A DNA stretch of 64,000 bases, taken from positions 62,001-126,000 of the forward strand of contig NZ_STGH01000004.1 of NCBI RefSeq assembly GCF_005222785.1, in the 5' to 3' direction. Shown here in pieces: positions 1 through 64,000 of this stretch (within the stretch, counting starts at the first letter, position 1; each line of letters opens with the position of its first letter). The notes below the pieces were generated by a model. The model worked only from the letters and a program-made list of their open reading frames with translations. It was not told the DNA's origin and did no database searches. The stretch is from Rhodobacter sp. SY28-1 (GTDB taxonomy: Bacteria; Pseudomonadota; Alphaproteobacteria; Rhodobacterales; Rhodobacteraceae). A program made the translations under genes and the position numbers.

Positions 1-138
1 GACGACCGCTTTGCCGTGATCTTCGGGATGGACACCACGAACAAGGCCACTGGCGAACGGACACAGGGCCGCGAGGTGGGGGTCTACCACGTCAAGAACG
101 GCAAGATCGTCCGGGAAGAGTTCTACTATTCCACCTGA
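1..138 (+). CDS. C-terminal fragment of an NTF2-like (SnoaL-type) protein
   Basis: The reading frame is open from base 1 and ends with TGA at 136-138, so only the last 45 residues are present. The tail reads VGVYHVKNGKIVREEFYY, which is the usual last pair of strands of the SnoaL/NTF2-like cone fold, where a short turn (NGKI) leads into the closing strand. Members of this fold bind small hydrophobic ligands or act as isomerases and cyclases, and nothing here shows which. The gene lies on the same strand as the SDR that follows about 150 bp later, but the gap is large enough for a separate promoter. The fold call is moderately safe; the function is open. Confidence 0.6.
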   Translation, partial: DDRFAVIFGMDTTNKATGERTQGREVGVYHVKNGKIVREEFYYST

Positions 139-284
139 GGGCGCTTGCGGATGTTGCGGCGGGGTTCAACACGCCCCGTCGCCGCACAGCAATCGGAGTC
201 GGGCATGCGCGGCGGCAAGGCCGTCTTGTGGTCTTGTCGCGGCGGTCCCGCCTGCTAGGCTTTGCCAAAAGCAGGAGTGCGGAA

Positions 285-1061
285 ATGGATCTTGGCATCA
301 GAGGAAAAAGGGCGCTGGTCTGCGCGTCGTCAAAGGGTCTGGGCAGGGGCTGCGCCGAGGCGCTGGCCGAAGCCGGTGTGGACCTGGTGATGAACGCCCG
401 CGGGGCCGAGGCGCTGGAGGCCGCCGCCGTCGAGATCAGGGCGCGGCATCAGGTCAATGTCGTCACCGTCGCGGGCGACATCACCTCTGAAGCCGGTCGT
501 GCGGCGGTGCTGGCACATGGTCCGTTCGACATCCTGGTCACCAATGCGGGCGGACCGCCGCCGGGCCTCTGGTCGGACTGGAGCCGTGAGGACTTCATCA
601 AGGCGCTCGACGCCAACATGCTGACCCCCATCGCGCTGATGCAGGCCGTCCTGCCGGGCATGATCACCAAGGGCTGGGGCCGGGTGGTCAACATCACCAG
701 CGTCTCGGTCAAGGCGCCGGTGCCGGTCCTGGGCCTGTCGAACTCGGCGCGCGCCGGGCTGACCGGCTTTGTCGCGGGCACGTCGCGGCAGGTGGCGGGC
801 AAAGGGGTGACGATCAACAATCTTCTGCCCGGCATCCACGCCACCGACCGGGCCATCGCGCTGGACGGGGCGGTGGTCAAGGCGCGCGGGATCAGCATGG
901 AGGACGCCATCGCCGAACGCGCCGCGACCATTCCGGCCGGGCGCTACGGCACCGCGGCCGAGTTCGGGGCGACCTGCGCTTTCCTCTGTTCCCAGCACGC
1001 GGGCTTTATCGTCGGGCAGAACGTCCTTTTGGACGGCGGGGCGACCAACGCAACGCTTTAG
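285..1061 (+). CDS. SDR-family protein with degenerate catalytic tetrad (BKR-like)
   Basis: A 258-residue Rossmann-fold protein of the short-chain dehydrogenase/reductase superfamily. The ATG at 285 is chosen because AGGAG lies 8 nt upstream and the fold starts right after it; an in-frame ATG at 228 would add a tail outside the fold. The cofactor loop reads CASSKGLGRG instead of TGxxxGxG, followed by a normal VTNAGG. The active site is unusual: after the Ser strand (NITSVSV) the YxxxK motif is replaced by LSNSAR, so both catalytic Tyr and Lys are missing. This pattern is known from a 3-oxoacyl-ACP-reductase-like SDR subgroup noted for imperfect cofactor and tetrad motifs. Reductase activity should therefore not be assumed. 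The stop overlaps the convergent membrane-protein gene by 4 nt. Confidence 0.85.
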   Translation: MDLGIRGKRALVCASSKGLGRGCAEALAEAGVDLVMNARGAEALEAAAVEIRARHQVNVVTVAGDITSEAGRAAVLAHGPFDILVTNAGGPPPGLWSDWSREDFIKALDANMLTPIALMQAVLPGMITKGWGRVVNITSVSVKAPVPVLGLSNSARAGLTGFVAGTSRQVAGKGVTINNLLPGIHATDRAIALDGAVVKARGISMEDAIAERAATIPAGRYGTAAEFGATCAFLCSQHAGFIVGQNVLLDGGATNATL

Positions 1062-1522
1062 GCGTAGCGCACCGGGCGGCGCCCCGGATCGACGACACCC
1101 AGCGTGGCCAGCGTGCTGGCACCCAGAACCCAGGCCCAGGCCCCGGCCCCCAGCATCCGGGTGGTCACACCGCTGGTGTCCGATCCGGAGAAGGACAGGC
1201 TTCCGTCCGGCTGTCGCAGAAGCAGGAACAGTGCCCAGGCCACAAGGGCTACGGGCAGCACGCCGGTCAGGAAGGCCAAGAGGCGCGACTCGCGACCGAT
1301 GAGGGCGAAAAGTATAAACATCGCGGCCAGCACGAAGGAACAGCCATAGGCGATCGTCTCGGGCCTTGCATCGGCAAGGATCGCCTGCGCCCCTTCGGCA
1401 TCCAGCGCGCGCAGCACGGTCCAGGGCACGACGTTCTCGCCAAAGGGCGAGGACAGCCAGGGCAGGAAGAGGCTGGTCAGAATGGCAATGGCCGCAACAA
1501 TCGCAAGAGGACGGGACAGCAT
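1058..1522 (-). CDS. small four-helix membrane protein, function unknown
   Basis: A 154-residue protein with four clear hydrophobic segments at about residues 6-23, 57-76, 80-102 and 123-143. The loop between helices 1 and 2 is long (about 33 residues) and acidic; the C-terminus ends in a short basic tail (DPGRRPVRYA). There is no recognisable catalytic motif, and I do not recognise the family. The start at 1522 has AGGTG about 8 nt upstream. The 3-prime end overlaps the SDR stop convergently by 4 nt. The gene stands alone on this strand, and about 230 bp of upstream DNA separate it from the divergent ABC ATPase. Confidence 0.65.
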   Translation of the reverse strand: MLSRPLAIVAAIAILTSLFLPWLSSPFGENVVPWTVLRALDAEGAQAILADARPETIAYGCSFVLAAMFILFALIGRESRLLAFLTGVLPVALVAWALFLLLRQPDGSLSFSGSDTSGVTTRMLGAGAWAWVLGASTLATLGVVDPGRRPVRYA

Positions 1523-1701
1523 CGCAGCACCTGTCGGTTAACCAATTCTGCAAGGCAAGCACCAGAGGTGATTCCCGTCAAATTTCCCAACAAATATGGG
1601 TCGAATTGGATCGGACCCCGCATCAATCCCCGATTGCGTTCCGGCTTTGATGCGGCCTGATCCCTAGTTGTCGGTCTCGGGTCCCGGCTCTGGTATTGCC
1701 C

Positions 1702-1734
1702 GTCAGGACCAGCGCTGCTAGGGGAAAGCCTGAC
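1702..1734. other. hairpin in the 5-prime leader of the ABC ATPase gene
   Basis: GTCAGG at 1702-1707 pairs with CCTGAC at 1729-1734 across a purine-rich loop, 18 nt before the ATPase start codon. It could affect translation of that gene. I could not match the leader to any riboswitch class by eye, so it is recorded only as a stem-loop. Confidence 0.25.
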
Positions 1735-1752
1735 CGATTTCGTTGAGTATCC

Positions 1753-2835
1753 ATGCCCGACCGTCCCCCTCTTCGTCTGGAAGTGTCGAACCTCAGCCGG
1801 TCCTTCGGCGGACGGATGGTGGTCGACCAGGTGTCGCTGGCGGTGGCCGCAGGGCAGGTGACTTGCCTTCTGGGGCCTTCGGGCTGCGGCAAGTCCACCA
1901 CGCTGCGGATCATCGCCGGGGTCGAACGCGCCGATGCGGGCGAGGTGCGGCTGGACGGGCAGACTGTAGCCGGTCCGGGTGTGCATGTCCCGCCCGAGGT
2001 GCGCTCGGTCGGGCTGATGTTCCAGGATTTCGCCCTGTTTCCGCACCTGACAGTCGCCGAGAATGTGGGCTTCGGCCTGCGCATCGACCGGGCGGAAAAG
2101 GCTCGGCGGGTAGATGCACTTCTGGAGAAGGTCGACCTGACCGGCTTCGGGCCGAAGCATCCGCACGAACTCTCGGGTGGCGAGCAGCAACGGGTGGCGC
2201 TGGCGCGGGCGCTAGCCCCGAACCCGCGCGTCATGCTGATGGACGAGCCTTTCTCGGGTCTCGACAACCGGCTGCGCGATGGCATCCGCGACCGGACGCT
2301 GGACCTGTTGAAAGAGGCAGGCGCGGCGGTCCTTCTGGTCACGCATGAACCGGACGAGGCGATGCGGATGGCCGACGAGATCGCGCTGATGCGCGGCGGC
2401 CGGATCGTCCAGAAGGGCGCGCCCTACAACGTCTACAACGCCCCTGTCGACAAGGCCGCGGCGGCCTTCTTCAGCGATATCAACGTGATCCGGGGCGTAT
2501 CGCGCGGGGCGCTGACCGAAACGCCGTTCGGCGCCTTCCTGACCCCCGGTCACAAGGACGGCGCCGCAGTCGACATCGTCATCCGGCCCCAGCATCTGCG
2601 CATCGACTTTGACCGCGGGGGCAGGGGGCCGAACCCCACGCCCGAGGACGGCACGCCCGCGCGCGGCACGGTCCTGCGCAGCCGCTATCTGGGCCGCGAA
2701 AGCCTGGTCGATTTCGCGATGGACTTCGAAGGTGCCCGACTGACCGCCTCGGTCCCCGGGGTGTTCCTGCCGAAGCCGGGGACGGTCCTCTGGCTGATGA
2801 TCCGCCGCGACCGGTGCTTCGTCTTCGGGGTCTGA
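1753..2835 (+). CDS. ABC importer ATPase of the FbpC/PotA type
   Basis: A 360-residue ATP-hydrolysing subunit of an import ABC system. Walker A GPSGCGKST is at residues 41-49, a Q-loop QDFALFP near 91-97, the signature LSGGEQQR at 140-147, Walker B VMLMDEP at 160-166 and the switch His in LVTHEPDEA near 199. A C-terminal extension of about 120 residues fits the TOBE-like domain of the Fe3+/polyamine/thiamine (FbpC, PotA) group. No permease or binding protein adjoins it in the window, so it is either an orphan subunit or serves a transporter encoded elsewhere. The substrate cannot be read from the ATPase; iron(III) is one guess. Confidence 0.85.
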   Translation: MPDRPPLRLEVSNLSRSFGGRMVVDQVSLAVAAGQVTCLLGPSGCGKSTTLRIIAGVERADAGEVRLDGQTVAGPGVHVPPEVRSVGLMFQDFALFPHLTVAENVGFGLRIDRAEKARRVDALLEKVDLTGFGPKHPHELSGGEQQRVALARALAPNPRVMLMDEPFSGLDNRLRDGIRDRTLDLLKEAGAAVLLVTHEPDEAMRMADEIALMRGGRIVQKGAPYNVYNAPVDKAAAAFFSDINVIRGVSRGALTETPFGAFLTPGHKDGAAVDIVIRPQHLRIDFDRGGRGPNPTPEDGTPARGTVLRSRYLGRESLVDFAMDFEGARLTASVPGVFLPKPGTVLWLMIRRDRCFVFGV

Positions 2836-2844
2836 CCGCAGACG

Positions 2845-3519
2845 TCAGCCGCCATGCAGCAGCCGCCAGTCGGCCAGGGTGGTGCCGGGGTCGTCGGGGA
2901 AGGGTTCCCCCGTCAGGCGCAGCGCCTCGATCCGGTCGACGCGGAAACTGCGCAAGGCCAGCCGCGTTTCGCACCACGAGGCCAGCGTCCAGACGCGGCC
3001 CCAGAATTCCAGGAGCAGCGGCCGGACCACGCGTTCGGTCGGTTGGCCCGTGCTGTCGACATAGACGATCACCACCCGCTGGCGCAGCCGGATCGCCTGA
3101 CGCAGGCTTGGCAGATGGCGGGCGGCGGCCAGCGCCTCGCCGCCCGGAAACACCCAGGTCTCCTGCCCGATCCCGTCCAGAAGGCGCGCGGGCAGCACTG
3201 CCGTCACCTTGCCCAGCAGGCTTTCGGCCGCCCGGGTCAGTGACGGGTCGGCCCCCCGCGTCACCAGTTGCAGTCCCAGCGTCAGGGCCTGCACTTCGTC
3301 ATGCGTCAGGGTCAGGGGCGGCAAGGTCACCGGCTCGCGCAGGATATAGCCCACCCCGCGCTCGCCCTCGACCGGCAGGCCCGAGGCGATCAGCGTCGCC
3401 ATGTCGCGCCAGAGCGTCCGGGTCGAAACCTCCAGCCGGTTCGCCATGTCCCGCGCGGTGTGCAACCGCCCGTCGCGCAGGATCAGGATCAGTTCGAACA
3501 GGCGGTCGGTGCGGCGCAT
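2845..3519 (-). CDS. YafY-family transcriptional regulator (HTH + WYL domain)
   Basis: A 224-residue DNA-binding protein. The N-terminal winged helix (residues 1-60) contains STRTLWRDMATLIASG, the recognition helix typical of HTH_11/DeoR-like YafY proteins. The C-terminal half carries the WYL module, a ligand-sensing SH3-like beta-fold, here with the core VWTLASWCETR and a preceding VRPLLLEFWG. It starts 21 nt downstream of the ABM-like gene on the same strand and is probably co-transcribed with it. It is clearly paralogous to the shorter regulator at 3988-4341: both share LRDGRLHTA, VSTRT.WRDM and GERG.GY. The ligand is unknown. Confidence 0.85.
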   Translation of the reverse strand: MRRTDRLFELILILRDGRLHTARDMANRLEVSTRTLWRDMATLIASGLPVEGERGVGYILREPVTLPPLTLTHDEVQALTLGLQLVTRGADPSLTRAAESLLGKVTAVLPARLLDGIGQETWVFPGGEALAAARHLPSLRQAIRLRQRVVIVYVDSTGQPTERVVRPLLLEFWGRVWTLASWCETRLALRSFRVDRIEALRLTGEPFPDDPGTTLADWRLLHGG

Positions 3520-3540
3520 GGCGGCAGGGTGGGCCTGGGG

Positions 3541-3852
3541 TCAGGCCAGCGTCAAGGCCAGCTCTTCATGGCGCATCTGCGCGGAAGGGCCATCAATCAG
3601 CGCCATGAACGGGGCGAAGGCGGGGTCGGCCATCACCGCCTGCGGAGCGGCCTCGGCCTCGGCCATGCTGGCCCAGGTCACCGCGTCGGTCCAGCGCCCG
3701 TCCGGGCCCCTGGACAGCTGGCGGGACAGGAAACCCGGCTGGCGCCGCACCAGCGCCTCGGTCCCGCGCGCGGCGGTCAGGAAGGCGGTCTCGTCAGCGC
3801 CGGGGACCAGGGTGAAGGTCACATACTCGATCACGGTCGGCTCGGGGGGCAT
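3541..3852 (-). CDS. ABM-like dimeric alpha-beta barrel protein
   Basis: About 103 residues with the small ferredoxin-like barrel pattern of antibiotic-biosynthesis-monooxygenase/stress-barrel proteins: an N-terminal strand VIEYVTFTL, a helix starting GADETAFLTAARG, then a strand-turn-strand with QPGFLSRQLSR, and a closing DAVTWAS. I chose the ATG at 3852 because GGAG precedes it by 7 nt and because it then lies 45 nt from an inverted repeat, the same spacing as in the neighbouring regulator. Possible roles are haem or quinone handling or small-molecule binding; the sequence does not decide. It is probably repressed through the repeat at 3897-3915 and co-transcribed with the WYL regulator downstream. 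Confidence 0.65.
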   Translation of the reverse strand: MPPEPTVIEYVTFTLVPGADETAFLTAARGTEALVRRQPGFLSRQLSRGPDGRWTDAVTWASMAEAEAAPQAVMADPAFAPFMALIDGPSAQMRHEELALTLA

Positions 3853-3896
3853 CGTCATCTCCATCAGTTGCGATGCAGACGGTGTGACAGGGGGCA

Positions 3897-3916
3897 ACTG
3901 ACAAGGGTCTGTCAGC
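3897..3916. promoter_or_regulatory. putative YafY-type operator, copy 1
   Basis: ACTGACA (3897-3903), six bases, then TGTCAGC (3910-3916). It has the same 7-6-7 layout and same arms, except the last base, as the repeat at 4383-4402. It lies 45 nt upstream of the chosen start of the ABM-like gene. Two copies at equal distance from two adjacent genes, one encoding a regulator, suggest a shared operator. The binding protein is inferred. Confidence 0.55.
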
Positions 3917-3932
3917 AACAGTGGGGCGGGGC

Positions 3933-3976
3933 CAAAAGTCTTCGAAGACTTTTGCAGAATCCTTCGAAGGATTCTG
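3933..3976. repeat. double TTCGAA palindrome element, copy 1
   Basis: Two perfect 22-bp palindromes lie back to back: one centred on TTCGAA with core AAAGTCTTCGAAGACTTT (3935-3952), the next with core GAATCCTTCGAAGGATTC (3957-3974). The element sits between the short YafY regulator and the ABM-like gene and could end transcription of the former. A near-identical double element is at 46317-46363 and a diverged one near 44465-44515, so this is a repeated family and not a lone terminator. Confidence 0.75.
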
Positions 3977-3987
3977 GCCGCCCGCAA

Positions 3988-4341
3988 CTACGGTTCCGCT
4001 TCGATCCCCGACTGCGGCAGCAGCGTCGCGACCTTGTACAACAGACTTCGCGCCGCCTTCGCCTTCGGGTTGCCCTCCTGGCCCACATGACGCAGCCCCT
4101 CGACCAGCGCCTCCAGCTCGTCCGGCGTCAGCATCGTCGGCGGCAGTACCAGGGGCGAGCGCAGCATGTAGCCCAGTCCCCGTTCCCCCGTCACCGGCAT
4201 GCCGCTGGCCGCCAGAATTTCCATGTCGCGCCAGATCGTCCGGGTCGAGACCCCGAGTCGCACGGCAAGCTCGGCCGCCGTGTGCAGCCGCCCATCGCGC
4301 AGCTCCTGGACGATGTCATACAGCCGGGCGTCGCGTTTCAT
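3988..4341 (-). CDS. short YafY-type regulator lacking the WYL domain
   Basis: A 117-residue protein that is almost only a DNA-binding domain. LRDGRLHTAAELAVRLGVST and the following RTIWRDMEILAASG match the winged helix of its neighbour at 2845-3519. The reading frame ends at the point where the WYL sensor domain should follow (ATLLPQSGIEAEP). The ATG at 4341 is preferred over one at 4380 because GGAA lies 6 nt upstream and the conserved fold begins there. An inverted repeat 42-61 nt upstream probably serves autoregulation. Loss of the sensor half, next to a repeated palindrome, suggests truncation of a duplicated gene; it may still act as a constitutive or antagonist DNA-binding protein. Confidence 0.7.
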   Translation of the reverse strand: MKRDARLYDIVQELRDGRLHTAAELAVRLGVSTRTIWRDMEILAASGMPVTGERGLGYMLRSPLVLPPTMLTPDELEALVEGLRHVGQEGNPKAKAARSLLYKVATLLPQSGIEAEP

Positions 4342-4382
4342 CGGGATTCCGGGGCAGGGACCGGGGCCTTCCGGCCCCACTT

Positions 4383-4402
4383 ACTGACAAAATACTGTCA
4401 GT
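4383..4402. promoter_or_regulatory. putative YafY-type operator, copy 2
   Basis: ACTGACA (4383-4389), AAATAC, TGTCAGT (4396-4402): a perfect 7-bp inverted repeat with a 6-bp spacer. It lies 42 nt upstream of the chosen start of the short regulator and about 110 nt upstream of tatA on the other strand. The match with 3897-3916 makes it a likely operator for one or both YafY proteins. Confidence 0.6.
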
Positions 4403-4430
4403 TGACTGTATCCCGCAAGCCGGTTCGGGC

Positions 4431-4459
4431 TTGGAAGGCGCGGCGCGCTGGTCCTAATA
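4431..4459 (+). promoter_or_regulatory. possible sigma-70-type promoter of tatABC
   Basis: TTGGAA at 4431-4436 and CTAATA at 4454-4459 are separated by 17 nt, which places a start site about 50 nt before tatA. This is the best -35/-10 pair in the gap. Alphaproteobacterial promoters are loosely conserved, so this is a suggestion only. Confidence 0.35.
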
Positions 4460-4514
4460 CGAGGTCAGACAGGAACTGCTGCCCCTGATGGGGCCTGAAC
4501 CGGAGGGTAATTCC

Positions 4515-4730
4515 ATGTTCAACAATATCGGTCTTCCCGGCCTTCTTCTGATCGCCGTCATCGTCCTCGTGTTGTTCGGCCGGGGCAAGGTCTCAAGCCT
4601 GATGGGCGAAGTGGGCAAGGGCATCACCGCCTTCAAGAAGGGCGTGAACGACGGTGCCAAGGAAATCGACGACGCCAAGGCCGCCGAAGCCAAGGACGTG
4701 ACGCCCGCCGCCGAGAAGGACAAGGCCTGA
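4515..4730 (+). CDS. tatA: Sec-independent protein translocase subunit TatA
   Basis: A 71-residue protein that forms the expanding pore of the twin-arginine pathway, which exports folded, often cofactor-bearing proteins. One N-terminal transmembrane helix ([17 protein letters not shown]) is followed by the amphipathic helix [22 protein letters not shown] with the FGxGK hinge typical of TatA, then an acidic Ala/Lys-rich tail. The ATG at 4515 has GGAGGG upstream. It is the first gene of a tatA-tatB-tatC operon (25 nt, then a 4-nt overlap). A candidate Tat substrate within the window is the BMP-type binding protein at 27934-28947. Confidence 0.95.
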
Positions 4731-4755
4731 GGCCTGATCTTCGGGGGACACAGAC

Positions 4756-5346
4756 ATGGATTTCAGCTGGTCCGAACTTCTTGTCGTCGGCATCGTCGCG
4801 CTGATCATCATCGGCCCGAAGGACCTGCCTGGCATGTTCCGCGAGCTTGGCCGCTTTACCGCCAAGATCCGTTCCATGGGGCGCGAGTTCAGCCGCGCGA
4901 TGGAACAGGCCGCCAAGGAATCGGGCGTCAAGGACGTGGCCGATGACCTGAGGAAGGTCGCCTCGCCCAAGACGATGGGGCTGGATGCGGTCAAGTCGGC
5001 CGCCGACAAGTTCGAGAAGTGGGACCCGCTGAAGAACGCGGCCAAGCCCACCAAGCCGCTGACCCCCGCTCCGATGCCTGCAACACCGACCCCCGCCGCT
5101 GCGGCGACCGCTGTCCCGGCCGTCGAGACCATCGCTGCCCCTGCAGCCGCTTCCCCTACGGCTGCCGCTGCCCCCGGGCCTGCCACGGCGGCGCTTTACG
5201 AAAAGAAGGCCGCGCGCAAGGCGGTGCTGGACGAGGCCTCGGCCAAGCTGCGCGCCATTGCCGAGCCCGCAGCCGAGGTCCCCGCGCCAAAGTCCCCGGG
5301 GCGTCGGCGCAAGAAGGCCGAACCCACTGGCGGTGACGCAGCATGA
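4756..5346 (+). CDS. tatB: Sec-independent protein translocase subunit TatB
   Basis: A 196-residue TatB that with TatC recognises twin-arginine signal peptides. The N-terminus MDFSWSELLVVGIVALIIIG has the acidic residue and the Glu of the short membrane helix expected for TatB; the hinge GPKDLP and the amphipathic helix GMFRELGRFTAKIRSMG follow. A long Ala/Pro-rich segment (about residues 95-150) and a basic tail (GRRRKKAE) end the protein, which is long for the family but common in Rhodobacterales. Its stop overlaps the tatC start in ATGA, so translation is coupled. Confidence 0.95.
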   Translation: MDFSWSELLVVGIVALIIIGPKDLPGMFRELGRFTAKIRSMGREFSRAMEQAAKESGVKDVADDLRKVASPKTMGLDAVKSAADKFEKWDPLKNAAKPTKPLTPAPMPATPTPAAAATAVPAVETIAAPAAASPTAAAAPGPATAALYEKKAARKAVLDEASAKLRAIAEPAAEVPAPKSPGRRRKKAEPTGGDAA

Positions 5347-6260
5347 GCAAGGAAGACACCATCGACGACAGCTCGGCCCCGCTGGTCGAGCATCTGATCG
5401 AACTGCGCAACCGGCTGATCTGGGCAGTCTCGGCCTTCATGATCGCGATGATCCTGTGCTTCGTCGTCGCCGAGCCAATTCTGAACTTCATGCTTGGCCC
5501 CATCGAACGGGCGATGCGCGAGCTTGGCGATCCGAACCCGGTGATGCAGTACACCGCGCCGCAGGAGTACTTCTTCACCCTGATCCACATTTCGGTCGTG
5601 GCGGGACTGATGGTCAGCTTTCCGGTCATCGCCTACCAGCTTTGGCGCTTTGTGGCCCCAGGCCTTTACCGCAGCGAAAAGCAGGCCTTCCTGCCGTTCC
5701 TGATCGCATCGCCCGTGCTGTTCCTAGTCGGCGCAGCCTTCGCGCACTATGTGGTCACGCCGATCGCGATGACCTTCTTCCTGGGCTTTGCTGACGCCTT
5801 TTCGGTGGTCACCGCCTTGATCCCCGGCCTTGCCGATGCGCCTGCCGGGGCCGCGATCGAGGCTACCGCACCCGCCGCCGACAGCGGCATCGACATCGTC
5901 TTCCAGGGCAAGGTGAACGAGACGTTGGACATCAGCCTCAAGCTGATCCTCGCCTTCGGACTTTGCTTCCAGCTGCCGGTTCTTCTGACCCTGATGGGCA
6001 AGGCGGGGCTGGCCACTTCGGCGGGCCTGGCGAACATGCGCCGCTATGCCATCGTCGTGATCCTGATCGTCGCGGCACTGGTCACGCCCCCCGATGTGAT
6101 GAGCCAGCTGATCCTCTTTTTCGCGGTCTATCCGCTGTATGAGGTTTCGATCTTCCTGATCCACCGCATCGAGAAACGCCGCGAGGCCGACCTGCGCGCT
6201 GAGGGGCTGTGGGACGAGGACGAGGATGCGCCGTCGGATGGCGCCGAGCCAAAGGCATGA
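5343..6260 (+). CDS. tatC: Sec-independent protein translocase subunit TatC
   Basis: A 305-residue inner-membrane protein with six hydrophobic helices; it forms the docking site for twin-arginine signal peptides. The N-terminal LVEHLIELRNRLIWAV matches the conserved HLxELRxRL motif, and QEYFFTLIHISVVAGLMVSFPVI contains the conserved F-T/KIS segment. The periplasmic loop between helices 3 and 4 (about residues 160-195, rich in Ala/Pro with ADSGIDIVFQGKVNE) is longer than in E. coli, as in other Rhodobacterales. The start overlaps tatB by 4 nt, and the stop overlaps the DUF815 gene in the same way. Confidence 0.96.
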   Translation: MSKEDTIDDSSAPLVEHLIELRNRLIWAVSAFMIAMILCFVVAEPILNFMLGPIERAMRELGDPNPVMQYTAPQEYFFTLIHISVVAGLMVSFPVIAYQLWRFVAPGLYRSEKQAFLPFLIASPVLFLVGAAFAHYVVTPIAMTFFLGFADAFSVVTALIPGLADAPAGAAIEATAPAADSGIDIVFQGKVNETLDISLKLILAFGLCFQLPVLLTLMGKAGLATSAGLANMRRYAIVVILIVAALVTPPDVMSQLILFFAVYPLYEVSIFLIHRIEKRREADLRAEGLWDEDEDAPSDGAEPKA

Positions 6261-7096
6261 CCGACCCCCTGGACCGCATCGCCGCAGCGCTGGAGCGGCT
6301 GGCCCCCGCGCCGATGCCCGCGCCCGACTTCACGCCTGAGGCCTTCGTCTGGCACACCAGCCCCGACCGGCTGGAGCCGGTGGCGCATGTCTCGCGCGTG
6401 GACCTGTCGCTGCTTGTGGGCGTCAACCGCTCGCGCGACACTCTGCTGGAGAACACCCGTCACTTTGCTGCCGGGCTGCCTGCGAACAACGCACTTCTCT
6501 GGGGGGCGCGGGGGATGGGGAAATCCTCTCTCGTCAAGGCTGTCCATGCCGCCGTCCGGGCGGAAGGCCATGACTTGAAGATCGTGGAACTGTCGCGCGA
6601 GGACCTGCCTTCTGTCCAGCGTCTGCTGACTCATCTGCGCGCGGCGCCGCACCGGTTCCTCCTCTTCTGCGATGACCTGTCGTTTTCCCACGACGACCAG
6701 CATTACAAGTCACTGAAGGCGGTCCTGGATGGTGGCATCGAGGGCCGGCCCGAAAACGTGCTGTTCTACGCGACCTCGAACCGCCGCCACCTGATGCCGC
6801 GCGACATGATCGAGAACGAACGCTCGACCGCAATCAACCCGTCCGAAGCGGTGGAGGAGAAGGTCTCGCTGTCCGACCGCTTTGGCCTCTGGCTTGGCTT
6901 CCACCCTTGCAGCCAGGACGACTACCTGGAGATGATCCGCGGCTATTGCGCGGCGCATGGGGTCAAGGTGCCCGACGACCGCCTGCACGCCGAAGCGATC
7001 GAATGGCAGGCGACGCGGGGCGGACGCTCGGGCCGGGTGGCATGGCAGTTCTTCTGCGATCTTGCCGCGCGCGAAGGCGTGCGCCTCCGCGCCTGA
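6257..7096 (+). CDS. DUF815-family AAA-type ATPase
   Basis: A 279-residue P-loop protein. Walker A GARGMGKS is at residues 83-90; the Walker B-like strand FLLFCDDLSF follows about 50 residues later, and FYATSNRRHLMPRDM fits sensor 1 of AAA proteins. NNALLWGARGMGKSSLVKAV and the DRFGLWLGFHP segment are characteristic of DUF815, whose biochemical role is not established. The ATG at 6257 overlaps the tatC stop by 4 nt and is preferred over one at 6209 inside tatC. Its place at the end of the tat operon suggests co-expression but does not prove a role in export. Confidence 0.85.
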   Translation: MTDPLDRIAAALERLAPAPMPAPDFTPEAFVWHTSPDRLEPVAHVSRVDLSLLVGVNRSRDTLLENTRHFAAGLPANNALLWGARGMGKSSLVKAVHAAVRAEGHDLKIVELSREDLPSVQRLLTHLRAAPHRFLLFCDDLSFSHDDQHYKSLKAVLDGGIEGRPENVLFYATSNRRHLMPRDMIENERSTAINPSEAVEEKVSLSDRFGLWLGFHPCSQDDYLEMIRGYCAAHGVKVPDDRLHAEAIEWQATRGGRSGRVAWQFFCDLAAREGVRLRA

Positions 7097-7148
7097 CATG
7101 TGATCTTCACTTGCAGCGCTGCGCAACTGGCCTTAGCCCGGAAGAACC

Positions 7149-8423
7149 ATGCTAACCGAAATCCTGGTCATCCTGGCCCTGATCGTCCTCAATGGCGTCC
7201 TTGCCATGTCCGAACTTGCCATCGTCAGCGCAAGGCCGGGCCGCCTGAAGTCGCTGGAAGGCAAAAGCCGGGGTGCCCGCATGGCGCTGCGGCTGGCCGA
7301 AAATCCCGGGCGGTTCCTGTCCACCGTGCAGATCGGCATCACTGCAGTCGGCGTCCTGTCCGGCGCCCTGTCCGGCGCGACGCTGGGCTTGCGGCTGCAG
7401 CAATGGCTGCAGGGGCAGGGGATGGACCCGGACTGGGCCTCGACCCTGGGAGTGGGCGGCGTCGTGGTCGCCATCACCTATGTCAGCCTGATCGTCGGCG
7501 AACTGGTCCCCAAGCAGTTGGCGCTGCGCGATGCCGAAGCCGTCGCGATCCGCGTGGCCCCCGCGATGACCTTCCTGTCGGTGATCGGCGCTCCGCTCGT
7601 GTGGTTCCTCGACCGCTCGGGGCGGGTCCTCCTTTGGCTTCTCGGCCAGCGCGGGGAAAGCGAGAACCGGGTGACCGAGGAGGAGGTCCACGTCCTTCTG
7701 GCCGAGGCACATGAAGGCGGCGTGCTGGAGACGGAAGAACGCGAGATGATTACCGGCGTCATGCGCCTGTCCGACCGCACCGCCCGCGCGCTGATGACCC
7801 CCCGGCACGAGGTCGAGATGCTGCCGCTGGACGCCACCGGGGCCGAGGCCGTCGCCGCCATCCGCAAGGTCGCGCGCCCCCGGATGCCCGTCGCCAATGC
7901 CGAGGGCGATGTCGTCGGCATCGTGCTTCTGTCCGACGCCTTCCAGGCGGTTTCCCGGCGTGAGACGCTGGACATCAAGGCCCTTGTGCGCGAGGTGCCC
8001 GTGGTGTCGGACCGGGCCGAGGCGCTGGATGTGCTGGAAATCCTGCAGAAAGCCGACCACCACCTTGCGCTGGTCTATGACGAATACGGCCATTTCGAAG
8101 GCATCATCACGACGACCGACGTGCTGGAGGCGATCACCGGCGCCATCGCCGCCAGCGACAGCGACGAACCGGCAATGGTCATGCGCGAGGACGGCAGCCA
8201 CCTCGTCGCGGGCTGGATGCCGGTCGACGAATTCTGCGACCGGCTGGGCCTGCCGCGCGATCTTGCGGGCGAATACGACACCGTTGCGGGCCTCGTCCTG
8301 CACCAGCTGGGCCAGATCCCCGACCTCGGCGCGCATTTCACCGCCGAGGGCTACCGGTTCGAGGTGATCGACCTCGACGGCCGCCGCATCGACAAGGTGC
8401 TGGTGTCGCAGGTCGGCACCTGA
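7149..8423 (+). CDS. hemolysin-family (CorC/HlyC, CNNM-type) membrane protein with CBS domains
   Basis: A 424-residue protein with the DUF21 membrane region first (four hydrophobic stretches within residues 1-150, including the conserved VNAMSE-like NGVLAMSELAIVSA), then a paired CBS module (about residues 215-335, with LALVYDEYGHFEGIITTTDVLEAI) and a C-terminal CorC_HlyC domain (GWMPVDEFCDRLG onward). Relatives are linked to Mg2+/Co2+ efflux or divalent-cation homeostasis; the name hemolysin is historical. It stands 52 nt after the DUF815 gene and could be read through from the tat operon. A stem-loop at 8449-8468 follows the stop. Confidence 0.9.
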   Translation: MLTEILVILALIVLNGVLAMSELAIVSARPGRLKSLEGKSRGARMALRLAENPGRFLSTVQIGITAVGVLSGALSGATLGLRLQQWLQGQGMDPDWASTLGVGGVVVAITYVSLIVGELVPKQLALRDAEAVAIRVAPAMTFLSVIGAPLVWFLDRSGRVLLWLLGQRGESENRVTEEEVHVLLAEAHEGGVLETEEREMITGVMRLSDRTARALMTPRHEVEMLPLDATGAEAVAAIRKVARPRMPVANAEGDVVGIVLLSDAFQAVSRRETLDIKALVREVPVVSDRAEALDVLEILQKADHHLALVYDEYGHFEGIITTTDVLEAITGAIAASDSDEPAMVMREDGSHLVAGWMPVDEFCDRLGLPRDLAGEYDTVAGLVLHQLGQIPDLGAHFTAEGYRFEVIDLDGRRIDKVLVSQVGT

Positions 8424-8448
8424 CCCCCACGTCGTCAAGCAGACCGGC

Positions 8449-8468
8449 CGGAGCCTCTGACGGCTCCG
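8449..8468. terminator. stem-loop between convergent genes
   Basis: CGGAGCC (8449-8455) pairs with GGCTCCG (8462-8468) across TCTGAC. It lies between the convergent ends of the CorC-like gene and the nlpD-like gene. There is no U-tract, so it is at best a weak bidirectional terminator. Confidence 0.4.
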
Positions 8469-8474
8469 CGCCCC

Positions 8475-9650
8475 TTACTGCAGGTAGCCCACCGGGTCGA
8501 AGCTCTGCTTCGAGGTATTGCGCACCTCGAAATGGACAAAGGCCGGATCGCCGTTGGCCACCTTGCCGATCGCCTGTCCGCGCTTGACCTTGTCGCCCTT
8601 CTTCACCGCCATGTTCGCGACGCCCACATAGACCGTCAGCAGGTCGCCGGCGTGGCGGATGATGACAATGCCCTTGCCGGTCGTATCCGAGGAAATCACC
8701 GTCACCGTCCCGGCATCCGCCGCCACCACCGGGCTTCCCACCGCTGCGGCGATGTCGATGCCCTGGTTCTTCTTGGCGTCGTAGCCGCGGATGATCTTGC
8801 CCGCGACCGGCATCGCCATCTTGGACGGTGTCGACTTCTCCGCCCCAAGGTCGGGCGACGGCGGGGTCGCCTTGGGCTTCGTTCCGGTGGCTTCCGTCTT
8901 TTCGTCCGGCAAGGGCTTCTTGGCCGAGGGCGGCTCGGGCGTCGGGCTGCCTGCGCCCGGGGCGGTGGGGACAGGCTCCGGGTCCGGGGCAGGGGCCGTC
9001 GCGATGGGGATGATCAGGGTCTGGCCCTCGCGCACCGCCATGTCGGACCCAAGCTGGTTCCAGTCCGCCAGCGCCTTGGCCGAGACATTGTAGGTCCGCG
9101 CGATGGTGAAGGCGGTCTCGCCCCGCGCCACCCGGTGGGTCAGGGGCTGGCCGGAAATCGGCTTCGATGCGGTGGGCGAGGTGCCTGCCGCAGGTGCGGA
9201 AGGTCCGGCCGCGTCCAGCGCCGTCGTCGCGATCGAGGTGATGTCGACCGATCCGCCGCCCGAGGGCAGGGCCGACCCGCCGATCACTGCCGGTTGCGGG
9301 GACGCCGCCACCCGGTCGGGCAGCAAGAGCATCTCGCCTTCGCGCAAGGGGTCGGTCGCGCGCAGCGCATTCTCGCGGGCCAGCGCCTCGGGGCTGACGC
9401 CCAGACGGCCCGCCATGCTGGCCACAGTCTCGCCGCGTCTCGCGGTCGCCAACTGATAGTCGGGGTAGGAGATGATCCCGTTCGCGTCCGGCGTCGGTGC
9501 GGCCGCCGTCGCCTGCCGCGCGGCCTCCGACGTGTCGCCGCCGTTGTTGCGCAGGTCCCAGTCCAGCGACCCGGTGTCGATGCAGCCCGACAGGGCAAGC
9601 GCGCTGACGCCAAGCACGAAGCTGGTCCGAAGTCTTGCAGAAAGTGCCAT
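8475..9650 (-). CDS. nlpD: NlpD-like lipoprotein with two LysM domains and a degenerate M23 domain
   Basis: A 391-residue envelope lipoprotein. The signal peptide ends in the lipobox ALSGC near residue 22. Two LysM modules (starting YQLATARRGETVASMAGRLG and THRVARGETAFTIARTYNVS) bind peptidoglycan; an Ala/Pro-rich linker leads to a C-terminal LytM/M23 domain (from GKIIRGYDAKKNQGIDIAAA to SFDPVGYL). The first zinc-ligand motif HxGxD is NQGID and the final HxH is VHF, as in E. coli NlpD, so the domain is probably an amidase activator and not a peptidase. The ATG at 9650 is chosen over 9668 for its GGCGGGA. It is the last gene of surE-pcm-nlpD. Confidence 0.85.
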   Translation of the reverse strand: MALSARLRTSFVLGVSALALSGCIDTGSLDWDLRNNGGDTSEAARQATAAAPTPDANGIISYPDYQLATARRGETVASMAGRLGVSPEALARENALRATDPLREGEMLLLPDRVAASPQPAVIGGSALPSGGGSVDITSIATTALDAAGPSAPAAGTSPTASKPISGQPLTHRVARGETAFTIARTYNVSAKALADWNQLGSDMAVREGQTLIIPIATAPAPDPEPVPTAPGAGSPTPEPPSAKKPLPDEKTEATGTKPKATPPSPDLGAEKSTPSKMAMPVAGKIIRGYDAKKNQGIDIAAAVGSPVVAADAGTVTVISSDTTGKGIVIIRHAGDLLTVYVGVANMAVKKGDKVKRGQAIGKVANGDPAFVHFEVRNTSKQSFDPVGYLQ

Positions 9651-9707
9651 CTGGTCCCGCCTGTTCATCCGCCGTCCGGTTTTTCCCCGGTTTTATGGCC
9701 CCGCAGT

Positions 9708-10379
9708 CTACTCGGAGCCCATCCCCTCTACCAGTGGAACAAAGCGCACTGGGCGGAGTTCCTCGTAATCAAACCCGCGTGAGGTGCGCGTGACCTTGAT
9801 CAGCGCCTGCACCGCGTCGGACTGTCCGACCGGCACCACCATGATCCCGCCGGGCTTCAACTGCTCCAGAAGCGGCCCGGGCGGGTCCTCGGCGGCGGCG
9901 GTCACGATGATCCGGTCGAAGGGCGCCTGGTCCGGCAACCCGTGCGACCCGTCTGCCGTGAAGGCCGTGACGTTGGCCAGGTCCAGCTGCCGGAACAGCT
10001 CGGACGCCTCGCGCACCAGACGGCGATAGCGGTCCACGGTGTAGACCCGCCGTGCCAGCTGCGACAGGATCGCCGCCTGATAGCCCGATCCGGTCCCCAC
10101 CTCCAGCACCGTGTCGCGCGGGTTAACGGCCAAGGCCTGCGTCATCAGGCCCACGACCGAAGGCTGGCTGATCGTCTGGCCACAGGCGATGGGCAGGGGC
10201 ATGTCCTCATAGGCGCGGTCGGCAAAGACGTTGCGCACGAACAACCCGCGATCGATCTTCTCCATCGCGGTCAGGACCCGCGTGTCGGTCACGCCGCGCG
10301 ACCGGAGAGAGAAAAGAAAGCGCATCTTGCGTTCGGCAAGCTCTTCGGAGGTGAGGTGTTCCTCCGGTCCTTCGGTCAT
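9708..10379 (-). CDS. pcm: protein-L-isoaspartate O-methyltransferase
   Basis: A 223-residue SAM-dependent methyltransferase that marks and repairs isoaspartyl residues in aged proteins. [19 protein letters not shown] is motif I with the family-specific GSGYQ; the N-terminal [20 protein letters not shown] and [20 protein letters not shown] form the PCMT substrate pocket signature, and [10 protein letters not shown] is the following strand. It overlaps surE by 4 nt (ATGA) and is 57 nt ahead of the nlpD-like gene, the classic surE-pcm-nlpD order. The start at 10379 is the only good one. Confidence 0.95.
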
Positions 10380-11161
10380 GCGAGCCTGGCCTCAAGGTCG
10401 GCCAGAAGGTCATGCGCCGTCAGGTCCGCCCGCATCGGCGTGACCGAAATGAAACCGTCCAGGTTCACCGCAGCGTCCGTTCCCGGCAGGGTGGGGGTGT
10501 GCTGGTGGCCGCCCTTGATCCACAGGAACCTGCGCCCCGAGGGCGAGATATGCGGATCGACCGAAAAGGCCGTGTCGCGCCGGAACCCTTGGCTGGCAAC
10601 CTTCGTGCCCTTGGTCGCGGCGGCAGGCAGCGGCGGGAAGTTGACGTTGTAGAAGACCCGGTAATCGTCCTGCGTCCAAAGGCCCTTGTCGATCAGCGCC
10701 CGCACGACGCCCGCGCCATGTACGCGCGCAGAGTCAAACGGATCGGCGAGCTTCGCGTTCTCCGGCCCGAAGAACTGGGACAGGGCAATCGCCGGGACCC
10801 CCTGCAACGCCGCCTCCATCGCGCCGCCGATGGTGCCAGAGTAGAGCACGTTCTCCGCCGCGTTGTTCCCCCGGTTGACGCCGGACAGCACGATGTCCGG
10901 CCTCGCGCCATCCAGCACGTCGTAGATCGCGGCCAGCACGCAGTCGGCCGGCGAGCCCTCGGCGGCAAAGCGGCGGGGCCCAAGCTCGGCGATCATCATC
11001 GGGTGGGTATAGCTGATGCAATGCCCGACGCCCGACTGCTCAAAAGCGGGGGCGACCGTCCAGACCTCGCCCTTCGGCCCGGCGATTTCCGTGGCGATCT
11101 GGGTCAGAACCTCCAGCCCGGGCGCGTTGATGCCGTCGTCATTGGTGATCAGGATGCGCAT
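10376..11161 (-). CDS. surE: 5-prime/3-prime-nucleotidase SurE
   Basis: A 261-residue metal-dependent survival phosphatase acting on nucleoside monophosphates. [16 protein letters not shown] gives the Asp-Asp metal ligands; [27 protein letters not shown] contains the conserved NxGxN and SGTvgaAmE motifs. Length is normal for the family. It is the first gene of a surE-pcm-nlpD set, with a 4-nt overlap to pcm. In related species serS often sits upstream; here a long hairpin element (11226-11310) and the end of the iol cluster lie there instead. Confidence 0.96.
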
Positions 11162-11225
11162 GGTCTGGGGGGTTCCTTCCGGCTTGCCCCTGATTAGACG
11201 AGCCCCGCGCCGCCTTCAAGGCAAA

Positions 11226-11310
11226 GGGCCGCTCGTCGTGCGACTTCGTCTTCTCCTCGCTTCGGCGCGGGACCCAAGCGAGGAGTAACGAAGTCCGCGG
11301 CGAGCGGCCC
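11226..11310. repeat. long imperfect hairpin element, copy 1
   Basis: Arms of about 36 nt (11226-11262 and 11276-11310) pair with few mismatches around a 13-nt loop. The inner arm contains GACTTCGTC and CTCCTCGCTT. It lies between iolB and surE. Two related hairpins with the same inner sequence occur at 33609-33675 and 36561-36615, so it is a repeated intergenic family. It could terminate or protect iol mRNA. Confidence 0.7.
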
Positions 11311-11405
11311 ACGGCGCAGGGGGAAACGTGGTGAAGGCCACCTGAACGCGAACGACCAACCCCTTGATAGGATTGGCCGCATCAGCTGTGTCCCGCGTGG
11401 ACGGA

Positions 11406-12212
11406 TCAGGCGTCGCGTTGTGCGATCCAGTCGTGATCGGGGTCGTTCTTGAACCGCCACTTCCGGATCGGACCGGCCATCACGTTCAGATAGTACATCT
11501 CGTAGCCGTAAGGCGCCCCGCAGGGATGGTGCCCCTTCGGCACCAGCACGACATCGTGGGACTTGACCGCCATCGTCTGATCCAGCGACCCGTCCTCGGT
11601 ATAGACCCGCTGGATGCCGAACCCCTGAGCCGGGTTCAGCCGGTGATAATAGGTCTCTTCCAGGTAGGTCATGTTCGGGAAGTCGTCCTCGTCATGCCGA
11701 TGCGACGGATAGGACGACCAGTGCCCGGCGGGTGTGAAGACCTCGGTCACCAGCAGACTGTCCGCGACGTCCCGCCCCTCCATCGCGATGTTGTTGACGT
11801 AACGGGTGTTCGTCCCCTTGCCGCGCGGCGTCAGCTCGATGCCCTCCGGCCCCAGCCGTTGTGCGGGATAGTTCCCCTTGCCCGGAGCCGTGCAGACCCC
11901 GATGGTGCAGGGTGTCGTCGCGACAGCCTTCCACTGGCTGCGGTTCGGGACATACAGGCAATGCGGCGGGGTCTTCTCGAATACGTCCATCCGCGCGCCC
12001 ATCTCGCCCCAGTCCTGCCCCGCCGCCTGAACCGTCGCCTTGCCCTCGACGATGACAAGGATCACCTCGCGGTCCCCTGTCATCTCCTCGGCCACATCGC
12101 CCGGTTCCAGCCGGTAAAGCGTGAAGCCGACATAGCCCCAGCCCGCGCTTTCGGCGGTGATCTCATGCACTTTGCCGCGGATGCCGGTCGGGTGGCGGAG
12201 GAGGTCGGGCAT
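11406..12212 (-). CDS. iolB: 5-deoxy-glucuronate isomerase
   Basis: A 268-residue cupin-fold enzyme that converts 5-deoxy-glucuronate to 5-dehydro-2-deoxy-gluconate in myo-inositol catabolism. The metal-binding region SYPSHRHDEDDFPNMTYLEE and a second set of His in VLVPKGHHPCGAPYGYEMYYLN fit IolB closely, and the C-terminal DPDHDWIA is typical. The ATG at 12212 is preferred over one at 12305 inside iolE because AAGGGGAA lies just upstream and the family N-terminus begins there. It is the last gene of iolC-iolD-iolE-iolB, 10 nt after iolE. Confidence 0.95.
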   Translation of the reverse strand: MPDLLRHPTGIRGKVHEITAESAGWGYVGFTLYRLEPGDVAEEMTGDREVILVIVEGKATVQAAGQDWGEMGARMDVFEKTPPHCLYVPNRSQWKAVATTPCTIGVCTAPGKGNYPAQRLGPEGIELTPRGKGTNTRYVNNIAMEGRDVADSLLVTEVFTPAGHWSSYPSHRHDEDDFPNMTYLEETYYHRLNPAQGFGIQRVYTEDGSLDQTMAVKSHDVVLVPKGHHPCGAPYGYEMYYLNVMAGPIRKWRFKNDPDHDWIAQRDA

Positions 12213-12222
12213 CGGGTTCCCC

Positions 12223-13131
12223 TTAAGGACGCGAATGGTCGATCTGAAGGCCAGCCTTGGCACAGACCTGCAGGATGTGTTCGTAGCCCAGCTTGGAATA
12301 CTCATAGGGCGGGGCCTTGGCCGGGTCCTGCTCGGCCTCGACCACGATCCAGCCCGCGTAGTCCATGGCTTTCAGCTTGTCGGCCACCGCCTGGAAGTCG
12401 ATGCAGCCGTCGCCCGGCACGGTGAAGGCCCCGGCGATCACGGCGTCCAGGAAGCTGCGGTTGTTCGCGCGCACATCCTTCACGACCTCGGGCCGGATGT
12501 CCTTGAAGTGGACGTGGTGCACCCGGTCCGCCCAGGTGTTAAGCACTCGCATCACGTCTGCCCCGCCAAACAGCAGGTGCCCGGTATCGAACAGAAGCTT
12601 CACGTCGGGCGTCGAGCCTTCCATCAGCGCGTTCACGTCGTCTTCGCTTTCGATGAACGACCCCATGTGGTGGTGGTAGGCCAAGGTCACGCCCTGGTCG
12701 GCCATCCACTTCGCCAGCTCCGACAGCTTCGCGCCATAGGCTCGCACGTCGGCGGCGGCGAATTTCGGACGGCTGTTCACCGGCTCCGCGATGTTGCCCT
12801 GCACGGTGTTGGAACATTCCGCATAGACGATGCAGGGGGCCTTCAGGGCCGCGAACTGCTCCACCTGCTGGCGCACCGCCTCGATTTCGGTCTTCACGTC
12901 GTTGATGAGGAGATTGCCGGAACACCAGCCGCCACAAAGGAAAAGTCCGTTCGCATTCAGGTAGGACCGCAACCCTTCGGTATCCGCAGGCATCCGGCGC
13001 CCGCGTTCGACGCCGGTATAGCCGATCTCCCGCGCCTCGCGCAGCGCCTGCTCCATCGTATAGGCGGCGGTCAGGTCCGGCAGGTCGTCGTTCTGCCACG
13101 AGATGGGAGAGATCCCGATCTTCACGCTCAT
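12223..13131 (-). CDS. iolE: myo-inosose-2 dehydratase
   Basis: A 302-residue TIM-barrel enzyme of the AP-endonuclease-2 superfamily that dehydrates scyllo-inosose to the cyclohexane trione intermediate used by IolD. KIGISPISWQNDDLPDLTAAYTMEQ at the start is diagnostic of IolE; metal ligands are expected in LAYHHHMGS, LLFDTGHL and HVHFKDIRPEV. The ATG at 13131 has GAAGGAC upstream and is chosen over 13158, which lies inside iolD. It sits 11 nt after iolD and 10 nt before iolB. Confidence 0.95.
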   Translation of the reverse strand: MSVKIGISPISWQNDDLPDLTAAYTMEQALREAREIGYTGVERGRRMPADTEGLRSYLNANGLFLCGGWCSGNLLINDVKTEIEAVRQQVEQFAALKAPCIVYAECSNTVQGNIAEPVNSRPKFAAADVRAYGAKLSELAKWMADQGVTLAYHHHMGSFIESEDDVNALMEGSTPDVKLLFDTGHLLFGGADVMRVLNTWADRVHHVHFKDIRPEVVKDVRANNRSFLDAVIAGAFTVPGDGCIDFQAVADKLKAMDYAGWIVVEAEQDPAKAPPYEYSKLGYEHILQVCAKAGLQIDHSRP

Positions 13132-13142
13132 TCTTCTGTCCT

Positions 13143-14969
13143 TCAGTTCACAAGCCATTGGGCGCGCGCGCCCGCTTCATGTTCCTTGCGGGCCTCGACC
13201 ACTTCCTTGCGGGTCGAGACTTCGGGCACGCCGACTTCCCACCACGAACCACCCGCGCCGGTCCCCGGACCCGGATCGCTGTCGATCACGATCACCGTCG
13301 GAATGCTGCTGCCCTTGGCACTGGCCAGCGCAGCCTCAAGATCGGCGATCCCACCCGCCTTGACCACGTTCGCCCCCATTGACCCGGCATGGGCGACAAA
13401 GTCGATGTGGCTGGCGTTGACGTGATAGCTGTCATCGAGGAGGTTGTTGAACGCGGCACCCCCGGTGTGGGCCTGCAGGCGGTTGATGCAGCCAAAGCCG
13501 CGGTTGTCGGTCAGCACCACGGTGAAGGGCACGCCCATCATCACCGCCGTCGCAAGTTCCGAGTTCGCCATCATGTAGGACCCGTCGCCCACCATGCAGA
13601 TCACCTCGCGGTCGGGGCACGCCATCTTGATCCCCAGCGCGCCCGCGATCTCGTACCCCATGGTCGAGAAACCGTATTCCATGTGATAGCCGCCCTCGGA
13701 CCCGCGCCAGAGCGTGTGCAGGACGCCCGGCATCGAGCCCGCAGCCCCCATCACGATGGTCTGTGGCGTGGCGCTGCGGTTCACCGCCGCCACGACCTGC
13801 GCGTCGCTTGGCAACTGGTTGCCGTTCGGCGCTGCACAAAGGGCATCCGTTGTCTTGAACCAGGCGTCCCGCGCCGCGAAATCCGGGTCGGCAAAGCGGT
13901 GCTTGCCAAGGCCCGCCGACAGCTTCTCCAGCGCGACCTTAGCGTCGGCCACCAGCGCCTGCGCCCCGCGCTTGGTTGCGTCATGCGGCTGCACGTTGAC
14001 CGACAGGATCTTGCGCCCCTGCCGCTTGAAGATCGTCCAGCTGCCGGTGGTGAAATCCTGCAGCCGCGTGCCGACGGCCAGCACCAGATCGGCTTCCGCT
14101 GCCAGCTTGTTGCCGCAGTCCGACCCGGTCACGCCCGGCGTGCCGAAGTTCAGCTTCTCCTCCCAACCCACAGCACCCTTGCCGGCCTGGGTTTCCACCA
14201 GCGGGATGTTGTGGCTGCGGGCGAAGTCCAGCAGCGTCGCCTCGGCACCCGAATACAGGACGCCCCCGCCCGCGACGATCAGCGGGTTCTTCGCGGCCTT
14301 CAGCGCCGCGACGGCGGCCTCCAGCTCGCGCTGATCGGGTTCCGGGCGACGGATGTGCCAGACCTTCGGCGTGAAGAATTCCACAGGGTAATCATAGGCT
14401 TCGGCCTGGGTGTCCTGGCAGAAGGCCAGGCAGACCGGACCGCAGGTCGCGGGGTCGGTCATCACCTGCAGGGCGCGGGGCAGGGCGGTCAGCACATGCT
14501 CGGGCCGCGAGATCCGGTCGAAGTAGCGGACCACGGGGCGGAAACAGTCGTTGGCGCTGACGATGGCGTCGCCGAAATTCTCGATCTGCTGGAGTACCGG
14601 GTCCGGCGCGCGGCTGGCGAAGACATCGCCCGGGATCATCAGGACCGGAATGCGGTTCACATGCGCCAGCGCCGCAGCGGTCACCAGGTTCGTCGCCCCC
14701 GGCCCGATCGAGGTCGTCACCGCCATCGCCTTGCGGCGCTTCATCGCCTTGGCATAGGCAATCGCAGTATGCGCCATGGTCTGTTCGTTATGCCCCCGCC
14801 AGGTCGGGATCGCGTCGCGATGGGCGTGGAGCGCCTCGCCCAAGCCCGCGACGTTGCCATGGCCGAAGATCGCCCAGACCCCTTCGATGAAGCGGCTGCC
14901 GTCCTCGGCCTGTTGCAGGGACAGCCAGCGGACAAGGGCTTGTGCGGCGGTAAGGCGGATCGTGGTCAT
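13143..14969 (-). CDS. iolD: 3D-(3,5/4)-trihydroxycyclohexane-1,2-dione acylhydrolase
   Basis: A 608-residue thiamine-diphosphate enzyme that opens the inositol-derived ring to 5-deoxy-glucuronate. The N-terminal Pyr domain contains the family sequence FGHGNVAGLGEAL and HNEQTMAHTAIAYAKA; the C-terminal PP domain carries VGDGSYMMANSELATAV, the GDG-N cofactor motif, and FGCINRLQ typical of IolD. The start at 14969 overlaps the iolC stop in ATGA. The length is usual for IolD. Confidence 0.96.
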   Translation of the reverse strand: MTTIRLTAAQALVRWLSLQQAEDGSRFIEGVWAIFGHGNVAGLGEALHAHRDAIPTWRGHNEQTMAHTAIAYAKAMKRRKAMAVTTSIGPGATNLVTAAALAHVNRIPVLMIPGDVFASRAPDPVLQQIENFGDAIVSANDCFRPVVRYFDRISRPEHVLTALPRALQVMTDPATCGPVCLAFCQDTQAEAYDYPVEFFTPKVWHIRRPEPDQRELEAAVAALKAAKNPLIVAGGGVLYSGAEATLLDFARSHNIPLVETQAGKGAVGWEEKLNFGTPGVTGSDCGNKLAAEADLVLAVGTRLQDFTTGSWTIFKRQGRKILSVNVQPHDATKRGAQALVADAKVALEKLSAGLGKHRFADPDFAARDAWFKTTDALCAAPNGNQLPSDAQVVAAVNRSATPQTIVMGAAGSMPGVLHTLWRGSEGGYHMEYGFSTMGYEIAGALGIKMACPDREVICMVGDGSYMMANSELATAVMMGVPFTVVLTDNRGFGCINRLQAHTGGAAFNNLLDDSYHVNASHIDFVAHAGSMGANVVKAGGIADLEAALASAKGSSIPTVIVIDSDPGPGTGAGGSWWEVGVPEVSTRKEVVEARKEHEAGARAQWLVN

Positions 14970-16873
14970 TTCTTCCCCTCCTGGCGTGCGGCATCCCAGG
15001 TGCGGGACAGGCGCGCATAACGGTCTGACATCTGGGCAACGGCTTCGGCGTCGGTCATCTGGCCCTTGAACCAGGCCCGCGCGGCATCGCCAAAGATCGT
15101 GCGGCCGATGGCGAAGCCTTTCACCAAGGGCTGCTGCGCCGCAAGGGCCAACGAGGCCGCAAGGTCCTCTTCCTTGGCATCGAGGCCCAGTACCACGACG
15201 CCGCGCACATGCGGGTCGTTCTTGGTGATGGCAGCGCAGGCGTTGTCCCAGGCTTTCGCGGTCGCAAAGGGTTCCAGCTTCCACCAGTCGGGATAGACGC
15301 CCAGGTCGTAGAAGCGCTGGATCACCTGCGCGCTGGTGTCGTCATTCACCGGGCCGACCTTCGACGGGATGATCTCCAAGAGCATCTCCAGCCGGTTGCG
15401 GCGGCAGGCGTGGAACAGGCGGCGGACGGTGTCTTCCTGCGCGGCCTTGGTCTCGGCATCGTCGTCGGGGTGATAGAAGCACAGGACCTTGACCACATGC
15501 TCCAGCGGCCATTCCTGCAGGCCGCCGAAATCCGGGCCAAGCTCCGGCTCCAGCGTCAGGGGGCGCGAGCCGGGCCATTCCACCGGGCGGCCGATCCAAA
15601 GGCCGGTGCCTGCCGCCTGGAACAGTGCATCGCGGCCGAGGCGGCTGTCGCAGAGGATGCCGTAGCCGGGTTGCCCGTTGGCGACCTTGAGCGCCGCTTG
15701 CAGGCACAGTTGCTTGAACGCGCCGATCTTTTCGGGTGTGGCACCCTCCATCTGCTCGAGCTGCATCCGATGGTCGAAGGCGAAGACGCGCATCGTGGAC
15801 CAGTCGCGGTGGCGGTTGGTCGCCCAGTGAACCTGTTCCAGCGTCGCATCCTTGCGCAGGGCCTTTTCCACGACGCCCCGTTTCAGGAAGAACTGCAGTT
15901 CCTCCCAGGACGGATAGGCCGGGGTGCAGCCGTGGCGGCTGACTGCGAAGGCGCCACAGGCATTGGCGTACTTGAGTGCCACTGGCCAAGACTCGCCGTC
16001 CAGCCAGCCTTTCAGAAGGCCCGACATGAACCCGTCCCCCGCGCCAAGGACGTTGAAGACCTCGATCGGGAAGCCCGGGCCACTTTCGCCGTTGTCCAGC
16101 GAGGCCGGGACCGCGCCCGTGAAGGCAACCGCGCCCATCGGACCGCGCTTGCAGACGAGCGTCGCCTTCGACACCGCCCGCACGGCGCGGAGGGCGGCGA
16201 TGGTGTCGGTGGTGCCGCCGGCAATGTGGAATTCCTCTTCCGTCCCTACGATCAGGTCGAAGTAGTGCAGCGTCGATTGCAGCTTGGCGGTGACCTTGGC
16301 GGATTCGATGAACCGGCTTTCCCCGTCGCCATGCCCGGCCAGACCCCAAAGGTTCGGGCGGTAGTCGATGTCCAGCGCGGTCTGCAGCCCGTGCTTCCGC
16401 GCCAGCGTCAGCGCCTTCAGGACAGCGGCCTCGGTCCGGGGATGGGAAAGATGCGTGCCGGTGGCGACAACGGAACGGGCCTCGCTGATGAAGCCTTCGT
16501 CGATGTCGTCTTCGCACAGCGCCATGTCGGCGCAGTTTTCGCGGTAGAAGATCAGCGGGAACTGCTTGTCGTCGCGGATGCCCAGCAGGACCAGCGCCGT
16601 CAGCCTTTCAGGGTCGGTCTTGACCCCGCGCACGTCGACGCCTTCCTTCGCAAGCTCCTCGCGGATGAAGCGGCCCATGTGTTCGTTGCCGACCCGGGTG
16701 ATCAGGGCCGAGCGCAGCCCCAGCCGCGCGGTCCCGGCGGCCATGTTGGTGGGCGAGCCACCGATGTATTTCTGGAACGACCCCATATCCTCCAACCGCC
16801 CGCCGACCTGCGCGCCGTAAAGGTCGACCGAGGAGCGGCCGATGGTGATGACGTCGAGGGGCTTGTGGGACAT
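14966..16873 (-). CDS. iolC: fused 5-dehydro-2-deoxygluconokinase / DUF2090 aldolase-like protein
   Basis: A 635-residue two-domain protein. Residues 1-325 are a PfkB/ribokinase-type sugar kinase: DVITIGRSSVDLYGAQVGGRL at the start, GGSPTNMAAG and the C-terminal NVLGAGDGFMSGLL with the catalytic Asp. Residues 330-635 are DUF2090 (MRVFAFDHRMQLEQMEG), an aldolase-fold domain often fused to IolC and thought to cleave the phosphorylated product to dihydroxyacetone phosphate and malonic semialdehyde. No separate iolJ is in the window, which fits that. It is the first gene of the iol operon, and an RpiR-type operator lies 41 nt upstream. Confidence 0.94.
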   Translation of the reverse strand: MSHKPLDVITIGRSSVDLYGAQVGGRLEDMGSFQKYIGGSPTNMAAGTARLGLRSALITRVGNEHMGRFIREELAKEGVDVRGVKTDPERLTALVLLGIRDDKQFPLIFYRENCADMALCEDDIDEGFISEARSVVATGTHLSHPRTEAAVLKALTLARKHGLQTALDIDYRPNLWGLAGHGDGESRFIESAKVTAKLQSTLHYFDLIVGTEEEFHIAGGTTDTIAALRAVRAVSKATLVCKRGPMGAVAFTGAVPASLDNGESGPGFPIEVFNVLGAGDGFMSGLLKGWLDGESWPVALKYANACGAFAVSRHGCTPAYPSWEELQFFLKRGVVEKALRKDATLEQVHWATNRHRDWSTMRVFAFDHRMQLEQMEGATPEKIGAFKQLCLQAALKVANGQPGYGILCDSRLGRDALFQAAGTGLWIGRPVEWPGSRPLTLEPELGPDFGGLQEWPLEHVVKVLCFYHPDDDAETKAAQEDTVRRLFHACRRNRLEMLLEIIPSKVGPVNDDTSAQVIQRFYDLGVYPDWWKLEPFATAKAWDNACAAITKNDPHVRGVVVLGLDAKEEDLAASLALAAQQPLVKGFAIGRTIFGDAARAWFKGQMTDAEAVAQMSDRYARLSRTWDAARQEGKK

Positions 16874-16913
16874 GGGGGATGCTCCGACCGGGGGCCGAGT
16901 CGGCCCTTGCGGT

Positions 16914-16927
16914 AGAACGTTTATTCC
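16914..16927. promoter_or_regulatory. putative IolR operator upstream of iolC
   Basis: On the minus strand this reads GGAATAAACGTTCT, matching GGAA-N6-TTCC with one change. It lies 41-54 nt upstream of the iolC start. A better copy is at 17838-17851 near the start of the RpiR-type gene. Both fit the GGAA-N6-TTCC type of site known for inositol regulators of this family in alphaproteobacteria. Confidence 0.6.
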
Positions 16928-16949
16928 AAAAATCCGAGTCGGGGAAGCG

Positions 16950-17798
16950 CTAAGTTTCGCGGCGGGCCGCCACAGCTACAGCCAGCGAAAGGGCAAGGGC
17001 GATGGCCGCCGACAACGACCGGAAGGCACCGAAGTCGATCTCGGTCACGGTCAGCACGCAATCGGCCATTCCGGCCAACCGGGTCGCGGGCGGGTCCGTC
17101 AGCAGGATCACGGGCAGGCCGCGGTCCCGCGCGTCGGTGGCGAGCGCCAGCGTCTCATCGGAATAGGGTGCGAAGGTGATCGCGATCAGCGCATCCCCGG
17201 GCCGCAACGCAGAGCGTTGGCCCAGGCCCGCCACCCCGTCATGCAGCAGGGCAGGGACGCCAAGCTTGTCAAAGACATAGCTCAGGTAGCTGGCCACCGG
17301 GAACGACCGCCGGAAGCCTGCCAGATGGATGGTGCGCGCCCGGGACAAGAGCGTAACCGCTTGATCCAGCGCGGTTTCGTCCAGGTCCCGCGCCAGGGCC
17401 TCCATGGATTGCCGCCCGGCTTCGACAAATTCGGCCACCAGCGTCGACGGGTGACCGGCACCCCCTGCCTTCAGATTGGCAAGCCGGGTGGCATAGTCCG
17501 GCGCCGACCGGGACAGCGCCTCGCGGAACAGGCGCTGCATCTCGGCGTAGCCAGAGAACCCCATGATCTGGCAGAACCGCATCATCGCCGAAGGCGGCAC
17601 GCCCGCCCCCTGCGCCACCTGGGCCACGGTGGACAGCGCAATCGTGTCCATATGCTGCGCAATATGGTCGGCGCATTGCTGCAGACGGCGCGGCAACTGG
17701 CCGTCCAGGTCCGTCAGCCGGTCCCGAAACGCGTCAATCGTCTGCGGCGCATCGCGCGGGGTTTGGGCCGGATCATCGGTCGGTAGGACGGGCGGCAT
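16950..17798 (-). CDS. iolR: MurR/RpiR-family regulator, probable inositol-catabolism repressor
   Basis: About 282 residues: an N-terminal HTH (ALSTVAQVAQGAGVPPSAMMRF, about residues 55-80), then a SIS sugar-isomerase-like domain (ARTIHLAGFRRSFPVASYLSYVFDKLG; DALIAITFAPYSDETLALATDARDRG) that senses a sugar phosphate. I chose the ATG at 17798, giving the usual family length; ATGs at 17837 and 17861 are in frame, but the operator at 17838-17851 would then lie at or inside the coding start. It is on the same strand as iolC, 76 nt upstream of it, and most likely represses iolC-D-E-B and itself. The start has no strong ribosome site, so it is uncertain. Confidence 0.85.
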   Translation of the reverse strand: MPPVLPTDDPAQTPRDAPQTIDAFRDRLTDLDGQLPRRLQQCADHIAQHMDTIALSTVAQVAQGAGVPPSAMMRFCQIMGFSGYAEMQRLFREALSRSAPDYATRLANLKAGGAGHPSTLVAEFVEAGRQSMEALARDLDETALDQAVTLLSRARTIHLAGFRRSFPVASYLSYVFDKLGVPALLHDGVAGLGQRSALRPGDALIAITFAPYSDETLALATDARDRGLPVILLTDPPATRLAGMADCVLTVTEIDFGAFRSLSAAIALALSLAVAVAARRET

Positions 17799-17836
17799 GG
17801 CGGGTCTCGACTGCTCTGCCGGGGCAGCATAGCACA

Positions 17837-17852
17837 TGGAACGTTCGTTCCA
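17837..17852. promoter_or_regulatory. putative IolR operator at its own gene
   Basis: TGGAACGTTCGTTCCA is a near-perfect 16-bp inverted repeat of the GGAA-N6-TTCC type, 40-55 nt upstream of the favoured iolR start. The presence of a related site before iolC supports autoregulation plus operon control. Confidence 0.65.
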
Positions 17853-17899
17853 AGTGCTCATTCCGCCGTTCCGTCGCGCCGACGCCGACCCGAAAGGAA

Positions 17900-17929
17900 C
17901 AGGCCCCGGACCTTTCGGACCGGGGCCTG
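17900..17929 (-). terminator. stem-loop terminator after the first LysM/SBP gene
   Basis: CAGGCCCCGGACC (17900-17912) pairs with GGACCGGGGCCTG (17917-17929) with one mismatch and a 4-nt loop, 25 nt past the stop of the gene ending at 17954. The following minus-strand bases are TTCCTTT, a weak U-rich tail. Confidence 0.5.
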
Positions 17930-17953
17930 CGAGGCTGAGGAGATGGCCTGAGC

Positions 17954-19048
17954 CTACTGGCTCATCTTGTTGAACTCGGCCAGGCCGGTTGCCAGAATGT
18001 CGTACCATTCGCCGGATTCGCGCATCTCGGTGATGCCGCGGTTCAGCATGGCGATGTAGACCCGACCGCGCGGATTGCTCTTCGAAGTCAGGAAGTGGTA
18101 CGAGATGAAGGTCGTCAGCGCCGGGTTGGTGACGATCTTGTCAGACGCATCCAGCTCCTGGAAGTTCGACACCGAGGTTTCGGTCTCGATCGAGTAGACG
18201 TCCACTTCGCCTTTCAGCAGCAGTTCGGCGCAATCCAGCGGGTTCTTCGGCTGGACATATTCCACCACCGGCGGGGTCAGGCCCTGCACTTCAAGGTCGC
18301 CCAGCGGCCAGGCTTCCGGCCGGCAGATGCGCGCGCCGGTGTAGTCCGAGAACGACCGGGCTTCGGCGTACTTGCTGTCGGGCAGCGTGTTGAAGGTATA
18401 GGCCGCCTCGTAGATCGGCAGCGAGAAGTCGAAGTCGGTGCACATCCGGGCCGAGAATTCGCCCAGCATGTCCAGCTTGGAGCAGTCCGGCGATTCCCAT
18501 GCGATCGAGATGTCGAAGGCGCCCGAGGGCAGCAGCACGTCGATGTGCGACATCCAGTCGTCGACGTAGGACACTTCGTAGCCGCGGTCGTTGCCGCCAC
18601 GCTGCATCGCGGTCGCCGCCATGCGGACGAAGATGCCGCCGCCGGTCAGCGATTCATCGGTGAAGGGCGCCCAGTTGTTCGAGGTAACGAACTTCAGCGG
18701 CGGCTCGTAGACGTTCGACGTCCTGGTGTTGGCTTCCTGCTTCTGCGTTTCCGCCTCGATGACCGAGCTCAGCTCCTGGTCGGGGGTCAGACGACCGTCC
18801 TCGCAAGGCAGGATCAGCTGCAGGCCAGCCGGCAGGCTGTTCGGGTTCGCGGCCAGCGCATCGCGGTTGGCGTTGAAGATCATCTGGTAGTCGAAAGTGC
18901 CATAGGCGGCCTGGGCGATCGAGCCCAGGGTGTCACCGTCCTTGACGGTGTAAGTGGTGCAGGCTTCCTGTGCAGACGCGATGACGGGCAACGAAATCAT
19001 CGCAGCCGCGAGGAAAGGAAGCCGGTGCAGGTGCGAGGCGGTTCTCAT
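17954..19048 (-). CDS. secreted LysM + family-3 solute-binding-domain protein (copy 1)
   Basis: A 364-residue exported protein. A Sec signal peptide ends at VIASAQE; a LysM module (CTTYTVKDGDTLGSIAQAAYG, about residues 30-83) should bind peptidoglycan. From about residue 110 it has the two-lobed fold of polar amino-acid binding proteins (LKFVTSNNWAPFTDESLTGGGIFVRM; RPEAWPLGDLE; KGEVDVYSIETET). No ABC permease or ATPase is nearby, so a sensory or structural role is more likely than import. It is paralogous to the next gene upstream, which is 200 bp away on the same strand, and both lie next to a membrane Ser/Thr kinase. The ligand is unknown. Confidence 0.8.
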   Translation of the reverse strand: MRTASHLHRLPFLAAAMISLPVIASAQEACTTYTVKDGDTLGSIAQAAYGTFDYQMIFNANRDALAANPNSLPAGLQLILPCEDGRLTPDQELSSVIEAETQKQEANTRTSNVYEPPLKFVTSNNWAPFTDESLTGGGIFVRMAATAMQRGGNDRGYEVSYVDDWMSHIDVLLPSGAFDISIAWESPDCSKLDMLGEFSARMCTDFDFSLPIYEAAYTFNTLPDSKYAEARSFSDYTGARICRPEAWPLGDLEVQGLTPPVVEYVQPKNPLDCAELLLKGEVDVYSIETETSVSNFQELDASDKIVTNPALTTFISYHFLTSKSNPRGRVYIAMLNRGITEMRESGEWYDILATGLAEFNKMSQ

Positions 19049-19250
19049 GACTGGGGTTCCTTCTTGAGGCCGTTAGTGAGGGTCATTATTTGCAGCAACC
19101 GAAACAATACACGGGATAAAACACCATATGGTTGCATAGATGGCGCGAATAAGGCGAATGAGTGATCATTGTCTGTGCGATCCATGGCGCGATCACGAAG
19201 ACCGAACCGGCGCGCATCCATGCCACAGACTGCCGGTTCGGCCATCATGC

Positions 19251-20357
19251 TCAGTCCTGCTTGCGCTGCTGCGACAGCGCGGTCGAGACGATGTCGTACC
19301 ACTCGCCCGACTGGTACATCTCGATCAGCCCGGCATCGAGCTGGCCGATCATCGCCACTGCCTTGGGGTTGGACTTGTGCGCGATCACATGCAGGCTCAC
19401 GATGGTCGACAGGTGCGGGTTCGACGCGACCGTCGAAATCAGGCCAAGCTTGGCCACCATCGCATCACCCACCTCGGCATCGACTGACACCAGGTCGACC
19501 TCACCGGCGGCTAGCGCGCGGAAGCAATCCTCGGCATCCTCGGCCCGGACCAGCGTGATGGTCGGGGCGGTCAGCCCGGCTGCGTCCAGCACGCCCGTCG
19601 TATAGCCCTCGGGCCGGCAGATCCGCTTGTCTGCAAAGCCGCTGGCGCTGATCACGTCCAGAAGGCCGCTGTCGCGCTTGGCAAAGAAGCCGTCGACGAT
19701 TTCGAAGAACGGGGCCGAGAAAGCAAAGTCGGTGCAGCGCGCCTGGTCGCCGGGCGACAGCATGCTGCCTTCGCAATTCGGGCGGACCCAGGGGAAGCTG
19801 AGGTCATAGGCGCCCGACGGCAGCAGCGCGTCGATGTGGGCCTGCCAGTCGTTGACGAAGCTGATGTTGTAAGCGATGCCCGGGTCGGCCCGGAACGTGG
19901 CCATTTCCACCAGCTGGGTCATCATCCCGCCGCCCGGCAGCGTTTCGTCGGCGAAGGGCGCATAGCCGTTGCCGGTGACCATGGTGATGGGTTTCTCTGC
20001 CGGGGCCGCGGGCTGCGCCTCGATGGCGGCCGTCTCGGTCGTCGCGGCGACCGGAGTGACGGTTTCCGGTGCAGGTTCGGCTTCGGGGGCGACGGCTGCG
20101 GTTTCGGTCTGCGGATCGCAGGGCAGGGTAAGCGTCACGCCAATCTCGATCAGATCGGCCTTTTCGCCGATCTTGGCGACGTTGGCTTCGTAGATCAGGC
20201 GATAGAGGTCAGCGTCACCATAGGCGGCGCGGGCGATATAGCGCAGGTTGTCCCCTGCAACCACTGTATAGTCCGAACAGGCTTCCTGTGCCTGGGCCAT
20301 TGCACCCGACAGAAGCAAGGCGGTGCTGCCAAGAAGAAATCTGCGCGCGAATGTCAT
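19251..20357 (-). CDS. secreted LysM + family-3 solute-binding-domain protein (copy 2)
   Basis: A 368-residue paralogue of the protein at 17954-19048. The signal peptide ends at GAMAQAQE; LysM follows (CSDYTVVAGDNLRYIARAAYG), then an Ala/Pro/Thr-rich linker (about residues 90-130) and a family-3 solute-binding fold (ITMVTGNGYAPFADETLPGGGMMTQL; RPEGYTTGVLDAAGLT; AAGEVDLVSVDAEVGD). Both paralogues share the end motif SGEWYDI. The ATG at 20357 has AAGGAGCAAGGAC upstream and leads straight into the signal peptide. Conserved Cys pairs flanking the LysM and in the second lobe (PNCEG, ARCTDF) suggest disulphides in the periplasm. Confidence 0.8.
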   Translation of the reverse strand: MTFARRFLLGSTALLLSGAMAQAQEACSDYTVVAGDNLRYIARAAYGDADLYRLIYEANVAKIGEKADLIEIGVTLTLPCDPQTETAAVAPEAEPAPETVTPVAATTETAAIEAQPAAPAEKPITMVTGNGYAPFADETLPGGGMMTQLVEMATFRADPGIAYNISFVNDWQAHIDALLPSGAYDLSFPWVRPNCEGSMLSPGDQARCTDFAFSAPFFEIVDGFFAKRDSGLLDVISASGFADKRICRPEGYTTGVLDAAGLTAPTITLVRAEDAEDCFRALAAGEVDLVSVDAEVGDAMVAKLGLISTVASNPHLSTIVSLHVIAHKSNPKAVAMIGQLDAGLIEMYQSGEWYDIVSTALSQQRKQD

Positions 20358-20470
20358 TGTCCTTGCTCCTTTTTCAAGCCGCCATGCCCTGGCCGCCCTT
20401 GGCGACTTGCCCGGGCCTGCCACAGCGGCCGTTTTTGCCTGTTTCGTTTCATCTGTCCGCAACCCGCGTT

Positions 20471-20674
20471 CTAGTCGCGCGCCGCGGGTGTGCCGCAGCC
20501 GGTGCCCTGCTGGGCGGATCGGACCACGGCGTGGTCAAGTGCGCGGATCAGCGGGTCCAGCATGCCCGGTGCGGGCGCGGGCCGCAGGGCTGTCTGTCCC
20601 GGCGACGTGACGACCGGCTGCGGTCCAAGCTGTTCCTGACCATGGGCCATGACCTGCCACTCCGCCGCCGACAT
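20471..20674 (-). CDS. possible 67-residue protein between kinase and receptor genes
   Basis: An open frame of 67 codons starting 2 nt after the kinase stop (TGAGGATG) and ending 113 nt before the LysM/SBP gene, all on one strand. The sequence starts MSAAEWQVMAHGQEQLGPQP and is Pro/Ala/Gln-rich with a single Cys near the end; I recognise no family. The position, on the kinase stop codon, suggests translational coupling. Its composition does not prove coding, since stop-free frames are common at this GC level. Confidence 0.35.
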   Translation of the reverse strand: MSAAEWQVMAHGQEQLGPQPVVTSPGQTALRPAPAPGMLDPLIRALDHAVVRSAQQGTGCGTPAARD

Positions 20675-20676
20675 CC

Positions 20677-22830
20677 TCAGGGGTTCCCCGACAGCACAAG
20701 CTGCATCGTTGCGACGTCGACCTTCTTGTCGCGCACGATCGAAAACTCGCTTTGCGTCGCGTTGGACTTCACCAGTTCGCCCAGGATGGATTCCAGCGAG
20801 GTCGGGCCGTCCAGCGGGATGCCCGTGGCCTTGTCGCGGAACAGCACGTCACCCTGCCGCAGCGAGGTCATCGCGGGCTTGGCAACGCCCGTCACCACGC
20901 TTTGCCAGGTGCCATCCACGGTTTCGGTCCGCACCCGCACGCCATTCGACAGGTTGACCAGACGCACGGCCTCGACCGTCAGAAGCCCGGTCTTCCGATC
21001 GCCGTCCGAGCCGGTGTACTCGGCCACGACGCGGGCCCGGCCGTCCGGGTCGACCTGCATGGCGTTCAGGATGCCCGTGGTCAGCGCCGATGCCGTGGGG
21101 GTCGGACGTCCGTTGATCGAGTGGATGACGACGCCCTGCCGCAGCCAGCTGCCTGCAGTTTGCGGGTCAAAGTTCGGCGACAGGCGCACGACCATCGCCG
21201 CCGACTTGCCATTGATCAGTCGGTCATCCGCCGCGAAGGGAAGCTCGGCATCCCAGGCGGCAAAGTCCACCTGCGAGGCCGCCGGGGTGCCGGTCGCCGC
21301 TGCCGGTTCGGGGGTCGCAGCCGCGACTTCGGTCTCTGCGGGTGCGGGGTCTGCCGCAGCCTCGACGGCGGGTTCGGCTGCCGGTTCGACCGTTGCCGCA
21401 GCGACTTCCGGCTCGGCAGCGGGTTCCGGATCAACCGCAGCCGGGGCGGGTTCGGCGACCACAGCGGTTTCCGTCTTGGTCTCGGGCGCAGTCGTCGGCG
21501 CAGGCTCTGGCTCCGCCGGGGCAGCGGTCGCGGTCTCGACCGCAGGCGCGGTGGTCGCTGCGGTCGTTCCGCTCTCAACCTTCGTGCCGGACTCCGCGCT
21601 TGCTGTGGCCGAGGCGGGAGCGCTTTCGCTCGCTGCTTGCGGGGCCTCCGGGCTGCCGCCAAGGAACATGTAGCCCCCCGCCGCCACGGCCAGTGCCACC
21701 ACGCCGGCGATGATCGGCATCGGGCTCTTGCCCTTCGGCGCATCGCCAGTCGGTGCCGCCGATGCGGCGGTTGTGGTCACCCGAGACGGCCGGACGACCG
21801 GGGCGGGTGCAGCGACCTTCTCTTCCGTGCGCCGGAAGTCGGTCACCAGCGCCTTGACGGCGTCATCGGTGCCGGGCGCGGGCTCGGCCAGGGTCACCGG
21901 CGCCGAAGCGAACATCGCCAGCCATTCCTTCGCCGACTGCAGGCGCTGCTTCGGCAGCGTGCTCATCGCACTGTCGATGGCTTCCAGGAAGCCCGCCGGA
22001 TAGCCGGCAAACCGGCCCGTCAGCGGCAGATAGGGGTCGGCCCGGTCTTCGGCCAGCGCCGCCAGACGGGCCTGCCCGTTGACCGGAGCCTCGCCCGAGA
22101 TGACGTGATACAGCGTGGCGCCCAGGGCATAAAGGTCGCTCCACGGGCCTTGCTCGGACCCGGCGATGTAGAATTCCTGCGGCGAGTAGCCATCCTTGAC
22201 CACCCGCAGCGCCGACATCGCGCGGTTCGACTGGCTGGCCTTTTCGCGGGCCGCGCCAAAGTCGATCAGGATCGGCTCGCCCTTCTTGTCGATCAGCACG
22301 TTGTCCGGCGAGATGTCGCGGTGCAGCATGTCGTGGTCGTGGATGAAGCCGACCGCCTTCAAGAGCTTGACGGTGATCTCGACGATATGCTCCTGGCTCA
22401 GCGGCGCACCCTCGCCGTCGATGATCTGCTGCAGGTCAAGCCCGTCGATAAAGTCGATCGCCATGTAGGCGGTGCCGTTGTCCTCGAACACCTGGTGCAC
22501 GGCGACGATGTTCGGATGCACGATCTTGGCCAGGTTCCGCGCTTCGCGCACGAACAGCTGGACGACAGACCGCAGTTCGGCGGTGTGGGCACGCGAGCGG
22601 GCGGCGACCATGACCTTCGACCGGCGGCAGACCGAGGAGGGGAAGCACTCCTTGATGACCACATCGCGGTCGAGGCTGTCCTTGGCCAGATAGGTGATGC
22701 CGAACCCGCCCGAGTTGATATAGCGGGTGATCGTGTACTGACCCTTCAGCAGCTTGGCGCCAGGCTGCAATTCATCGATCAGGTCATCGACCTCATCAAC
22801 CACGGGTTCCACCGCCTTCTGCTGCGCCAT
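20677..22830 (-). CDS. membrane-anchored Ser/Thr protein kinase with periplasmic PDZ-like tail
   Basis: About 717 residues. The cytoplasmic kinase domain spans roughly residues 30-310: Gly-rich loop INSGGFGITYLAKD, catalytic Lys in VVIKECFP, HRDISPDN with the catalytic Asp, DFGAA and a YSPQE activation segment, so all key residues are present. One transmembrane helix follows near 371-392 (PIIAGVVALAVAAGGYMFLG), then about 130 residues rich in Ala/Pro/Glu/Thr that would cross the periplasm, and a C-terminal half with two PDZ-like stretches (GSWLRQGVVIHSINGRPTPT and SLRQGDVLFRDKATGIPLDG). The ATG at 22830 has AAGG 9 nt upstream; one at 22839 is too close to it. It lies upstream of two secreted LysM/SBP proteins on the same strand, which may be its partners. 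Confidence 0.9.
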   Translation of the reverse strand: MAQQKAVEPVVDEVDDLIDELQPGAKLLKGQYTITRYINSGGFGITYLAKDSLDRDVVIKECFPSSVCRRSKVMVAARSRAHTAELRSVVQLFVREARNLAKIVHPNIVAVHQVFEDNGTAYMAIDFIDGLDLQQIIDGEGAPLSQEHIVEITVKLLKAVGFIHDHDMLHRDISPDNVLIDKKGEPILIDFGAAREKASQSNRAMSALRVVKDGYSPQEFYIAGSEQGPWSDLYALGATLYHVISGEAPVNGQARLAALAEDRADPYLPLTGRFAGYPAGFLEAIDSAMSTLPKQRLQSAKEWLAMFASAPVTLAEPAPGTDDAVKALVTDFRRTEEKVAAPAPVVRPSRVTTTAASAAPTGDAPKGKSPMPIIAGVVALAVAAGGYMFLGGSPEAPQAASESAPASATASAESGTKVESGTTAATTAPAVETATAAPAEPEPAPTTAPETKTETAVVAEPAPAAVDPEPAAEPEVAAATVEPAAEPAVEAAADPAPAETEVAAATPEPAAATGTPAASQVDFAAWDAELPFAADDRLINGKSAAMVVRLSPNFDPQTAGSWLRQGVVIHSINGRPTPTASALTTGILNAMQVDPDGRARVVAEYTGSDGDRKTGLLTVEAVRLVNLSNGVRVRTETVDGTWQSVVTGVAKPAMTSLRQGDVLFRDKATGIPLDGPTSLESILGELVKSNATQSEFSIVRDKKVDVATMQLVLSGNP

Positions 22831-23158
22831 CGCGTTCATCCTTCAAGCAAAGGTGCGGTGAACTCCGGCGCTTTCGACCAATCCAAGGCATCTAATTCCC
22901 CCAGACGGCCCCCTGCGCAGGGACAATCGTCCACACAAACGCACCAATTCACTGCATCTGTGATGGTTGTGGAACGGGGCGAAAATGGGGCGATCAGGAG
23001 GAGTTTTGAAGGATGGGTCGCCTCAACCCTGGCGCGAACTGGCCTGATCGTGCTGCATAGCGGTTATTCCGCCTTTGAAACGGGCATCGGTTGTTTCTGA
23101 ACCGGAACGAATCTGGCAAGCACGTCCGGTCACCGGCCCACCTTGGCGATTCGCGGCC
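22831..23158. other. intergenic region upstream of the kinase
   Basis: About 330 bp between the kinase start and the end of the deaminase gene. I see no convincing small gene, RNA or repeat. It should hold the kinase promoter and possibly a terminator for the nucleoside-importer operon, but no strong stem-loop with a U-tract is visible. Confidence 0.4.
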
Positions 23159-24427
23159 CTAGCCGTGCCGCCGCCGCGCTGTCGCGGGCCGCCCTGGCAG
23201 CGTCACCCGGGCGTCGTTGCGCTGGCGCTCGGCCACCACTTTGCCTTTCGACACGACCGCCAGCCGGTCAGGCCGCAGCCGCAACGCCTCGGTCGGGGTG
23301 CCTGCGTCCAGCACCACCAGACTGGCCACGCAGCCCGGGCGCAGCCCATAGTCCGTCAGCCCCATGATCTGCGCGTTGGTCTCGGTGACCATGGTGAAGC
23401 ACCGCGCCATTTCCGCCGGATGGGTCATCTGCGCGACATGCAGGCCCATGAAGGCCACGTCCAGCATGTCCGCCGTGCCCAAGCTGTACCAGGGGTCCAG
23501 CACGCAGTCCTGCCCCCAGCCGACCGGGATGCCCATCGCCTGCATCTCCTTCACCCGCGTCAGGCCACGCCGCTTTGGGTAAGTGTCGTGGCGGCCCTGC
23601 AGGGTGATGTTGATCAGGGGGTTCGGGATCGCCGTCATGCCTGACTCGGCGATCAGTGGCAGTAGTTTCGAGACATAATAGTTGTCCATCGAATGCATCG
23701 AGGTCAGGTGACTGCCCGCCGCCCGACCGCCCAGGCCATGCCGCGTCACTTCGCGCGCCATGGTTTCCACATGGCGGGACATCGGGTCGTCCGTCTCGTC
23801 ACAATGGACGTCCCACATCAACCCGCGTTCCGCCGCGATGCGGCCAAGGTCGCGCAGGGATTCCGCCCCTTCCTCCATTGTCCGCTCGAAATGCGGGATG
23901 CCGCCCACGACATCGACACCCATGTCCAGCGCCCGCAGCACGTTCTGCCGCCCGGTCTTGGTGCGATAAAGCCCGTCCTGCGGGAAGGCCACCAGCTGCA
24001 GGTCCAGGTAGGGGGCAACCCGCCGCTTGACCTCCAGCATCGCCTCCACCCCGCGCAGGTGGTCGGGCGTGGTGTCGACATGGGTGCGGATCGCCAGAAG
24101 GCCCATCGACACCGCCCAGTCGCAGTAGGTGACCGCCCGCTCGACCATCTCCTCCACCGTCGCAATCTCGCGGAGTTCTCCCCAAAGGCTGATGCCTTCC
24201 AGCAGCGTCCCGGAGGCATTCACCCGCGGCAGGCCATAGCTTAGCGTCGCGTCCATGTGGAAATGCGGATCGACGAAGGGCGGGGACACCAGGTCACCGC
24301 CAGCGTCGATCACCTTTGCGGCCTCTGCGTCCAGCTTCCCAACCGCCGCGATCCGGTCGCCGGCAATCCCGATATCGGCCACCGTCCCGTCGGGCAGAGT
24401 CCCGCCCTTGACCAGAAGATCGAACAT
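23159..24427 (-). CDS. CodA-like cytosine/amidohydrolase-family deaminase
   Basis: A 422-residue metal-dependent amidohydrolase. [10 protein letters not shown] gives the HxH metal ligands (residues 55 and 57); VHCDETDDP matches the catalytic HCDE segment of cytosine deaminase; SHLTSMHSM and [15 protein letters not shown] correspond to the CodA GHTTAMHS and GHDDVFDPWYPLG segments. It therefore deaminates cytosine or a related cyclic amidine such as another pyrimidine or a triazine. It starts directly after the stop of the second permease of a BMP-type ABC importer, so imported bases or nucleosides are the likely source of substrate. The C-terminus is basic (RRRHG). Confidence 0.85.
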
Positions 24428-25375
24428 TCAGCGTTCCCCCTTGTTGTAGGGCACCATCAGCGCCGCCGGGACTTCAGCACGCCGGGACATCAGGATCAGC
24501 GCCAGGATCGACAGGATGAAGGGCAGGGCAAGGAACAGTTGATAGGGCAAGACTGCCCCCAGTTCCGTCTGCTGCAGGCGGATTTGCAGCGCATCAAAGG
24601 CCGCGAACAGGATCGCGCCCAGGACCGCCTTGCCCGGTTTCCACGCCCCGAAGACAACCAGCGCCACGCAGATCCAGCCCCGCCCGTTCACCATCTCGAA
24701 GAAGAAGCTTGAGAAAGCCGACAGCGTCAGGAACGCCCCCCCGACTGCCATCAACCCAGACCCCACCATCACCGCCCCAATCCGCAGGCCGGTCACCGAC
24801 AGCCCCTGCGCCTCGACCGCCGCCGGGTTCTCGCCCACCGCGCGCACCGCCAAACCCAGCGGCGTGCGGTAAAGCGTGAAGGCCACCAGCCCCGCTACCG
24901 CAAAGGCCGCCCAGGTCAGCGCCGTCTGCGAAAACAACGCCTCACCCAGCCAGGGCAGGTCGCTGAGAACAGGGATATCAAGCGGCTGGAACGGCTCGAT
25001 CTTCGGCGGGCTGGTGACCTCGGGCAGCATCAGCCGGTAGGCGAAGGACGCGGAGGCGGTGGCAAACAGCGTCACCCCCAGCCCCACCACATGCTGCGAC
25101 AACCCGAAGGGCACGGTCAGCGTCGAATGAAGAAGCCCGAACAGCATCCCCGCCGCCATCGCCACCGCGACCCCGCCCCACAGCGGCATCCCCTGATAGA
25201 CGGCCATCCAGCCGGTGAAGGCACCGATGACCATGATCCCCTCGATCCCCAGGTTCAGCACGCCCGCCCGTTCGCAGATCAGCTCGCCCATCGTCGCCAG
25301 GATCAGCGGCGAGGCGATGCGGATCACCGCAGCCCAAAAGCTGGCCGAAATCAGGATGTCGACGATTTCGCTCAT
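24428..25375 (-). CDS. nucleoside-type ABC importer permease 2
   Basis: A 315-residue integral membrane protein of the YufQ/branched-chain type permease group used with BMP-type receptors. The N-terminal ASPLILATMGELICERAGVLNLGIEGIMVIGAF is the hallmark segment (ERAGVxNxGxEG). About eight to ten hydrophobic helices follow. The ATG at 25375 overlaps the stop of the first permease (ATGA). The gene is followed without spacing by the deaminase start. Confidence 0.92.
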   Translation of the reverse strand: MSEIVDILISASFWAAVIRIASPLILATMGELICERAGVLNLGIEGIMVIGAFTGWMAVYQGMPLWGGVAVAMAAGMLFGLLHSTLTVPFGLSQHVVGLGVTLFATASASFAYRLMLPEVTSPPKIEPFQPLDIPVLSDLPWLGEALFSQTALTWAAFAVAGLVAFTLYRTPLGLAVRAVGENPAAVEAQGLSVTGLRIGAVMVGSGLMAVGGAFLTLSAFSSFFFEMVNGRGWICVALVVFGAWKPGKAVLGAILFAAFDALQIRLQQTELGAVLPYQLFLALPFILSILALILMSRRAEVPAALMVPYNKGER

Positions 25376-26415
25376 CCCCGCACCACGCGGACGCGTGTCA
25401 GCAGGATCGCCAGCACCATGAACAGAAGGGCCGTCGCCATCAGCATGTCGGCGATATAGGTCGGCACCCCGGCAGCCCGGCTCATCGCGCCCGACCCCAC
25501 GAAGATCCCCGCGACGAAGATCGCCGTCACGACCACCCCCAGCGGATGCAGCAGCGCCAGCATCGCGACGATGATCCCGGTGTAGCCGAACCCGGGCGAC
25601 AGGTCCGACGACAGATGCCCCTTCAGACCCGCCACCTCCGACCACCCGGCCAGCGCCGCCAACCCGCCCGACAGCAAAGCGGTCTTTACCAGCACCGCAT
25701 TGACAGGCATCCCCGCGAACCGAGCCGCTTCCGGGTTCTGGCCCACGGCCCGGATCTCGAACCCCAGGGTCGTGCGGGTCTGGATCACCCAGACAATAAC
25801 CGCCGCAAGGATCGCCAGCGCAAAGCCCCAGTGCAGCCGCAGCCCTTCGACGATCCGGGGCAGCCGCGCCTCGGGGATCAGGGCAGGGGACTTGGGCCAG
25901 CCCATTCCCAGCGGGTCCTTCATCGGGCCTTCCAGCAGGTAGCTGACAAAGAGAAGCATGATGAAGTTCAGCAGCAAGGTCGTTACGACCTCATCCACCC
26001 CCAGCCGCGTCTTCAACAGCACCGGCCCCAGCAGCAGCACCGCCCCCGCCAACATTGCGGCCAGCGCCGAGACGGGCAGCACCAGAGGGCTTCCCAAGGC
26101 GCCTGTCCCCAACACGACGGCCACGATCGCCCCCGCATAAAGCTGCGCCTCGGCCCCGATGTTCCACAGCTTCGCGCGGAACGCGACCGCCACGGCCAGC
26201 CCGGTAAAGATCAGCGGTGTCGCGCGGTTCAGCGTCTCCAGCACCGCCAGCTTCGACCCCAGCGCCCCGGTTGCGATCTGGCCCAGCACCGCAAAGGGGT
26301 TCGCCCCGGCCACCAGCGCCAGAGCCATCGCCACCCCCAGCGTGGCGACCAGCGCCAGCGCGGGCAGGCCCAGCCTGCGGGCCGCGGACGGGTTGGCGAT
26401 GGGCTCAAGCCGCAT
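25372..26415 (-). CDS. nucleoside-type ABC importer permease 1
   Basis: A 347-residue integral membrane protein, the partner of the permease downstream (YufP type). TPLIFTGLAVAVAFRAKLWNIGAEAQLYAGA is the conserved FRxGLxNIGxEGQ-like loop that contacts the ATPase. It starts 11 nt inside the end of the ATPase gene and ends overlapping the next permease by 4 nt, so all subunits are translationally coupled. Confidence 0.92.
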   Translation of the reverse strand: MRLEPIANPSAARRLGLPALALVATLGVAMALALVAGANPFAVLGQIATGALGSKLAVLETLNRATPLIFTGLAVAVAFRAKLWNIGAEAQLYAGAIVAVVLGTGALGSPLVLPVSALAAMLAGAVLLLGPVLLKTRLGVDEVVTTLLLNFIMLLFVSYLLEGPMKDPLGMGWPKSPALIPEARLPRIVEGLRLHWGFALAILAAVIVWVIQTRTTLGFEIRAVGQNPEAARFAGMPVNAVLVKTALLSGGLAALAGWSEVAGLKGHLSSDLSPGFGYTGIIVAMLALLHPLGVVVTAIFVAGIFVGSGAMSRAAGVPTYIADMLMATALLFMVLAILLTRVRVVRG

Positions 26416-27937
26416 GGGCGCCCTCGAACTTCTGCCCCGCCATCCACAGGCCCAGTTCTGCCGCCGTCATCGTCCCGCGCGCGAAGCCCGGAGATAGCCG
26501 CCCTTGAGACATCACATGAATGATATCCGACAAGCCCATGATTTCATCCAGGTCTTCGGAAATCAGAAGAACCGCAGCCCCCCGGTCCCGCGCAGCGATC
26601 AGCTGGGATTGCACATAGGCAATCGCCCCCACATCCAGCCCCCGCACCGGCTGGTTCGCCAGGATGATGTCCGGCCCCACAGCCATCGCGCGCCCAAGGA
26701 TCAGCTTCTGCATGTTCCCGCCCGACAAGAGCCTGATCCGCGTCGAAGGTCCCGGGCAGCGCACGTCGTAGCCCTTGATGATCCCTTCCGCAAAGGCCCG
26801 TGCCGCCCGCCAGTTCATCCAGCCGCGCCGGGAGAATCGCGTGCGATATCCTTCCAGCACCGCATTCTCGGTCAGGTCGAAATCGGCGATGCTGCCCTGA
26901 TGGTGCCGGTCTTCCGGGATGCGTGCGACGCCCCGCGCCAATGCCTCGCCCGGCGTCCAGACCTTAGGCTCTTGCCCATGCAGCGACAGTCGCCCCTCGG
27001 CCGGTCGGGCCAGGCCACCGACAATCTCGGCCAGCGCTGCCTGCCCGTTGCCCGAAACGCCCGCGAGGCCCGTGATCTGCCCCGCGCGCAACTCCAGCGT
27101 CACCATCTTCAACCCAGGAGAGGCCCCCCGGTTCGGGGTCGAGACCCCGGCAATCCGCATCAGCACCGCCCCAGCGGCGCGCGCCTCGGCCCGGGGCAGG
27201 GACAGCTCGCCCCCGACCATCAGCGCCGCCAGCGCTGCCTTGTCGGTCGCATGGGTATCGACCTCGCCCACCACGCGCCCGTGCCGCAAGACCACGCAGC
27301 GGTCGGCAATCGCCATCACCTCGTGCAGCTTGTGGCTGATGAAGATCACCGACAGCCCCAAACCCGTCGCCTTGCGCAAGGTCGCGAACAGCGCCTCGGA
27401 TTCCTGCGGCGTCAGCACCGCCGTCGGTTCATCCAGGATCAGGACGCGCGCATCGCGGTAGAGCGCCTTCAGGATCTCGACCCGTTGCCGTTCGCCCACC
27501 GAAAGACGGCCCACCTTGGCATCGGGATGCACCGCCAGCCCAAAGTCGCGCGACAGCCGTTCCACCTTCTCCCGCGCGCCAGCGTCCGAGCGTGACCAGA
27601 GCCCCTCGGTCCCCAGCCGGATGTTGTCCAGCACCGTCAGGTTCCCGGCCAGCGTGAAATGCTGGTGGACCATCCCCACCCCGGCGGCCAGCGCCGCACG
27701 GGGATTGCCAGGGGGCAGGGGCTGACCGAAGACCTCCACCGACCCCTCATCGGCCACATAGTGACCGAAAAGGATGTTCATCAGTGTCGTCTTCCCCGCG
27801 CCGTTTTCTCCAAGCAATGCAACGACTTCCCCGCGCCGCAGGGTCAGGCTGACTCCATCGTTCGCGGTCAGCGCGCCAAACCGCTTGGTGATGCGGTCGA
27901 GGCGGAGGACAACCTCCGCCCCCTTTTCCCCGGTCAC
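26405..27937 (-). CDS. nucleoside-type ABC importer ATPase (two ABC domains)
   Basis: A 510-residue tandem ABC ATPase of the sugar/nucleoside class (YufO, RbsA-like). The first domain has Walker A GENGAGKTT, signature LSVGERQRVEIL and Walker B VLILDEP; the second has a degenerate P-loop (GVSGNGQAAL) and signature LLSGGNMQKLILGRA, followed by IILANQPVRGLD where the Walker-B Glu is replaced by Gln, as usual in this class. It overlaps the binding-protein gene upstream (4 nt) and the permease downstream (11 nt). Confidence 0.93.
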   Translation of the reverse strand: MTGEKGAEVVLRLDRITKRFGALTANDGVSLTLRRGEVVALLGENGAGKTTLMNILFGHYVADEGSVEVFGQPLPPGNPRAALAAGVGMVHQHFTLAGNLTVLDNIRLGTEGLWSRSDAGAREKVERLSRDFGLAVHPDAKVGRLSVGERQRVEILKALYRDARVLILDEPTAVLTPQESEALFATLRKATGLGLSVIFISHKLHEVMAIADRCVVLRHGRVVGEVDTHATDKAALAALMVGGELSLPRAEARAAGAVLMRIAGVSTPNRGASPGLKMVTLELRAGQITGLAGVSGNGQAALAEIVGGLARPAEGRLSLHGQEPKVWTPGEALARGVARIPEDRHHQGSIADFDLTENAVLEGYRTRFSRRGWMNWRAARAFAEGIIKGYDVRCPGPSTRIRLLSGGNMQKLILGRAMAVGPDIILANQPVRGLDVGAIAYVQSQLIAARDRGAAVLLISEDLDEIMGLSDIIHVMSQGRLSPGFARGTMTAAELGLWMAGQKFEGAHAA

Positions 27938-28947
27938 GACGACTTCGGCTCGTTGTCGTCGATGGTCACGGTAAAGCTGCCATCCTTGATCGCGGCTTCC
28001 TTCTCGGCCACCAGCGCCATCACCTCGGCCGGGACCTTGCCCTCGAAGGTGCCAAGCGGCGCCAGCGAGCAGCCGCCCGCGTTCATGAAAGAATAGACCC
28101 CGTAGTTGTCGGCCGTGAACGTCCCGGCCTGGATCGCCGCCACGGCTGCATTCAGCGTGGGTTCAAAGTGCCACAGCGCCGAGGTGACGACCGTCTCCGG
28201 GTAGTCCGCTTGCGTGTCGATCACGTTGCCGATCGCCAGCACCCCGCGTTCCTTGGCCGCATCCGACACGCCAAAGCGTTCGGCATACATCAGGTCCGCC
28301 CCGCCATCGATCATCGCGAAGGCGGTTTCCTTGGCCTTCGGCGGATCGAACCAGGACCCGATGAACGAAACCTGGAACTTGGCATCCGCCTTCACCTCGC
28401 GCACACCCGCCATGAAGGCGTTCATCAGCCGGTTGACCTCGGGGATCGGGAAGCCGCCGACCATGCCGATGTTGCCCGCCGTCATGCCCCCCGCGACGAT
28501 GCCGGACAGATAGGCCGCGTCCTGGATGTAGTTGTCGAAGACCGCAAGGTTCGGGTTCGCGGCCGCATCCGGCATGAAGCTCGACCCCAGCAGGAAGGCG
28601 ACGTCCGGGTATTCTGCACAGACCTCGCGCGCCTCGGCCTCAGCCCCGAAGATCTCGCCCACGATCAGCTTGACGCCCGCCTCGCAGTATTCGCGCATCA
28701 CGCGGGGGTAGTCGGTGTTCGCCACGTTCTCGGTGTAGGTGTAATCCACCGTCCCCGCCGCTTTCAGCGCCTCGGCGGCGATGTGGATGCGGCTGACCCA
28801 CTGCTGTTCCACCGGCACCGTGTAGATGCCCGCCATCTTGATCGGCTCCTGCGCCAGCGCCACGCCCGGCAGGTTCGCGGCAACCGTCGCCGCCGCCCCA
28901 CCCAGAAGCAGCCCGCGCCGCGATACCGTAAAGGTTCCTGAGGTCAT
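27934..28947 (-). CDS. BMP-family (PnrA-like) substrate-binding protein with Tat-type signal
   Basis: A 337-residue receptor of the basic-membrane-protein family, which bind nucleosides. The signal peptide VSRRGLLLGGAAATVAANLPGVALA starts with a twin-arginine pattern (SRRGLLL), so export by the tatABC system in this window is plausible. The mature part has KMAGIYTVPVEQQWVSRIH, the entry strand of the fold, and a central KLIVGEIFGAEAEAREV and GMVGGFPIPEVNRLMNAF. It is the first gene of the importer operon and is divergent from a GntR-family regulator. Confidence 0.9.
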   Translation of the reverse strand: MTSGTFTVSRRGLLLGGAAATVAANLPGVALAQEPIKMAGIYTVPVEQQWVSRIHIAAEALKAAGTVDYTYTENVANTDYPRVMREYCEAGVKLIVGEIFGAEAEAREVCAEYPDVAFLLGSSFMPDAAANPNLAVFDNYIQDAAYLSGIVAGGMTAGNIGMVGGFPIPEVNRLMNAFMAGVREVKADAKFQVSFIGSWFDPPKAKETAFAMIDGGADLMYAERFGVSDAAKERGVLAIGNVIDTQADYPETVVTSALWHFEPTLNAAVAAIQAGTFTADNYGVYSFMNAGGCSLAPLGTFEGKVPAEVMALVAEKEAAIKDGSFTVTIDDNEPKSS

Positions 28948-28977
28948 CTGATTGCCATCCCTGTTGTTGATTATCGC

Positions 28978-28992
28978 TGGTAATTTTTACCA
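28978..28992. promoter_or_regulatory. putative GntR-family operator
   Basis: TGGTAATTTTTACCA is a 15-bp palindrome, fitting the TnGT-nnn-ACnA type of site bound by the FadR/FCD branch of GntR regulators. An overlapping half (AAGAG-N6-CTCTT, 28992-29007) follows. It lies 31 nt upstream of the binding-protein gene and between the two divergent units. Confidence 0.55.
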
Positions 28993-29220
28993 AGAGGTAA
29001 AACTCTTTCCCGATTCGTTACAAGCGACAGTTTGCTTCGGTCAACCTGCGCGAAGGGGGCGTTCCCCGCGCAACGGAAACTGCCGAAACCTTCGGCAGAT
29101 CATTGGCTTGTCGCCGAAATTGAATGCACTGCCTGAACTGCTGATCCAGCGGGTTTTCGCAGGCAGGGCATCGACGAACCGCCCTTGCCTGTGGCAGGGT
29201 CGCCGCCAAGGAGAGCGCCC

Positions 29221-29886
29221 ATGTCCACCCCCTTCGCCGGCCCGCAGATCCCCAGCCTCGTCCAGCACATCCTGGACCGGATCGACCTGGGCCAGCTGAA
29301 CCCCGGCGATCTTCTGGACGAGGCGGAACTCAGCGAAACCCACGGCGTCTCGCGCACCCCAGTGCGTGAGGCGATTCTTTATCTCGAAGCGCTGGGCCTC
29401 GTCCGCCGCCTGCCGCGCAAGGGGGCGGCGATCTTCCGTCCCACCCTCGAAGAGTTCCTCGCGATCCTCGAAGTCCATGCGAAACTGGAAGGCCAGGCTG
29501 CAGGCCTTGCCGCCCGCCGTCTGTCGCGACAGGGGGCCGAGGACCTTGAGGCCGCCGTCCGCGCCTGCGAGGCGAAGGCAGCGCAAAGCCCCAGCGACGA
29601 CCCCGACGGCTATTATCAGCTGAACCTGCGCTTTCATGCCTGCGTGGCGATTGCCTCGGGCAACGGCGTTCTTCTGGAAAGCCTGAAAACCAATGCCCGC
29701 CGCCTGCTCGCCTACTACCGCGCGCGCTACCGCTTTCAGGGGGCGATCCCGAAATCCGCCGCCGAACACCGCGCCATCGCGCGCCTGATCACGGATCGGG
29801 ATTCGGCGGGGGCCGAGGCGATGATGCAATCCCATGTCCAGTTCGACCAGGTCACCGCGATGGACCTGCTGGCCGCCCTGTCCTGA
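29221..29886 (+). CDS. GntR-family regulator, FCD (FadR-like) type
   Basis: A 221-residue regulator. The N-terminal winged helix contains LLDEAELSETHGVSRTPVREAILYLEALGLV, the recognition helix SRTPVREAL of GntR proteins. The C-terminal all-helical FCD domain (from EEFLAILEVHAKLEGQAAGLA; then LNLRFHACVAIASGNG and AEHRAIARLI) has the His/Asp metal residues typical of sensors for organic acids and related ligands. The ATG at 29221 has AAGGAG 7 nt upstream; one at 29185 has none. It is divergent from the nucleoside-type importer and probably controls it. Confidence 0.9.
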   Translation: MSTPFAGPQIPSLVQHILDRIDLGQLNPGDLLDEAELSETHGVSRTPVREAILYLEALGLVRRLPRKGAAIFRPTLEEFLAILEVHAKLEGQAAGLAARRLSRQGAEDLEAAVRACEAKAAQSPSDDPDGYYQLNLRFHACVAIASGNGVLLESLKTNARRLLAYYRARYRFQGAIPKSAAEHRAIARLITDRDSAGAEAMMQSHVQFDQVTAMDLLAALS

Positions 29887-29895
29887 CCCAAGTCC

Positions 29896-29918
29896 AAAAT
29901 TTTTCGTCGAAGAATTTT
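29896..29918. terminator. AT-rich palindrome between convergent genes
   Basis: AAAATTTTTCG (29896-29906) pairs with CGAAGAATTTT (29908-29918), with one mismatch and one unpaired base. It lies between the converging GntR and amidotransferase genes and has U-rich ends in both directions, so it should work as a bidirectional terminator. It resembles a half of the double TTCGAA element. Confidence 0.6.
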
Positions 29919-30630
29919 AGACTTGCGGCCTCGGGCCTTCGAAAAACCGCGCGATCCATTCGGCAAAGCGCTGCCCTTCCGTGTCAAGCGCGAGTGAGGC
30001 CTTAGCAGCCGCCCCAACCTCTGCCGGAAACTTCGGCGCAAATTCCTCAACAAGCGCCGCCAGAAACTCCGGCGTCATCTCCGGGTGATACTGCGTGGCA
30101 AAGATCGCGCTTCCGATCCGGTAGCACGCCGCCGGGCACCCCGGCGTCTGTCCCACCACCTCCGCCCCCGGTGGCAGCACCGTCACCTGCTCGCCATGCG
30201 CCGCCGCCAGCCGAAAGCTGCCGACAGGCTCCATCCACGGGGCAGGGGAGACCACCTCCGTCTCCGCCGTCCCAAGAACGAACGGCCCCGGATTCGGCCC
30301 GACGGTGCCCCCCAGCGCCATGGCAATCGCCTGATGCCCGAAGCAGGCCCCCGCCAACGGCTTGCCCGCCGCATGGGCCTCCCGGATCACCGCGAACAGC
30401 CGCTCGATCCAGGCGTCCTCGTCATGGACCGACGACGGGCTGCCCCCGATCAGGAAGCCGTCAACCCCTTGCACATCTTCAGGAAACTCTCCCTTCGGCA
30501 GGTCGAAGGCAGTGATTTTCCACCCCGGCCGCACCCCGTGCATCAGCGCCCGGAACTTCTCGACATCCCGCGGATGCTTCGCCGCAAACGCGCTGTCGTC
30601 CGTGTTCGTTGCCAGCACCGCGATATGCAT
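29917..30630 (-). CDS. class I glutamine amidotransferase-fold protein
   Basis: A 237-residue GATase-fold protein. The nucleophile elbow GACFGHQ places the catalytic Cys at residue 96, and TQYHPEM gives His182 and Glu184, so the triad is intact. There is no synthetase domain, so it is either a free amidotransferase or, like PuuD, a hydrolase of gamma-glutamyl bonds. It is divergent from the P450-glutamine synthetase-ferredoxin operon with only about 70 bp between, which suggests shared control. The ATG at 30630 is chosen for the AAGGGAAA 5 nt upstream and the immediate Rossmann strand MHIAVLATN. Confidence 0.8.
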   Translation of the reverse strand: MHIAVLATNTDDSAFAAKHPRDVEKFRALMHGVRPGWKITAFDLPKGEFPEDVQGVDGFLIGGSPSSVHDEDAWIERLFAVIREAHAAGKPLAGACFGHQAIAMALGGTVGPNPGPFVLGTAETEVVSPAPWMEPVGSFRLAAAHGEQVTVLPPGAEVVGQTPGCPAACYRIGSAIFATQYHPEMTPEFLAALVEEFAPKFPAEVGAAAKASLALDTEGQRFAEWIARFFEGPRPQV

Positions 30631-30699
30631 GAGATTTCCCTTTACATATTTAACATGTTCATCATTATACAGAGCGCACCGCAGGGCAAGGAGGAAGCG
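30631..30699. promoter_or_regulatory. divergent promoter region, AT-rich
   Basis: This 69-bp gap between two divergent genes is much more AT-rich than its surroundings. It holds the near-palindrome TTAACATGTTCA (30650-30661), followed by CATTATACAG. It must contain the promoters of both units and is a good place for a regulator to act on both at once. No regulator gene adjoins it. Confidence 0.45.
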
Positions 30700-31956
30700 A
30701 TGACAGTCTGGACGCCCACCGACGACGGTTTCGCCGACCTCACTTCGCATGACACCTTCCTGCAAGGCGCGCCCCACAACACCTTCGCACGCCTGCGCCG
30801 CGACGACCCCTGCCACTGGACCGACTACCCGGCAGGGCAGGGCTTCTGGTCCCTCACCCGCCACGAGGACATCCACCGCCTGAACGGCCAGCCCGACCTC
30901 CTCTCCTCGGCCCGGGGGATCCGGATGGAGGATCAGAGCTACGAGGAATACCTCGCCCGCCGCACCTTCCAGGAAACCGACCCGCCGGAACACATGATGA
31001 CGCGGGTGAAGGTCGCCAAGGCCTTCTCGAAACCTGTCATTGCCACGTTCGAGCAATCCATCCGCGACCTTTGCACCACGATCCTCGACGCCGCCCTACA
31101 AAAGGAAACCTTTGACGCCACAAAGGAAATCGCCCGTGAGCTTCCCATGCGGATGCTGGGCCGCATCGTCGGCCTGCCCGACGAAGACCTCCCCTGGCTG
31201 GTGGAAAAGGGCGACGCCCTCATCGCCAACACCGACCCCGACTTCACGCCCCACGTCCTCGACAAGCTGACCACCGACGAATTTCGCATGATGCCCTTCA
31301 ACTCCCCGGCAGGCGCGGAACTATTCGTCTACGCCAAGGACCTGATGGCCCGCAAAGCCGCCGCGGGGGACACCAACGGCGTCCTGCACATGATCCTTCA
31401 GCCCGGCCACGACGGTCAGGTCATGCCGGAAAACGAATTTCGCAACTTCTTCTGCCTGATCGTCGCTGCCGGGAACGACACCACCCGCTATTCCATCGCC
31501 GCGGGCCTGCAAGCCCTCGCCCACCAACCCGAACTCCTCGCCCTGATCCAGTCCGGCCAAGTCGACGACACCATGGCGGATGAGATCATCCGCTGGGCCA
31601 GCCCGACAAGCTACTTCCGCCGCACCGCCACCCGCGATTTCGAGCTGCACGGGAAACAGGTGAAGGCGGGCGACAAGGTCCTTTACTGGTTCGCCTCGGC
31701 CAACCGCGACGAGACTGTCTTCGATCAGCCCTTCCGCGTCGACCTTGCCCGCAACCCGAACAAGCACCTCGCTTTCGGTCAGGGTGGCCCGCATCTGTGC
31801 CTCGGCATGTGGCTCGCCCGCCTGGAAGTCCGGGTCCTGTTTCAGGAACTCGCCAAACGGATCAAATCCATCGAACCGGCGGGAGAGCAGAAATTCCTGC
31901 GCTCGAATTTCGTGGCGGGGCTGAAAAGTCTGCCCGTCCGTGTCACGCTGCAATGA
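30700..31956 (+). CDS. cytochrome P450
   Basis: A 418-residue soluble bacterial P450. The I-helix reads AAGNDTT (residues 256-262), ExxR is EIIR (295-298) and the haem-binding loop is FGQGGPHLCLG with the thiolate Cys at 367. That loop has one residue more (GP) than the common FGxGxHxCxG pattern. The ATG at 30700 has AAGGAGG 6 nt upstream. It is followed by a glutamine synthetase-like gene and a [2Fe-2S] ferredoxin, which is the likely electron donor; no ferredoxin reductase is in the window. The substrate is unknown; the neighbours suggest an amine or its gamma-glutamyl derivative. Confidence 0.92.
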   Translation: MTVWTPTDDGFADLTSHDTFLQGAPHNTFARLRRDDPCHWTDYPAGQGFWSLTRHEDIHRLNGQPDLLSSARGIRMEDQSYEEYLARRTFQETDPPEHMMTRVKVAKAFSKPVIATFEQSIRDLCTTILDAALQKETFDATKEIARELPMRMLGRIVGLPDEDLPWLVEKGDALIANTDPDFTPHVLDKLTTDEFRMMPFNSPAGAELFVYAKDLMARKAAAGDTNGVLHMILQPGHDGQVMPENEFRNFFCLIVAAGNDTTRYSIAAGLQALAHQPELLALIQSGQVDDTMADEIIRWASPTSYFRRTATRDFELHGKQVKAGDKVLYWFASANRDETVFDQPFRVDLARNPNKHLAFGQGGPHLCLGMWLARLEVRVLFQELAKRIKSIEPAGEQKFLRSNFVAGLKSLPVRVTLQ

Positions 31957-31987
31957 ACCGTTAAGAACCAACCGGGGGACTACCGAA

Positions 31988-33280
31988 ATGGCCGACCGCC
32001 TGCGCGCGATGTTCTGCGACCACCTCAGCCTGATGCGCGGTAAATACCTGCCCGCGTCGAAACTGAAATCCGACGGCACCCGCATGGCGCGGCCGACCTT
32101 CAGCGTGCACTGGGACAAGGACCTGATCCTTGACGCGCCCCACACCAAATGCCGCGAAGGCATTCCCGACATGGAACTCCGCTGGGAGGCGTCGGAAATC
32201 CGCCAGGGGTGGGAACCCGACACAAAGGTCGTCACCGGCGACCTTTACGACAGCGACGGCCAACGCATCCCCCTCTGCCCCCGCAGCGCCCTGAAACGCG
32301 CCGTCGCGGCCTGGGAAGCCAAGGGCCTCACCCCCAAAGTCGGCATTGAACTCGAAGCCTTCGCTTTCGAGATCGCCGAAGACGGCTCCATCGCCCCCAT
32401 GCACGCCCCCGGCGGCATCGTTTACGGCACCGGCCCCTTCGCCGACCCTGCAGGCTTCACCGATGCGATCTGGAACCGGGCCGAAGAGGCGGGGTTCAAG
32501 CTCGACCTCATCACGGCCGAATACGACACCCCGCAATACGAATTCACCCTGGCCTATGACACGGCGGTCAAGGCGGTGGACGAAATGGTCCTCTTCCGCC
32601 AGATGGCCCGCGAAGTGGCGCTGGACCACGGCATCCTGCTGACCTTCCTGCCGAAACCGATCCTGGAAAAGGGCGGCTCGGGGTTGCATTTCAACCTCTC
32701 CTTCGCCGACAAGGCGGGCAAGAACGCCCTGCAAACCGGCGCCAAGGGTGGCCCCGACCACATGAACGACCTCGCCAAAGGCGTCGTCGCGGGCTGGCTC
32801 CATCATCACAAGGGCCTTGCCGGTCTTCTCGCCCCCACCGTGGGAAGCTACCTTCGCCTGCAACCGGCCTCGATGTCGGGCTACTGGTGCAACTGGGGCG
32901 GCGACCACCGCGGCGTGACGGTTCGCGTCTCGGAAGAAGGAGGCCCGAAGACCCGGCTTGAGCACCGCATGGCCGATGCCAGCTGCAACCCCTACACGGC
33001 GCTCGCCGCCCTCCTGCAGGCCGGTCTTCTGGGGGTTCAGAACGGCTACACCCTCCCCGCGCCCGAGGCCGGCGACGGCTTTGACCGCACCGACGCGGGC
33101 TACGGCGTAGCCGCCTCTCTGGCCGAGGCGATGGACGATCTCGAGGCCGACACGGCGCTGGCGGCCGCGATTGGCCCGGAACTTGTCGAACACCACGTCT
33201 TCATGAAGCGCATCGAGGTGACCAAGACCGATGGCCTCGAGGGCGCGGCCTTGCGTGACTATTACATCTGGTATGTCTGA
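31988..33280 (+). CDS. glutamine synthetase-family ligase (GlnT/PuuA-like)
   Basis: A 430-residue member of the glutamine synthetase superfamily, shorter than housekeeping GlnA. The catalytic domain carries VGIELEAFAF (first metal Glu), ITAEYDTPQYEFTLAYD (second), GSGLHFNLSF with the metal His, and PKTRLEHRMADASCNPYTALAALL near the end (the GlnA RIP-SSNPYLA region). Such proteins often join glutamate to amines (gamma-glutamyl-polyamine, -methylamide or -alkylamide ligases) instead of ammonia. The ATG at 31988 has GGGGGA upstream. It sits between P450 and ferredoxin genes, pointing to an amine substrate or product of that system. Confidence 0.85.
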   Translation: MADRLRAMFCDHLSLMRGKYLPASKLKSDGTRMARPTFSVHWDKDLILDAPHTKCREGIPDMELRWEASEIRQGWEPDTKVVTGDLYDSDGQRIPLCPRSALKRAVAAWEAKGLTPKVGIELEAFAFEIAEDGSIAPMHAPGGIVYGTGPFADPAGFTDAIWNRAEEAGFKLDLITAEYDTPQYEFTLAYDTAVKAVDEMVLFRQMAREVALDHGILLTFLPKPILEKGGSGLHFNLSFADKAGKNALQTGAKGGPDHMNDLAKGVVAGWLHHHKGLAGLLAPTVGSYLRLQPASMSGYWCNWGGDHRGVTVRVSEEGGPKTRLEHRMADASCNPYTALAALLQAGLLGVQNGYTLPAPEAGDGFDRTDAGYGVAASLAEAMDDLEADTALAAAIGPELVEHHVFMKRIEVTKTDGLEGAALRDYYIWYV

Positions 33281-33287
33281 GGGACCG

Positions 33288-33602
33288 ATGAAAGCCACCT
33301 GGAAACTGGCCGATGGCCGCGAAATCACCCTCGACGTCGCCGCAGGCACCAGCCTGATGGAAGCCGCCACCGCCCGCGGCGTCCCCGGCATCATCGGCGA
33401 ATGCGGCGGGTCGATGTCCTGCGCCACCTGCCATGTCGTCGTCGACCCAGCGTGGTCGGACCGGGCAGGGCCGCCCAGTGCGTTCGAGGAAGACATGCTC
33501 GACATCACCGAGGCCGGCCGCCAACCGACCTCGCGCCTCTCCTGCCAGATCAGGATGACCGCCGCGCTGGACGGGATCGTGCTCAGCGTGCCGGAGCTCT
33601 GA
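33288..33602 (+). CDS. [2Fe-2S] ferredoxin, putidaredoxin/adrenodoxin type
   Basis: A 104-residue ferredoxin. Cluster ligands are Cys39, Cys45, Cys48 (GECGGSMSCATCHV) and Cys86 (RLSCQI), the C-X5-C-X2-C...C spacing of ferredoxins that serve P450s and Rieske systems. The ATG at 33288 follows GAGGGA; one at 33273 overlapping the ligase stop is also possible. Its place in the operon makes it the probable electron donor for the P450 at 30700-31956. Confidence 0.93.
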   Translation: MKATWKLADGREITLDVAAGTSLMEAATARGVPGIIGECGGSMSCATCHVVVDPAWSDRAGPPSAFEEDMLDITEAGRQPTSRLSCQIRMTAALDGIVLSVPEL

Positions 33603-33608
33603 CACACC

Positions 33609-33675
33609 GCTCGTCGATGACTTCGTCACTCCTCGCTAGGTCCCCGCCGACGAGGAGACGAAGTCGAACGAGGAG
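33609..33675. repeat. long imperfect hairpin element, copy 2
   Basis: A left arm with CTCGTCGATGACTTCGTC and CTCCTCG (33610-33635) pairs with CGAGGAGACGAAGTCGAACG (33651-33670) around a short loop. It shares its inner sequence with the hairpins at 11226-11310 and 36561-36615. It lies after the ferredoxin gene and before the IMPase-like gene, where it may end the P450 operon. Confidence 0.65.
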
Positions 33676-33736
33676 GCCCCCGCTTGTGCCTGCGCCGGGC
33701 TGATCGAAGTTCGCCCCCGTCCGCCGGGAGACGCCG

Positions 33737-34495
33737 ATGCACGACACCCTTTCCGCAATCCTCGCCGAAGCAGGCACCCAGGCCCTCGGCTTCTTCAACA
33801 CCCTCCAAGCCCGCACCATCGAGGCCAAGGCCCCCGGCGACCTCGTCTCCGACGCCGACCGCGCTATCGAAGTGAGCCTTCGCCGCCTCCTTGCCCGGCA
33901 CTTTCCTGACGATGGCATCCTGGGTGAGGAGATGGGCGGCCGACCCTCCGGCCGCTTCTGGGCCGTGGACCCGATCGACGGCACCTCGAACTTCCTTTCC
34001 GGACTGCCGTTCTGGACGATCTCCGTTGGCCTGATGGATCGCGGCCAACCCATCGCCGGTGGCATCCTCGCCCCTGCGCTGGGCCTCATGGCTGTGACCG
34101 ACGGCACCGCGATCCATGAAACCGGCCTCGCCCCCGGCTCCCGCTCGACCGATCCCCCCTGCATCGGCCTTGGCCGGAACGACCGCTGGCCCGCCGCCGA
34201 CCGCCACGCCCTTGAGGCCGCCATCGAGGCCCAAGGTCTCTCCCCCCGCCTCTTCGGCTCCTGCGCGCTCTCCTTGATGCTGGTCGCCACCCACCGCCTG
34301 AAAGGCTACATCGAGCCCCGCGTCGGCGGGTTATGGGACTGCGCTGCGGGTCTCGCCATCTGCCGCGCGGCAGGCCTGCCGACGGCGTTCAAGGTCCACC
34401 CGGACGGCACGGTCGATGTCCTTGCGGGACAGGTTTTCGACCTGAACCTACCCTCGGACTGGGCCCGGACCCTCGCCCCCCACCGCGCCGATTGA
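33737..34495 (+). CDS. inositol monophosphatase-family phosphatase
   Basis: A 252-residue Mg2+-dependent phosphatase. Metal ligands are Glu64/Glu65 (ILGEEMGG) and the DPIDGTSNF motif (residues 78-86); the C-terminal GGLWDCAAG gives the WD motif. Family members act on inositol phosphates, histidinol phosphate, fructose-1,6-bisphosphate or PAPs, and these motifs do not distinguish among them. It is separated from the P450 operon by a hairpin element and stands alone. The iol cluster 17 kb away is not a sufficient reason to assign inositol phosphate as substrate. Confidence 0.85.
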   Translation: MHDTLSAILAEAGTQALGFFNTLQARTIEAKAPGDLVSDADRAIEVSLRRLLARHFPDDGILGEEMGGRPSGRFWAVDPIDGTSNFLSGLPFWTISVGLMDRGQPIAGGILAPALGLMAVTDGTAIHETGLAPGSRSTDPPCIGLGRNDRWPAADRHALEAAIEAQGLSPRLFGSCALSLMLVATHRLKGYIEPRVGGLWDCAAGLAICRAAGLPTAFKVHPDGTVDVLAGQVFDLNLPSDWARTLAPHRAD

Positions 34496-34587
34496 TCCTG
34501 CCAGATCATTCAAGCTTGAAACATCTTGAGGCCCCCCCGCATGTGCCCTATCGTTCCCGGGCAAACGGGTGGGAAGGACGGCATACC

Positions 34588-36555
34588 TTGGCCAGCAACA
34601 CGACGACGGGGGGCTACTTCCTCTACCATTCCATCGGCATCTATCCCGGCAAGGAAGAAGACATGGCCCGCGCGATGGCCGAGTTTTCCGAGGTCTGGGC
34701 CGCCCCGAACGACAAACAGTGGGGCTACGTCCTGCGGAAGCGGCAGGATTTCATCGACCGCTGGCGCCGTCTCATCAACGTCCCGAAGGGCAGCTTGACC
34801 ACTGTCGACAATGTCACCGAAGGCCTGCAGAAGATCCTCCGTGCCCTGCCGGAAGGCACCCTTAAGGGAAAGCGAGTCCTGGCCGCCGCCGACTGCTTCC
34901 CCTCGCTCCACTTCCTCCTCGCGGGCCTTGCCCCGAAGATGGGCTTCACCCTGACTACCGTCCCCCTCAGCGAAGGCCTCCCCCTCGTCACCACCGAGGA
35001 TTTCCTGAGCCATTGGGGCCCCGACGTCGGGCTCGCTCTCCTCACCTGGGTCACCTCCATCGGCTCCTCGAAGATGGACTACGAAACCCTCGTGGCCCAC
35101 GGCCGACGGATGGGCAGCCTGATGGTCGCCGACATCACCCAAGGCGCGGGCCTGATGCCCTTTGACGCGATGAACCCGAGGGTGGATTTCGTCGTCTCGA
35201 CCAGCCTCAAATGGCTCTGCGGCACGCCGGGGGCAGGCATCCTTTACGCCGACAAGGACCTGATCCCCGGCCTCACCCCGGAAGGCCGCGGCTGGTTCTC
35301 CCAGAACAACCCGTTTTCCTGGGACCTCGACAAATTCGAGTACGCCCCCGACGTCCGCCGCTTCGATACCGGCACGCCGGGGTCTGTCGCGGCCATCGCC
35401 TCACTTCCGGCGATGGAGTGGTTCTCCAAGCAGGACCTGAACGACGTCGCCGCCCACAACCGCCGTCTGGTCGACCGGGTGATCATCCGCGCCGACCGGC
35501 TGGACCTGCCGCTCCACTCCCCCCGCGACGCCCACAAGCGCGGCGGTGCGGTGATGATCCGCATGCCCGACAAGGCCGAAGCCGCCGCTTGCGTCGGCGC
35601 TTTGGGGTTCGAGGGCTACTCCGTCGACTTCCGCGGCCCGATTCTGCGCATGTCCCCCGGCTTCGTGACCGAGGAACGCGCCGTGGACGCCGTCTTCGAC
35701 ATGGTCGAAGAGGTGATGACCCGCCGCCGCCGCCGCTTCGCGGGGCAGGGGGAAAGAAGTGGAAACCCTGCCGAAGTGCTGGCGGGCCTCGCCACGGGGC
35801 TTGCGGGCGGGGGCGTCAAGGTCGTCGACCTCACCGCCCAGCTTGGCCCCGAAACCCCGATCCTCCGCTTGCCCACGGACCTTGCGAAGAACACCCCAAA
35901 GGTCGCCATCCACCCGATCAGCGCCTACGACCAGAACGGCCCCTTCTGGGCCTGGAACTGGCTCACCCTCGGCGAACACTCCGGCACCCATTTCGACGCG
36001 CCGCACCATTGGTTGTCGGGCAAGGACCACCCGGACGGCTTTACCGACACCCTGTCGGTCCAACGCCTGATCGCGCCAGTGAACGTCATCGACTGCTCGG
36101 CCGAGGCCGCCGCCGACCCCGATTTCCTCCTGACCGCCACCCATGTGAAGGCGTGGGAGGCAAAGCACGGGCCAATCGGGCCGGGAGAATGGGTCCTGAT
36201 GCGCACCGACTGGGACAAGCGGTCCCACGACGAAGAGCTGTTCCTGAACGAAGACCCCGACCCATACGAGGACGGCTCCCACTCCCCCGGCCCGTCCACC
36301 GACTGCATCGACTACCTCCTCGGCAAGGGGATCGTCGGCTGGGGCACCCAGTGCATCGGCACCGATGCGGGCATGGCGGGCAAGTTCAGCCCGCCGTTTC
36401 CGGCGCACAACTTCCTGCACCGGGACAACTGCTTCGGCCTTGCCAGCCTCTGCAACCTCGACCAGCTGCCACCGAAGGGCGCGGTCCTGATCGTGACGCC
36501 CCTGAAGATCAAGGACGGCACCGGCTCACCCATCCGGGCGCTGGCGCTGGTCTGA
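34588..36555 (+). CDS. fused kynureninase-like PLP enzyme / KynB-like cyclase
   Basis: A 655-residue fusion. Residues 1-385 are a class V aminotransferase-fold PLP enzyme resembling kynureninase: VDNVTEGLQKIL, the Asp in VADITQGAGLMP, and STSLKWLCGTPGAGILY with the probable Schiff-base Lys at 208. After a linker, residues 409-655 are a cyclase/arylformamidase-type domain with the metal motif HSGTHFDAPHHW (about 463-474). In tryptophan breakdown these two activities are consecutive (formylkynurenine to kynurenine to anthranilate), so the fusion may channel them. The start is TTG at 34588, with GGAAGGA 9 nt upstream; no ATG fits. No tryptophan dioxygenase is near, so another acyl or hydrazide substrate is possible. 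Confidence 0.8.
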   Translation: MASNTTTGGYFLYHSIGIYPGKEEDMARAMAEFSEVWAAPNDKQWGYVLRKRQDFIDRWRRLINVPKGSLTTVDNVTEGLQKILRALPEGTLKGKRVLAAADCFPSLHFLLAGLAPKMGFTLTTVPLSEGLPLVTTEDFLSHWGPDVGLALLTWVTSIGSSKMDYETLVAHGRRMGSLMVADITQGAGLMPFDAMNPRVDFVVSTSLKWLCGTPGAGILYADKDLIPGLTPEGRGWFSQNNPFSWDLDKFEYAPDVRRFDTGTPGSVAAIASLPAMEWFSKQDLNDVAAHNRRLVDRVIIRADRLDLPLHSPRDAHKRGGAVMIRMPDKAEAAACVGALGFEGYSVDFRGPILRMSPGFVTEERAVDAVFDMVEEVMTRRRRRFAGQGERSGNPAEVLAGLATGLAGGGVKVVDLTAQLGPETPILRLPTDLAKNTPKVAIHPISAYDQNGPFWAWNWLTLGEHSGTHFDAPHHWLSGKDHPDGFTDTLSVQRLIAPVNVIDCSAEAAADPDFLLTATHVKAWEAKHGPIGPGEWVLMRTDWDKRSHDEELFLNEDPDPYEDGSHSPGPSTDCIDYLLGKGIVGWGTQCIGTDAGMAGKFSPPFPAHNFLHRDNCFGLASLCNLDQLPPKGAVLIVTPLKIKDGTGSPIRALALV

Positions 36556-36560
36556 CCGCT

Positions 36561-36615
36561 CCTCGTGCGCTTCGCTTCTCCTCGCTGCGAGGAGAAGCCG
36601 TGGGCGCACGACGAG
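36561..36615. repeat. long hairpin element, copy 3
   Basis: An inner stem CTTCTCCTCGC/GCGAGGAGAAG (36575-36585 and 36587-36597) is flanked by an outer stem CTCGTGCGC/GCGCACGACGAG. It lies between converging genes and may terminate both. It shares CTTCTCCTCGC with the element at 11226-11310. Confidence 0.65.
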
Positions 36616-36618
36616 GCA

Positions 36619-37389
36619 TCACCCGGGAATGAACTGCCGCGCCCGCGCCCGCAACGCGCCGACGTAGGCCAGCACGTCGATCCCCACACCCACGAACCGC
36701 GCCCCCGCCGTCACACAGTCGGCGATGAACGGGTCCTCCGTCGACAACACCCCGGCCGCCTTGCCCGATGCCGCAATGCGCGCCAGCGCGTCCATGACCG
36801 CCCCCCGCACCTCCGGATGGCCGGCGTTCCCCAGATGCCCCATGTCGGCGGCCAGGTCCGACGGCCCGATGAAGACGCAGTCCACCCCCGGGATCGTCAG
36901 GATCTCGTCTAGCGCCGCCAGCCCCACCCGGCTTTCGAGCTGCAGGATCAGGCAGATCTGGTCCCCAGCCGTCTTCAGGTAATCCGGGATCGCCGAGAAC
37001 CGCGAGGCCCGCGCCAGCGACGACCCCACACCCCGGATGCCATCGGGCGGATAGCGCGTCGCCGCCACGGCCCGCCGCGCCTGATCGGCACTTTCGATCA
37101 TCGGGATCAGCAGGCTTTGTGCCCCCGCGTCCAGCGCCTGCTTGATCCGCGCCGGATCATCGTCGCGCAGCCGCACCACGGGCAAGGACGGCGAAGGCTC
37201 GATCACCGCCAGCTGCGCCATCGTCGACCGCAGGTCGTTCGGCGCATGTTCCCCGTCGATCAGCAGCCAGTCGAAGCCACAGGTCGCGGCCATTTCGGCG
37301 GCGTAAGGGTCTGCCATGCCAAGCCAGCAGCCGTACAGCGTCTCTCCCTCGGACAGACGGCGTTTCAGGTGGTTCCGGGGGGCAGGCAT
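36619..37389 (-). CDS. hpaI: HpcH/HpaI-family aldolase
   Basis: A 256-residue class II aldolase of the 2,4-dihydroxyhept-2-ene-1,7-dioate aldolase family (TIM barrel, divalent metal). GCWLGMADPYAAEMAATCGFDWLLIDGEHAPND and the later ILQLESRVGLAALDEI and DCVFIGPSDLAADMGHLG contain the Arg/His/Glu/Asp active-site set of HpaI. Family members cleave or form pyruvate-aldehyde aldols with wide substrate range. The divergent neighbour is an HpaR-type regulator, but the rest of the homoprotocatechuate pathway is absent, so the physiological substrate may be a sugar-acid derivative. The ribosome-binding site is weak. Confidence 0.85.
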   Translation of the reverse strand: MPAPRNHLKRRLSEGETLYGCWLGMADPYAAEMAATCGFDWLLIDGEHAPNDLRSTMAQLAVIEPSPSLPVVRLRDDDPARIKQALDAGAQSLLIPMIESADQARRAVAATRYPPDGIRGVGSSLARASRFSAIPDYLKTAGDQICLILQLESRVGLAALDEILTIPGVDCVFIGPSDLAADMGHLGNAGHPEVRGAVMDALARIAASGKAAGVLSTEDPFIADCVTAGARFVGVGIDVLAYVGALRARARQFIPG

Positions 37390-37553
37390 TGCGACACTCG
37401 ACGTTCGGGGTTGGCGCTTTGGACAGGGCGACGGCTGGAAAGGAACAGCCGCCCGTGCCGCATGACCCTACAGCGCAAGTGCTTGGGCTGGCCAGAGGAA
37501 TCCCACGCCCGCTGCAACCGGCAAGGGCTCGGGCAAGGCAGGCGCAGGTCCTC

Positions 37554-37583
37554 GCGACACTGCGGCATCGCAAGCATTGTCGC
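37554..37583. promoter_or_regulatory. putative HpaR operator
   Basis: GCGACACTGC (37554-37563) and GCATTGTCGC (37574-37583) are inverted copies with one mismatch and a 10-bp spacer, 29 nt before hpaR and between it and the divergent hpaI. A dimeric MarR-type protein would fit such a site. Confidence 0.4.
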
Positions 37584-37611
37584 CCGCCCGAAAACAGGCG
37601 ATAACCCGGAC

Positions 37612-38106
37612 ATGACCGATCAGCCGCCACCGTTCCGCCAGACCCGCAGGTCCCTGCCGATTGCGCTCTTGCGCGCGCGTGAGGCCGTGATGGGCCCCTT
37701 GCGTGGCATGCTGGCGACCTCTGGTGTCAACGAACAGAAGTGGCGGGTCCTGCGCGTGTTGCAGGAACGCGGCCCGCTGGAACTCAGCCAGGTTGCGGCC
37801 GAGGCGGTGCTTCTCCTGTCCAGCCTGACCCGCATGGTCGGCCCGATGGTAGAGGAAGGCCTGATCTCGCGGATGACCCCGCCGGAAGATCGGCGCAAGT
37901 CGATCGTCGCGATCACACCTGTCGGGCTTGCGCTGGTCAACGCCCATGCCAAGCAAAGCGCCGCCATCCTGGGTCGGATCGAGACCGAGTTCGGCCACGA
38001 CCGGCTTGAAGCGCTCTTGGACCTTCTGGAAGACCTGCAGAAGCTGGACCTCAATCCCGTAGCACCCGGTGCGGAGCGGAAGCCCAGCTCCAAGGCGAAA
38101 CGCTGA
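37612..38106 (+). CDS. hpaR: MarR-family regulator, HpaR type
   Basis: A 164-residue winged-helix regulator. LPIALLRAREAVMGPLRGML..GVNEQKWRVLRVLQERGPLELSQVA and LSSLTRMVGPMVEEGLISR match the HpaR (homoprotocatechuate-operon regulator) branch of MarR; the wing is PPEDRRKSIVAITP. It is divergent from hpaI and transcribed toward the large catabolic block that starts 180 bp downstream. It probably controls the divergent aldolase gene; control of the downstream block is possible but a different palindrome lies there. Confidence 0.85.
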   Translation: MTDQPPPFRQTRRSLPIALLRAREAVMGPLRGMLATSGVNEQKWRVLRVLQERGPLELSQVAAEAVLLLSSLTRMVGPMVEEGLISRMTPPEDRRKSIVAITPVGLALVNAHAKQSAAILGRIETEFGHDRLEALLDLLEDLQKLDLNPVAPGAERKPSSKAKR

Positions 38107-38247
38107 CACTCGCGGGCGCTTGACGGCCCTGCAACGCCACCAGGACCTGTCCCGCGTCCATGAACTTCCGTCGTGCCACTTGGCCGGTGGAAAGGATTTG
38201 CATGCCCCGGGCAAAATCTGCAGATCGGACCTTGACGTCATTTGGAT

Positions 38248-38269
38248 CGTTCCATTAAGAATTGGAACG
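38248..38269. promoter_or_regulatory. putative operator before the 18-kb catabolic block
   Basis: CGTTCCA (38248-38254) and TGGAACG (38263-38269) form a perfect inverted repeat with an 8-bp spacer, ending 18 nt before the dehydrogenase start codon. The half-site resembles the IolR site (GGAACG/CGTTCC) but the spacing differs. Candidates to bind it are the LacI-type protein at 54220-55227, IolR or HpaR. Confidence 0.5.
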
Positions 38270-38287
38270 AGACAAAACGGGGGAATC

Positions 38288-39283
38288 ATGCGCTGGGCTT
38301 TGGTTGGGGCAAGTACGATTGCTGCTCAGCACATGATCGGCGCCTTGCGCGGGGCCGGGCAGGATCTGGCCGCTGTCGTCAGCACCACACCCACCCGCGC
38401 CACAGATTTCGCGCGCGCCCACGGCATCCCGGTCGCATCTGCGCAGCTTGACCGCGTTCTGGCTGATCCGGCCATCGAGGCAGTCTACATCTCCTCGACC
38501 AACGAAAAGCACCACGGCCAGGCGCTGGCCGCGATTGCGGCGGGCAAGCAGGTGCTGTGCGAAAAGCCGCTGGCGCTGACCGTGTCCGAAGCAGCCGAGA
38601 TGGTCCGCGCGGCGCGACAGGCCGGGCGGGTCTTCGCCACCAACCACCACCTGCGATGCGCGGGCTCGCACCGGGCTGTCCGCGACCTGATCCGCGCTGG
38701 CCGCATCGGCCGCGTCCTCTCGCTCCGCCTCTTCCACGCCGTCCACCTGCCGCCGCACCTGCAGGGCTGGCGCATCGACAATCCGGACGCGGGCGGCGGG
38801 GTAATCCCTGACATTACTGTCCACGACGCCGATGTAGCGCGCTTCCTTCTGGGCGAAACGCCGGTCTCTGTCGTCGCGCAGATGGCCGCGTCAGGGATGG
38901 GGCAGGGGGTCGAGGATTCTGCGATGTCGGTCTGGACCATGCCCTCGGGCGCGATGGTCCTGTCCCACGAAAGCTTCACCCACCCCTTCGCCGGATCGGG
39001 GCTGGAGGTGCATGGCGACAAGGGCTCGATCTTCGCCCGGGGGGTGATGACGCAGCAGCCGGTTGGCGAGATCGAACTGGTCACCGCCCAGGGCCGTGAA
39101 TCCGTGCCCTACTCCCCGCACAACCTCTACGCCCAGGGCATCAGCGATTTCCTCTCTGCCGTCGCGGGGCAGGGCAGCCCCGCCGCGACGGGCGAAGACG
39201 GCGTCGCCTCGCTTGCCGTGGCCCTGGCCGTGCGCGAAGCTGCGCGGACCGGCCAACGCCAGCCCGTGAAGGTGCCCGCATGA
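38288..39283 (+). CDS. Gfo/Idh/MocA-family oxidoreductase
   Basis: A 331-residue NAD(P)-dependent sugar or inositol dehydrogenase-type protein. The N-terminal Rossmann fold MRWALVGASTIAAQHMIGALRGAG is followed by the conserved YISSTNEKHHGQALAAIAAGKQVLCEKPLAL (EKP motif) and the C-terminal sheet with GGVIPDITVHDADVARFLLGE, holding the catalytic Asp/His. It is the first gene of a long block, with GGGGGA before its start, and overlaps the CoA-transferase gene by 4 nt. The substrate is unknown. Confidence 0.88.
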   Translation: MRWALVGASTIAAQHMIGALRGAGQDLAAVVSTTPTRATDFARAHGIPVASAQLDRVLADPAIEAVYISSTNEKHHGQALAAIAAGKQVLCEKPLALTVSEAAEMVRAARQAGRVFATNHHLRCAGSHRAVRDLIRAGRIGRVLSLRLFHAVHLPPHLQGWRIDNPDAGGGVIPDITVHDADVARFLLGETPVSVVAQMAASGMGQGVEDSAMSVWTMPSGAMVLSHESFTHPFAGSGLEVHGDKGSIFARGVMTQQPVGEIELVTAQGRESVPYSPHNLYAQGISDFLSAVAGQGSPAATGEDGVASLAVALAVREAARTGQRQPVKVPA

Positions 39284-40851
39284 CCAAGCTTGTCTCCCCG
39301 TCCGAAGCCGTTTCCCGTATCCCCGACGGCGCCACCGTCACCGTCTCGTCTTCGTCCGCCTTGGGCTGCCCCGACCTGGTCCTCAAGGCGCTGGGCGACC
39401 GTTTCCGCGCCGAAGGCCACCCGCGCGGCATCACAACCCTCCATCCGATCGCCGCTGGGGACATGTACGGCGTCAAGGGCATGGACTGGATCGCGCAAGA
39501 CGGCCTCCTCGCCCGCGTCCTCGCTGGCTCCTACCCGTCCGGCTCCTCCAACCTGCCGATGCCCGAAATCTGGAAGATGATCGTCGAGGACCGCGTCGCC
39601 GCCTACAATGTCCCCTCCGGCATCATGTTCGACATGCATCGCGAGGCCGCAGCCCGCCGCCCCGGCGTCCTGACCAAGGTGGGGCTTGAGACCTTCGCCG
39701 ACCCGATCCGCGAAGGGTGCGCGATGAACGCGCGGGGCGCCGCCGCGCCCATCGTCAACCGCGTCGAGTTCGGGGGCGAGGCCTGGCTCCACTTCCCGAA
39801 CATCCAGCCTGACGTCTGCATCCTGCGGGCCACCACGGCGGATGACTGGGGCAACCTGACCTACGAACACGAAGGCGCCTATCTGGGCGGGCTTGAACAG
39901 GCCATCGCAACCCGCAACAACCGTGGCCTCGTCATCGCGCAGGTCTCTCGCGTGACGGCCAAGGGCAGCTTGCGTCCGCATGACGTGCGAGTTCCCGGCC
40001 ATCTCGTGGACCTGATCGTGATCGACCCCGACCAGCGCCAGACCACCGAAACCCCCTACGATCCCGCCATCTCCGGCCAGATCATGCGGCCCTGGTCCTC
40101 CTTCTCCCTCGCGGAACATGGCGTCGAAAAGGTCATCGCCCGCCGCGCGGCGCTTGAACTCAAGGGTGGCATGACCGCCAACCTCGGCTTCGGCATCAGC
40201 GCCATGGTCCCCCGCATCCTGCTGGAGGAAGGCCACCCCGAGGCCGTCACCTGGGCCATCGAACAGGGCGCCGTAGGCGGCATGCCACTGACTGGCTTCG
40301 CCTTCGGCTGCGCCTCCAACGCCGATGCCTTTGTCCCCTCGCCGCAACAGTTCATCTATTTCCAGGGCGGCGGTTTCGACATGTCGTTCCTTTCCTTCCT
40401 GGAGATCGACATCGAAGGCAACGTCAACGTCTCCAAGCTCGGGAAAAAGCCATACCTCACCGCAGGTTGCGGTGGCTTCGTCGACATCACCGCCCATGCC
40501 CGCAAGATCGTCTTCTCCGGCTGGTTCGAGGCCGGGGCGGGGGTGGAGCTGACCCCGACCGGCGTCAAGGTGGCGACCCCCGGCAAGTTCTGCAAGATGG
40601 TCGAGCGCGTCGAACACGTCACCTTCTCCGGCACCCGCTCCCGCGCGCAGGGTCAGGAAGTGCTCTACATCACCGAACGCTGCGTGATCCGGTCCACCGA
40701 CCACGGCCTCGTCGCGACCGAGATCATGCCGGGCATTGACCCCGCTCGCGACATCGTCGCCTCCTCGCAGGGCCGGGTCACCGTGGCTGACAACGCCACT
40801 ACCATGCCGCTGTCCCTTCTTTCCGAAGGCGTGATGGGGTGGCAGCCATGA
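39280..40851 (+). CDS. acyl-CoA:acetate/3-ketoacid CoA-transferase (family I)
   Basis: A 523-residue fused alpha-beta CoA-transferase. The N-terminal half has IPDGATVTVSSSSALGCPDLVLKAL, and the C-terminal half has the catalytic region ITWAIEQGAVGG-like sequence (VTWAIEQGAVGGMPLTGFAFG) with the active Glu near residue 328 in ExGxxG. Such enzymes activate short-chain or 3-keto acids with CoA. It overlaps the gene before it and the enoyl-CoA hydratase gene after it (4 nt each), so the three are coupled. Confidence 0.9.
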   Translation: MTKLVSPSEAVSRIPDGATVTVSSSSALGCPDLVLKALGDRFRAEGHPRGITTLHPIAAGDMYGVKGMDWIAQDGLLARVLAGSYPSGSSNLPMPEIWKMIVEDRVAAYNVPSGIMFDMHREAAARRPGVLTKVGLETFADPIREGCAMNARGAAAPIVNRVEFGGEAWLHFPNIQPDVCILRATTADDWGNLTYEHEGAYLGGLEQAIATRNNRGLVIAQVSRVTAKGSLRPHDVRVPGHLVDLIVIDPDQRQTTETPYDPAISGQIMRPWSSFSLAEHGVEKVIARRAALELKGGMTANLGFGISAMVPRILLEEGHPEAVTWAIEQGAVGGMPLTGFAFGCASNADAFVPSPQQFIYFQGGGFDMSFLSFLEIDIEGNVNVSKLGKKPYLTAGCGGFVDITAHARKIVFSGWFEAGAGVELTPTGVKVATPGKFCKMVERVEHVTFSGTRSRAQGQEVLYITERCVIRSTDHGLVATEIMPGIDPARDIVASSQGRVTVADNATTMPLSLLSEGVMGWQP

Positions 40852-41615
40852 GCGGCGTCCGCCTTCACATCTCAGGTCCCGTCGCCACGCTGACGCTGGA
40901 CAACCCGGCTAAGCTGAACTGCTTCACGGTGGAAATGCTCGGGCAACTGGCCAGCCATCTGGAGGTGATTGAAGCCCGCCCCGAAGTCCGTGCCGTGATC
41001 ATCACGGGCGAGGGCGAAAAGGCCTTCTGCTCCGGCGCCGACATCAACGCCTGGGGTGGGCTATCCCCAGCCGAATTCGCCCGGAACTGGGTCCGCGGCG
41101 GTCACCGCATCTTCGACCGCCTCGCGCGCCTCTCGAAACCCACCATCGCGGCGCTCAACGGCCACGCCTTCGGCGGCGGGCTGGAACTTGCGGCAGCCTG
41201 CGACATCCGCATCATCACCGCCCGCGCCACAATCGCGCTGCCCGAGGCTGGCGTCGGCATCGTCCCCGGTTGGTCCGGCAGCCAGCGCCTCGCCCGCCTG
41301 ATCCCCGAAGGCATTCTCAAGGAAATGGCCCTCTTGGGCCGCCGCATCCCGGCAGACCGTCTCCTCTCCTGCGGTTTCGTTGCCGAAGTGGCCGATGACG
41401 TCCGCGCCACCGCGCAAGAGATCGCCGAGAAAGCCGCCACCCTTTCCCCCCGCGCCACCGAGATCACCAAGGCGATGATCCATGCCGGACAGGGCGAGGA
41501 CAGCGCCGCCCTGATCGAGGCGCTGGGCTCCGCCGCCATCTCCGCCAGCGCCGACCGAAACGAGGGCGTCACCGCCTTCCAGGAAAAGCGCAAACCAGAA
41601 TTTCCGGGGACTTGA
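40848..41615 (+). CDS. enoyl-CoA hydratase/isomerase-family protein
   Basis: A 255-residue crotonase-fold protein. The oxyanion-hole loops are FCSGADINAWGG and AALNGHAFGGGLELAAACDIRI, and a Glu stands in ALPEAGVGIVPGWSGSQRLARLI, placing it with enoyl-CoA hydratases. The ATG at 40848 overlaps the CoA-transferase stop. Together the two form a short acyl-CoA module. The exact reaction (hydration, isomerisation or hydrolysis) cannot be decided. Confidence 0.9.
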   Translation: MSGVRLHISGPVATLTLDNPAKLNCFTVEMLGQLASHLEVIEARPEVRAVIITGEGEKAFCSGADINAWGGLSPAEFARNWVRGGHRIFDRLARLSKPTIAALNGHAFGGGLELAAACDIRIITARATIALPEAGVGIVPGWSGSQRLARLIPEGILKEMALLGRRIPADRLLSCGFVAEVADDVRATAQEIAEKAATLSPRATEITKAMIHAGQGEDSAALIEALGSAAISASADRNEGVTAFQEKRKPEFPGT

Positions 41616-41616
41616 G

Positions 41617-43140
41617 ATGCTAGACCTGACCCTGATCCCCTCTATCGGCGCGACGCTACCCGAACTTCGGGTGAACCGACACTGGATCGGGGGCGCATTC
41701 GTCCGATCCGGGGACGCCGCCTGGTCCGAACGCTTCTCCCCCTCGCATGGCACTGTGGTCAGCCGCTCGGCAGTTGGAACGATCCAAGATTCCGAAGCCG
41801 CCATCACCGCCGCCCGCGCCGCATTTGACGATGGCCGTTGGAGCCAGCTTCCCGGCAAGGCCCGCGCGACGGTCCTGCTGAAAGTCGCCGACCTGATCGA
41901 GGCCAACACGGACCGCATGGCCCTGATCGAGACTCTGGAGAGCGGCAAGCCGATCACCCAGGCGCGGGGTGAGGTCTCAGGCGCCGCCGACCTCTGGCGC
42001 TACGCCGCCTCTCTCGCCCGGACGCTGCACGGCGACAGTCACAACTCGCTGGGATCGGACATCCTCGCCGTTGTCCTGAAGGAGCCCATTGGCGTCGTAT
42101 CGATCATCACGCCCTGGAACTTCCCGTTCTGGATCCTGTCCCAGAAGCTTCCCTTCGCTCTGGCCGCAGGCTGTACCTGTGTCGTCAAGCCCTCCGAACT
42201 CACGCCCTCGACCACCGTTATCCTCTGCGACCTCCTGCAAGAAGCGGGCCTTCCGCCGGGCGTCGTAAACATCGTCCTCGGCTACGGCCAGCCCGTCGGC
42301 GCGACTCTCGCCAGCCACTCGGACGTCGACATGGTCACCTTCACCGGCTCCACCGCCGTGGGCCGGGGCATCGCTTCCGCCGCCTCCATCACGCTCAAGA
42401 AAGTCGCCCTCGAACTCGGCGGCAAGAACCCGCAAGTGATCTTCCCCGACGCAGATCTGGAGTCAGCCGCCGATGCCGTCACCTTCGGCGTCTATTTCAA
42501 CGTCGGCCAATGCTGCAATTCCGGCAGTCGCATCATCGTTCACGAAGACATCGCGGAAGCCTTCACCGCCCGCGTTGTAGAACTCTCGAAACAGGTTGCC
42601 TTCGGCGACCCCCTTGACCCCACAACGCAAGTCGGTGCCATCGTCAGCCCGGAACACGGGCAGAAGATCGACGCCTACGTCACCGCCGCAGCCAAGGCCG
42701 GGGCCACAGTCGCGCTCGGCGGCAAGCTATTGGACATCCCCGGCCTTACCCAGCAGTTCTACCAGCCGACGATCGTCACCAATGTCACCCCCGACATGGC
42801 CATCGCCCGCGAGGAAGTCTTTGGCCCGGTGCTCACCATCCTGACCTTCCGCACGCTGGACGAAGCCCTGGCCCTTGTGAACGACGCCGACTACGGCCTG
42901 TCAGCCGGGGTGTGGAGCGAGAACGTCCACACCTGCCTTCAGTTCGCCCGCGCCGCCCAGGCCGGCACGGTCTGGACCAACACCTGGATGGACGGCTTTC
43001 CAGAGGTCACCTTTGGCGGCGTCAAGCAATCGGGCCTGGGCCGCGAGATTGGTCGCTACGGCCTCGACGAATTCATGGAAATCAAGTCGCTCGTGATGCG
43101 AATCGGCCGCACCCGGGCGCCTTGGGTAAGACCCCGCTAA
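41617..43140 (+). CDS. NAD(P)-dependent aldehyde dehydrogenase
   Basis: A 507-residue aldehyde dehydrogenase. TPWNFPFWILSQKLPFALAAGC is the cofactor-site segment, FTGSTAVGRGIA follows, the general base is Glu266 (ELGGKNP) and the catalytic Cys is residue 299 or 300 in GQCCNSGSR. It sits 1 nt after the hydratase gene and 34 nt before the first sugar-binding protein gene. It would oxidise an aldehyde released by an upstream step to the acid. Confidence 0.94.
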   Translation: MLDLTLIPSIGATLPELRVNRHWIGGAFVRSGDAAWSERFSPSHGTVVSRSAVGTIQDSEAAITAARAAFDDGRWSQLPGKARATVLLKVADLIEANTDRMALIETLESGKPITQARGEVSGAADLWRYAASLARTLHGDSHNSLGSDILAVVLKEPIGVVSIITPWNFPFWILSQKLPFALAAGCTCVVKPSELTPSTTVILCDLLQEAGLPPGVVNIVLGYGQPVGATLASHSDVDMVTFTGSTAVGRGIASAASITLKKVALELGGKNPQVIFPDADLESAADAVTFGVYFNVGQCCNSGSRIIVHEDIAEAFTARVVELSKQVAFGDPLDPTTQVGAIVSPEHGQKIDAYVTAAAKAGATVALGGKLLDIPGLTQQFYQPTIVTNVTPDMAIAREEVFGPVLTILTFRTLDEALALVNDADYGLSAGVWSENVHTCLQFARAAQAGTVWTNTWMDGFPEVTFGGVKQSGLGREIGRYGLDEFMEIKSLVMRIGRTRAPWVRPR

Positions 43141-43174
43141 GGCGGGCAAGTGAAGCGCAAAACGGGAGGAAACC

Positions 43175-44425
43175 ATGCGCCTTTTCGGAAGAACGATGAC
43201 CGCTGCGGCGGCTCTGGTGATGACCACTTCGATCAGCTTCGCCGAGGACGTCGAAGTCCTGCACTGGTGGACGTCCGGCGGTGAGGCTGCTGCCCTCAAC
43301 GTCCTGAAAGACAACCTTGCCGGGGCTGGCACCGGCTGGGTCGACATGCCCGTCGCCGGTGGCGGTGGCGAGGCCGCGATGACCGCGCTCCGCGCTCGGG
43401 TCACGGCGGGCGATGCGCCGACGGCCGTCCAGATGCTGGGCTTCGACATCCTGGACTGGGCCGGGGAAGGGGCGCTGGCCGACCTGACCGCCACCGCCAC
43501 TGCGGAAGGCTGGGACAAGGTCGTCCCCGCCGCGCTGCAAGGCTTCTCGACTTCGGACGGCAAGTGGGTTGCGGCCCCGGTCAACGTCCACTCGACCAAC
43601 TGGGTCTGGATCAACAAGGCCGCGCTGGATGCCACTGGCCTGGCCGCGCCGACCACCTGGGACGAACTGGTGGCCGTCCTCGACAAGATGAAAGAGGCCG
43701 GGATCACCCCCCTGGGCCATGGCGGCCAGCCCTGGCAGGAAGCGACCGTCTTCGACGGGGTCGTCCTTGGCATGGGCGGAGACCTCTACAAGAAGGCCTT
43801 CATCGACCTCGACCCCGCGGCCCTCGGCGGTCCGGAAATGGCCGAAGCCTTCAACCGCCTGATCAAGCTGCTTACCTACGTCGACGACAACTTCTCGGGC
43901 CGCGACTGGAATCTGGCATCCGCCATGGTGATCAACGGCGAGGCCGGGATGCAGATGATGGGCGACTGGGCCAAGGGCGAGTTCCTGAAGGCCGGCAAGG
44001 TTCCTGGGACTGACTTCGTCTGCATCCGCTTCCCGGGAACCCAAGGGTCGGTGACCTTCAACTCCGACCAGTTCGCCATGTTCAACCAGGCCGATCCGGC
44101 TGCCCAGGAAGCCCAGGTCGCGATGGCCAAGGCGATCATGGACCCGGCCTTCCAATCGGCCTTCAACGTGGTGAAGGGCTCCGTCCCGGCGCGGACGGAT
44201 GTGCCGAACGACGCCTTCGACGACTGCGGCAAGAAGGGCATGGCGGACCTTGCCGAAGCCTCGACCGCCGGCACGCTCTTTGGTTCGATGGCGCATGGTC
44301 ACGCAGCCCCGGCGGCGGTGAAGAACGCGACCTATGACGTGATCACCGCGGCCTTCAACGGCGAATACGCCGATGGCGCCGCCGCCGCCGCCGCTCTGGC
44401 CGAAGCCGTAGCCGCCGCGCAGTAA
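43175..44425 (+). CDS. sugar ABC importer substrate-binding protein 1
   Basis: A 416-residue periplasmic binding protein of carbohydrate family 1, similar in pattern to GtsA-type glucose receptors: signal peptide ending SISFAED, then [35 protein letters not shown] and [16 protein letters not shown]. It is related to but clearly different from the second binding protein at 46501-47745. A strong stem-loop (44433-44461) directly follows, which may keep its mRNA abundant relative to the permease genes. Confidence 0.93.
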
Positions 44426-44432
44426 GCGTCTT

Positions 44433-44461
44433 TCGGGGGGCGGCACAGCGCTGCCCCCCGA
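44433..44461 (+). terminator. stem-loop between binding-protein and permease genes
   Basis: TCGGGGGGCGGC (44433-44444) pairs with GCTGCCCCCCGA (44450-44461), with one G-U pair and a 5-nt loop. There is no U-tract. Such hairpins after binding-protein genes usually slow 3-prime decay or allow partial read-through. Confidence 0.55.
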
Positions 44462-44464
44462 CCC

Positions 44465-44515
44465 AAATTCCTTGAGAAAGGAATCTGTCAAAATCCTTGC
44501 TCAAGGATTTTGGCC
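44465..44515. repeat. diverged double palindrome element
   Basis: Two consecutive inverted repeats, ATTCCTT/AAGGAAT (44467-44473 and 44478-44484) and CAAAATCCTTG/CAAGGATTTTG (44489-44499 and 44502-44512), have the arrangement of the double TTCGAA elements at 3933-3976 and 46317-46363, with the centres changed. Confidence 0.55.
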
Positions 44516-44539
44516 AGCAGAACCAACGGGAGGGACAGG

Positions 44540-45430
44540 ATGGCCACCGAGGTCGATTTCCGCACGCGATTGCAGGACTGGCTGCCAAAGCTGGTGCTTG
44601 CCCCCTCCTTTGCTGTGACGCTGCTCTTCGTCTATGGATTCATCCTCTTTACTGTCGTCCTCTCGTTCACTGGCTCGAAGATGCTGCCCCGCTACGACTG
44701 GGTCGGCTTCGAGAACTACGAGAAACTCTTCGCCCTTCCTGCCTGGACCACCGCGATCACCAACATCGCGATCTTCGCCACGCTTTACATTACCATCTGC
44801 ACCGCCATCGGCCTGATGCTGGCAATCTTCCTCGACCAGAAGATCCGGGGCGAAGGCGTCCTCAGGCCCATTTACCTCTACCCCATGGCGCTCAGCTTCA
44901 TCGTCACCGGCACCGCCTGGAAATGGTTCCTAGATCCCGGCATCGGGCTGGAAAAGATCATGCATCTGTGGGGATGGGAATCGTTCTCCTTCACCTGGAT
45001 CAAGGACGGCGACATGGCGATCTACACTATCGTCATCGCCGCCGTCTGGCAGACAAGCGGGTTCGTGATGGCGATGTTCCTTGCAGGCTTGCGCGGCATC
45101 GACAACGAGATCCTGAAGGCCGCCCAGATCGACGGCGCGTCGAACTGGCAGCTTTACCGCCGGATCGTCATCCCTCTCCTCCGCCCCGCCTTCCTGTCGG
45201 CCTTCGTCATCCTCAGCCACCTGGCGATCAAGTCCTACGACCTCGTCATCGCGCTGACCGGAGGCGGTCCCGGCCGCGCGACCGAAATGCCCGCAACCTT
45301 CATGTACTCCTACACTTTCACTAGGAACCAGATGGGCATCGGCGCCTCCTCCGCCGTGATCATGCTGATGACCATCGCCGCGATCATGGTCCCCTACCTT
45401 TACGCCGAGCTGAAGGAGAAGAAGGCATGA
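44540..45430 (+). CDS. sugar ABC importer permease 1
   Basis: A 296-residue MalF/UgpA-type permease with six transmembrane helices. The EAA loop is EILKAAQIDGASNWQLYRRIVIPLLRPAF, the family hallmark that contacts the ATPase. The ATG at 44540 follows GGGAGGGACAGG. It overlaps the second permease by 4 nt (ATGA). Confidence 0.94.
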   Translation: MATEVDFRTRLQDWLPKLVLAPSFAVTLLFVYGFILFTVVLSFTGSKMLPRYDWVGFENYEKLFALPAWTTAITNIAIFATLYITICTAIGLMLAIFLDQKIRGEGVLRPIYLYPMALSFIVTGTAWKWFLDPGIGLEKIMHLWGWESFSFTWIKDGDMAIYTIVIAAVWQTSGFVMAMFLAGLRGIDNEILKAAQIDGASNWQLYRRIVIPLLRPAFLSAFVILSHLAIKSYDLVIALTGGGPGRATEMPATFMYSYTFTRNQMGIGASSAVIMLMTIAAIMVPYLYAELKEKKA

Positions 45431-46305
45431 GCGCCGTCACCCAGGACACCGCCGTCTCCACCGGGCGCGTCACGCGGGCCTTCATCTACCTGGTCCTGAT
45501 CCTCTTCGCGCTCTTCTACCTGCTGCCCCTCTACGTCATGGGCGTGAACTCTCTGAAACCGCTGGAAGAGATTACCGGCGGCAACATGATGGCCCTGCCG
45601 TCTACCTGGACCCTGGACCCCTGGCGCTCTGCCTGGTCCACCGCCCAGATCGGGGTCGAGCCCACCGGCCTCAAGCCCTATTTCCTGAACTCAATCCTGA
45701 TGGTGGTCCCCGCCGTCGCCATCTCCACCATCGTCGGTGCGCTGAACGGCTACGTCCTGACCAAATGGCGTTTCCGAGGGGACACCTGGGTCTTCGGGCT
45801 GATGCTCTTCTCCTGCTTCATCCCGTTCCAGATCGTCCTGATCCCGATGGCCGTCGTCCTGGGCAAACTCGGCCTTGCGGGTTCTGTCCCCGGCCTGATC
45901 CTCGTCCACGTCGTCTACGGGATCGGCTTCACCACGCTCTACTTCCGCAACTACTACGCGGCCTTCCCCACGGAACTTGTCCGCGCCGCGATGATCGACG
46001 GGGCAGGGTTCTTCCGCATCTTCTGGCGCATCCTGCTCCCGGTTTCCGGCCCCATCGCCGTCGTCTCGGTCATCTGGCAGTTCACCAACATCTGGAACGA
46101 CTTCCTGTTCGGAGCCTCGTTCGGTGGCACCTCGCAGCCGATGACCGTGGCGCTCAACAACCTCGTCCAGTCCTCGACCGGCGTGAAGGAATACAACGTC
46201 CACTTCGCGGGCGCGATCCTGGCCGCGCTGCCCACCCTGATCGTCTACATCGTCGCCGGGCGCTACTTCGTCCGCGGCCTCATGGCGGGGAGCGTCAAGG
46301 GATGA
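45427..46305 (+). CDS. sugar ABC importer permease 2
   Basis: A 292-residue MalG/UgpE-type permease. The EAA loop reads ELVRAAMIDGAGFFRIFWRILLPVSGPI, and the C-terminal FVRGLMAGSVKG is the typical end of this family. It is coupled to permease 1 by a 4-nt overlap; a 195-bp gap with a double palindrome follows before the second binding-protein gene. Confidence 0.94.
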   Translation: MSAVTQDTAVSTGRVTRAFIYLVLILFALFYLLPLYVMGVNSLKPLEEITGGNMMALPSTWTLDPWRSAWSTAQIGVEPTGLKPYFLNSILMVVPAVAISTIVGALNGYVLTKWRFRGDTWVFGLMLFSCFIPFQIVLIPMAVVLGKLGLAGSVPGLILVHVVYGIGFTTLYFRNYYAAFPTELVRAAMIDGAGFFRIFWRILLPVSGPIAVVSVIWQFTNIWNDFLFGASFGGTSQPMTVALNNLVQSSTGVKEYNVHFAGAILAALPTLIVYIVAGRYFVRGLMAGSVKG

Positions 46306-46316
46306 CCTGCGCGACC

Positions 46317-46363
46317 GCAAAAGTTTTCGAAAACTTTTGCCAAGAATTTTCGAAAATTCTTGG
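46317..46363. repeat. double TTCGAA palindrome element, copy 2
   Basis: Two perfect 24-bp palindromes, with cores AAAAGTTTTCGAAAACTTTT (46319-46338) and AAGAATTTTCGAAAATTCTT (46342-46361), share one base at 46340. It has the same arrangement as 3933-3976: AAAAGT-centre-ACTTTT then AGAAT-centre-ATTCT. It lies between permease 2 and the second binding protein. Confidence 0.75.
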
Positions 46364-46500
46364 TCCCGACCCCGACCGTCCCGCGCATCGGCAAAGGACG
46401 TGAAAGGCGACCGCCGGGCGGCGGCAACCACCCGACGGTCATGTTCAACCCAAGCCCGCTTCAGACCGACAAGGGCGAACAGCAGGAAGGAATACCGAAT

Positions 46501-47745
46501 ATGAAGGTCTTGTCCATAACCGCACTGTTGCTGGCCACCGCCAGCCCGGCCCTCGCCGAGCCTTCGGTCGAGGTGATGCACTTCTGGACCTCCGGGGGTG
46601 AGGCAGCGGCCCTTGGCGCGGTGCGTGACAAGGTGGTGGCCGAAGGCGTCACCTGGACCGACGCGCCCGTCGCGGGGGGCGGCGGCGACCAGGCCAAGAC
46701 CGCGCTGCAGGCCCGCATCGCCTCAGGCAACCCGCCCGCCGCCGTACTGATCCTTGGCCAGAACATCCTCGACTGGGCCGCCGAAGGGATGCTTGGCAAC
46801 GTCGATGTGCTGGCTGAAGCTCAGGGCTGGGACGCGGCCCTGCCGCAGGCGGTGAAGGACTTCACCAAGGTCGACGGCCACTACGTCAGCGTGCCCACCA
46901 ATGTCCACCGGACCGACATGATCTGGGCCTCCAAGGCCGCCTTCGACAAGATCGGCGCGGCCTATCCCACGACCTGGGAGGAGCTGAACGCCCTCGCCCC
47001 CAAATTCCTTGAGGCCGGGATCATCCCGCTCGCCCATGGCGGCCAGGCCTGGCAGGAAGCCTACATGTTCGAGGCTGTCGCCCTGGGCGTCGGCGGCGCT
47101 GACTTCTACCGCAAGGCCCTGATCGAGCTTGACGACGCCACCCTACGCGGGCCCGAGATGGTCGCGGTCTTCGCCCAGATGGCGCAGCTGCGCGGCATGG
47201 TGGACGCGAACTTCCCCGGCCGCGACTGGAACCTTGCCTCGGCGATGGTCATCAACGGCGAGGCCGCGATGCAGATCATGGGCGACTGGGCCAAGGGCGA
47301 ATTCACCAACGCTGCCAAGAAACCCGGTGACGATTATGCTTGCATCCCGGTGCCGAAGGCCAAGGGCGACGGGTTCGTCTACCTGGTGAACTCGCTGTCG
47401 CTCTTCACCCAGACCGACCCGGACCTTGTGAAGGGACAGGAGGTGCTGGCCAGCGCGATCATGGACCCCGCCGTGCAGGTCGCCTTCAACCAGGCCAAGG
47501 GTGCGATCCCGGCCCGGACCGACATCGACCTGTCGGCGATGGATGCCTGCGCGCAAGCGACCAGCGCCAGCCTTGCTTCGAATGACGCAGGCGGCACCGC
47601 TGTCCCGACCTTCGCCGGAACCCATGCGGCCAACGCTTCGGTCGTGGGCGCCGCCACCGACGCCATCACCGCTTTCTTCAACTCTGACCAGACCCCGGAA
47701 GAGGCCGCAACCGCCCTTGCCGACGCCATCGCGGCGGCCCGGTAA
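46501..47745 (+). CDS. sugar ABC importer substrate-binding protein 2
   Basis: A 414-residue paralogue of the binding protein at 43175-44425: signal peptide ending ASPALAEP, then [37 protein letters not shown] and [16 protein letters not shown]. Both share the same length and domain plan, which suggests tandem duplication and then divergence around the permease pair. The ATG at 46501 has AGGAAGGAA upstream. It too is followed by a strong stem-loop (47753-47783). Confidence 0.93.
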   Translation: MKVLSITALLLATASPALAEPSVEVMHFWTSGGEAAALGAVRDKVVAEGVTWTDAPVAGGGGDQAKTALQARIASGNPPAAVLILGQNILDWAAEGMLGNVDVLAEAQGWDAALPQAVKDFTKVDGHYVSVPTNVHRTDMIWASKAAFDKIGAAYPTTWEELNALAPKFLEAGIIPLAHGGQAWQEAYMFEAVALGVGGADFYRKALIELDDATLRGPEMVAVFAQMAQLRGMVDANFPGRDWNLASAMVINGEAAMQIMGDWAKGEFTNAAKKPGDDYACIPVPKAKGDGFVYLVNSLSLFTQTDPDLVKGQEVLASAIMDPAVQVAFNQAKGAIPARTDIDLSAMDACAQATSASLASNDAGGTAVPTFAGTHAANASVVGAATDAITAFFNSDQTPEEAATALADAIAAAR

Positions 47746-47752
47746 GGCAACC

Positions 47753-47783
47753 GGCCCTGTCCCGTACTCCCCGGGACGGGGCC
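47753..47783 (+). terminator. stem-loop between second binding protein and ATPase gene
   Basis: GGCCCTGTCCCG (47753-47764) pairs with CGGGACGGGGCC (47772-47783) with one U-G pair and a 7-nt loop. There is no U-tract. It occupies the same place relative to binding protein 2 as 44433-44461 does to binding protein 1. Confidence 0.55.
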
Positions 47784-47805
47784 AACCAACGACATGAGGA
47801 CCAAA

Positions 47806-48915
47806 ATGGGCTTTCTCGACATCCGCAACGTCACCAAATCCTACGGGCAGGTCGAAGTCCTGCACCGCGTCGACATCGCGGTCGAGGAAGGCGAGTTCCT
47901 GGTCCTCGTCGGCCCCTCGGGCTGTGGCAAGTCCACGCTTCTGAACATGATCGCGGGGCTGGAAGGCATCTCGGCCGGCGAGATCGCGATCAAGGGCCGC
48001 GTGGTGAACGGGGTCCACCCCTCCAAGCGCAACATCGCGATGGTGTTCCAATCCTACGCGCTTTACCCCAACATGACCGTCGGCCAGAACATGACCTTCG
48101 GCCTTGAAATGCACGGCGTCCCCAAGCCCGAGCGTGACCGCGCCCTCGCCGATGTCGCGAAACTCCTGCAAATCGAGACGCTCCTCGACCGCAAACCCGG
48201 CCAGCTCTCCGGAGGCCAGCGCCAGCGCGTCGCGATGGGGCGCGCCCTGGTCCGCAACCCCGATGTCTTCCTCTTCGACGAACCCCTCTCCAACCTCGAC
48301 GCAAAACTCCGCGTCGATATGCGGACCGAGATCAAGAAGCTCCACCAGAAGCTCAAGACCACCATCGTCTACGTCACCCACGACCAGATCGAAGCGCTGA
48401 CCCTTTCGACCCGCATCGCCGTGATGAACAAGGGCCATGTCCAGCAACTGGGCACGCCCAAGGAAATCTACGACACCCCGGCGAACGTCTTCGTCGCGAC
48501 GTTCATGGGCTCGCCTGCCATGAACATCGTCCCCGCCAAGATCGTCCTTCGCGACGGCCACCCTCACGCCGCCCTCACCGACGCCGACGGCACCCTCCAG
48601 CACCTCCGCTTCTCGCAAGGTAACCTCGGCGCATGGGAGGGCAGGGACATCCTCCTCGGCATCCGGCCCGAGGCGATCACCGATCCCGAAGGCGCCGACC
48701 GCAAGTCTCACAACATCGTCGCCCTGAGGAACCGCGTGACCGTCACCGAACCCGCCGGGGCCGACACCTTCGTCACCATGACACTGTCGGGCAAGGACGC
48801 CATTGCCCGCATGCGCGCCGACGCGAATGTCGCCCCCGGGCAAGTCTTCGACTTTGCCGTCAACATGGAAAAGGCCGTAGCCTTCGATCCGGAAACCGAA
48901 CAACGGATCGCCTGA
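47806..48915 (+). CDS. sugar ABC importer ATPase (UgpC/MsmK type)
   Basis: A 369-residue ATPase of the CUT1 class. Walker A GPSGCGKST, signature LSGGQRQRVAMGRALVRNP, Walker B VFLFDEPLSNLD and the switch His in VTHDQIEA are all intact; the C-terminal regulatory domain ends with the usual HxFDPETE-like AFDPETEQRIA. The ATG at 47806 is favoured by GAGGA 6 nt upstream over one at 47794. The next gene begins directly after the stop codon. Confidence 0.94.
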   Translation: MGFLDIRNVTKSYGQVEVLHRVDIAVEEGEFLVLVGPSGCGKSTLLNMIAGLEGISAGEIAIKGRVVNGVHPSKRNIAMVFQSYALYPNMTVGQNMTFGLEMHGVPKPERDRALADVAKLLQIETLLDRKPGQLSGGQRQRVAMGRALVRNPDVFLFDEPLSNLDAKLRVDMRTEIKKLHQKLKTTIVYVTHDQIEALTLSTRIAVMNKGHVQQLGTPKEIYDTPANVFVATFMGSPAMNIVPAKIVLRDGHPHAALTDADGTLQHLRFSQGNLGAWEGRDILLGIRPEAITDPEGADRKSHNIVALRNRVTVTEPAGADTFVTMTLSGKDAIARMRADANVAPGQVFDFAVNMEKAVAFDPETEQRIA

Positions 48916-50403
48916 ATGCAGCCTGACGTCATCATCATCGGCTCCGGCATGGGAGGTGCGACCCTCGCCGCCGCCCTGGCCCCAACTGGCCGGAAGGTGC
49001 TAATCCTCGAACGCGGCGACCGCCTGCCCGACAGCCCCGAGGCTCGCGACCCCGCCGCCATCTTCCAGCGCGGCCATTTCAAGCCGAACGAAACCTGGCG
49101 CGACATCTCTGGTGCCCCCCTCCACCCTGGCAACTACGCCTATGTCGGCGGCAACACCAAGTTCTACGGCGCCGTGCTCCTCCGCTACCGGGCCGAGGAT
49201 TTCGCGCCCCTCCGCCACCTCGAAGGCACCACCCCCGGTTGGCCCATCGCCTACGCCGACCTCGAACCCTGGTACTCAAAGGCCGAAACCCTCTACCGCG
49301 TCCGGGGCGACGTAGCGGGCGATCCCACCGAGCCGCCCCATTCCGCCCCCTATCCCTTCCCGCCCGTCCCCGACGAGCCCGACATCCAACGCCTCCGCCA
49401 GGCCTTCGCGTCGCAAGGCCTCCACGTCTCCGCCCTGCCTTTGGGCGTGGACATCGAAGCCTGGCTCAAACGCGCCCGCACCGGTTGGGACGCCTTCCCC
49501 TGCACCACCGGCGCCAAATCCGACGCCGAATCCTGCGCTCTGGCCGAGGCGCTGAATCATCCCAACGTCACCCTCCAGACCAACACCAAGGTCACCCGCC
49601 TTCTTTCCCAAGGCAGCAAGATCACTGGCGTTGAAGTCGAAAGGGCAGGGCGCAAGGAAACCCTGACCGCCCCTCTCGTTGTCCTCGCCGCAGGAGCCAT
49701 CCTCTCCTCCGCCCTCCTCCTCGCCAGCGCGAACGACGACCACCCCACGGGCCTTGCGAACCGTTCCGACCAAGTCGGACGCAACTTCATGAACCACAAC
49801 CTGACCGGCATGGTCGCCTACAACCCTTTCCGCCGGAACCGCACGACCTACGAGAAAACCATCCAGGTCAACGACTTCTACCTCACCGGCGGCCCGAACG
49901 GCGAACCCTTGGGCAACATCCAGATGCTTGGCCGCATCACCGGACCGATACTGGCAGGGGAATCCGGCCTCCCCCTCTGGCTCTCCCACCACATCGCCGA
50001 GCATTCGATCCACATCATGGCCATGTCCGAGGACCTGCCCGACCCCAACTCCCGCGTGCTTTGGCGCAACGGAGAGGTCGTCCTCGACTGGAAGAAGACC
50101 AACACCAAGGCGCACGACCTCCTCGTCAAACGCCTGAAACAAGCGATGAAGAAGGCAGGCTGGCCCATCACCCTGGCGCGAGGCTTCCCCAAGTCCAAAC
50201 CCTCCCACCAATGCGGCACCAACCGCATGGGCGCGGACCCCGCGACCTCGGTTGTTGACGTGAACCTCAAGGCCCACGACCTCGACAACCTCTACATCTG
50301 CGACGCCTCGGTCCTGCCGACCTCCGCCGCCGTGAACCCCTCGCTCACCATCGCAGCCCTCGCCCTGCGCGCGGGCGACCACATCGCGAAAGCCCTGCCA
50401 TGA
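48916..50403 (+). CDS. GMC-family FAD oxidoreductase 1
   Basis: A 495-residue flavoprotein. The N-terminal dinucleotide motif is VIIIGSGMGGATLAAAL, the GMC family sequence GGNTKFYGAVLLRYRAEDF is present, and the C-terminal HQCGTNRMGADPATSVVDVNLKAHDLDNLYICDASVLPTSAAVNPSLTIAALALRAGDHI holds the catalytic His-Asn region of GMC dehydrogenases. It resembles cytoplasmic sugar- or glucoside-oxidising members more than choline dehydrogenase. It starts with no gap after the ATPase and overlaps the SDR gene by 4 nt. Confidence 0.9.
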   Translation: MQPDVIIIGSGMGGATLAAALAPTGRKVLILERGDRLPDSPEARDPAAIFQRGHFKPNETWRDISGAPLHPGNYAYVGGNTKFYGAVLLRYRAEDFAPLRHLEGTTPGWPIAYADLEPWYSKAETLYRVRGDVAGDPTEPPHSAPYPFPPVPDEPDIQRLRQAFASQGLHVSALPLGVDIEAWLKRARTGWDAFPCTTGAKSDAESCALAEALNHPNVTLQTNTKVTRLLSQGSKITGVEVERAGRKETLTAPLVVLAAGAILSSALLLASANDDHPTGLANRSDQVGRNFMNHNLTGMVAYNPFRRNRTTYEKTIQVNDFYLTGGPNGEPLGNIQMLGRITGPILAGESGLPLWLSHHIAEHSIHIMAMSEDLPDPNSRVLWRNGEVVLDWKKTNTKAHDLLVKRLKQAMKKAGWPITLARGFPKSKPSHQCGTNRMGADPATSVVDVNLKAHDLDNLYICDASVLPTSAAVNPSLTIAALALRAGDHIAKALP

Positions 50404-51158
50404 AACCCCTCGCCCTCATCACCGGAGGCCAGCAAGGCATCGGCCTCGGCATCGCGGAAGCCCTTGCAAACCAAGGCTTCCGCCTCGCCATCGCCTCCCG
50501 CTCCGCGCCCACCGACGCCAGCGTCACGCAGGCCCTGCAAACCCTCGGCCCCGACGCCCGCTACTACCGGCACGACCTTGCCAACATCGCTGCCATCCCC
50601 ACTCTCCTCGACTCCATCGAGGCGAACCAAGGCCCCCTCGACGCCCTGATCCAGAACGCCGGGGTCGCCGCGAAAGTCCGCGGTGACATGCTCGACATCA
50701 CGCCCGAGAATTTCGACTGGATCATGGGCATCAACCTGCGCGGAGCCTTCTTCCTGGCCCAAGAGGTCGCCCAGCGGATGGTCGCAACGCAAAGCCACTA
50801 CTACCGGTCCATCACCTTCGTGACCTCCGTCTCGGCCCAGATGGCCAGTCCGGAGAGGGCCGACTATTGCATTTCCAAGGCCGCCGCCGCAATGGCCGCC
50901 CAGACCCTCGCCCTGCGCCTTGCGCCCCACAACATCGGCGTCTACGAGCTGCGCCCCGGCATTATCGAGACCGGCATGACCGCCGGCGTGAAGGACAAAT
51001 ACGACGCCCGCATCGCCGGAGGCCTCGTCCCCGCCGGCCGCTGGGGCCAGCCCGCCGACATCGGCCAGGCCGTCATCCCCCTCGTCACCGGCCAACTCGC
51101 CTTCGCCACCGGGGCCGTCCTCCCCGTCGACGGCGGGCTTTCCATCGAAAGGCTCTGA
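50400..51158 (+). CDS. SDR-family oxidoreductase
   Basis: A 252-residue SDR. The cofactor loop is TGGQQGIGLGIAEAL, the NAG motif is IQNAGVAA, and the catalytic residues are Ser in VTSVSA and Tyr/Lys in YCISKAAA, so the tetrad is intact. It ends AVLPVDGGLSIERL, typical of classical SDRs such as 3-oxoacyl-ACP or polyol dehydrogenases. It lies between two GMC oxidoreductase genes and is coupled to the first. Confidence 0.92.
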   Translation: MKPLALITGGQQGIGLGIAEALANQGFRLAIASRSAPTDASVTQALQTLGPDARYYRHDLANIAAIPTLLDSIEANQGPLDALIQNAGVAAKVRGDMLDITPENFDWIMGINLRGAFFLAQEVAQRMVATQSHYYRSITFVTSVSAQMASPERADYCISKAAAAMAAQTLALRLAPHNIGVYELRPGIIETGMTAGVKDKYDARIAGGLVPAGRWGQPADIGQAVIPLVTGQLAFATGAVLPVDGGLSIERL

Positions 51159-51161
51159 GAC

Positions 51162-52742
51162 ATGGCCGAAGGCTACGACTACATTATCATCGGCGGCGGC
51201 TCTGCAGGCTGCGTCCTCGCCGCCCGTCTGAGCGAGAACCCTGCTGCCAAGGTCCTCCTCCTTGAAGCCGGGGGCCGCGACCGCCACCCGTTCTACCACC
51301 TCCCCGCGGGCTTTGCGAAGATGACCAAGGGCATTGGCTCCTGGGGCTGGCAGACCGTTCCGCAGCGGCACATGAAGGGCATGCAGATCCGCTACACCCA
51401 GGCCAAGGTGATCGGCGGCGGCTCCTCGATCAACGCGCAGCTCTACACCCGAGGCAACGCGCAAGACTACGACGACTGGCGGCAGATGGGCTGCCCCGGC
51501 TGGGGGTATGAGGATGTGCTCCCCTACTTCCGCAAATCCGAACACAACGACAGCCACGACAACCGCTACCACGGGAAAGACGGCCCCCTGGGCGTCAGCC
51601 AGCCCCGCGCCCCCCTGCCGATCTGCGAGGCCTTCTTCGCCGCCGGGGCCGAAATCGGCATCCCGCGCAACCGCGACTTCACGGGCGAGACGCAGGACGG
51701 CCTCGGCTACTACCAGCTGACCCAGCGCTGGTACCGCCGCTCCTCCACGTCGACCGCCTTCCTGAAACCCGCCCTCGGCCGCCCGAACTTGACGGTGAAA
51801 ACAGGCCAGCAGGTCCTGCGCATCGTCGTCGAAAAGGGCAGGGCGGTCGGGGTCCAGACATCGGAAACCACCTACCGCGCCAGCACCGAAGTCATCCTTT
51901 CATCGGGAGCCATCGGTTCCCCCCGCCTCCTGCAACTGTCCGGCATCGGCCCCGCCGACGACCTCACCCGCCTCGGCATCCCAGTCGTCCTCGACCGCCC
52001 GCAAGTGGGCGCGAACCTGCAAGACCACCTCGACCTCTTTGTCATCGCCGAATGCACTGGCCCCCACACCTACGACCGCTACGCCAAGCCGCACTGGTCC
52101 GCCCTCGCGGGCCTGCAATACCTCCTGACAAGGAAAGGCCCCGTCGCCTCCTCGCTCTTTGAGACGGGCGGTTTCTGGTACGCCGACCCCTCCGCCCGCA
52201 GCCCCGACATCCAGTTCCACCTTGGCCTCGGCTCGGGGATCGAGGCCGGCGTCGCCGCCATGCCGCAGGGTGGTGTCACCCTCAACTCAGCCTTCCTGCG
52301 GCCGCGCAGCCGGGGCACCGTCCGCCTCGCTAGCGCGGACCCGAAAGCCGCGCCCCAGATTGACCCCAACTACTGGGAAGACCCTTACGACCGCGAGATG
52401 TCGATCAAAGGCCTCAAACTCGCACAAGAGATCATGCGCCAGCCTGCTCTGAAGCCCTTCGTCCTCGCCGAGCGCCTCCCCGGCCCCGAAGTGCGCACGG
52501 ACGAGGATTACATCAACTACGCCATCAAGAACGCCAAGACCGACCACCACCCCGCCGGCACCTGCCGCATGGGCGCGGACATGGAGGCCGTCGTGGATCC
52601 GCACCTCCGCTTCAACGGCATCGAAAACCTCCGCGTGGTCGACGCTTCGGTCATGCCCACCGTTGTCTCCTCCAACACCAACGCCGCGACCATAATGATC
52701 GCCGAAAAAGCCGCCGACCTTATCAAGGAAGCCGCGAAATGA
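51162..52742 (+). CDS. GMC-family oxidoreductase 2 (choline-dehydrogenase-like)
   Basis: A 526-residue flavoprotein. YDYIIIGGGSAGCVLAARLSENP is the FAD-binding motif, KVIGGGSSINAQLYTRGNAQDYDDW is GMC signature 1, and ILSSGAIGSPRLLQLSGIGP is signature 2; the end has HHPAGTCRMGAD and VVDASVMPTVVSSNTNAATIMIAEKAADLI with the catalytic His/Asn. It follows the alcohol/choline dehydrogenase pattern, but no betaine gene adjoins it. It is 3 nt after the SDR and overlaps the Dabb gene by 4 nt. Confidence 0.93.
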   Translation: MAEGYDYIIIGGGSAGCVLAARLSENPAAKVLLLEAGGRDRHPFYHLPAGFAKMTKGIGSWGWQTVPQRHMKGMQIRYTQAKVIGGGSSINAQLYTRGNAQDYDDWRQMGCPGWGYEDVLPYFRKSEHNDSHDNRYHGKDGPLGVSQPRAPLPICEAFFAAGAEIGIPRNRDFTGETQDGLGYYQLTQRWYRRSSTSTAFLKPALGRPNLTVKTGQQVLRIVVEKGRAVGVQTSETTYRASTEVILSSGAIGSPRLLQLSGIGPADDLTRLGIPVVLDRPQVGANLQDHLDLFVIAECTGPHTYDRYAKPHWSALAGLQYLLTRKGPVASSLFETGGFWYADPSARSPDIQFHLGLGSGIEAGVAAMPQGGVTLNSAFLRPRSRGTVRLASADPKAAPQIDPNYWEDPYDREMSIKGLKLAQEIMRQPALKPFVLAERLPGPEVRTDEDYINYAIKNAKTDHHPAGTCRMGADMEAVVDPHLRFNGIENLRVVDASVMPTVVSSNTNAATIMIAEKAADLIKEAAK

Positions 52743-53041
52743 TCCGCCACATCGTCCTTCTCAAAGCCCGCCCCGAGGTCAGGGAAGCCCACATCGCGGC
52801 CATCTTTGCCGACCTCCACGCCCTGAACCTACCCGGCATCCTCGCCATCCACTCCGGCCGTTCCGAAAGCCCCGAACAGATCGAACGCGGCTACCTCCAC
52901 GGCTTCACCGTCGACTTCACGGACTGGGACGCGCTCGCCGCCTACCAGGCCCACCCAGATCACAAGCGCGTCGGCGCCGCCCTCGTCGCCGCCGCCCAAG
53001 GTGGCCTCGACGGCATCCTCGTCTTCGACCTTCCCTGCTGA
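52739..53041 (+). CDS. Dabb-family (stress-responsive A/B barrel) protein
   Basis: A 100-residue dimeric alpha-beta barrel protein: MIRHIVLLKARPEVREAHIAAIFADLHAL is the opening strand and helix, HGFTVDFTDWDALAAYQAHPDHKRV is typical of Dabb domains, and the protein ends soon after. Its role in this operon is not known; relatives bind small hydrophobic or keto compounds or act as cyclases. It overlaps GMC oxidoreductase 2 and is 9 nt ahead of the DUF993 gene. Confidence 0.9.
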   Translation: MIRHIVLLKARPEVREAHIAAIFADLHALNLPGILAIHSGRSESPEQIERGYLHGFTVDFTDWDALAAYQAHPDHKRVGAALVAAAQGGLDGILVFDLPC

Positions 53042-53050
53042 GGCCACCCC

Positions 53051-54220
53051 ATGCTGAACCTCCCCACCCAAGACGCCCGCCTCGAACCGTACCGCCTCAC
53101 CGGCACTCCTCTCATCCCCCGGGCCCCTCGCACGCCGCTTACACGCACGGCCTTCGCCGCCGCCCACGTCGTCTCCGACCCATTGCGCGAACGCTCCCCC
53201 TGGGACACCCGCCCCGCCGTCGACTGGGACACTACCCTGAACTTCCGGACCCAACTCTGGGATCAGGGCCTCCACCTCGCCGAAGCGATGGACACCGCCC
53301 AACGCGGCATGGGCGTCGACTGGCCCACGGCCCTCGACCTCATCCAGCGCACCATGCGCGCTGCCAAGTCCCATTCGATGAACCCGCGCGTCGCTTGCGG
53401 GGCCGGGACAGACCACAAAAACCTCGCCGACCTCACCACCCCCGACGCTATCCTGTCGGCCTACACCGACCAGGCCGAAGCCATCGAGGCCGCCGGAGGC
53501 CAGCTCATCCTCATGGCCTCCCGCGCCTTTCCGGCGATCAAGGCCGCCGAAGACACTTACCGCAACGTCTACCGCCGCCTTATCGACGGAGCGAAAGACC
53601 CAGTCATCCTCCACTGGCTGGGCGACATGTTCGACCCCGCCCTCACCGGCTACTGGGGCAGCCCGGATGTCGCCAAAGCCTCCGACTTCGTCCTTTCCCT
53701 GATCGAAGAAAACCCCGCCAAGGTCGACGGCATCAAGATCTCGCTCCTCGACCAATCTCACGAGGAAGCCTTTCGCGCCCGGCTCCCCGCAGGGGTCCGC
53801 CTCTACACTGGCGACGACTTCAACTACGCGCCCCTGATCGAAGGCGACGACACCCGCTTTTCCCACGCGCTTCTCGGCATCTTCGCCGCCATCGCCCCCG
53901 CCGCCGCACAGGCCCTCGAAGCCCTCGCGCTGAATGACACCAGGACCTACCACAGCCTCCTCGCCCCCACAGTCCCCCTCAGCCGGGAAATCTTCCGCGC
54001 CCCCACGCGCTTCTACAAGGCGGGCATCGCGTTTCTGTCGTGGCTCAACGGCCACCAGAAACACTTCATCATGCCCGCAGGTTTCCAGTCCTCCCGCGAC
54101 ATCACCCACTACGCCCAGGTTGTCCGCCTTGCCGACCAGGCAGGCTTGCTTTCCAACCCCGATCTGGCACAAGCGCGGATGAAGACCCTCCTCACACTCC
54201 ACGGGATCGACCAGGACTGA
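53051..54220 (+). CDS. DUF993 / dihydrodipicolinate-synthase-like aldolase-family protein
   Basis: A 389-residue protein with a probable TIM barrel. MNPRVACGAGTDH, FPAIKAAEDTYRNVYRRLIDGAKDPVILHWLGDMFDPAL and VDGIKISLLDQSHEE follow the DHDPS order of strands; the Lys in DGIKIS is the candidate Schiff-base residue. The family is known as DUF993 with no assigned reaction. The setting, with oxidoreductases upstream and glycerate kinase downstream, fits cleavage of an oxidised sugar to pyruvate-like and glycerate-like fragments; this is inference. The stop shares one base with the LacI start. Confidence 0.8.
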   Translation: MLNLPTQDARLEPYRLTGTPLIPRAPRTPLTRTAFAAAHVVSDPLRERSPWDTRPAVDWDTTLNFRTQLWDQGLHLAEAMDTAQRGMGVDWPTALDLIQRTMRAAKSHSMNPRVACGAGTDHKNLADLTTPDAILSAYTDQAEAIEAAGGQLILMASRAFPAIKAAEDTYRNVYRRLIDGAKDPVILHWLGDMFDPALTGYWGSPDVAKASDFVLSLIEENPAKVDGIKISLLDQSHEEAFRARLPAGVRLYTGDDFNYAPLIEGDDTRFSHALLGIFAAIAPAAAQALEALALNDTRTYHSLLAPTVPLSREIFRAPTRFYKAGIAFLSWLNGHQKHFIMPAGFQSSRDITHYAQVVRLADQAGLLSNPDLAQARMKTLLTLHGIDQD

Positions 54221-55227
54221 TGGACAAACGGCCGACGATCATCGACGTGGCGACGCTTGCGGGCGTCTCCAAATCGACCGTCAGCCTGGTCCTGCAGCAA
54301 AGCCCCCTCGTCAAACAGGAAACACGCGAGGACGTCCGCCGCGCCATGGCGCAGCTTGGCTACGTCTACAATCGTGCCGCCGCCAACCTGCGGTCGTCAA
54401 ACGCAGGCCTCATCGGCCTTGTCATCAACGACCTGCGGAACCCGTTCTTCACCGAATTCGCCACCTCGCTCCAGATGGCGCTGTCCGCACGAGGCTATGC
54501 CACGGTCATCGCCAACACCGATGAAGACCCCGCGCTCCAAGCCCAGGTCGTCGGTGCGATGCTCGAACACTCGGTCTCCGCGCTCATCGTCTCCCCCGCC
54601 TATGGGGCAGAGGCCGCTACCTTCGACGCCATCGCCCGCGCCAACGTGCCAGCCCTGCAAGTCCTGCGCCGCGTGGTCGAAGATACCACCCGTTTCCCCT
54701 TCGCCGCCCCCGACTACCCAACCGGGTCACGCCTTGCGACCGAGCATCTGCTGGCCCAAGGCGCCCACAAGATCGCCTTCGTCGGTGGTCTGGACGGACG
54801 GTCGGTCACGCAGGCGCGGATGTCCGGATACCAGGCCGCCCTCGCTGCCAAAAGATTGAAACCCTTGCATCTTCCGGGCCGCCCGGGCCGTGCTTTCGGG
54901 CGAGAGGCCGCCAATCAGCTGGCCCGCGACTACCCCGATGTCGATGGCGTCCTCTGCTTCAACGACCTCACCGCGCTCGGCCTTCTGACCGGCTGCACCG
55001 AACTTGGCCGCGCCGTCGGCACCACGCTGAAGGTCGTGGGCTTCGACGACATCGAGGATTGCGCCCAAGCCTTTCCGGCCCTGTCCTCGGTCCGCTGCGA
55101 CATCGCGGGGTTCGGGCGGCAGATGGCCGAAACCGTGCTTGCCTGGCTTGAAGACAATCAACGCCCGGCCCCGGAAGTCGTGACCCCCGTCACCCTCGTC
55201 CCCCGCGCGTCGAGCCTTGGAGCATGA
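54220..55227 (+). CDS. LacI-family transcriptional regulator
   Basis: A 335-residue LacI/GalR regulator. The N-terminal HTH and hinge read PTIIDVATLAGVSKSTVSLV and later GYVYNRAAANLRSSNAGLIGLVIND; the sugar-binding core follows (LIVSPAYGA; RVVEDTTRFPFAAPDYPTGSRLATEHL; GVLCFNDLTALGLL). It is probably the local repressor of the catabolic block, possibly through the repeat at 38248-38269. The start shares a base with the DUF993 stop (TGATG), and the end overlaps the glycerate kinase gene by 4 nt. Confidence 0.93.
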   Translation: MDKRPTIIDVATLAGVSKSTVSLVLQQSPLVKQETREDVRRAMAQLGYVYNRAAANLRSSNAGLIGLVINDLRNPFFTEFATSLQMALSARGYATVIANTDEDPALQAQVVGAMLEHSVSALIVSPAYGAEAATFDAIARANVPALQVLRRVVEDTTRFPFAAPDYPTGSRLATEHLLAQGAHKIAFVGGLDGRSVTQARMSGYQAALAAKRLKPLHLPGRPGRAFGREAANQLARDYPDVDGVLCFNDLTALGLLTGCTELGRAVGTTLKVVGFDDIEDCAQAFPALSSVRCDIAGFGRQMAETVLAWLEDNQRPAPEVVTPVTLVPRASSLGA

Positions 55228-56468
55228 TGACCGACCCAGCCACCTTCCTGCGCCAGCTTTTCGACCGCGCGGTCGAGGTCGCCGATCCCATGCGGTCGCT
55301 GGCTGGGTTCCTGCCCGAAAAACCAAAGGGTCGCATTCTGGTGATTGGTGCCGGAAAGGCCTCTGCCCGAATGGCCGAAGCAGTCGAAGCCGTCTGGGGG
55401 CCCTGTCAGGGTCTGGTCATCACCCGCTACGGTTATGCCCGCCCCTGCAAGGGGATTGAGATCGTCGAAGCCGCCCACCCGGTCCCCGACAAGGCCGGGG
55501 TCGATGCGACCAAGCGGATGCTCAAACTCCTGGATGGTCTCACCGAAGACGACACCGTGCTTGCCCTGATCTCGGGCGGGGCCTCGGCCCTGCTCTGCGC
55601 CCCGGCGGATGGCATGAGCCTTGCCGAAAAGCAGCAGGTCAATGCAGCACTTCTGGCCTCCGGAGCGCCCATCGTGGCGATGAACACGGTCCGCAAGCAC
55701 CTGTCCCGCGTGAAGGGCGGCCAGCTTGCGGCGGCCACCTACCCGGCTCGACTGCTTGCCCTGATGATCTCCGACGTGCCCGGAGATGACCCGGCCTTCA
55801 TCGGCTCGGGTCCCACGGTCGGAGACGCGACCAGCCCCAAGGACGCCCGGGCGATCCTCGACCGTTGGTCCATCCCCGTGCCGCCCTCCGCCCTTGCAGC
55901 GCTAAGCCGTTCTAAAGTTGTCCCGCCTGGCGACCCGCGCCTGTCGCGCACCGAAAACGTGATCTACGCCGCCCCGGCCCAGTCCCTCGCCGCCGCCGCC
56001 GAACTTGCCGCACAACTGGCCGAAATCCGCACCCTCGGCGACCGGATCGAGGGTGAAGCGCGCGCAGTCGCCCGCGATCAGGCTGCAGTCGCCAAGGACA
56101 TAGCCGCCAGCCTGAAACCCGGCGACAAACCCGTCCTCCTGCTCTCCGGAGGCGAGTTGACCGTCACCCGCACCGGCGAAGGGGTAGGGGGTCCGAACGC
56201 CGAGTTTTGCCTCGCCCTCGCGCTGGCGCTTGGTGGCCACCCGCAAATTCACGCCATTGCCTGCGACACCGATGGCGTCGATGGGGCGGCCGAGGTTGCG
56301 GGCGCGCTGATCGGCCCGGACGCCCTGAAGACTCCCGGTGCGGCAGAGGCCTTGGACCGCAACGATGCGCACAGCTGGTTCGCAAAGGCGGGAAGTCAGG
56401 TGGTGACCGGCCCCACGCTGACCAACGTGAACGACTTCCGCGCGGTGCTTATCCTGCCGCCGAAGTGA
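55224..56468 (+). CDS. glycerate 2-kinase (TtuD/GarK type-2, MOFRL domain)
   Basis: A 414-residue kinase that makes 2-phosphoglycerate from glycerate, feeding lower glycolysis. The N-terminal GKASARMAEAVEAVWG, GASALLCAPADGMSLAEKQQVN and MNTVRKHLSRVKGGQLA are typical; the C-terminal MOFRL domain has LLSGGELTVTRTGEGVGGPNAEFCLALAL and ACDTDGVDG. The ATG at 55224 overlaps the LacI stop; the ATG at 55227 has slightly better spacing to GGAG and may be used. It is the last gene of the block. Confidence 0.92.
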   Translation: MMTDPATFLRQLFDRAVEVADPMRSLAGFLPEKPKGRILVIGAGKASARMAEAVEAVWGPCQGLVITRYGYARPCKGIEIVEAAHPVPDKAGVDATKRMLKLLDGLTEDDTVLALISGGASALLCAPADGMSLAEKQQVNAALLASGAPIVAMNTVRKHLSRVKGGQLAAATYPARLLALMISDVPGDDPAFIGSGPTVGDATSPKDARAILDRWSIPVPPSALAALSRSKVVPPGDPRLSRTENVIYAAPAQSLAAAAELAAQLAEIRTLGDRIEGEARAVARDQAAVAKDIAASLKPGDKPVLLLSGGELTVTRTGEGVGGPNAEFCLALALALGGHPQIHAIACDTDGVDGAAEVAGALIGPDALKTPGAAEALDRNDAHSWFAKAGSQVVTGPTLTNVNDFRAVLILPPK

Positions 56469-56576
56469 GCGAATCCGGCCGTGGGCAAGGTGTTAAGAAT
56501 CCCCTAATGCCTGCTACCAAGTAATTGATTTCATAAGAGGATCAGATTTTGTCCACCGTGGACATCTCCAACGACC

Positions 56577-57932
56577 CTAGCCCTTTTTGGATCCGCGCAC
56601 CGGGGGCAAGGGCAGGGTGATCCGCACCGCCAGCCCCCCCAGCGCCGCACTGTCCTCCAGCGCCAGCGTCGCCCCATAGGCCTGCAGCAGATCGTTCGCG
56701 ATGGCCAGCCCCAGCCCCGTCCCGGGCTTCGACGTGTCCAGCCGCGCGCCCGACCGCAGCGCCTCGGCCCGGTCCCCTGCGGGAATACCGGGTCCGTCAT
56801 CCTCGACCACGACCTCGATCCCACCCTTCCGCTTGCGGGCCGTCAAGGACAGCCGAGACTTCCCCCACTTCAGCCCGTTGTCCAACAGGTTGCCCAGCAC
56901 CTCCTCGATGTCCTGCGCATCCATCCGCACCATCAGACCCGGATCGCGGGCGACGGTGAAGGCCTTGCCCTCGCGCCCCGCCATCATCCCGAAGAGCCGC
57001 GCAAAGCGGTCGACCGAATGGGTCAGGTCGGTCCGCGCCTGCAGGCTGTCACCCGTGTTCGCCGTCCGCAGCCGCGCCAGCGACCGCGCCAGCTGCGCAT
57101 CCACCCGGTCCAGCGCGTCCAGCGCCTTGCCCATGTCCTGCCCACCCTCGGCCAGCGTGACCAGCTCGTTCCGCAGGATCGCACTCGGGGTCTTCAAGGC
57201 ATGCGCCAGGTCCGCCGCCTGCCGCCGCGACCGGCCCACGATGTCGCGGTTCCGCGCCAGGAGCGTGTTGATGTCCCCCACCAGAGGCGCGACCTCCTCG
57301 GGGTAATCCGCCTCGACCAGCGCCTCGTCAACGTCCCAGCGGTGCGCCACGTCCCGCCGCAGCCGGTCCAGCGGGCGCAGGATCGCCGCGGTCTGGACCA
57401 GCACGCTGGCCAACCCGATCACCGACACCAGCGCAAACGCCGCAATCAGGCTTTGCCGCAAATCACGCCGGTCGGCCTTAAGCTGCGCCAGGCTTTCCGC
57501 CACCGCCACCACCCAGACCGAGCCGTCCTCCAGCGTGATCTGCTGTTCCGCGACCCGCACCTCTTCCACATCCGGATTGATCCCATCCCGCAGCGCCAGC
57601 GTCGTCGCGGCTTCCTCGGCCCCCGGCAGGCTTGAACCCAGCAGCGACCCCGAGGCATAGGTCGCGCCCCCCGGTCCGCTGATCTGCCAGTAGCGCCCCG
57701 AGAACGGCGCCTGATAGGTCGGATCGAACAAGAGCTCGTCCAGCCGCCCCGGGTCATCCGCGGCATAGCTCAGCGCGACCACAACCTGCGTGTGACGTTC
57801 CGCCAGCGTCCGGTCGAACCGGTCCAAAGCCCGCTGGTTCAGGTAGGAATACAGAAGCAGGATCCCCACGCCCAGTGATACCAGTGCCGATAGCCCGCCA
57901 CTGATCCAGGCCCTCTGCCGCAGGGACAGCAT
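56577..57932 (-). CDS. two-component sensor histidine kinase
   Basis: A 451-residue membrane sensor. The first transmembrane helix is near residues 13-32 (GLSALVSLGVGILLLYSYL), followed by a periplasmic domain of about 130 residues and a second helix near 163-185. The HisKA helix has the phosphorylated His in DLAHALKTPSAIL; the ATPase part has NLLDNGLKWG (N box), EDDGPGIPAG (G1) and KPGTGLGLAIANDLL (G2). The gene overlaps the response regulator by 1 nt. The absence of a His-Glu (HELRTP) pair (here HALKTP) places it near PhoQ/QseC-like sensors. The signal is unknown. Confidence 0.93.
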   Translation of the reverse strand: MLSLRQRAWISGGLSALVSLGVGILLLYSYLNQRALDRFDRTLAERHTQVVVALSYAADDPGRLDELLFDPTYQAPFSGRYWQISGPGGATYASGSLLGSSLPGAEEAATTLALRDGINPDVEEVRVAEQQITLEDGSVWVVAVAESLAQLKADRRDLRQSLIAAFALVSVIGLASVLVQTAAILRPLDRLRRDVAHRWDVDEALVEADYPEEVAPLVGDINTLLARNRDIVGRSRRQAADLAHALKTPSAILRNELVTLAEGGQDMGKALDALDRVDAQLARSLARLRTANTGDSLQARTDLTHSVDRFARLFGMMAGREGKAFTVARDPGLMVRMDAQDIEEVLGNLLDNGLKWGKSRLSLTARKRKGGIEVVVEDDGPGIPAGDRAEALRSGARLDTSKPGTGLGLAIANDLLQAYGATLALEDSAALGGLAVRITLPLPPVRGSKKG

Positions 57933-58591
57933 CAGGCGTGATCGATCATGTATCCGCGGCCGCGCATCGTCTGGATCAGATCCGCCCCAAGTTTCTTGCG
58001 CAGGCGATTGATGAAGACCGCAATCGTGTTCGAATCGCGGTCGCCGTCATATTCGTAGATGTGCTCCGACAGTTCCGTCCGCGAAATCAGCCGACCTGCG
58101 TTGTGGATCAGGTAGGACAGGACCGCCACCTCCTGCGAGGTCAGGTCAACTGGCACCCCATGAACCGTGGCCCGGCCAAGCCGCGTATCGAACAGCACGC
58201 CATCGCGCTGGAACAGCGGGTTTGCCAGACCCGAGCTGCGGCGCAGGCTGGCGCGCACCCGGGCGGCAAGTTCCGGCAGATGGAAGGGCTTGGTCAGGTA
58301 GTCGTCGGCACCGGCGTCCAGCCCCTCGACCCGGTCGGACCATCCATCCCGCGCCGTCAGGATCAGGACCGGGGTCGCAATCCCCTGGCTGCGCCATTCG
58401 CGCAGGACCGAAATTCCGTCGCGCTGCGGCAGGCCCAGGTCGAGGATGATCATGTCATAGGGTTCGGTCGCGCCCATGAAGCAGGCCTCCTGGCCGTCGT
58501 TGGCGACGTCCACGATCCGGCCCTCGGCCATCAGCACTTTCTTGATCTGGTCGCACAGGACCAGCTCGTCTTCAGCAAGGAGTATGCGCAT
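57932..58591 (-). CDS. OmpR/PhoB-type response regulator
   Basis: A 219-residue regulator. The receiver domain starts MRILLAEDELVLCDQIKKVL with the acidic pair, the phosphorylated Asp is in MIILDLGLPQRDG, and Lys in YLTKPFHLPEL. The C-terminal winged helix (VDLTSQEVAVLSYLIHNAGRLISRTELSEHIYEY; then SNTIAVFINRLRKKLG) binds DNA as a tandem dimer. The ATG at 58591 is chosen over one at 58624 because the receiver begins there. It lies in an operon PepSY-like gene, regulator, sensor. Matching 11-bp direct repeats upstream (59171-59192 and 60689-60710) are its likely targets. Confidence 0.93.
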   Translation of the reverse strand: MRILLAEDELVLCDQIKKVLMAEGRIVDVANDGQEACFMGATEPYDMIILDLGLPQRDGISVLREWRSQGIATPVLILTARDGWSDRVEGLDAGADDYLTKPFHLPELAARVRASLRRSSGLANPLFQRDGVLFDTRLGRATVHGVPVDLTSQEVAVLSYLIHNAGRLISRTELSEHIYEYDGDRDSNTIAVFINRLRKKLGADLIQTMRGRGYMIDHA

Positions 58592-58635
58592 GTCGACGAA
58601 GACTATACACCAAATTGGCAACAATTAAGGCGGCG

Positions 58636-59151
58636 TCAGTTCTTTCCGTTGCCACCGCCGTTCCCACCGCCATTTCCGCCACCACCGCCGTTGCCGCCCC
58701 CGCCGCCGCCACCGTTGCCGCCACCGTTGCCATTCCCGTTCCCGTTCCCATTCCCGTTGCCATTGCCGGCAACCTTGTCCTTCGCGGCAGCCTTGCCGCC
58801 CTTGGACTTGGATTTTTCCTTGGCGATCGCGGTCAGTTCCTTGCCGATGGCAGAACCTTTGGCCACCTGCTCGCCGGTCCTGGCGTCGATAATCACGCTG
58901 ACAAGGCTGCCGTCCGGCATCTTCAGCACGATCCGGTAGAACACGCTGTCGGCCAGGAATGCACGCGCCTCGACCGGCTCTCCTCCGACCTGGCTGGTCA
59001 CGATCTGAAGCACCTGCTTCAAGCTCAGCATGTCCTGTTCGCGGACGACACGACGCAAATCTGCCCCATCCAGCTCACGCAGGGTCGAGGCCTGACCCGC
59101 GCCGGACATGGCAAGGAGGGCAACACAAAAGAGAATACGTCTCAGATTCAT
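58636..59151 (-). CDS. secreted PepSY-like protein with Gly/Asn-rich tail
   Basis: A 171-residue exported protein. The signal peptide ends near SGAGQASTL. Residues 24-95 form a single PepSY-like domain with DMLSLKQVLQIVTSQVGGEP and YRIVLKMPDGSLVSVIIDARTGEQ. After a Lys-rich stretch, about 50 residues consist only of Gly and Asn repeats (NGNGNG, GGGNGG). It precedes the response regulator and sensor genes by 44 nt, as PepSY proteins often do. Its tail closely resembles that of the divergent gene at 59345-60208. It may be an inhibitor or sensor in the envelope. Confidence 0.85.
   Translation of the reverse strand: MNLRRILFCVALLAMSGAGQASTLRELDGADLRRVVREQDMLSLKQVLQIVTSQVGGEPVEARAFLADSVFYRIVLKMPDGSLVSVIIDARTGEQVAKGSAIGKELTAIAKEKSKSKGGKAAAKDKVAGNGNGNGNGNGNGNGGGNGGGGGGGNGGGGGNGGGNGGGNGKN
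58664..58775. repeat. GN-codon simple-sequence repeat (minus strand)
   Basis: About 110 bp made of GGN-AAC/GGC-type codons of the PepSY-like protein tail. It is an inverted counterpart of 59460-59575 in the divergent gene, so the two tracts could pair or recombine. Confidence 0.7.
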
Positions 59152-59170
59152 GGGACCAGTCTATCCAATT

Positions 59171-59192
59171 CAAGGTGAACTCAAAATGAACA
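59171..59192 (+). promoter_or_regulatory. 11-bp direct repeat, putative response-regulator site 1
   Basis: CAAGGTGAACT (59171-59181) and CAAAATGAACA (59182-59192) are tandem 11-bp units; TGAAC recurs at exactly one helical turn. This is the layout of OmpR/PhoB-family sites. It lies between the divergent PepSY-regulator-sensor operon and the Gly/Asn-rich gene. Confidence 0.6.
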
Positions 59193-59344
59193 TTCGGTTC
59201 GCGCCTCGTTAAACGCGGATGGTGTCTAGTTCTCTCGGAGGTTGCGCATCCGCCACCAGAATCGGTCGGAGCGTTGCGAACCGTCTGACTGCAACTGTCG
59301 CGGCCCGGACTCATCCGGCCGCCCCTATCAGGAAGGTTTCACCA

Positions 59345-60208
59345 ATGACCAAACCAGCCATCCAGGTCCTACGGGCCTGCACACTGACCATCGCACTGCT
59401 TGGCTCGGTCGCCATTGTCTCTTCCGTCGCCATGCCGGACATGGCCTTTGCGAAATCGGGCAACGACAACGGGAATGGCGGAGGGAACGGTAACGGCGGC
59501 GGCAACGGGAACGGGAACGGGAACGGAAAAGCCAACGGTGGCGGGAACGGCAATGGCGGCGGAAAGTCCGTCGAGAAGTCGTCCACCAAGGCCAACACTG
59601 ACTTCGCCAAGACTAAGAAGACCAAGGCCAAGAAGAAGGACATCCTGGACGAACTTGGCCTCAAGGCGTCTGATCTCGGTGCCCTCAACGCGGCCCGAGC
59701 CAACCCGAATGCCCTAAAGAATGCGGCTCCGAATTCGCGTGTCGGACGCATTGCGGCCTACCGTGATGCGGTGCTTGCAGGTCTCGAACTGGAAGCCGAG
59801 CTTGAGGAGAAGAGCGCTCTGCTCGAAGGGATGACGCCGCCTGATCGCCCGATTGCCGACATCGAGACCGAACTTGATGGCGTCCGGGACGATGTCGCGC
59901 TGAAGGCCGACGACGTTGCCCGGCTTGAAGCCGAACTGGCTGCGGCCGGTGGGGCGGACCCGGCGATCGAGGCTGATCTTGAAGCTGCGCGCATCGCGCT
60001 GGGGGAAGCGCAAGCAATGGAGGCCGAGCTCGCGGAAGAGCTTGCTGACGCGCAGGCCTATGCCGACCTGGAAGCAGAAGTTGCCGAACTGGAGACCAGG
60101 CTTGAAGAACAACCGGAGGCGGAGCGCTCGCTGCTGGAAGCGGCCGCCAACAAGCCGGTGACCGATGCCGTCGAGGCCGCAGTCAAGAAACTGCTCGGGC
60201 TGGAATAG
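59345..60208 (+). CDS. secreted Gly/Asn-rich and coiled-coil protein, function unknown
   Basis: A 287-residue exported protein with a signal peptide ending near DMAFAKSGN. A 40-residue Gly/Asn tract (NGNGGGNGNG type) is followed by a Lys-rich stretch (KKTKAKKKDILDELGLKAS) and a long helical C-terminal region (residues 130-280) rich in Ala/Glu/Leu heptads, such as DDVARLEAELAAAGG and AELETRLEEQPEAERSLLEAAA, predicted to form coiled coil. The ATG at 59345 has AGGAAGG upstream. It shares the Gly/Asn tract with the divergent PepSY-like gene. I do not recognise the family; a surface or envelope-spacer role is possible. Confidence 0.8.
   Translation: MTKPAIQVLRACTLTIALLGSVAIVSSVAMPDMAFAKSGNDNGNGGGNGNGGGNGNGNGNGKANGGGNGNGGGKSVEKSSTKANTDFAKTKKTKAKKKDILDELGLKASDLGALNAARANPNALKNAAPNSRVGRIAAYRDAVLAGLELEAELEEKSALLEGMTPPDRPIADIETELDGVRDDVALKADDVARLEAELAAAGGADPAIEADLEAARIALGEAQAMEAELAEELADAQAYADLEAEVAELETRLEEQPEAERSLLEAAANKPVTDAVEAAVKKLLGLE
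59460..59575. repeat. GN-codon simple-sequence repeat (plus strand)
   Basis: About 115 bp of GGGAACGG-type units encoding the Gly/Asn tract. The same units occur in reverse orientation in the PepSY-like gene at 58664-58775, about 770 bp away. Confidence 0.7.
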
Positions 60209-60220
60209 TCCGGCCTTCGG

Positions 60221-60259
60221 GGCCGCGACCGGGACCTGTCGTCCGGTCGCGGCCTTTTT
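60221..60259 (+). terminator. intrinsic terminator after the Gly/Asn-rich gene
   Basis: GGCCGCGACCGG (60221-60232) and CCGGTCGCGGCC (60243-60254) form a perfect 12-bp stem with a 10-nt loop, followed by TTTTT. This is the clearest intrinsic terminator in the window. Confidence 0.9.
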
Positions 60260-60340
60260 CGTTTCGCAAAGCTGGAGTCGACAGTCTTCGCGGCCTGGCA
60301 GATCGGGAAGCGCCGTGTCTGTAGACGACATCAGAAATCG

Positions 60341-60372
60341 AAAAGGCCGCCCCTGTTACCGGGCGGCCTTTT
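60341..60372 (-). terminator. bidirectional terminator after the 63-residue gene
   Basis: AAAAGGCCGCCC (60341-60352) and GGGCGGCCTTTT (60361-60372) form a 12-bp stem with U-rich ends in both directions, 20 nt beyond the end of the small minus-strand gene. Confidence 0.8.
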
Positions 60373-60391
60373 CTTGCCGAGTGTCGCGGAA

Positions 60392-60583
60392 TCAGGCGAC
60401 GAACGCCCGCTTTGCGATACGGTCCAGCACGGCGACAACATCCTCGACCGGCGGAAACCGCCGAACCTCGGATGCGAAAATCGGCGTTGGCATCTTGGGC
60501 GTGGACTTCAAGGAAATCCCGTCCACCGCACGAAGTTCGGCGGTCAGATACAACCGATTCTGGTCTGTCGTCGTGCTCAGCAT
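60392..60583 (-). CDS. hypothetical 63-residue protein
   Basis: A short frame that starts at 60583 behind GGGGG (7 nt) and ends 20 nt before a terminator. The product (MLSTTTDQNRLYLTAELRAV and onward to DVVAVLDRIAKRAFVA) has mixed composition, no signal peptide or membrane helix, and a C-terminal amphipathic helix. An ATG at 60658 would add 25 residues without a better ribosome site. A tandem 11-bp repeat resembling a response-regulator site lies upstream (60689-60710), so it may belong to the same regulon as the neighbouring two-component system. I do not recognise it. Confidence 0.55.
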   Translation of the reverse strand: MLSTTTDQNRLYLTAELRAVDGISLKSTPKMPTPIFASEVRRFPPVEDVVAVLDRIAKRAFVA

Positions 60584-60906
60584 GATCAACCCCCATTGAT
60601 CGTGGCTGTCGACCGCTCTTCCCGGCGGATTGCGACTCGGCTTCGACTCACCTTGCACGAGAGTTGTTTAACCTGCCGCGAACCCGGCGTTCATTTTCGG
60701 TTCATTTTCGGGCGGATCCCATCGCTCAGTCTGCCCCGCTCCCGAAACCTGTCCGGATCTACGCGGACAAACATTCCGGTCAGGACCATTACCAGTCCGT
60801 TAACGCCATCGGCCAAGCCCTTGATTTCACGCCGAACGGACCGCTGTCCACGCTGGCCGCCGCCCCTGCTGGAGTTTTCCTCCCACCTGTGCGATACCCC
60901 CCGCCC
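60584..60906. other. intergenic region between the small gene and dusA
   Basis: About 320 bp holding the promoters of the 63-residue gene (minus) and dusA (plus). The only strong signal is the direct repeat at 60689-60710. The rest shows no other gene, RNA or palindrome that I can support. Confidence 0.4.
60689..60710 (-). promoter_or_regulatory. 11-bp direct repeat, putative response-regulator site 2
   Basis: GTTCATTTTCG occurs twice in exact tandem (60689-60699 and 60700-60710). On the minus strand it reads CGAAAATGAAC twice, sharing AAAATGAAC with the site at 59182-59191. It lies about 105 nt upstream of the 63-residue gene and about 200 nt before dusA. Confidence 0.6.
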
Positions 60907-61890
60907 ATGCTCAACCCAGACGCCCACCGCCTCTCCGTCGCCCCGATGATGGATTGGACCGACCGGCACTGCCGCGTCTTTCACCGCCAGATGACCCGGC
61001 GGGCGATGCTCTACACCGAAATGGTGACCGCCCCCGCCATCGTCCACGGCCCGAAACCGCGGCTGCTGGACTACTCGGACGCAGAGCATCCCGTCGCGCT
61101 GCAGCTTGGCGGTTCCGACCCGCGCGAGCTGGCCGAGGCCGTCCGAATTGCCCGGCCCTGGGGCTACGACGAGATCAACCTGAACTGCGGCTGTCCCTCG
61201 GACCGTGTCCAGTCGGGCTGCTTCGGCGCGGTCCTGATGGAGCGTCCGTCCCTGGTCGCCGACTGCGTCCGCGCCATGCGGGGCGAAACTGATGTCCCCG
61301 TCACCGTCAAATGCCGGATCGGCGTTGATGAGCAGGACCCGGAAACCGTCCTGCCGCAGTTCATCGAGATGTTAGCCGGGGCAGGGGTCCGGCACATCAT
61401 CATCCATGCCCGCAAGGCCTGGCTACAGGGTCTCTCCCCCAAGGAGAACCGCGAGATTCCGCCGCTGGACCATGACCTCGTCGTCCGGATGAAGCAGCGC
61501 TTCCCTGACCTGACGATCTGCATCAATGGTGGGATCACGAACCTTGCCCAGGTCCGCGACCTGCTGGACCAGGGTCTGGACGGGGTGATGATCGGCCGCG
61601 CCGCCTATCATGATCCGGCCTCGGTCCTGATCGGCGCCGATGCGCTCTGGGGCGACAGCTTCGCCCCCGACCCTTTCGAGGTCGCGGATGCCATGCGTCC
61701 CTACATCACCGCGCATCTGGCCGATGGTGGTCGCCTGCACCAGATCACCCGGCACATGCTGGGCCTGTTCACCGGACGTCCGGGGGCACGGGGCTGGCGG
61801 CGGGTCCTGTCGGAACGCGCCAGCCGGGACGGGGCCGGGCTCGACGTGCTGGACGCGGCCCTCGCCGAGGTTCAGGCCAGGGCCGCCTGA
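60907..61890 (+). CDS. dusA: tRNA-dihydrouridine(20/20a) synthase
   Basis: A 327-residue FMN enzyme that reduces uridines in the tRNA D-loop. LSVAPMMDWTDRHCRVFHRQMT at the start is diagnostic of DusA; the catalytic Cys96 is in NLNCGCPSDRVQSGCFGAVLM, and IIIHARKAWLQGLSPKENREIPPL is the DusA substrate/FMN segment. The ATG at 60907 is chosen because the FMN-binding barrel begins right after it. The last 19 bases overlap the convergent MFS gene. Confidence 0.96.
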   Translation: MLNPDAHRLSVAPMMDWTDRHCRVFHRQMTRRAMLYTEMVTAPAIVHGPKPRLLDYSDAEHPVALQLGGSDPRELAEAVRIARPWGYDEINLNCGCPSDRVQSGCFGAVLMERPSLVADCVRAMRGETDVPVTVKCRIGVDEQDPETVLPQFIEMLAGAGVRHIIIHARKAWLQGLSPKENREIPPLDHDLVVRMKQRFPDLTICINGGITNLAQVRDLLDQGLDGVMIGRAAYHDPASVLIGADALWGDSFAPDPFEVADAMRPYITAHLADGGRLHQITRHMLGLFTGRPGARGWRRVLSERASRDGAGLDVLDAALAEVQARAA

Positions 61891-63065
61891 CGCGGGATCA
61901 TCCGCGACAGGACCAGCGCGATCAGCCCGCAAGCCGCAATCGCCCCCAGCATCGGCGTGACTGTTCCGTCCAGGAACGGCCCCGCCGCCGCGACCAGCGC
62001 GCCCGCTGCCACCATCTGCATCGTGCCCCCCAGCGACGAGGCAAGGCCCGCGATGTCGCCGTGCTCCTCCAACGCCTGCACCTGCGCCGTTGGCAGGATC
62101 ACGCCCAGGAAGATGTTGCCCACGAACAGTGTGCTCATCGTCACCGGAAGGCTGGCCAGACCCGCCAGTGCCATCGCGAAGCCCGCGAAGGTCGCCAGCG
62201 CAAAGCCAACCGTCGCCCCGGCGATCATCCGCATCGTCCCCAGTCGCTGCGACAGGGTCGAGGCGAATTGCGACGCAGCAAAGAAGCCGATCGCGTTGAC
62301 CGCGAAGGCGAAGGAGAACTGGGTCGGCGACAGGCCGAACTCCTGACGGTAGACGAAGGAAGCGCTGGCGATGAAGACGAAGAAGCTGGCGAAGGCAAAG
62401 CCTGCCAGGAAAGTCATCACCATGAAACCGCGGTCGGCCAGAAGCACCCTGGTACCGGCCAGCGTGCTGGCCAGATCGAACCGCTGCCGGTTGCCGTCAG
62501 TCAATGTCTCCGGCAGGGCGAAGTGGATCAGGAAGAAACTCAGGATCGCCGCGACGAGCAGCGCCCAGAAGATCAGCCGCCAATCGCCGAACGCCAGCAG
62601 ACCGGCCCCCGACAAGGGCGCAAGCAGGGGCGAGACCGCGATCACGATCATGATCGTCGACATCATCCGCGTCGCCTGCGGCCCGGTGGCAAGGTCGCGG
62701 ATCACCGCCCGCAACACCACCATGTTCGCCGCCCCGCCCAGACCCTGCACCATCCGCCCGGCGATCAGCCATTCGATCGAGGGTGCCACCGCGCAGATCA
62801 CGGTCCCGGCGATGAACAGTGCCAGCCCGGCGTAAAGCGGCGGTTTCCGCCCGGCCTGGTCGGCCCAGGGCCCATAGGCCAGCTGCGCAAGGCCGAAAGT
62901 GATGAAATACCCCACGATGGTCCACTGCACTGCCTGCTGGTCCGTACCGAGGTCGCGTCCGATCTCGGGCATCGCGGGCAGATACATGTCGATGGCAAAG
63001 GGCCCGACCGCAGCCACAAGTCCCAGAATCACGGACATGAGGGTCAGGGAAAGGGTGCGTTGCAT
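61872..63065 (-). CDS. Bcr/CflA-type multidrug MFS exporter
   Basis: A 397-residue major-facilitator protein with 12 hydrophobic helices. The first segments VGPFAIDMYLPAMPEIGRDL and GYFITFGLAQLAYGPWADQAGRKPPLYAGL (motif A) and RAVIRDLA (motif D/B region) are typical of the Bcr/CflA subfamily (drug:H+ antiporters). The ATG at 63065 has AGGAGA upstream; one at 63095 adds 10 residues. It lies 104 nt downstream of a TetR-type gene on the same strand, so local repression is likely. A palindrome at 63094-63107 lies in its upstream gap. Confidence 0.93.
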   Translation of the reverse strand: MQRTLSLTLMSVILGLVAAVGPFAIDMYLPAMPEIGRDLGTDQQAVQWTIVGYFITFGLAQLAYGPWADQAGRKPPLYAGLALFIAGTVICAVAPSIEWLIAGRMVQGLGGAANMVVLRAVIRDLATGPQATRMMSTIMIVIAVSPLLAPLSGAGLLAFGDWRLIFWALLVAAILSFFLIHFALPETLTDGNRQRFDLASTLAGTRVLLADRGFMVMTFLAGFAFASFFVFIASASFVYRQEFGLSPTQFSFAFAVNAIGFFAASQFASTLSQRLGTMRMIAGATVGFALATFAGFAMALAGLASLPVTMSTLFVGNIFLGVILPTAQVQALEEHGDIAGLASSLGGTMQMVAAGALVAAAGPFLDGTVTPMLGAIAACGLIALVLSRMIPRQAALA

Positions 63066-63093
63066 GACGGCTCTCCTGAAACAGACCGGCTGC

Positions 63094-63107
63094 ATACCAC
63101 TTGGTAT
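63094..63107. promoter_or_regulatory. putative operator before the MFS gene
   Basis: ATACCACTTGGTAT is a 14-bp inverted repeat with arms ATACCA/TGGTAT, 29 nt upstream of the MFS start. The TetR-type neighbour is the obvious candidate to bind it. Confidence 0.5.
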
Positions 63108-63169
63108 CTATAGGCGCCAGCCCCCGATCATGGCCTTGCTCAGGACGGGTCTGGCTGCCGTGTTGGAGG

Positions 63170-63793
63170 TCAGCGGGCGCGCAAGTAGACCTGGCACATC
63201 GAGCACAGTTCTCCTTTCAGATGCGCCACTTCGGCAGGCGACAGCCCGCGTTCGAAGGCATTGCGCACCGTGCCGAAGATCACGGTGACCAGGGTCAAGG
63301 CCAGAGGTGTGGCTTCTCGCCCGGCAAGGTCGGGCGCACTCGCCAGCATCGCCTGCGTCGCGGTGTCCACGCGTTCGGCAAAGGCTTCGATCAGAGACGA
63401 GTTGTCCAATTCGGCGACGGACCGATAGAGCGCGCGCGTCACATCTGCCCGTTCGGTCTTTGCCTGCCAGTAGCAGTCGATCAGGGCCGCGACCATCGCC
63501 TCGGCGCGGCTCCCTGCCATGTTCCGGCAAACCGTTTCTATCCGCTCGGCCAGGGCATCCAGGTAGCGCGCATTGAGGGCAAAGATCAGCGCCTCCTTGT
63601 TGGGGAAGTACTGGTACATCGTCCCGACCGAGACCCCGGCCCGATGGGCAACCCGCGTCGTCGTCAGGCGGCGCGGCCCGTCGGTCAGCAAAAGCTGAAG
63701 GGTCGCCTCGAAAATCGCATCGACCGTCACCTTTGCGCGGGCCTGACGCGGTTCTTTTCTTGGTTTTGGCGGGGCCTTTTCCGTCGGTGCCAA
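63170..63793 (-). CDS. TetR-family transcriptional regulator
   Basis: A 207-residue repressor. The N-terminal HTH reads [57 protein letters not shown], a classic TetR domain; the C-terminal domain is helical, with FLA-type ligand-pocket features ([24 protein letters not shown]). It is upstream of the MFS exporter on the same strand and divergent from the SDR at 63865. It probably represses both. Confidence 0.92.
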
Positions 63794-63809
63794 ATGCGAA
63801 TCCTCAAAC

Positions 63810-63823
63810 TGAAGCTTCCTTCA
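63810..63823. promoter_or_regulatory. possible TetR operator in the divergent gap
   Basis: TGAAGCTTCCTTCA has inverted ends TGAAG/CTTCA with a 4-bp centre. It lies 17 nt before the TetR start and 42 nt before the SDR start. It differs from the repeat at 63094-63107, so the two may be bound by different proteins. Confidence 0.35.
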
Positions 63824-63864
63824 TATCTGTAACGGGCACTTGGAACCAACGAAAGGATCACTCC

Positions 63865-64000
63865 ATGAGCCAGGAACGCATCGCGCTTGTCACCGGCGCG
63901 AACAAGGGGATCGGGTTCGAGATCGCCCGCCAGCTTGCCGAGGCGGGTGTTCGCATCTTCCTCGGGTCCCGCGACGCGGCGCGGGGCCAAACTGCAGCCG
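63865..64000 (+). CDS. SDR-family oxidoreductase, N-terminal part
   Basis: The first 45 codons of an SDR that runs off the window. [30 protein letters not shown] is the complete NADP(H)-type cofactor motif (TGxxxGIG with Lys after Asn and Arg after the second strand), similar to carbonyl-reductase-like SDRs. The ATG at 63865 has AAAGGA upstream. It is divergent from the TetR regulator and may be induced with the MFS exporter. Confidence 0.85.

Follow-up and report, generated by a model that had tools for sequence, protein, structure and literature searches.

A P450 and gamma-glutamyl ligase gene cassette of Rhodobacterales with a possible role in arylethylamine catabolism

The stretch of DNA analysed here, 64,000 nucleotides long and referred to as the window, carries adjoining genes for a class I amidotransferase, a cytochrome P450, a glutamine-synthetase-like ligase and a [2Fe-2S] ferredoxin (Table 1), and these four genes form a cassette that is conserved beyond chance. 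Our preferred explanation, to which we assign a probability of about one half, is that the cassette serves the catabolism of arylethylamines, with glutamate as a transient tag. A primary arylethylamine, of which tyramine is the likeliest, would first be glutamylated by the ligase; tyramine would be taken up or formed by an aromatic-amino-acid decarboxylase acting on tyrosine. The P450 and ferredoxin would then hydroxylate the conjugate, with the ring as the most likely site (conversion of gamma-glutamyl-tyramide into gamma-glutamyl-dopamine), and the amidotransferase would hydrolyse the tag, setting free glutamate and a catechol amine. A class III transaminase together with an aldehyde dehydrogenase would turn this amine into 3,4-dihydroxyphenylacetate (homoprotocatechuate), to be cleaved by HpaD, HpaE, HpaF, HpaG, HpaH and HpaI. 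We infer substrate and reactions from gene content, and the parts of the scheme differ in strength: gamma-glutamyl tagging with oxidation by the P450 is very probable, an arylethylamine that feeds homoprotocatechuate is rather likely, and tyramine as the substrate, hydroxylated on its ring by this P450, is a tentative assignment, somewhat short of even odds.

Table 1. Cassette genes and associated features in the window
Feature	Coordinates	Strand	Evidence
GntR/FCD regulator, possible cassette regulator	29185..29886	+	PF00392 and PF07729; forms a convergent pair with the amidotransferase gene
Class I glutamine amidotransferase-like protein, proposed gamma-glutamyl amide hydrolase	29917..30630	-	PF00117, 59 bits
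Divergent promoter region, 69 bp	30631..30699	.	TTTACATATTTA at 30641
Cytochrome P450, proposed gamma-glutamyl amide monooxygenase	30700..31956	+	PF00067; AGNDT; heme-Cys motif
Glutamine-synthetase-like gamma-glutamyl amide ligase	31988..33280	+	PF00120, 249 bits; flap altered
Putidaredoxin-type [2Fe-2S] ferredoxin, proposed P450 electron donor	33288..33602	+	PF00111
HpaI-type aldolase	36619..37389	-	PF03328; TIGR02311, 329 bits, under the 369 cut-off
HpaR-type MarR regulator	37627..38106	+	TIGR02337, 120.6 bits, slightly under the 121.2 cut-off

Cassette proteins and known glutamylation systems

The initial annotation had described the four genes, an amidotransferase with a complete active site and an AT-rich divergent gap of 69 bp, all of which we could confirm. 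Each gene was full length, with its Pfam domain (GATase, p450, Gln-synt_C and Fer2, respectively) over the gathering score; the amidotransferase had the nucleophile motif GACFGHQ and YHPE; and the gap, exactly 69 bp, was 55% A+T compared with about 34% window-wide. The top PDB match of the amidotransferase was gamma-glutamyl peptidase 1 (E 2.9e-21). Read from its translation, the P450 had the I-helix motif AGNDT and the heme-Cys stretch FGQGGPHLCLG, and it shared 74.5% identity with its relative in Ruegeria TM1040, 59% with that in Novosphingobium EMRT-2 and 40% with that in S. canus. The ferredoxin matched 3hui, also a ferredoxin (5e-27), followed by putidaredoxin (about 2e-26). In this respect the window has the arrangement of a class I bacterial P450 with a [2Fe-2S] ferredoxin close by.

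A true glutamine synthetase (GS) in an incidental cluster is a scarcely credible reading of the ligase. It does have a GS catalytic domain with conserved motifs, but the flap of true glutamine synthetases, PGYEAP, is replaced by PASMSG and the flap Glu is gone; related ligases have PASLSG (Novosphingobium) or GGSWAG (IpuC) at this site. Scores fell under the cut-offs of all five NCBIfam GS-type models matched, and far under those of the curated GS models TIGR03105 (191 against 470 bits) and TIGR00653 (165 against 429 bits). Eight other GS-like matches in the window's genome and the conserved linkage of ligase and P450 also argue against a true glutamine synthetase. Among the PDB matches of the ligase was 8wwu (E 5.7e-29), which we take to be NpaA1.

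The Puu pathway pairs a gamma-glutamyl ligase (PuuA) with a gamma-glutamyl hydrolase (PuuD) and to our knowledge involves no P450. Though the cassette shares such a pair, putrescine breakdown proved not to be the best comparison for it, as had been suggested initially, and a putrescine-like substrate was rejected because both proteins failed the Puu-type models: the ligase reached 194 bits against 650 for the gamma-glutamylputrescine synthetase equivalog NF045547, and the amidotransferase matched PF07722, presumably the family of PuuD, with 26 bits across 32 residues.

According to PMC6776027, the isopropylamine (Ipu) system of Paenarthrobacter aurescens TC1 has a P450 that oxidises a gamma-glutamyl amide, with an amidotransferase as the postulated agent of product release. 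The TC1 cluster (pTC1, CP000475.1) resembles the window in grouping a GS-like synthetase (IpuC), a P450, a ferredoxin and an amidotransferase, but it also has a ferredoxin reductase and its substrate is aliphatic; the window ligase and P450 were only 30% and 26% identical to their counterparts and the amidotransferase was barely alignable (E 0.046), values that do not amount to orthology. No annotated hpa gene occurred in the 13 kb of this cluster that we viewed. For aniline (Atd) and 1-naphthylamine (Npa), PMC11335346 describes a GS-like ligase that glutamylates the aromatic amine before an oxygenase acts on it, much as proposed for the cassette, and, for aniline, a GATase-like protein that reportedly regenerates aniline by hydrolysis of gamma-glutamylanilide. 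The Atd and Npa substrates differ in having the amine attached to the ring, and the aniline system uses a Rieske dioxygenase where the conserved adjacent oxygenase of the cassette is a P450. The order of action put forward in the initial annotation, ligase, P450 and then amidotransferase on a gamma-glutamyl amine, is well backed by the Ipu precedent, the wide co-occurrence of the genes, the loss of the flap Glu and the match to gamma-glutamyl peptidase 1. Its claim of a new amine pathway holds only in part, since the general plan of tagging, oxidising and untagging is already known from isopropylamine in TC1; what may be new is its proposed use for amines of aromatic amino acids, to which the hpa link described below points.

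Conservation and association with homoprotocatechuate cleavage

The ligase was found in 58 of 295 sampled genomes of the family. A gene-neighbourhood survey, set beforehand as a test of the initial annotation, covered 55 loci from 54 of these 58 genomes (all but the window's own genome, G069, G095 and G155); counts were made by tblastn, as the ORF caller missed some amidotransferase genes overlapped by a backward-running P450 frame. Co-occurrence was wide: within 5 kb of the ligase relative there was a P450 in 52 loci and an amidotransferase in 50, and all four genes were together in 22. The suggestion that the P450 comes with its own ferredoxin was borne out in the window, where the two are encoded in one cluster, but less so elsewhere, as a ferredoxin lay within 5 kb in just 23 loci and none of this type was near in the other 32. 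The scan of genome contigs was based on the best 80 of 254 relatives. Substrate clues from the window's ABC importer, HisN and a kynureninase-cyclase ORF were set aside, being common to few loci.

Downstream of the cassette the window encodes candidates for HpaI, the aldolase of the final step in homoprotocatechuate breakdown, and HpaR (Table 1). We compared the 52 cassette genomes that were at least 90% complete (among the 58) with 52 cassette-negative genomes, chosen by order of handle among the first 71, with G008, G021 and G022 left out for low completeness and G028 and G068 kept. HpaD (TIGR02295) was present in 45 cassette genomes and 7 negatives (Fisher p 2e-14, here and below for genomes related by descent and without tree-based correction). 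The LigB-type HpaD (TIGR02298), searched in 20 genomes of each group, was found in five of the seven cassette genomes without TIGR02295 and added none among the 20 negatives, bringing the count for any homoprotocatechuate dioxygenase to 50/52 versus 7/52 (p 4e-19). In the window's genome the dioxygenase (405 bits, cut-off 321) is at C1:502578, on a different contig from the cassette. Among the first 40 genomes of each list, a decarboxylase whose family has DOPA decarboxylase as top PDB match (E 9e-109) was similarly skewed (37 versus 14, p 9e-8). The controls HmgA (36 versus 27, p 0.027) and PaaA (28 versus 16, p 0.013) were weakly associated, and homogentisate and phenylacetate were accordingly rejected as destinations, the former despite hmgA near some cassettes, the latter also because PaaA was not found in the window's genome.

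The cassette lay away from hpaD in most genomes, and no more than 20 kb separated the dioxygenase gene from the ligase gene in 8 of 50, with about 1% expected for each (p 4e-8). Equally close were the decarboxylase gene in 7 of 37 genomes and, among the cassette genomes carrying the gene in question, hmgA in 5 of 36 and paaA in 3 of 28; the proximity of hmgA and paaA implies that the cassette sits in aromatic-catabolism islands generally rather than hpa-specific ones. Of 105 non-identical loci, 26 had an hpa-labelled gene in the flank that was fetched, in many arrangements, and 50 had a transaminase that might act on the free amine. HpaD, HpaE, HpaF, HpaG-like, HpaH, HpaI-like and HpaR proteins accompany the cassette in the same genomes and partly in the same loci, as in the known hpa pathway, but differences from it are that the usual ring hydroxylase is mostly missing (below) and that the hpa genes often have the decarboxylase gene in their midst (18 of 39 stretches). 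Separately, paaA was seen near the cassette in Ruegeria TM1040.

Ten loci from outside the family were fetched. One of the loci examined (L240) holds a Tct importer, the amidotransferase, P450 and ligase, HpaI, HpaH, HpaG and HpaD, along with an aldehyde dehydrogenase, HpaF, HpaR and a transaminase. Three others (L236 to L238) combine P450, ligase and ferredoxin with an aldehyde dehydrogenase, FAH and the decarboxylase, and L237 has a LigB-type dioxygenase in the same gene run as the cassette; an amidotransferase of this type was not found in L236 to L239. Among Actinomycetes, sampled via plasmid records only, one plasmid had a P450 (40% identical) and ligase (33%) near an annotated 3,4-dihydroxyphenylacetate 2,3-dioxygenase.

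Such single-locus arrangements of cassette and hpa genes in other families, and the strong skew of the dioxygenase beside two other aromatic-ring genes that co-occur weakly, make it improbable that the substrate is a non-aromatic or N-heterocyclic amine, as for Ipu and the mor/pip P450 systems, and that the cassette shares with the hpa genes a niche rather than a pathway. In favour of this reading, known ligase and P450 sets do use isopropylamine, and the linkage to hmgA and paaA shows the neighbourhood to be unspecific. A further point for it is that in Gulosibacter genes for PipA/MorA-like P450s and ferredoxin adjoin a glutamine synthetase gene by locus number, but the substrates are secondary cyclic amines and PMC9477822 ties the glutamine synthetase only to nitrogen assimilation.

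Candidates for the ring hydroxylation

HpaB (4-hydroxyphenylacetate 3-monooxygenase) is the usual ring hydroxylase. It was absent from 45 of the 52 cassette genomes, the other seven carrying both HpaB and the cassette, and no PF11794 (HpaB) match occurred in the window's own genome. HpaB was equally rare without the cassette (7 of 52 negatives), and of the seven HpaD-positive cassette-negative genomes six lacked HpaB and none had this P450, which indicates that other routes to homoprotocatechuate exist. Replacement of HpaB by the P450 is therefore not upheld as a clean rule.

An MhpA-like flavin hydroxylase, encoded near some cassettes and, in the window's own genome, next to homogentisate and hpa genes, could be the ring hydroxylase instead of the P450. 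It figures in an unlikely variant of the arylethylamine explanation, in which the P450 attacks the side chain (alpha or benzylic carbon) to form an aldehyde or hydroxylated amide, and the second hydroxyl of the ring is added by a different enzyme, this one for example, or stems from imported DOPA or dopamine. Consistent with this variant, the flavin hydroxylase gene is near the decarboxylase gene in three loci (L065, L070 and L077, the last two also with HpaI), and the six HpaD-positive genomes mentioned above manage without either HpaB or this P450. Against it, the flavin hydroxylase cluster was in the fetched flank of just 11 of 105 loci, and the frequent transaminase would make side-chain cleavage by the P450 unnecessary. 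The initial annotation had left N-dealkylation and hydroxylation side by side; the hpa link, which it did not include, favours an aromatic arylethylamine and ring hydroxylation, and N-dealkylation less so.

The resulting bacterial route, from tyrosine via tyramine, gamma-glutamyl-tyramide, gamma-glutamyl-dopamine and dopamine to homoprotocatechuate, may be previously undescribed, a proposal we hold slightly more loosely than the choice of tyramine; no description of such a cassette pathway was found in the open-licence PMC literature, judged from titles and abstract openings among the matches listed. If the route is real, a P450 acting on a glutamate-tagged substrate stands in for HpaBC in a good part of Rhodobacterales and accounts for catechol supply in genomes with homoprotocatechuate cleavage but without HpaB. 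Glutamate tagging would extend from amines such as isopropylamine, anilines and naphthylamine to those derived from natural aromatic amino acids, with marine and freshwater bacteria as hosts, and protected tyramine could be hydroxylated regioselectively with this P450. The cassette would become a testable pathway with named substrates.

The divergent promoter

The 12-mer TTTACATATTTA in the divergent gap has a single exact copy in the whole window and recurs without mismatch in 60 of 95 distinct intergenic sequences homologous to this gap. It was not found in the fetched sequences of the hpa stretches L185 to L224, which suggests that cassette and hpa genes are regulated differently. This difference, and the use of glutamylation for amine detoxification elsewhere, would suit a cassette for detoxification or biosynthesis, making a gamma-glutamyl catecholamine or handling a toxic amine rather than sending carbon into the hpa pathway. 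We regard that as very improbable, as a full catabolic pathway, a Tct-type importer and a transaminase are associated with the cassette.

In 29 of 55 loci a GntR gene lay no more than 5 kb from the ligase gene, but GntR as the binder of the 12-mer was rejected, the association between the gene and a relaxed motif not being significant (55/16/14/10, p 0.11). Across 2.52 Mb of loci (L038 to L173) there were 70 exact copies of the 12-mer, 68 of them within this intergenic region. The remaining two, in L057 and L163, were beyond the intergenic regions cut out, and the L057 copy lay between the amidotransferase and a broken P450.

The cassette and its enzymes

The window (G000:C4:62001-126000, from a genome of 4.28 Mb) carried the four genes as initially annotated: a minus-strand amidotransferase gene and, across a 69-bp gap, plus-strand genes for a P450, a glutamine synthetase (GS)-like ligase and a ferredoxin. 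All four proteins exceeded Pfam gathering scores (GATase, p450, Gln-synt_C and Fer2).

Features in and around the cassette (window coordinates)
Feature	Position	Strand	Remark
BMP-type substrate-binding protein, ABC ATPase, permease	25372-28947	-	beside cassette
GntR/FCD regulator	29185-29886		adjoins amidotransferase gene
Amidotransferase	29917-30630	-	
TTTACATATTTA	30641-30652		12-mer in divergent promoter
P450	30700-31956	+	
GS-like ligase	31988-33280	+	
[2Fe-2S] ferredoxin	33288-33602	+	
Kynureninase-cyclase fusion	34333-36555	+	740 aa
HpaI-type aldolase	36619-37389		329 bits (cut-off 369); farther from cassette
HpaR-type regulator	37627-38106		120.6 bits (cut-off 121.2); farther from cassette

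The ligase scored far under the curated cut-offs of all five GS-type NCBIfam models it matched, and its flap read PASMSG in place of PGYEAP, which bears the ammonium-site Glu; the flap was likewise altered in IpuC and a Novosphingobium relative. A study of glutamyl organic amide synthetases reports that these have lost the flap Glu and Asp50', and ties the loss to their failure to use ammonium (PMC11335346). Judged from the scores and, of these two residues, the flap position alone, glutamine synthesis by the cassette ligase is unlikely; the genome held eight other GS-like matches. The amidotransferase retained its Cys and His-Pro-Glu motifs, and a role as gamma-glutamyl hydrolase would fit its best, though distant, PDB match, gamma-glutamyl peptidase 1 (E 2.9e-21). 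An amidotransferase, a P450, a ferredoxin, a ferredoxin reductase and IpuC are clustered on pTC1 of Paenarthrobacter aurescens, and as these have equivalent functions, the general plan is already known. Identity to the window proteins was 26% for the P450 and 30% for the ligase, and the amidotransferases were hardly alignable (E 0.046).

The BMP/ABC importer was also found close to the cassette in two other loci (L038 and L075). The 740-aa protein joins a kynureninase-like PLP domain to a kynurenine-formamidase-like cyclase domain, a natural fusion whose cluster was present in 6 of 105 loci.

Conservation and the divergent promoter

Among the best 80 of 254 ligase relatives in one scan, the closest named ones came from Tabrizicola and Rhodobacter, and nearly all were labelled as Rhodobacteraceae or Rhodobacterales genera, apart from a few MAGs under other names. 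A ligase relative (E <= 1e-70) was present in 58 of 295 same-family genomes, 54 of which provided 55 loci of at most 20 kb each. Within 5 kb of the ligase, these loci held a P450 (52), an amidotransferase (50), a GntR regulator (29) and a ferredoxin (23), the ferredoxin being the least constant cassette member. With these P450 and amidotransferase counts, and the complete four-gene set in 22 of the 55 loci, the four genes do co-occur elsewhere, a point on which the initial annotation had staked its reading.

The 12-mer TTTACATATTTA was carried by 60 of 95 distinct homologous divergent promoters. Loci L038-L173 (the cassette neighbourhoods) contained 70 copies, 68 of them in the cassette promoter region and the others in L057 and L163, which are probably from one and the same genome; further copies among L174-L245 lay in refetched cassette loci (L180-L182, L184, L225). 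The L057 copy sits beside a broken P450. In that locus only small P450 fragments remained, the ligase and amidotransferase being retained, and both L057 and L163 had kept the 12-mer.

Association with homoprotocatechuate cleavage

When the ORFs flanking 105 non-identical loci were grouped into clusters, cassette neighbours proved to include HpaD, HpaH, HpaG-like, HpaF, HpaI and HpaR proteins of homoprotocatechuate meta-cleavage (hpa), a group II decarboxylase with DOPA and tyrosine decarboxylases as best matches, a class III transaminase (50/105), aldehyde dehydrogenases and a Tct-type importer, in widely varying order and orientation. Tct and IclR labels are TM1040 annotation, transferred to clusters via position in L173. 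At least one hpa-labelled gene lay in the fetched flank of 26 loci. HpaD and HpaH representatives and one HpaE passed NCBIfam cut-offs, the HpaF representative passed Pfam CHMI, and HpaI and HpaG representatives fell below their NCBIfam cut-offs. The homoprotocatechuate dioxygenase gene was no more than 20 kb from the ligase gene in 8 of 50 genomes (about 0.5 expected), and the decarboxylase gene in 7 of 37. As hmgA (5/36) and paaA (3/28) also occurred within this distance, the neighbourhood is one of aromatic catabolism generally.

In raw counts that ignore kinship, nearly all genomes being sampled one per genus, HpaD (TIGR02295) was found in 45 of 52 cassette genomes versus 7 of 52 cassette-negative ones (six of the seven above the curated cut-off). 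Of the seven cassette genomes lacking TIGR02295, five carried the other dioxygenase type, TIGR02298, so 50 of 52 had one or the other, the exceptions being G069 and G155 (300 and 370 contigs); searching 20 of the 52 cassette-negative genomes for TIGR02298 gained no additional genome. The decarboxylase was also strongly associated (37/40 versus 14/40), and the HmgA (36/40 versus 27/40) and PaaA (28/40 versus 16/40) controls were far weaker. Only this genome-level association singles out homoprotocatechuate among the ring-cleavage routes tested. Separately, the group II aromatic-amino-acid decarboxylase gene lay among hpa genes in 18 of 39 hpa stretches (L185-L224), including some from cassette-free genomes (L206, L207, L209).

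A proposed aromatic-amine pathway and loci beyond the family

We propose that the decarboxylase would turn an aromatic amino acid into an arylethylamine, from which the ligase would form a gamma-glutamyl arylethylamide for hydroxylation by the P450 and ferredoxin; the amidotransferase would then free the amine, a transaminase and a dehydrogenase would convert it via the aldehyde to the acid, and ring cleavage would follow from HpaD onwards. In the window's own genome, one stretch of contig C1 encoded HpaD, HpaF, HpaG, HpaH, an aldehyde dehydrogenase and a transaminase relative, the decarboxylase was on C3, and HpaI- and HpaR-type genes were within the window. HpaB normally hydroxylates the ring of 4-hydroxyphenylacetate. 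Tyramine is the favoured candidate substrate, because a single hydroxylation of its ring leads to homoprotocatechuate and because HpaB was absent from 45 of 52 cassette genomes, this one included. Precedent and context support the general scheme first suggested, oxidation of a gamma-glutamylated amine, and its putrescine analogy gives way to an aromatic-amine pathway into homoprotocatechuate. A literature search covering few subscription papers found no description of such a glutamate-tag/P450 route.

Against this pathway, HpaB was equally rare without the cassette (7/52 cassette-negative genomes), and neither HpaB nor this P450 was present in six of the seven HpaD-positive cassette-negative genomes, which shows that other routes exist. 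An MhpA-like flavin hydroxylase, encoded near some cassettes and, in the window's genome, near hmgA and hpa genes, might be the ring hydroxylase. Certain cassettes adjoin phenylacetate or homogentisate genes, and cassette and hpaD are far apart in most genomes.

The P450 (E <= 1e-110) occurred in 11 of 385 sampled class genomes, own genome counted; the P450-bearing loci of the other 10, outside the family, were fetched and labelled by tblastn.

Genes labelled in P450-bearing loci outside the family
Locus	Genes
L240	importer, amidotransferase, P450, ligase, HpaI, HpaH, HpaG, HpaD, aldehyde dehydrogenase, HpaF, HpaR, transaminase
L242, L243	transaminase, IclR, aldehyde dehydrogenase, importer, amidotransferase, P450, ligase, Tm-1-like, HpaR; L243 additionally HpaH, HpaG, HpaD
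L244	aldehyde dehydrogenase, IclR, transaminase, decarboxylase, importer, amidotransferase, P450, ligase
L236-L238	aldehyde dehydrogenase, FAH, decarboxylase, P450, ligase, ferredoxin
L239	as L236-L238, without decarboxylase match

By tblastn, the window-type amidotransferase was not found in L236-L239, and L241 and L245, both short contigs, gave no ligase match. The L237 run also included an ADC-family protein and a LigB-type dioxygenase (142 bits, cut-off 316), and its aldehyde dehydrogenase was HpaE-like (536 bits, cut-off 638). Ligase and P450 genes lay close to an annotated 3,4-dihydroxyphenylacetate 2,3-dioxygenase on an S. canus plasmid, and to catechol 1,2-dioxygenase, FAH and ferredoxin genes on a Novosphingobium plasmid.

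An acetoacetate-decarboxylase-family protein repeatedly neighboured the ligase outside Rhodobacteraceae (L174, L175, L176, L179, L237), with or without a P450, alongside aldehyde dehydrogenase and in part FAH genes; it is possibly an extra or alternative ring-cleavage step. On a plasmid of Mesorhizobium loti NZP2037 (L177, 4.0-11.4 kb), a P450, a 2Fe-2S protein, a permease, a GS-like ligase, a TPR protein and a gamma-glutamyl-GABA hydrolase formed one run, probably another ligase-P450 amine pathway.
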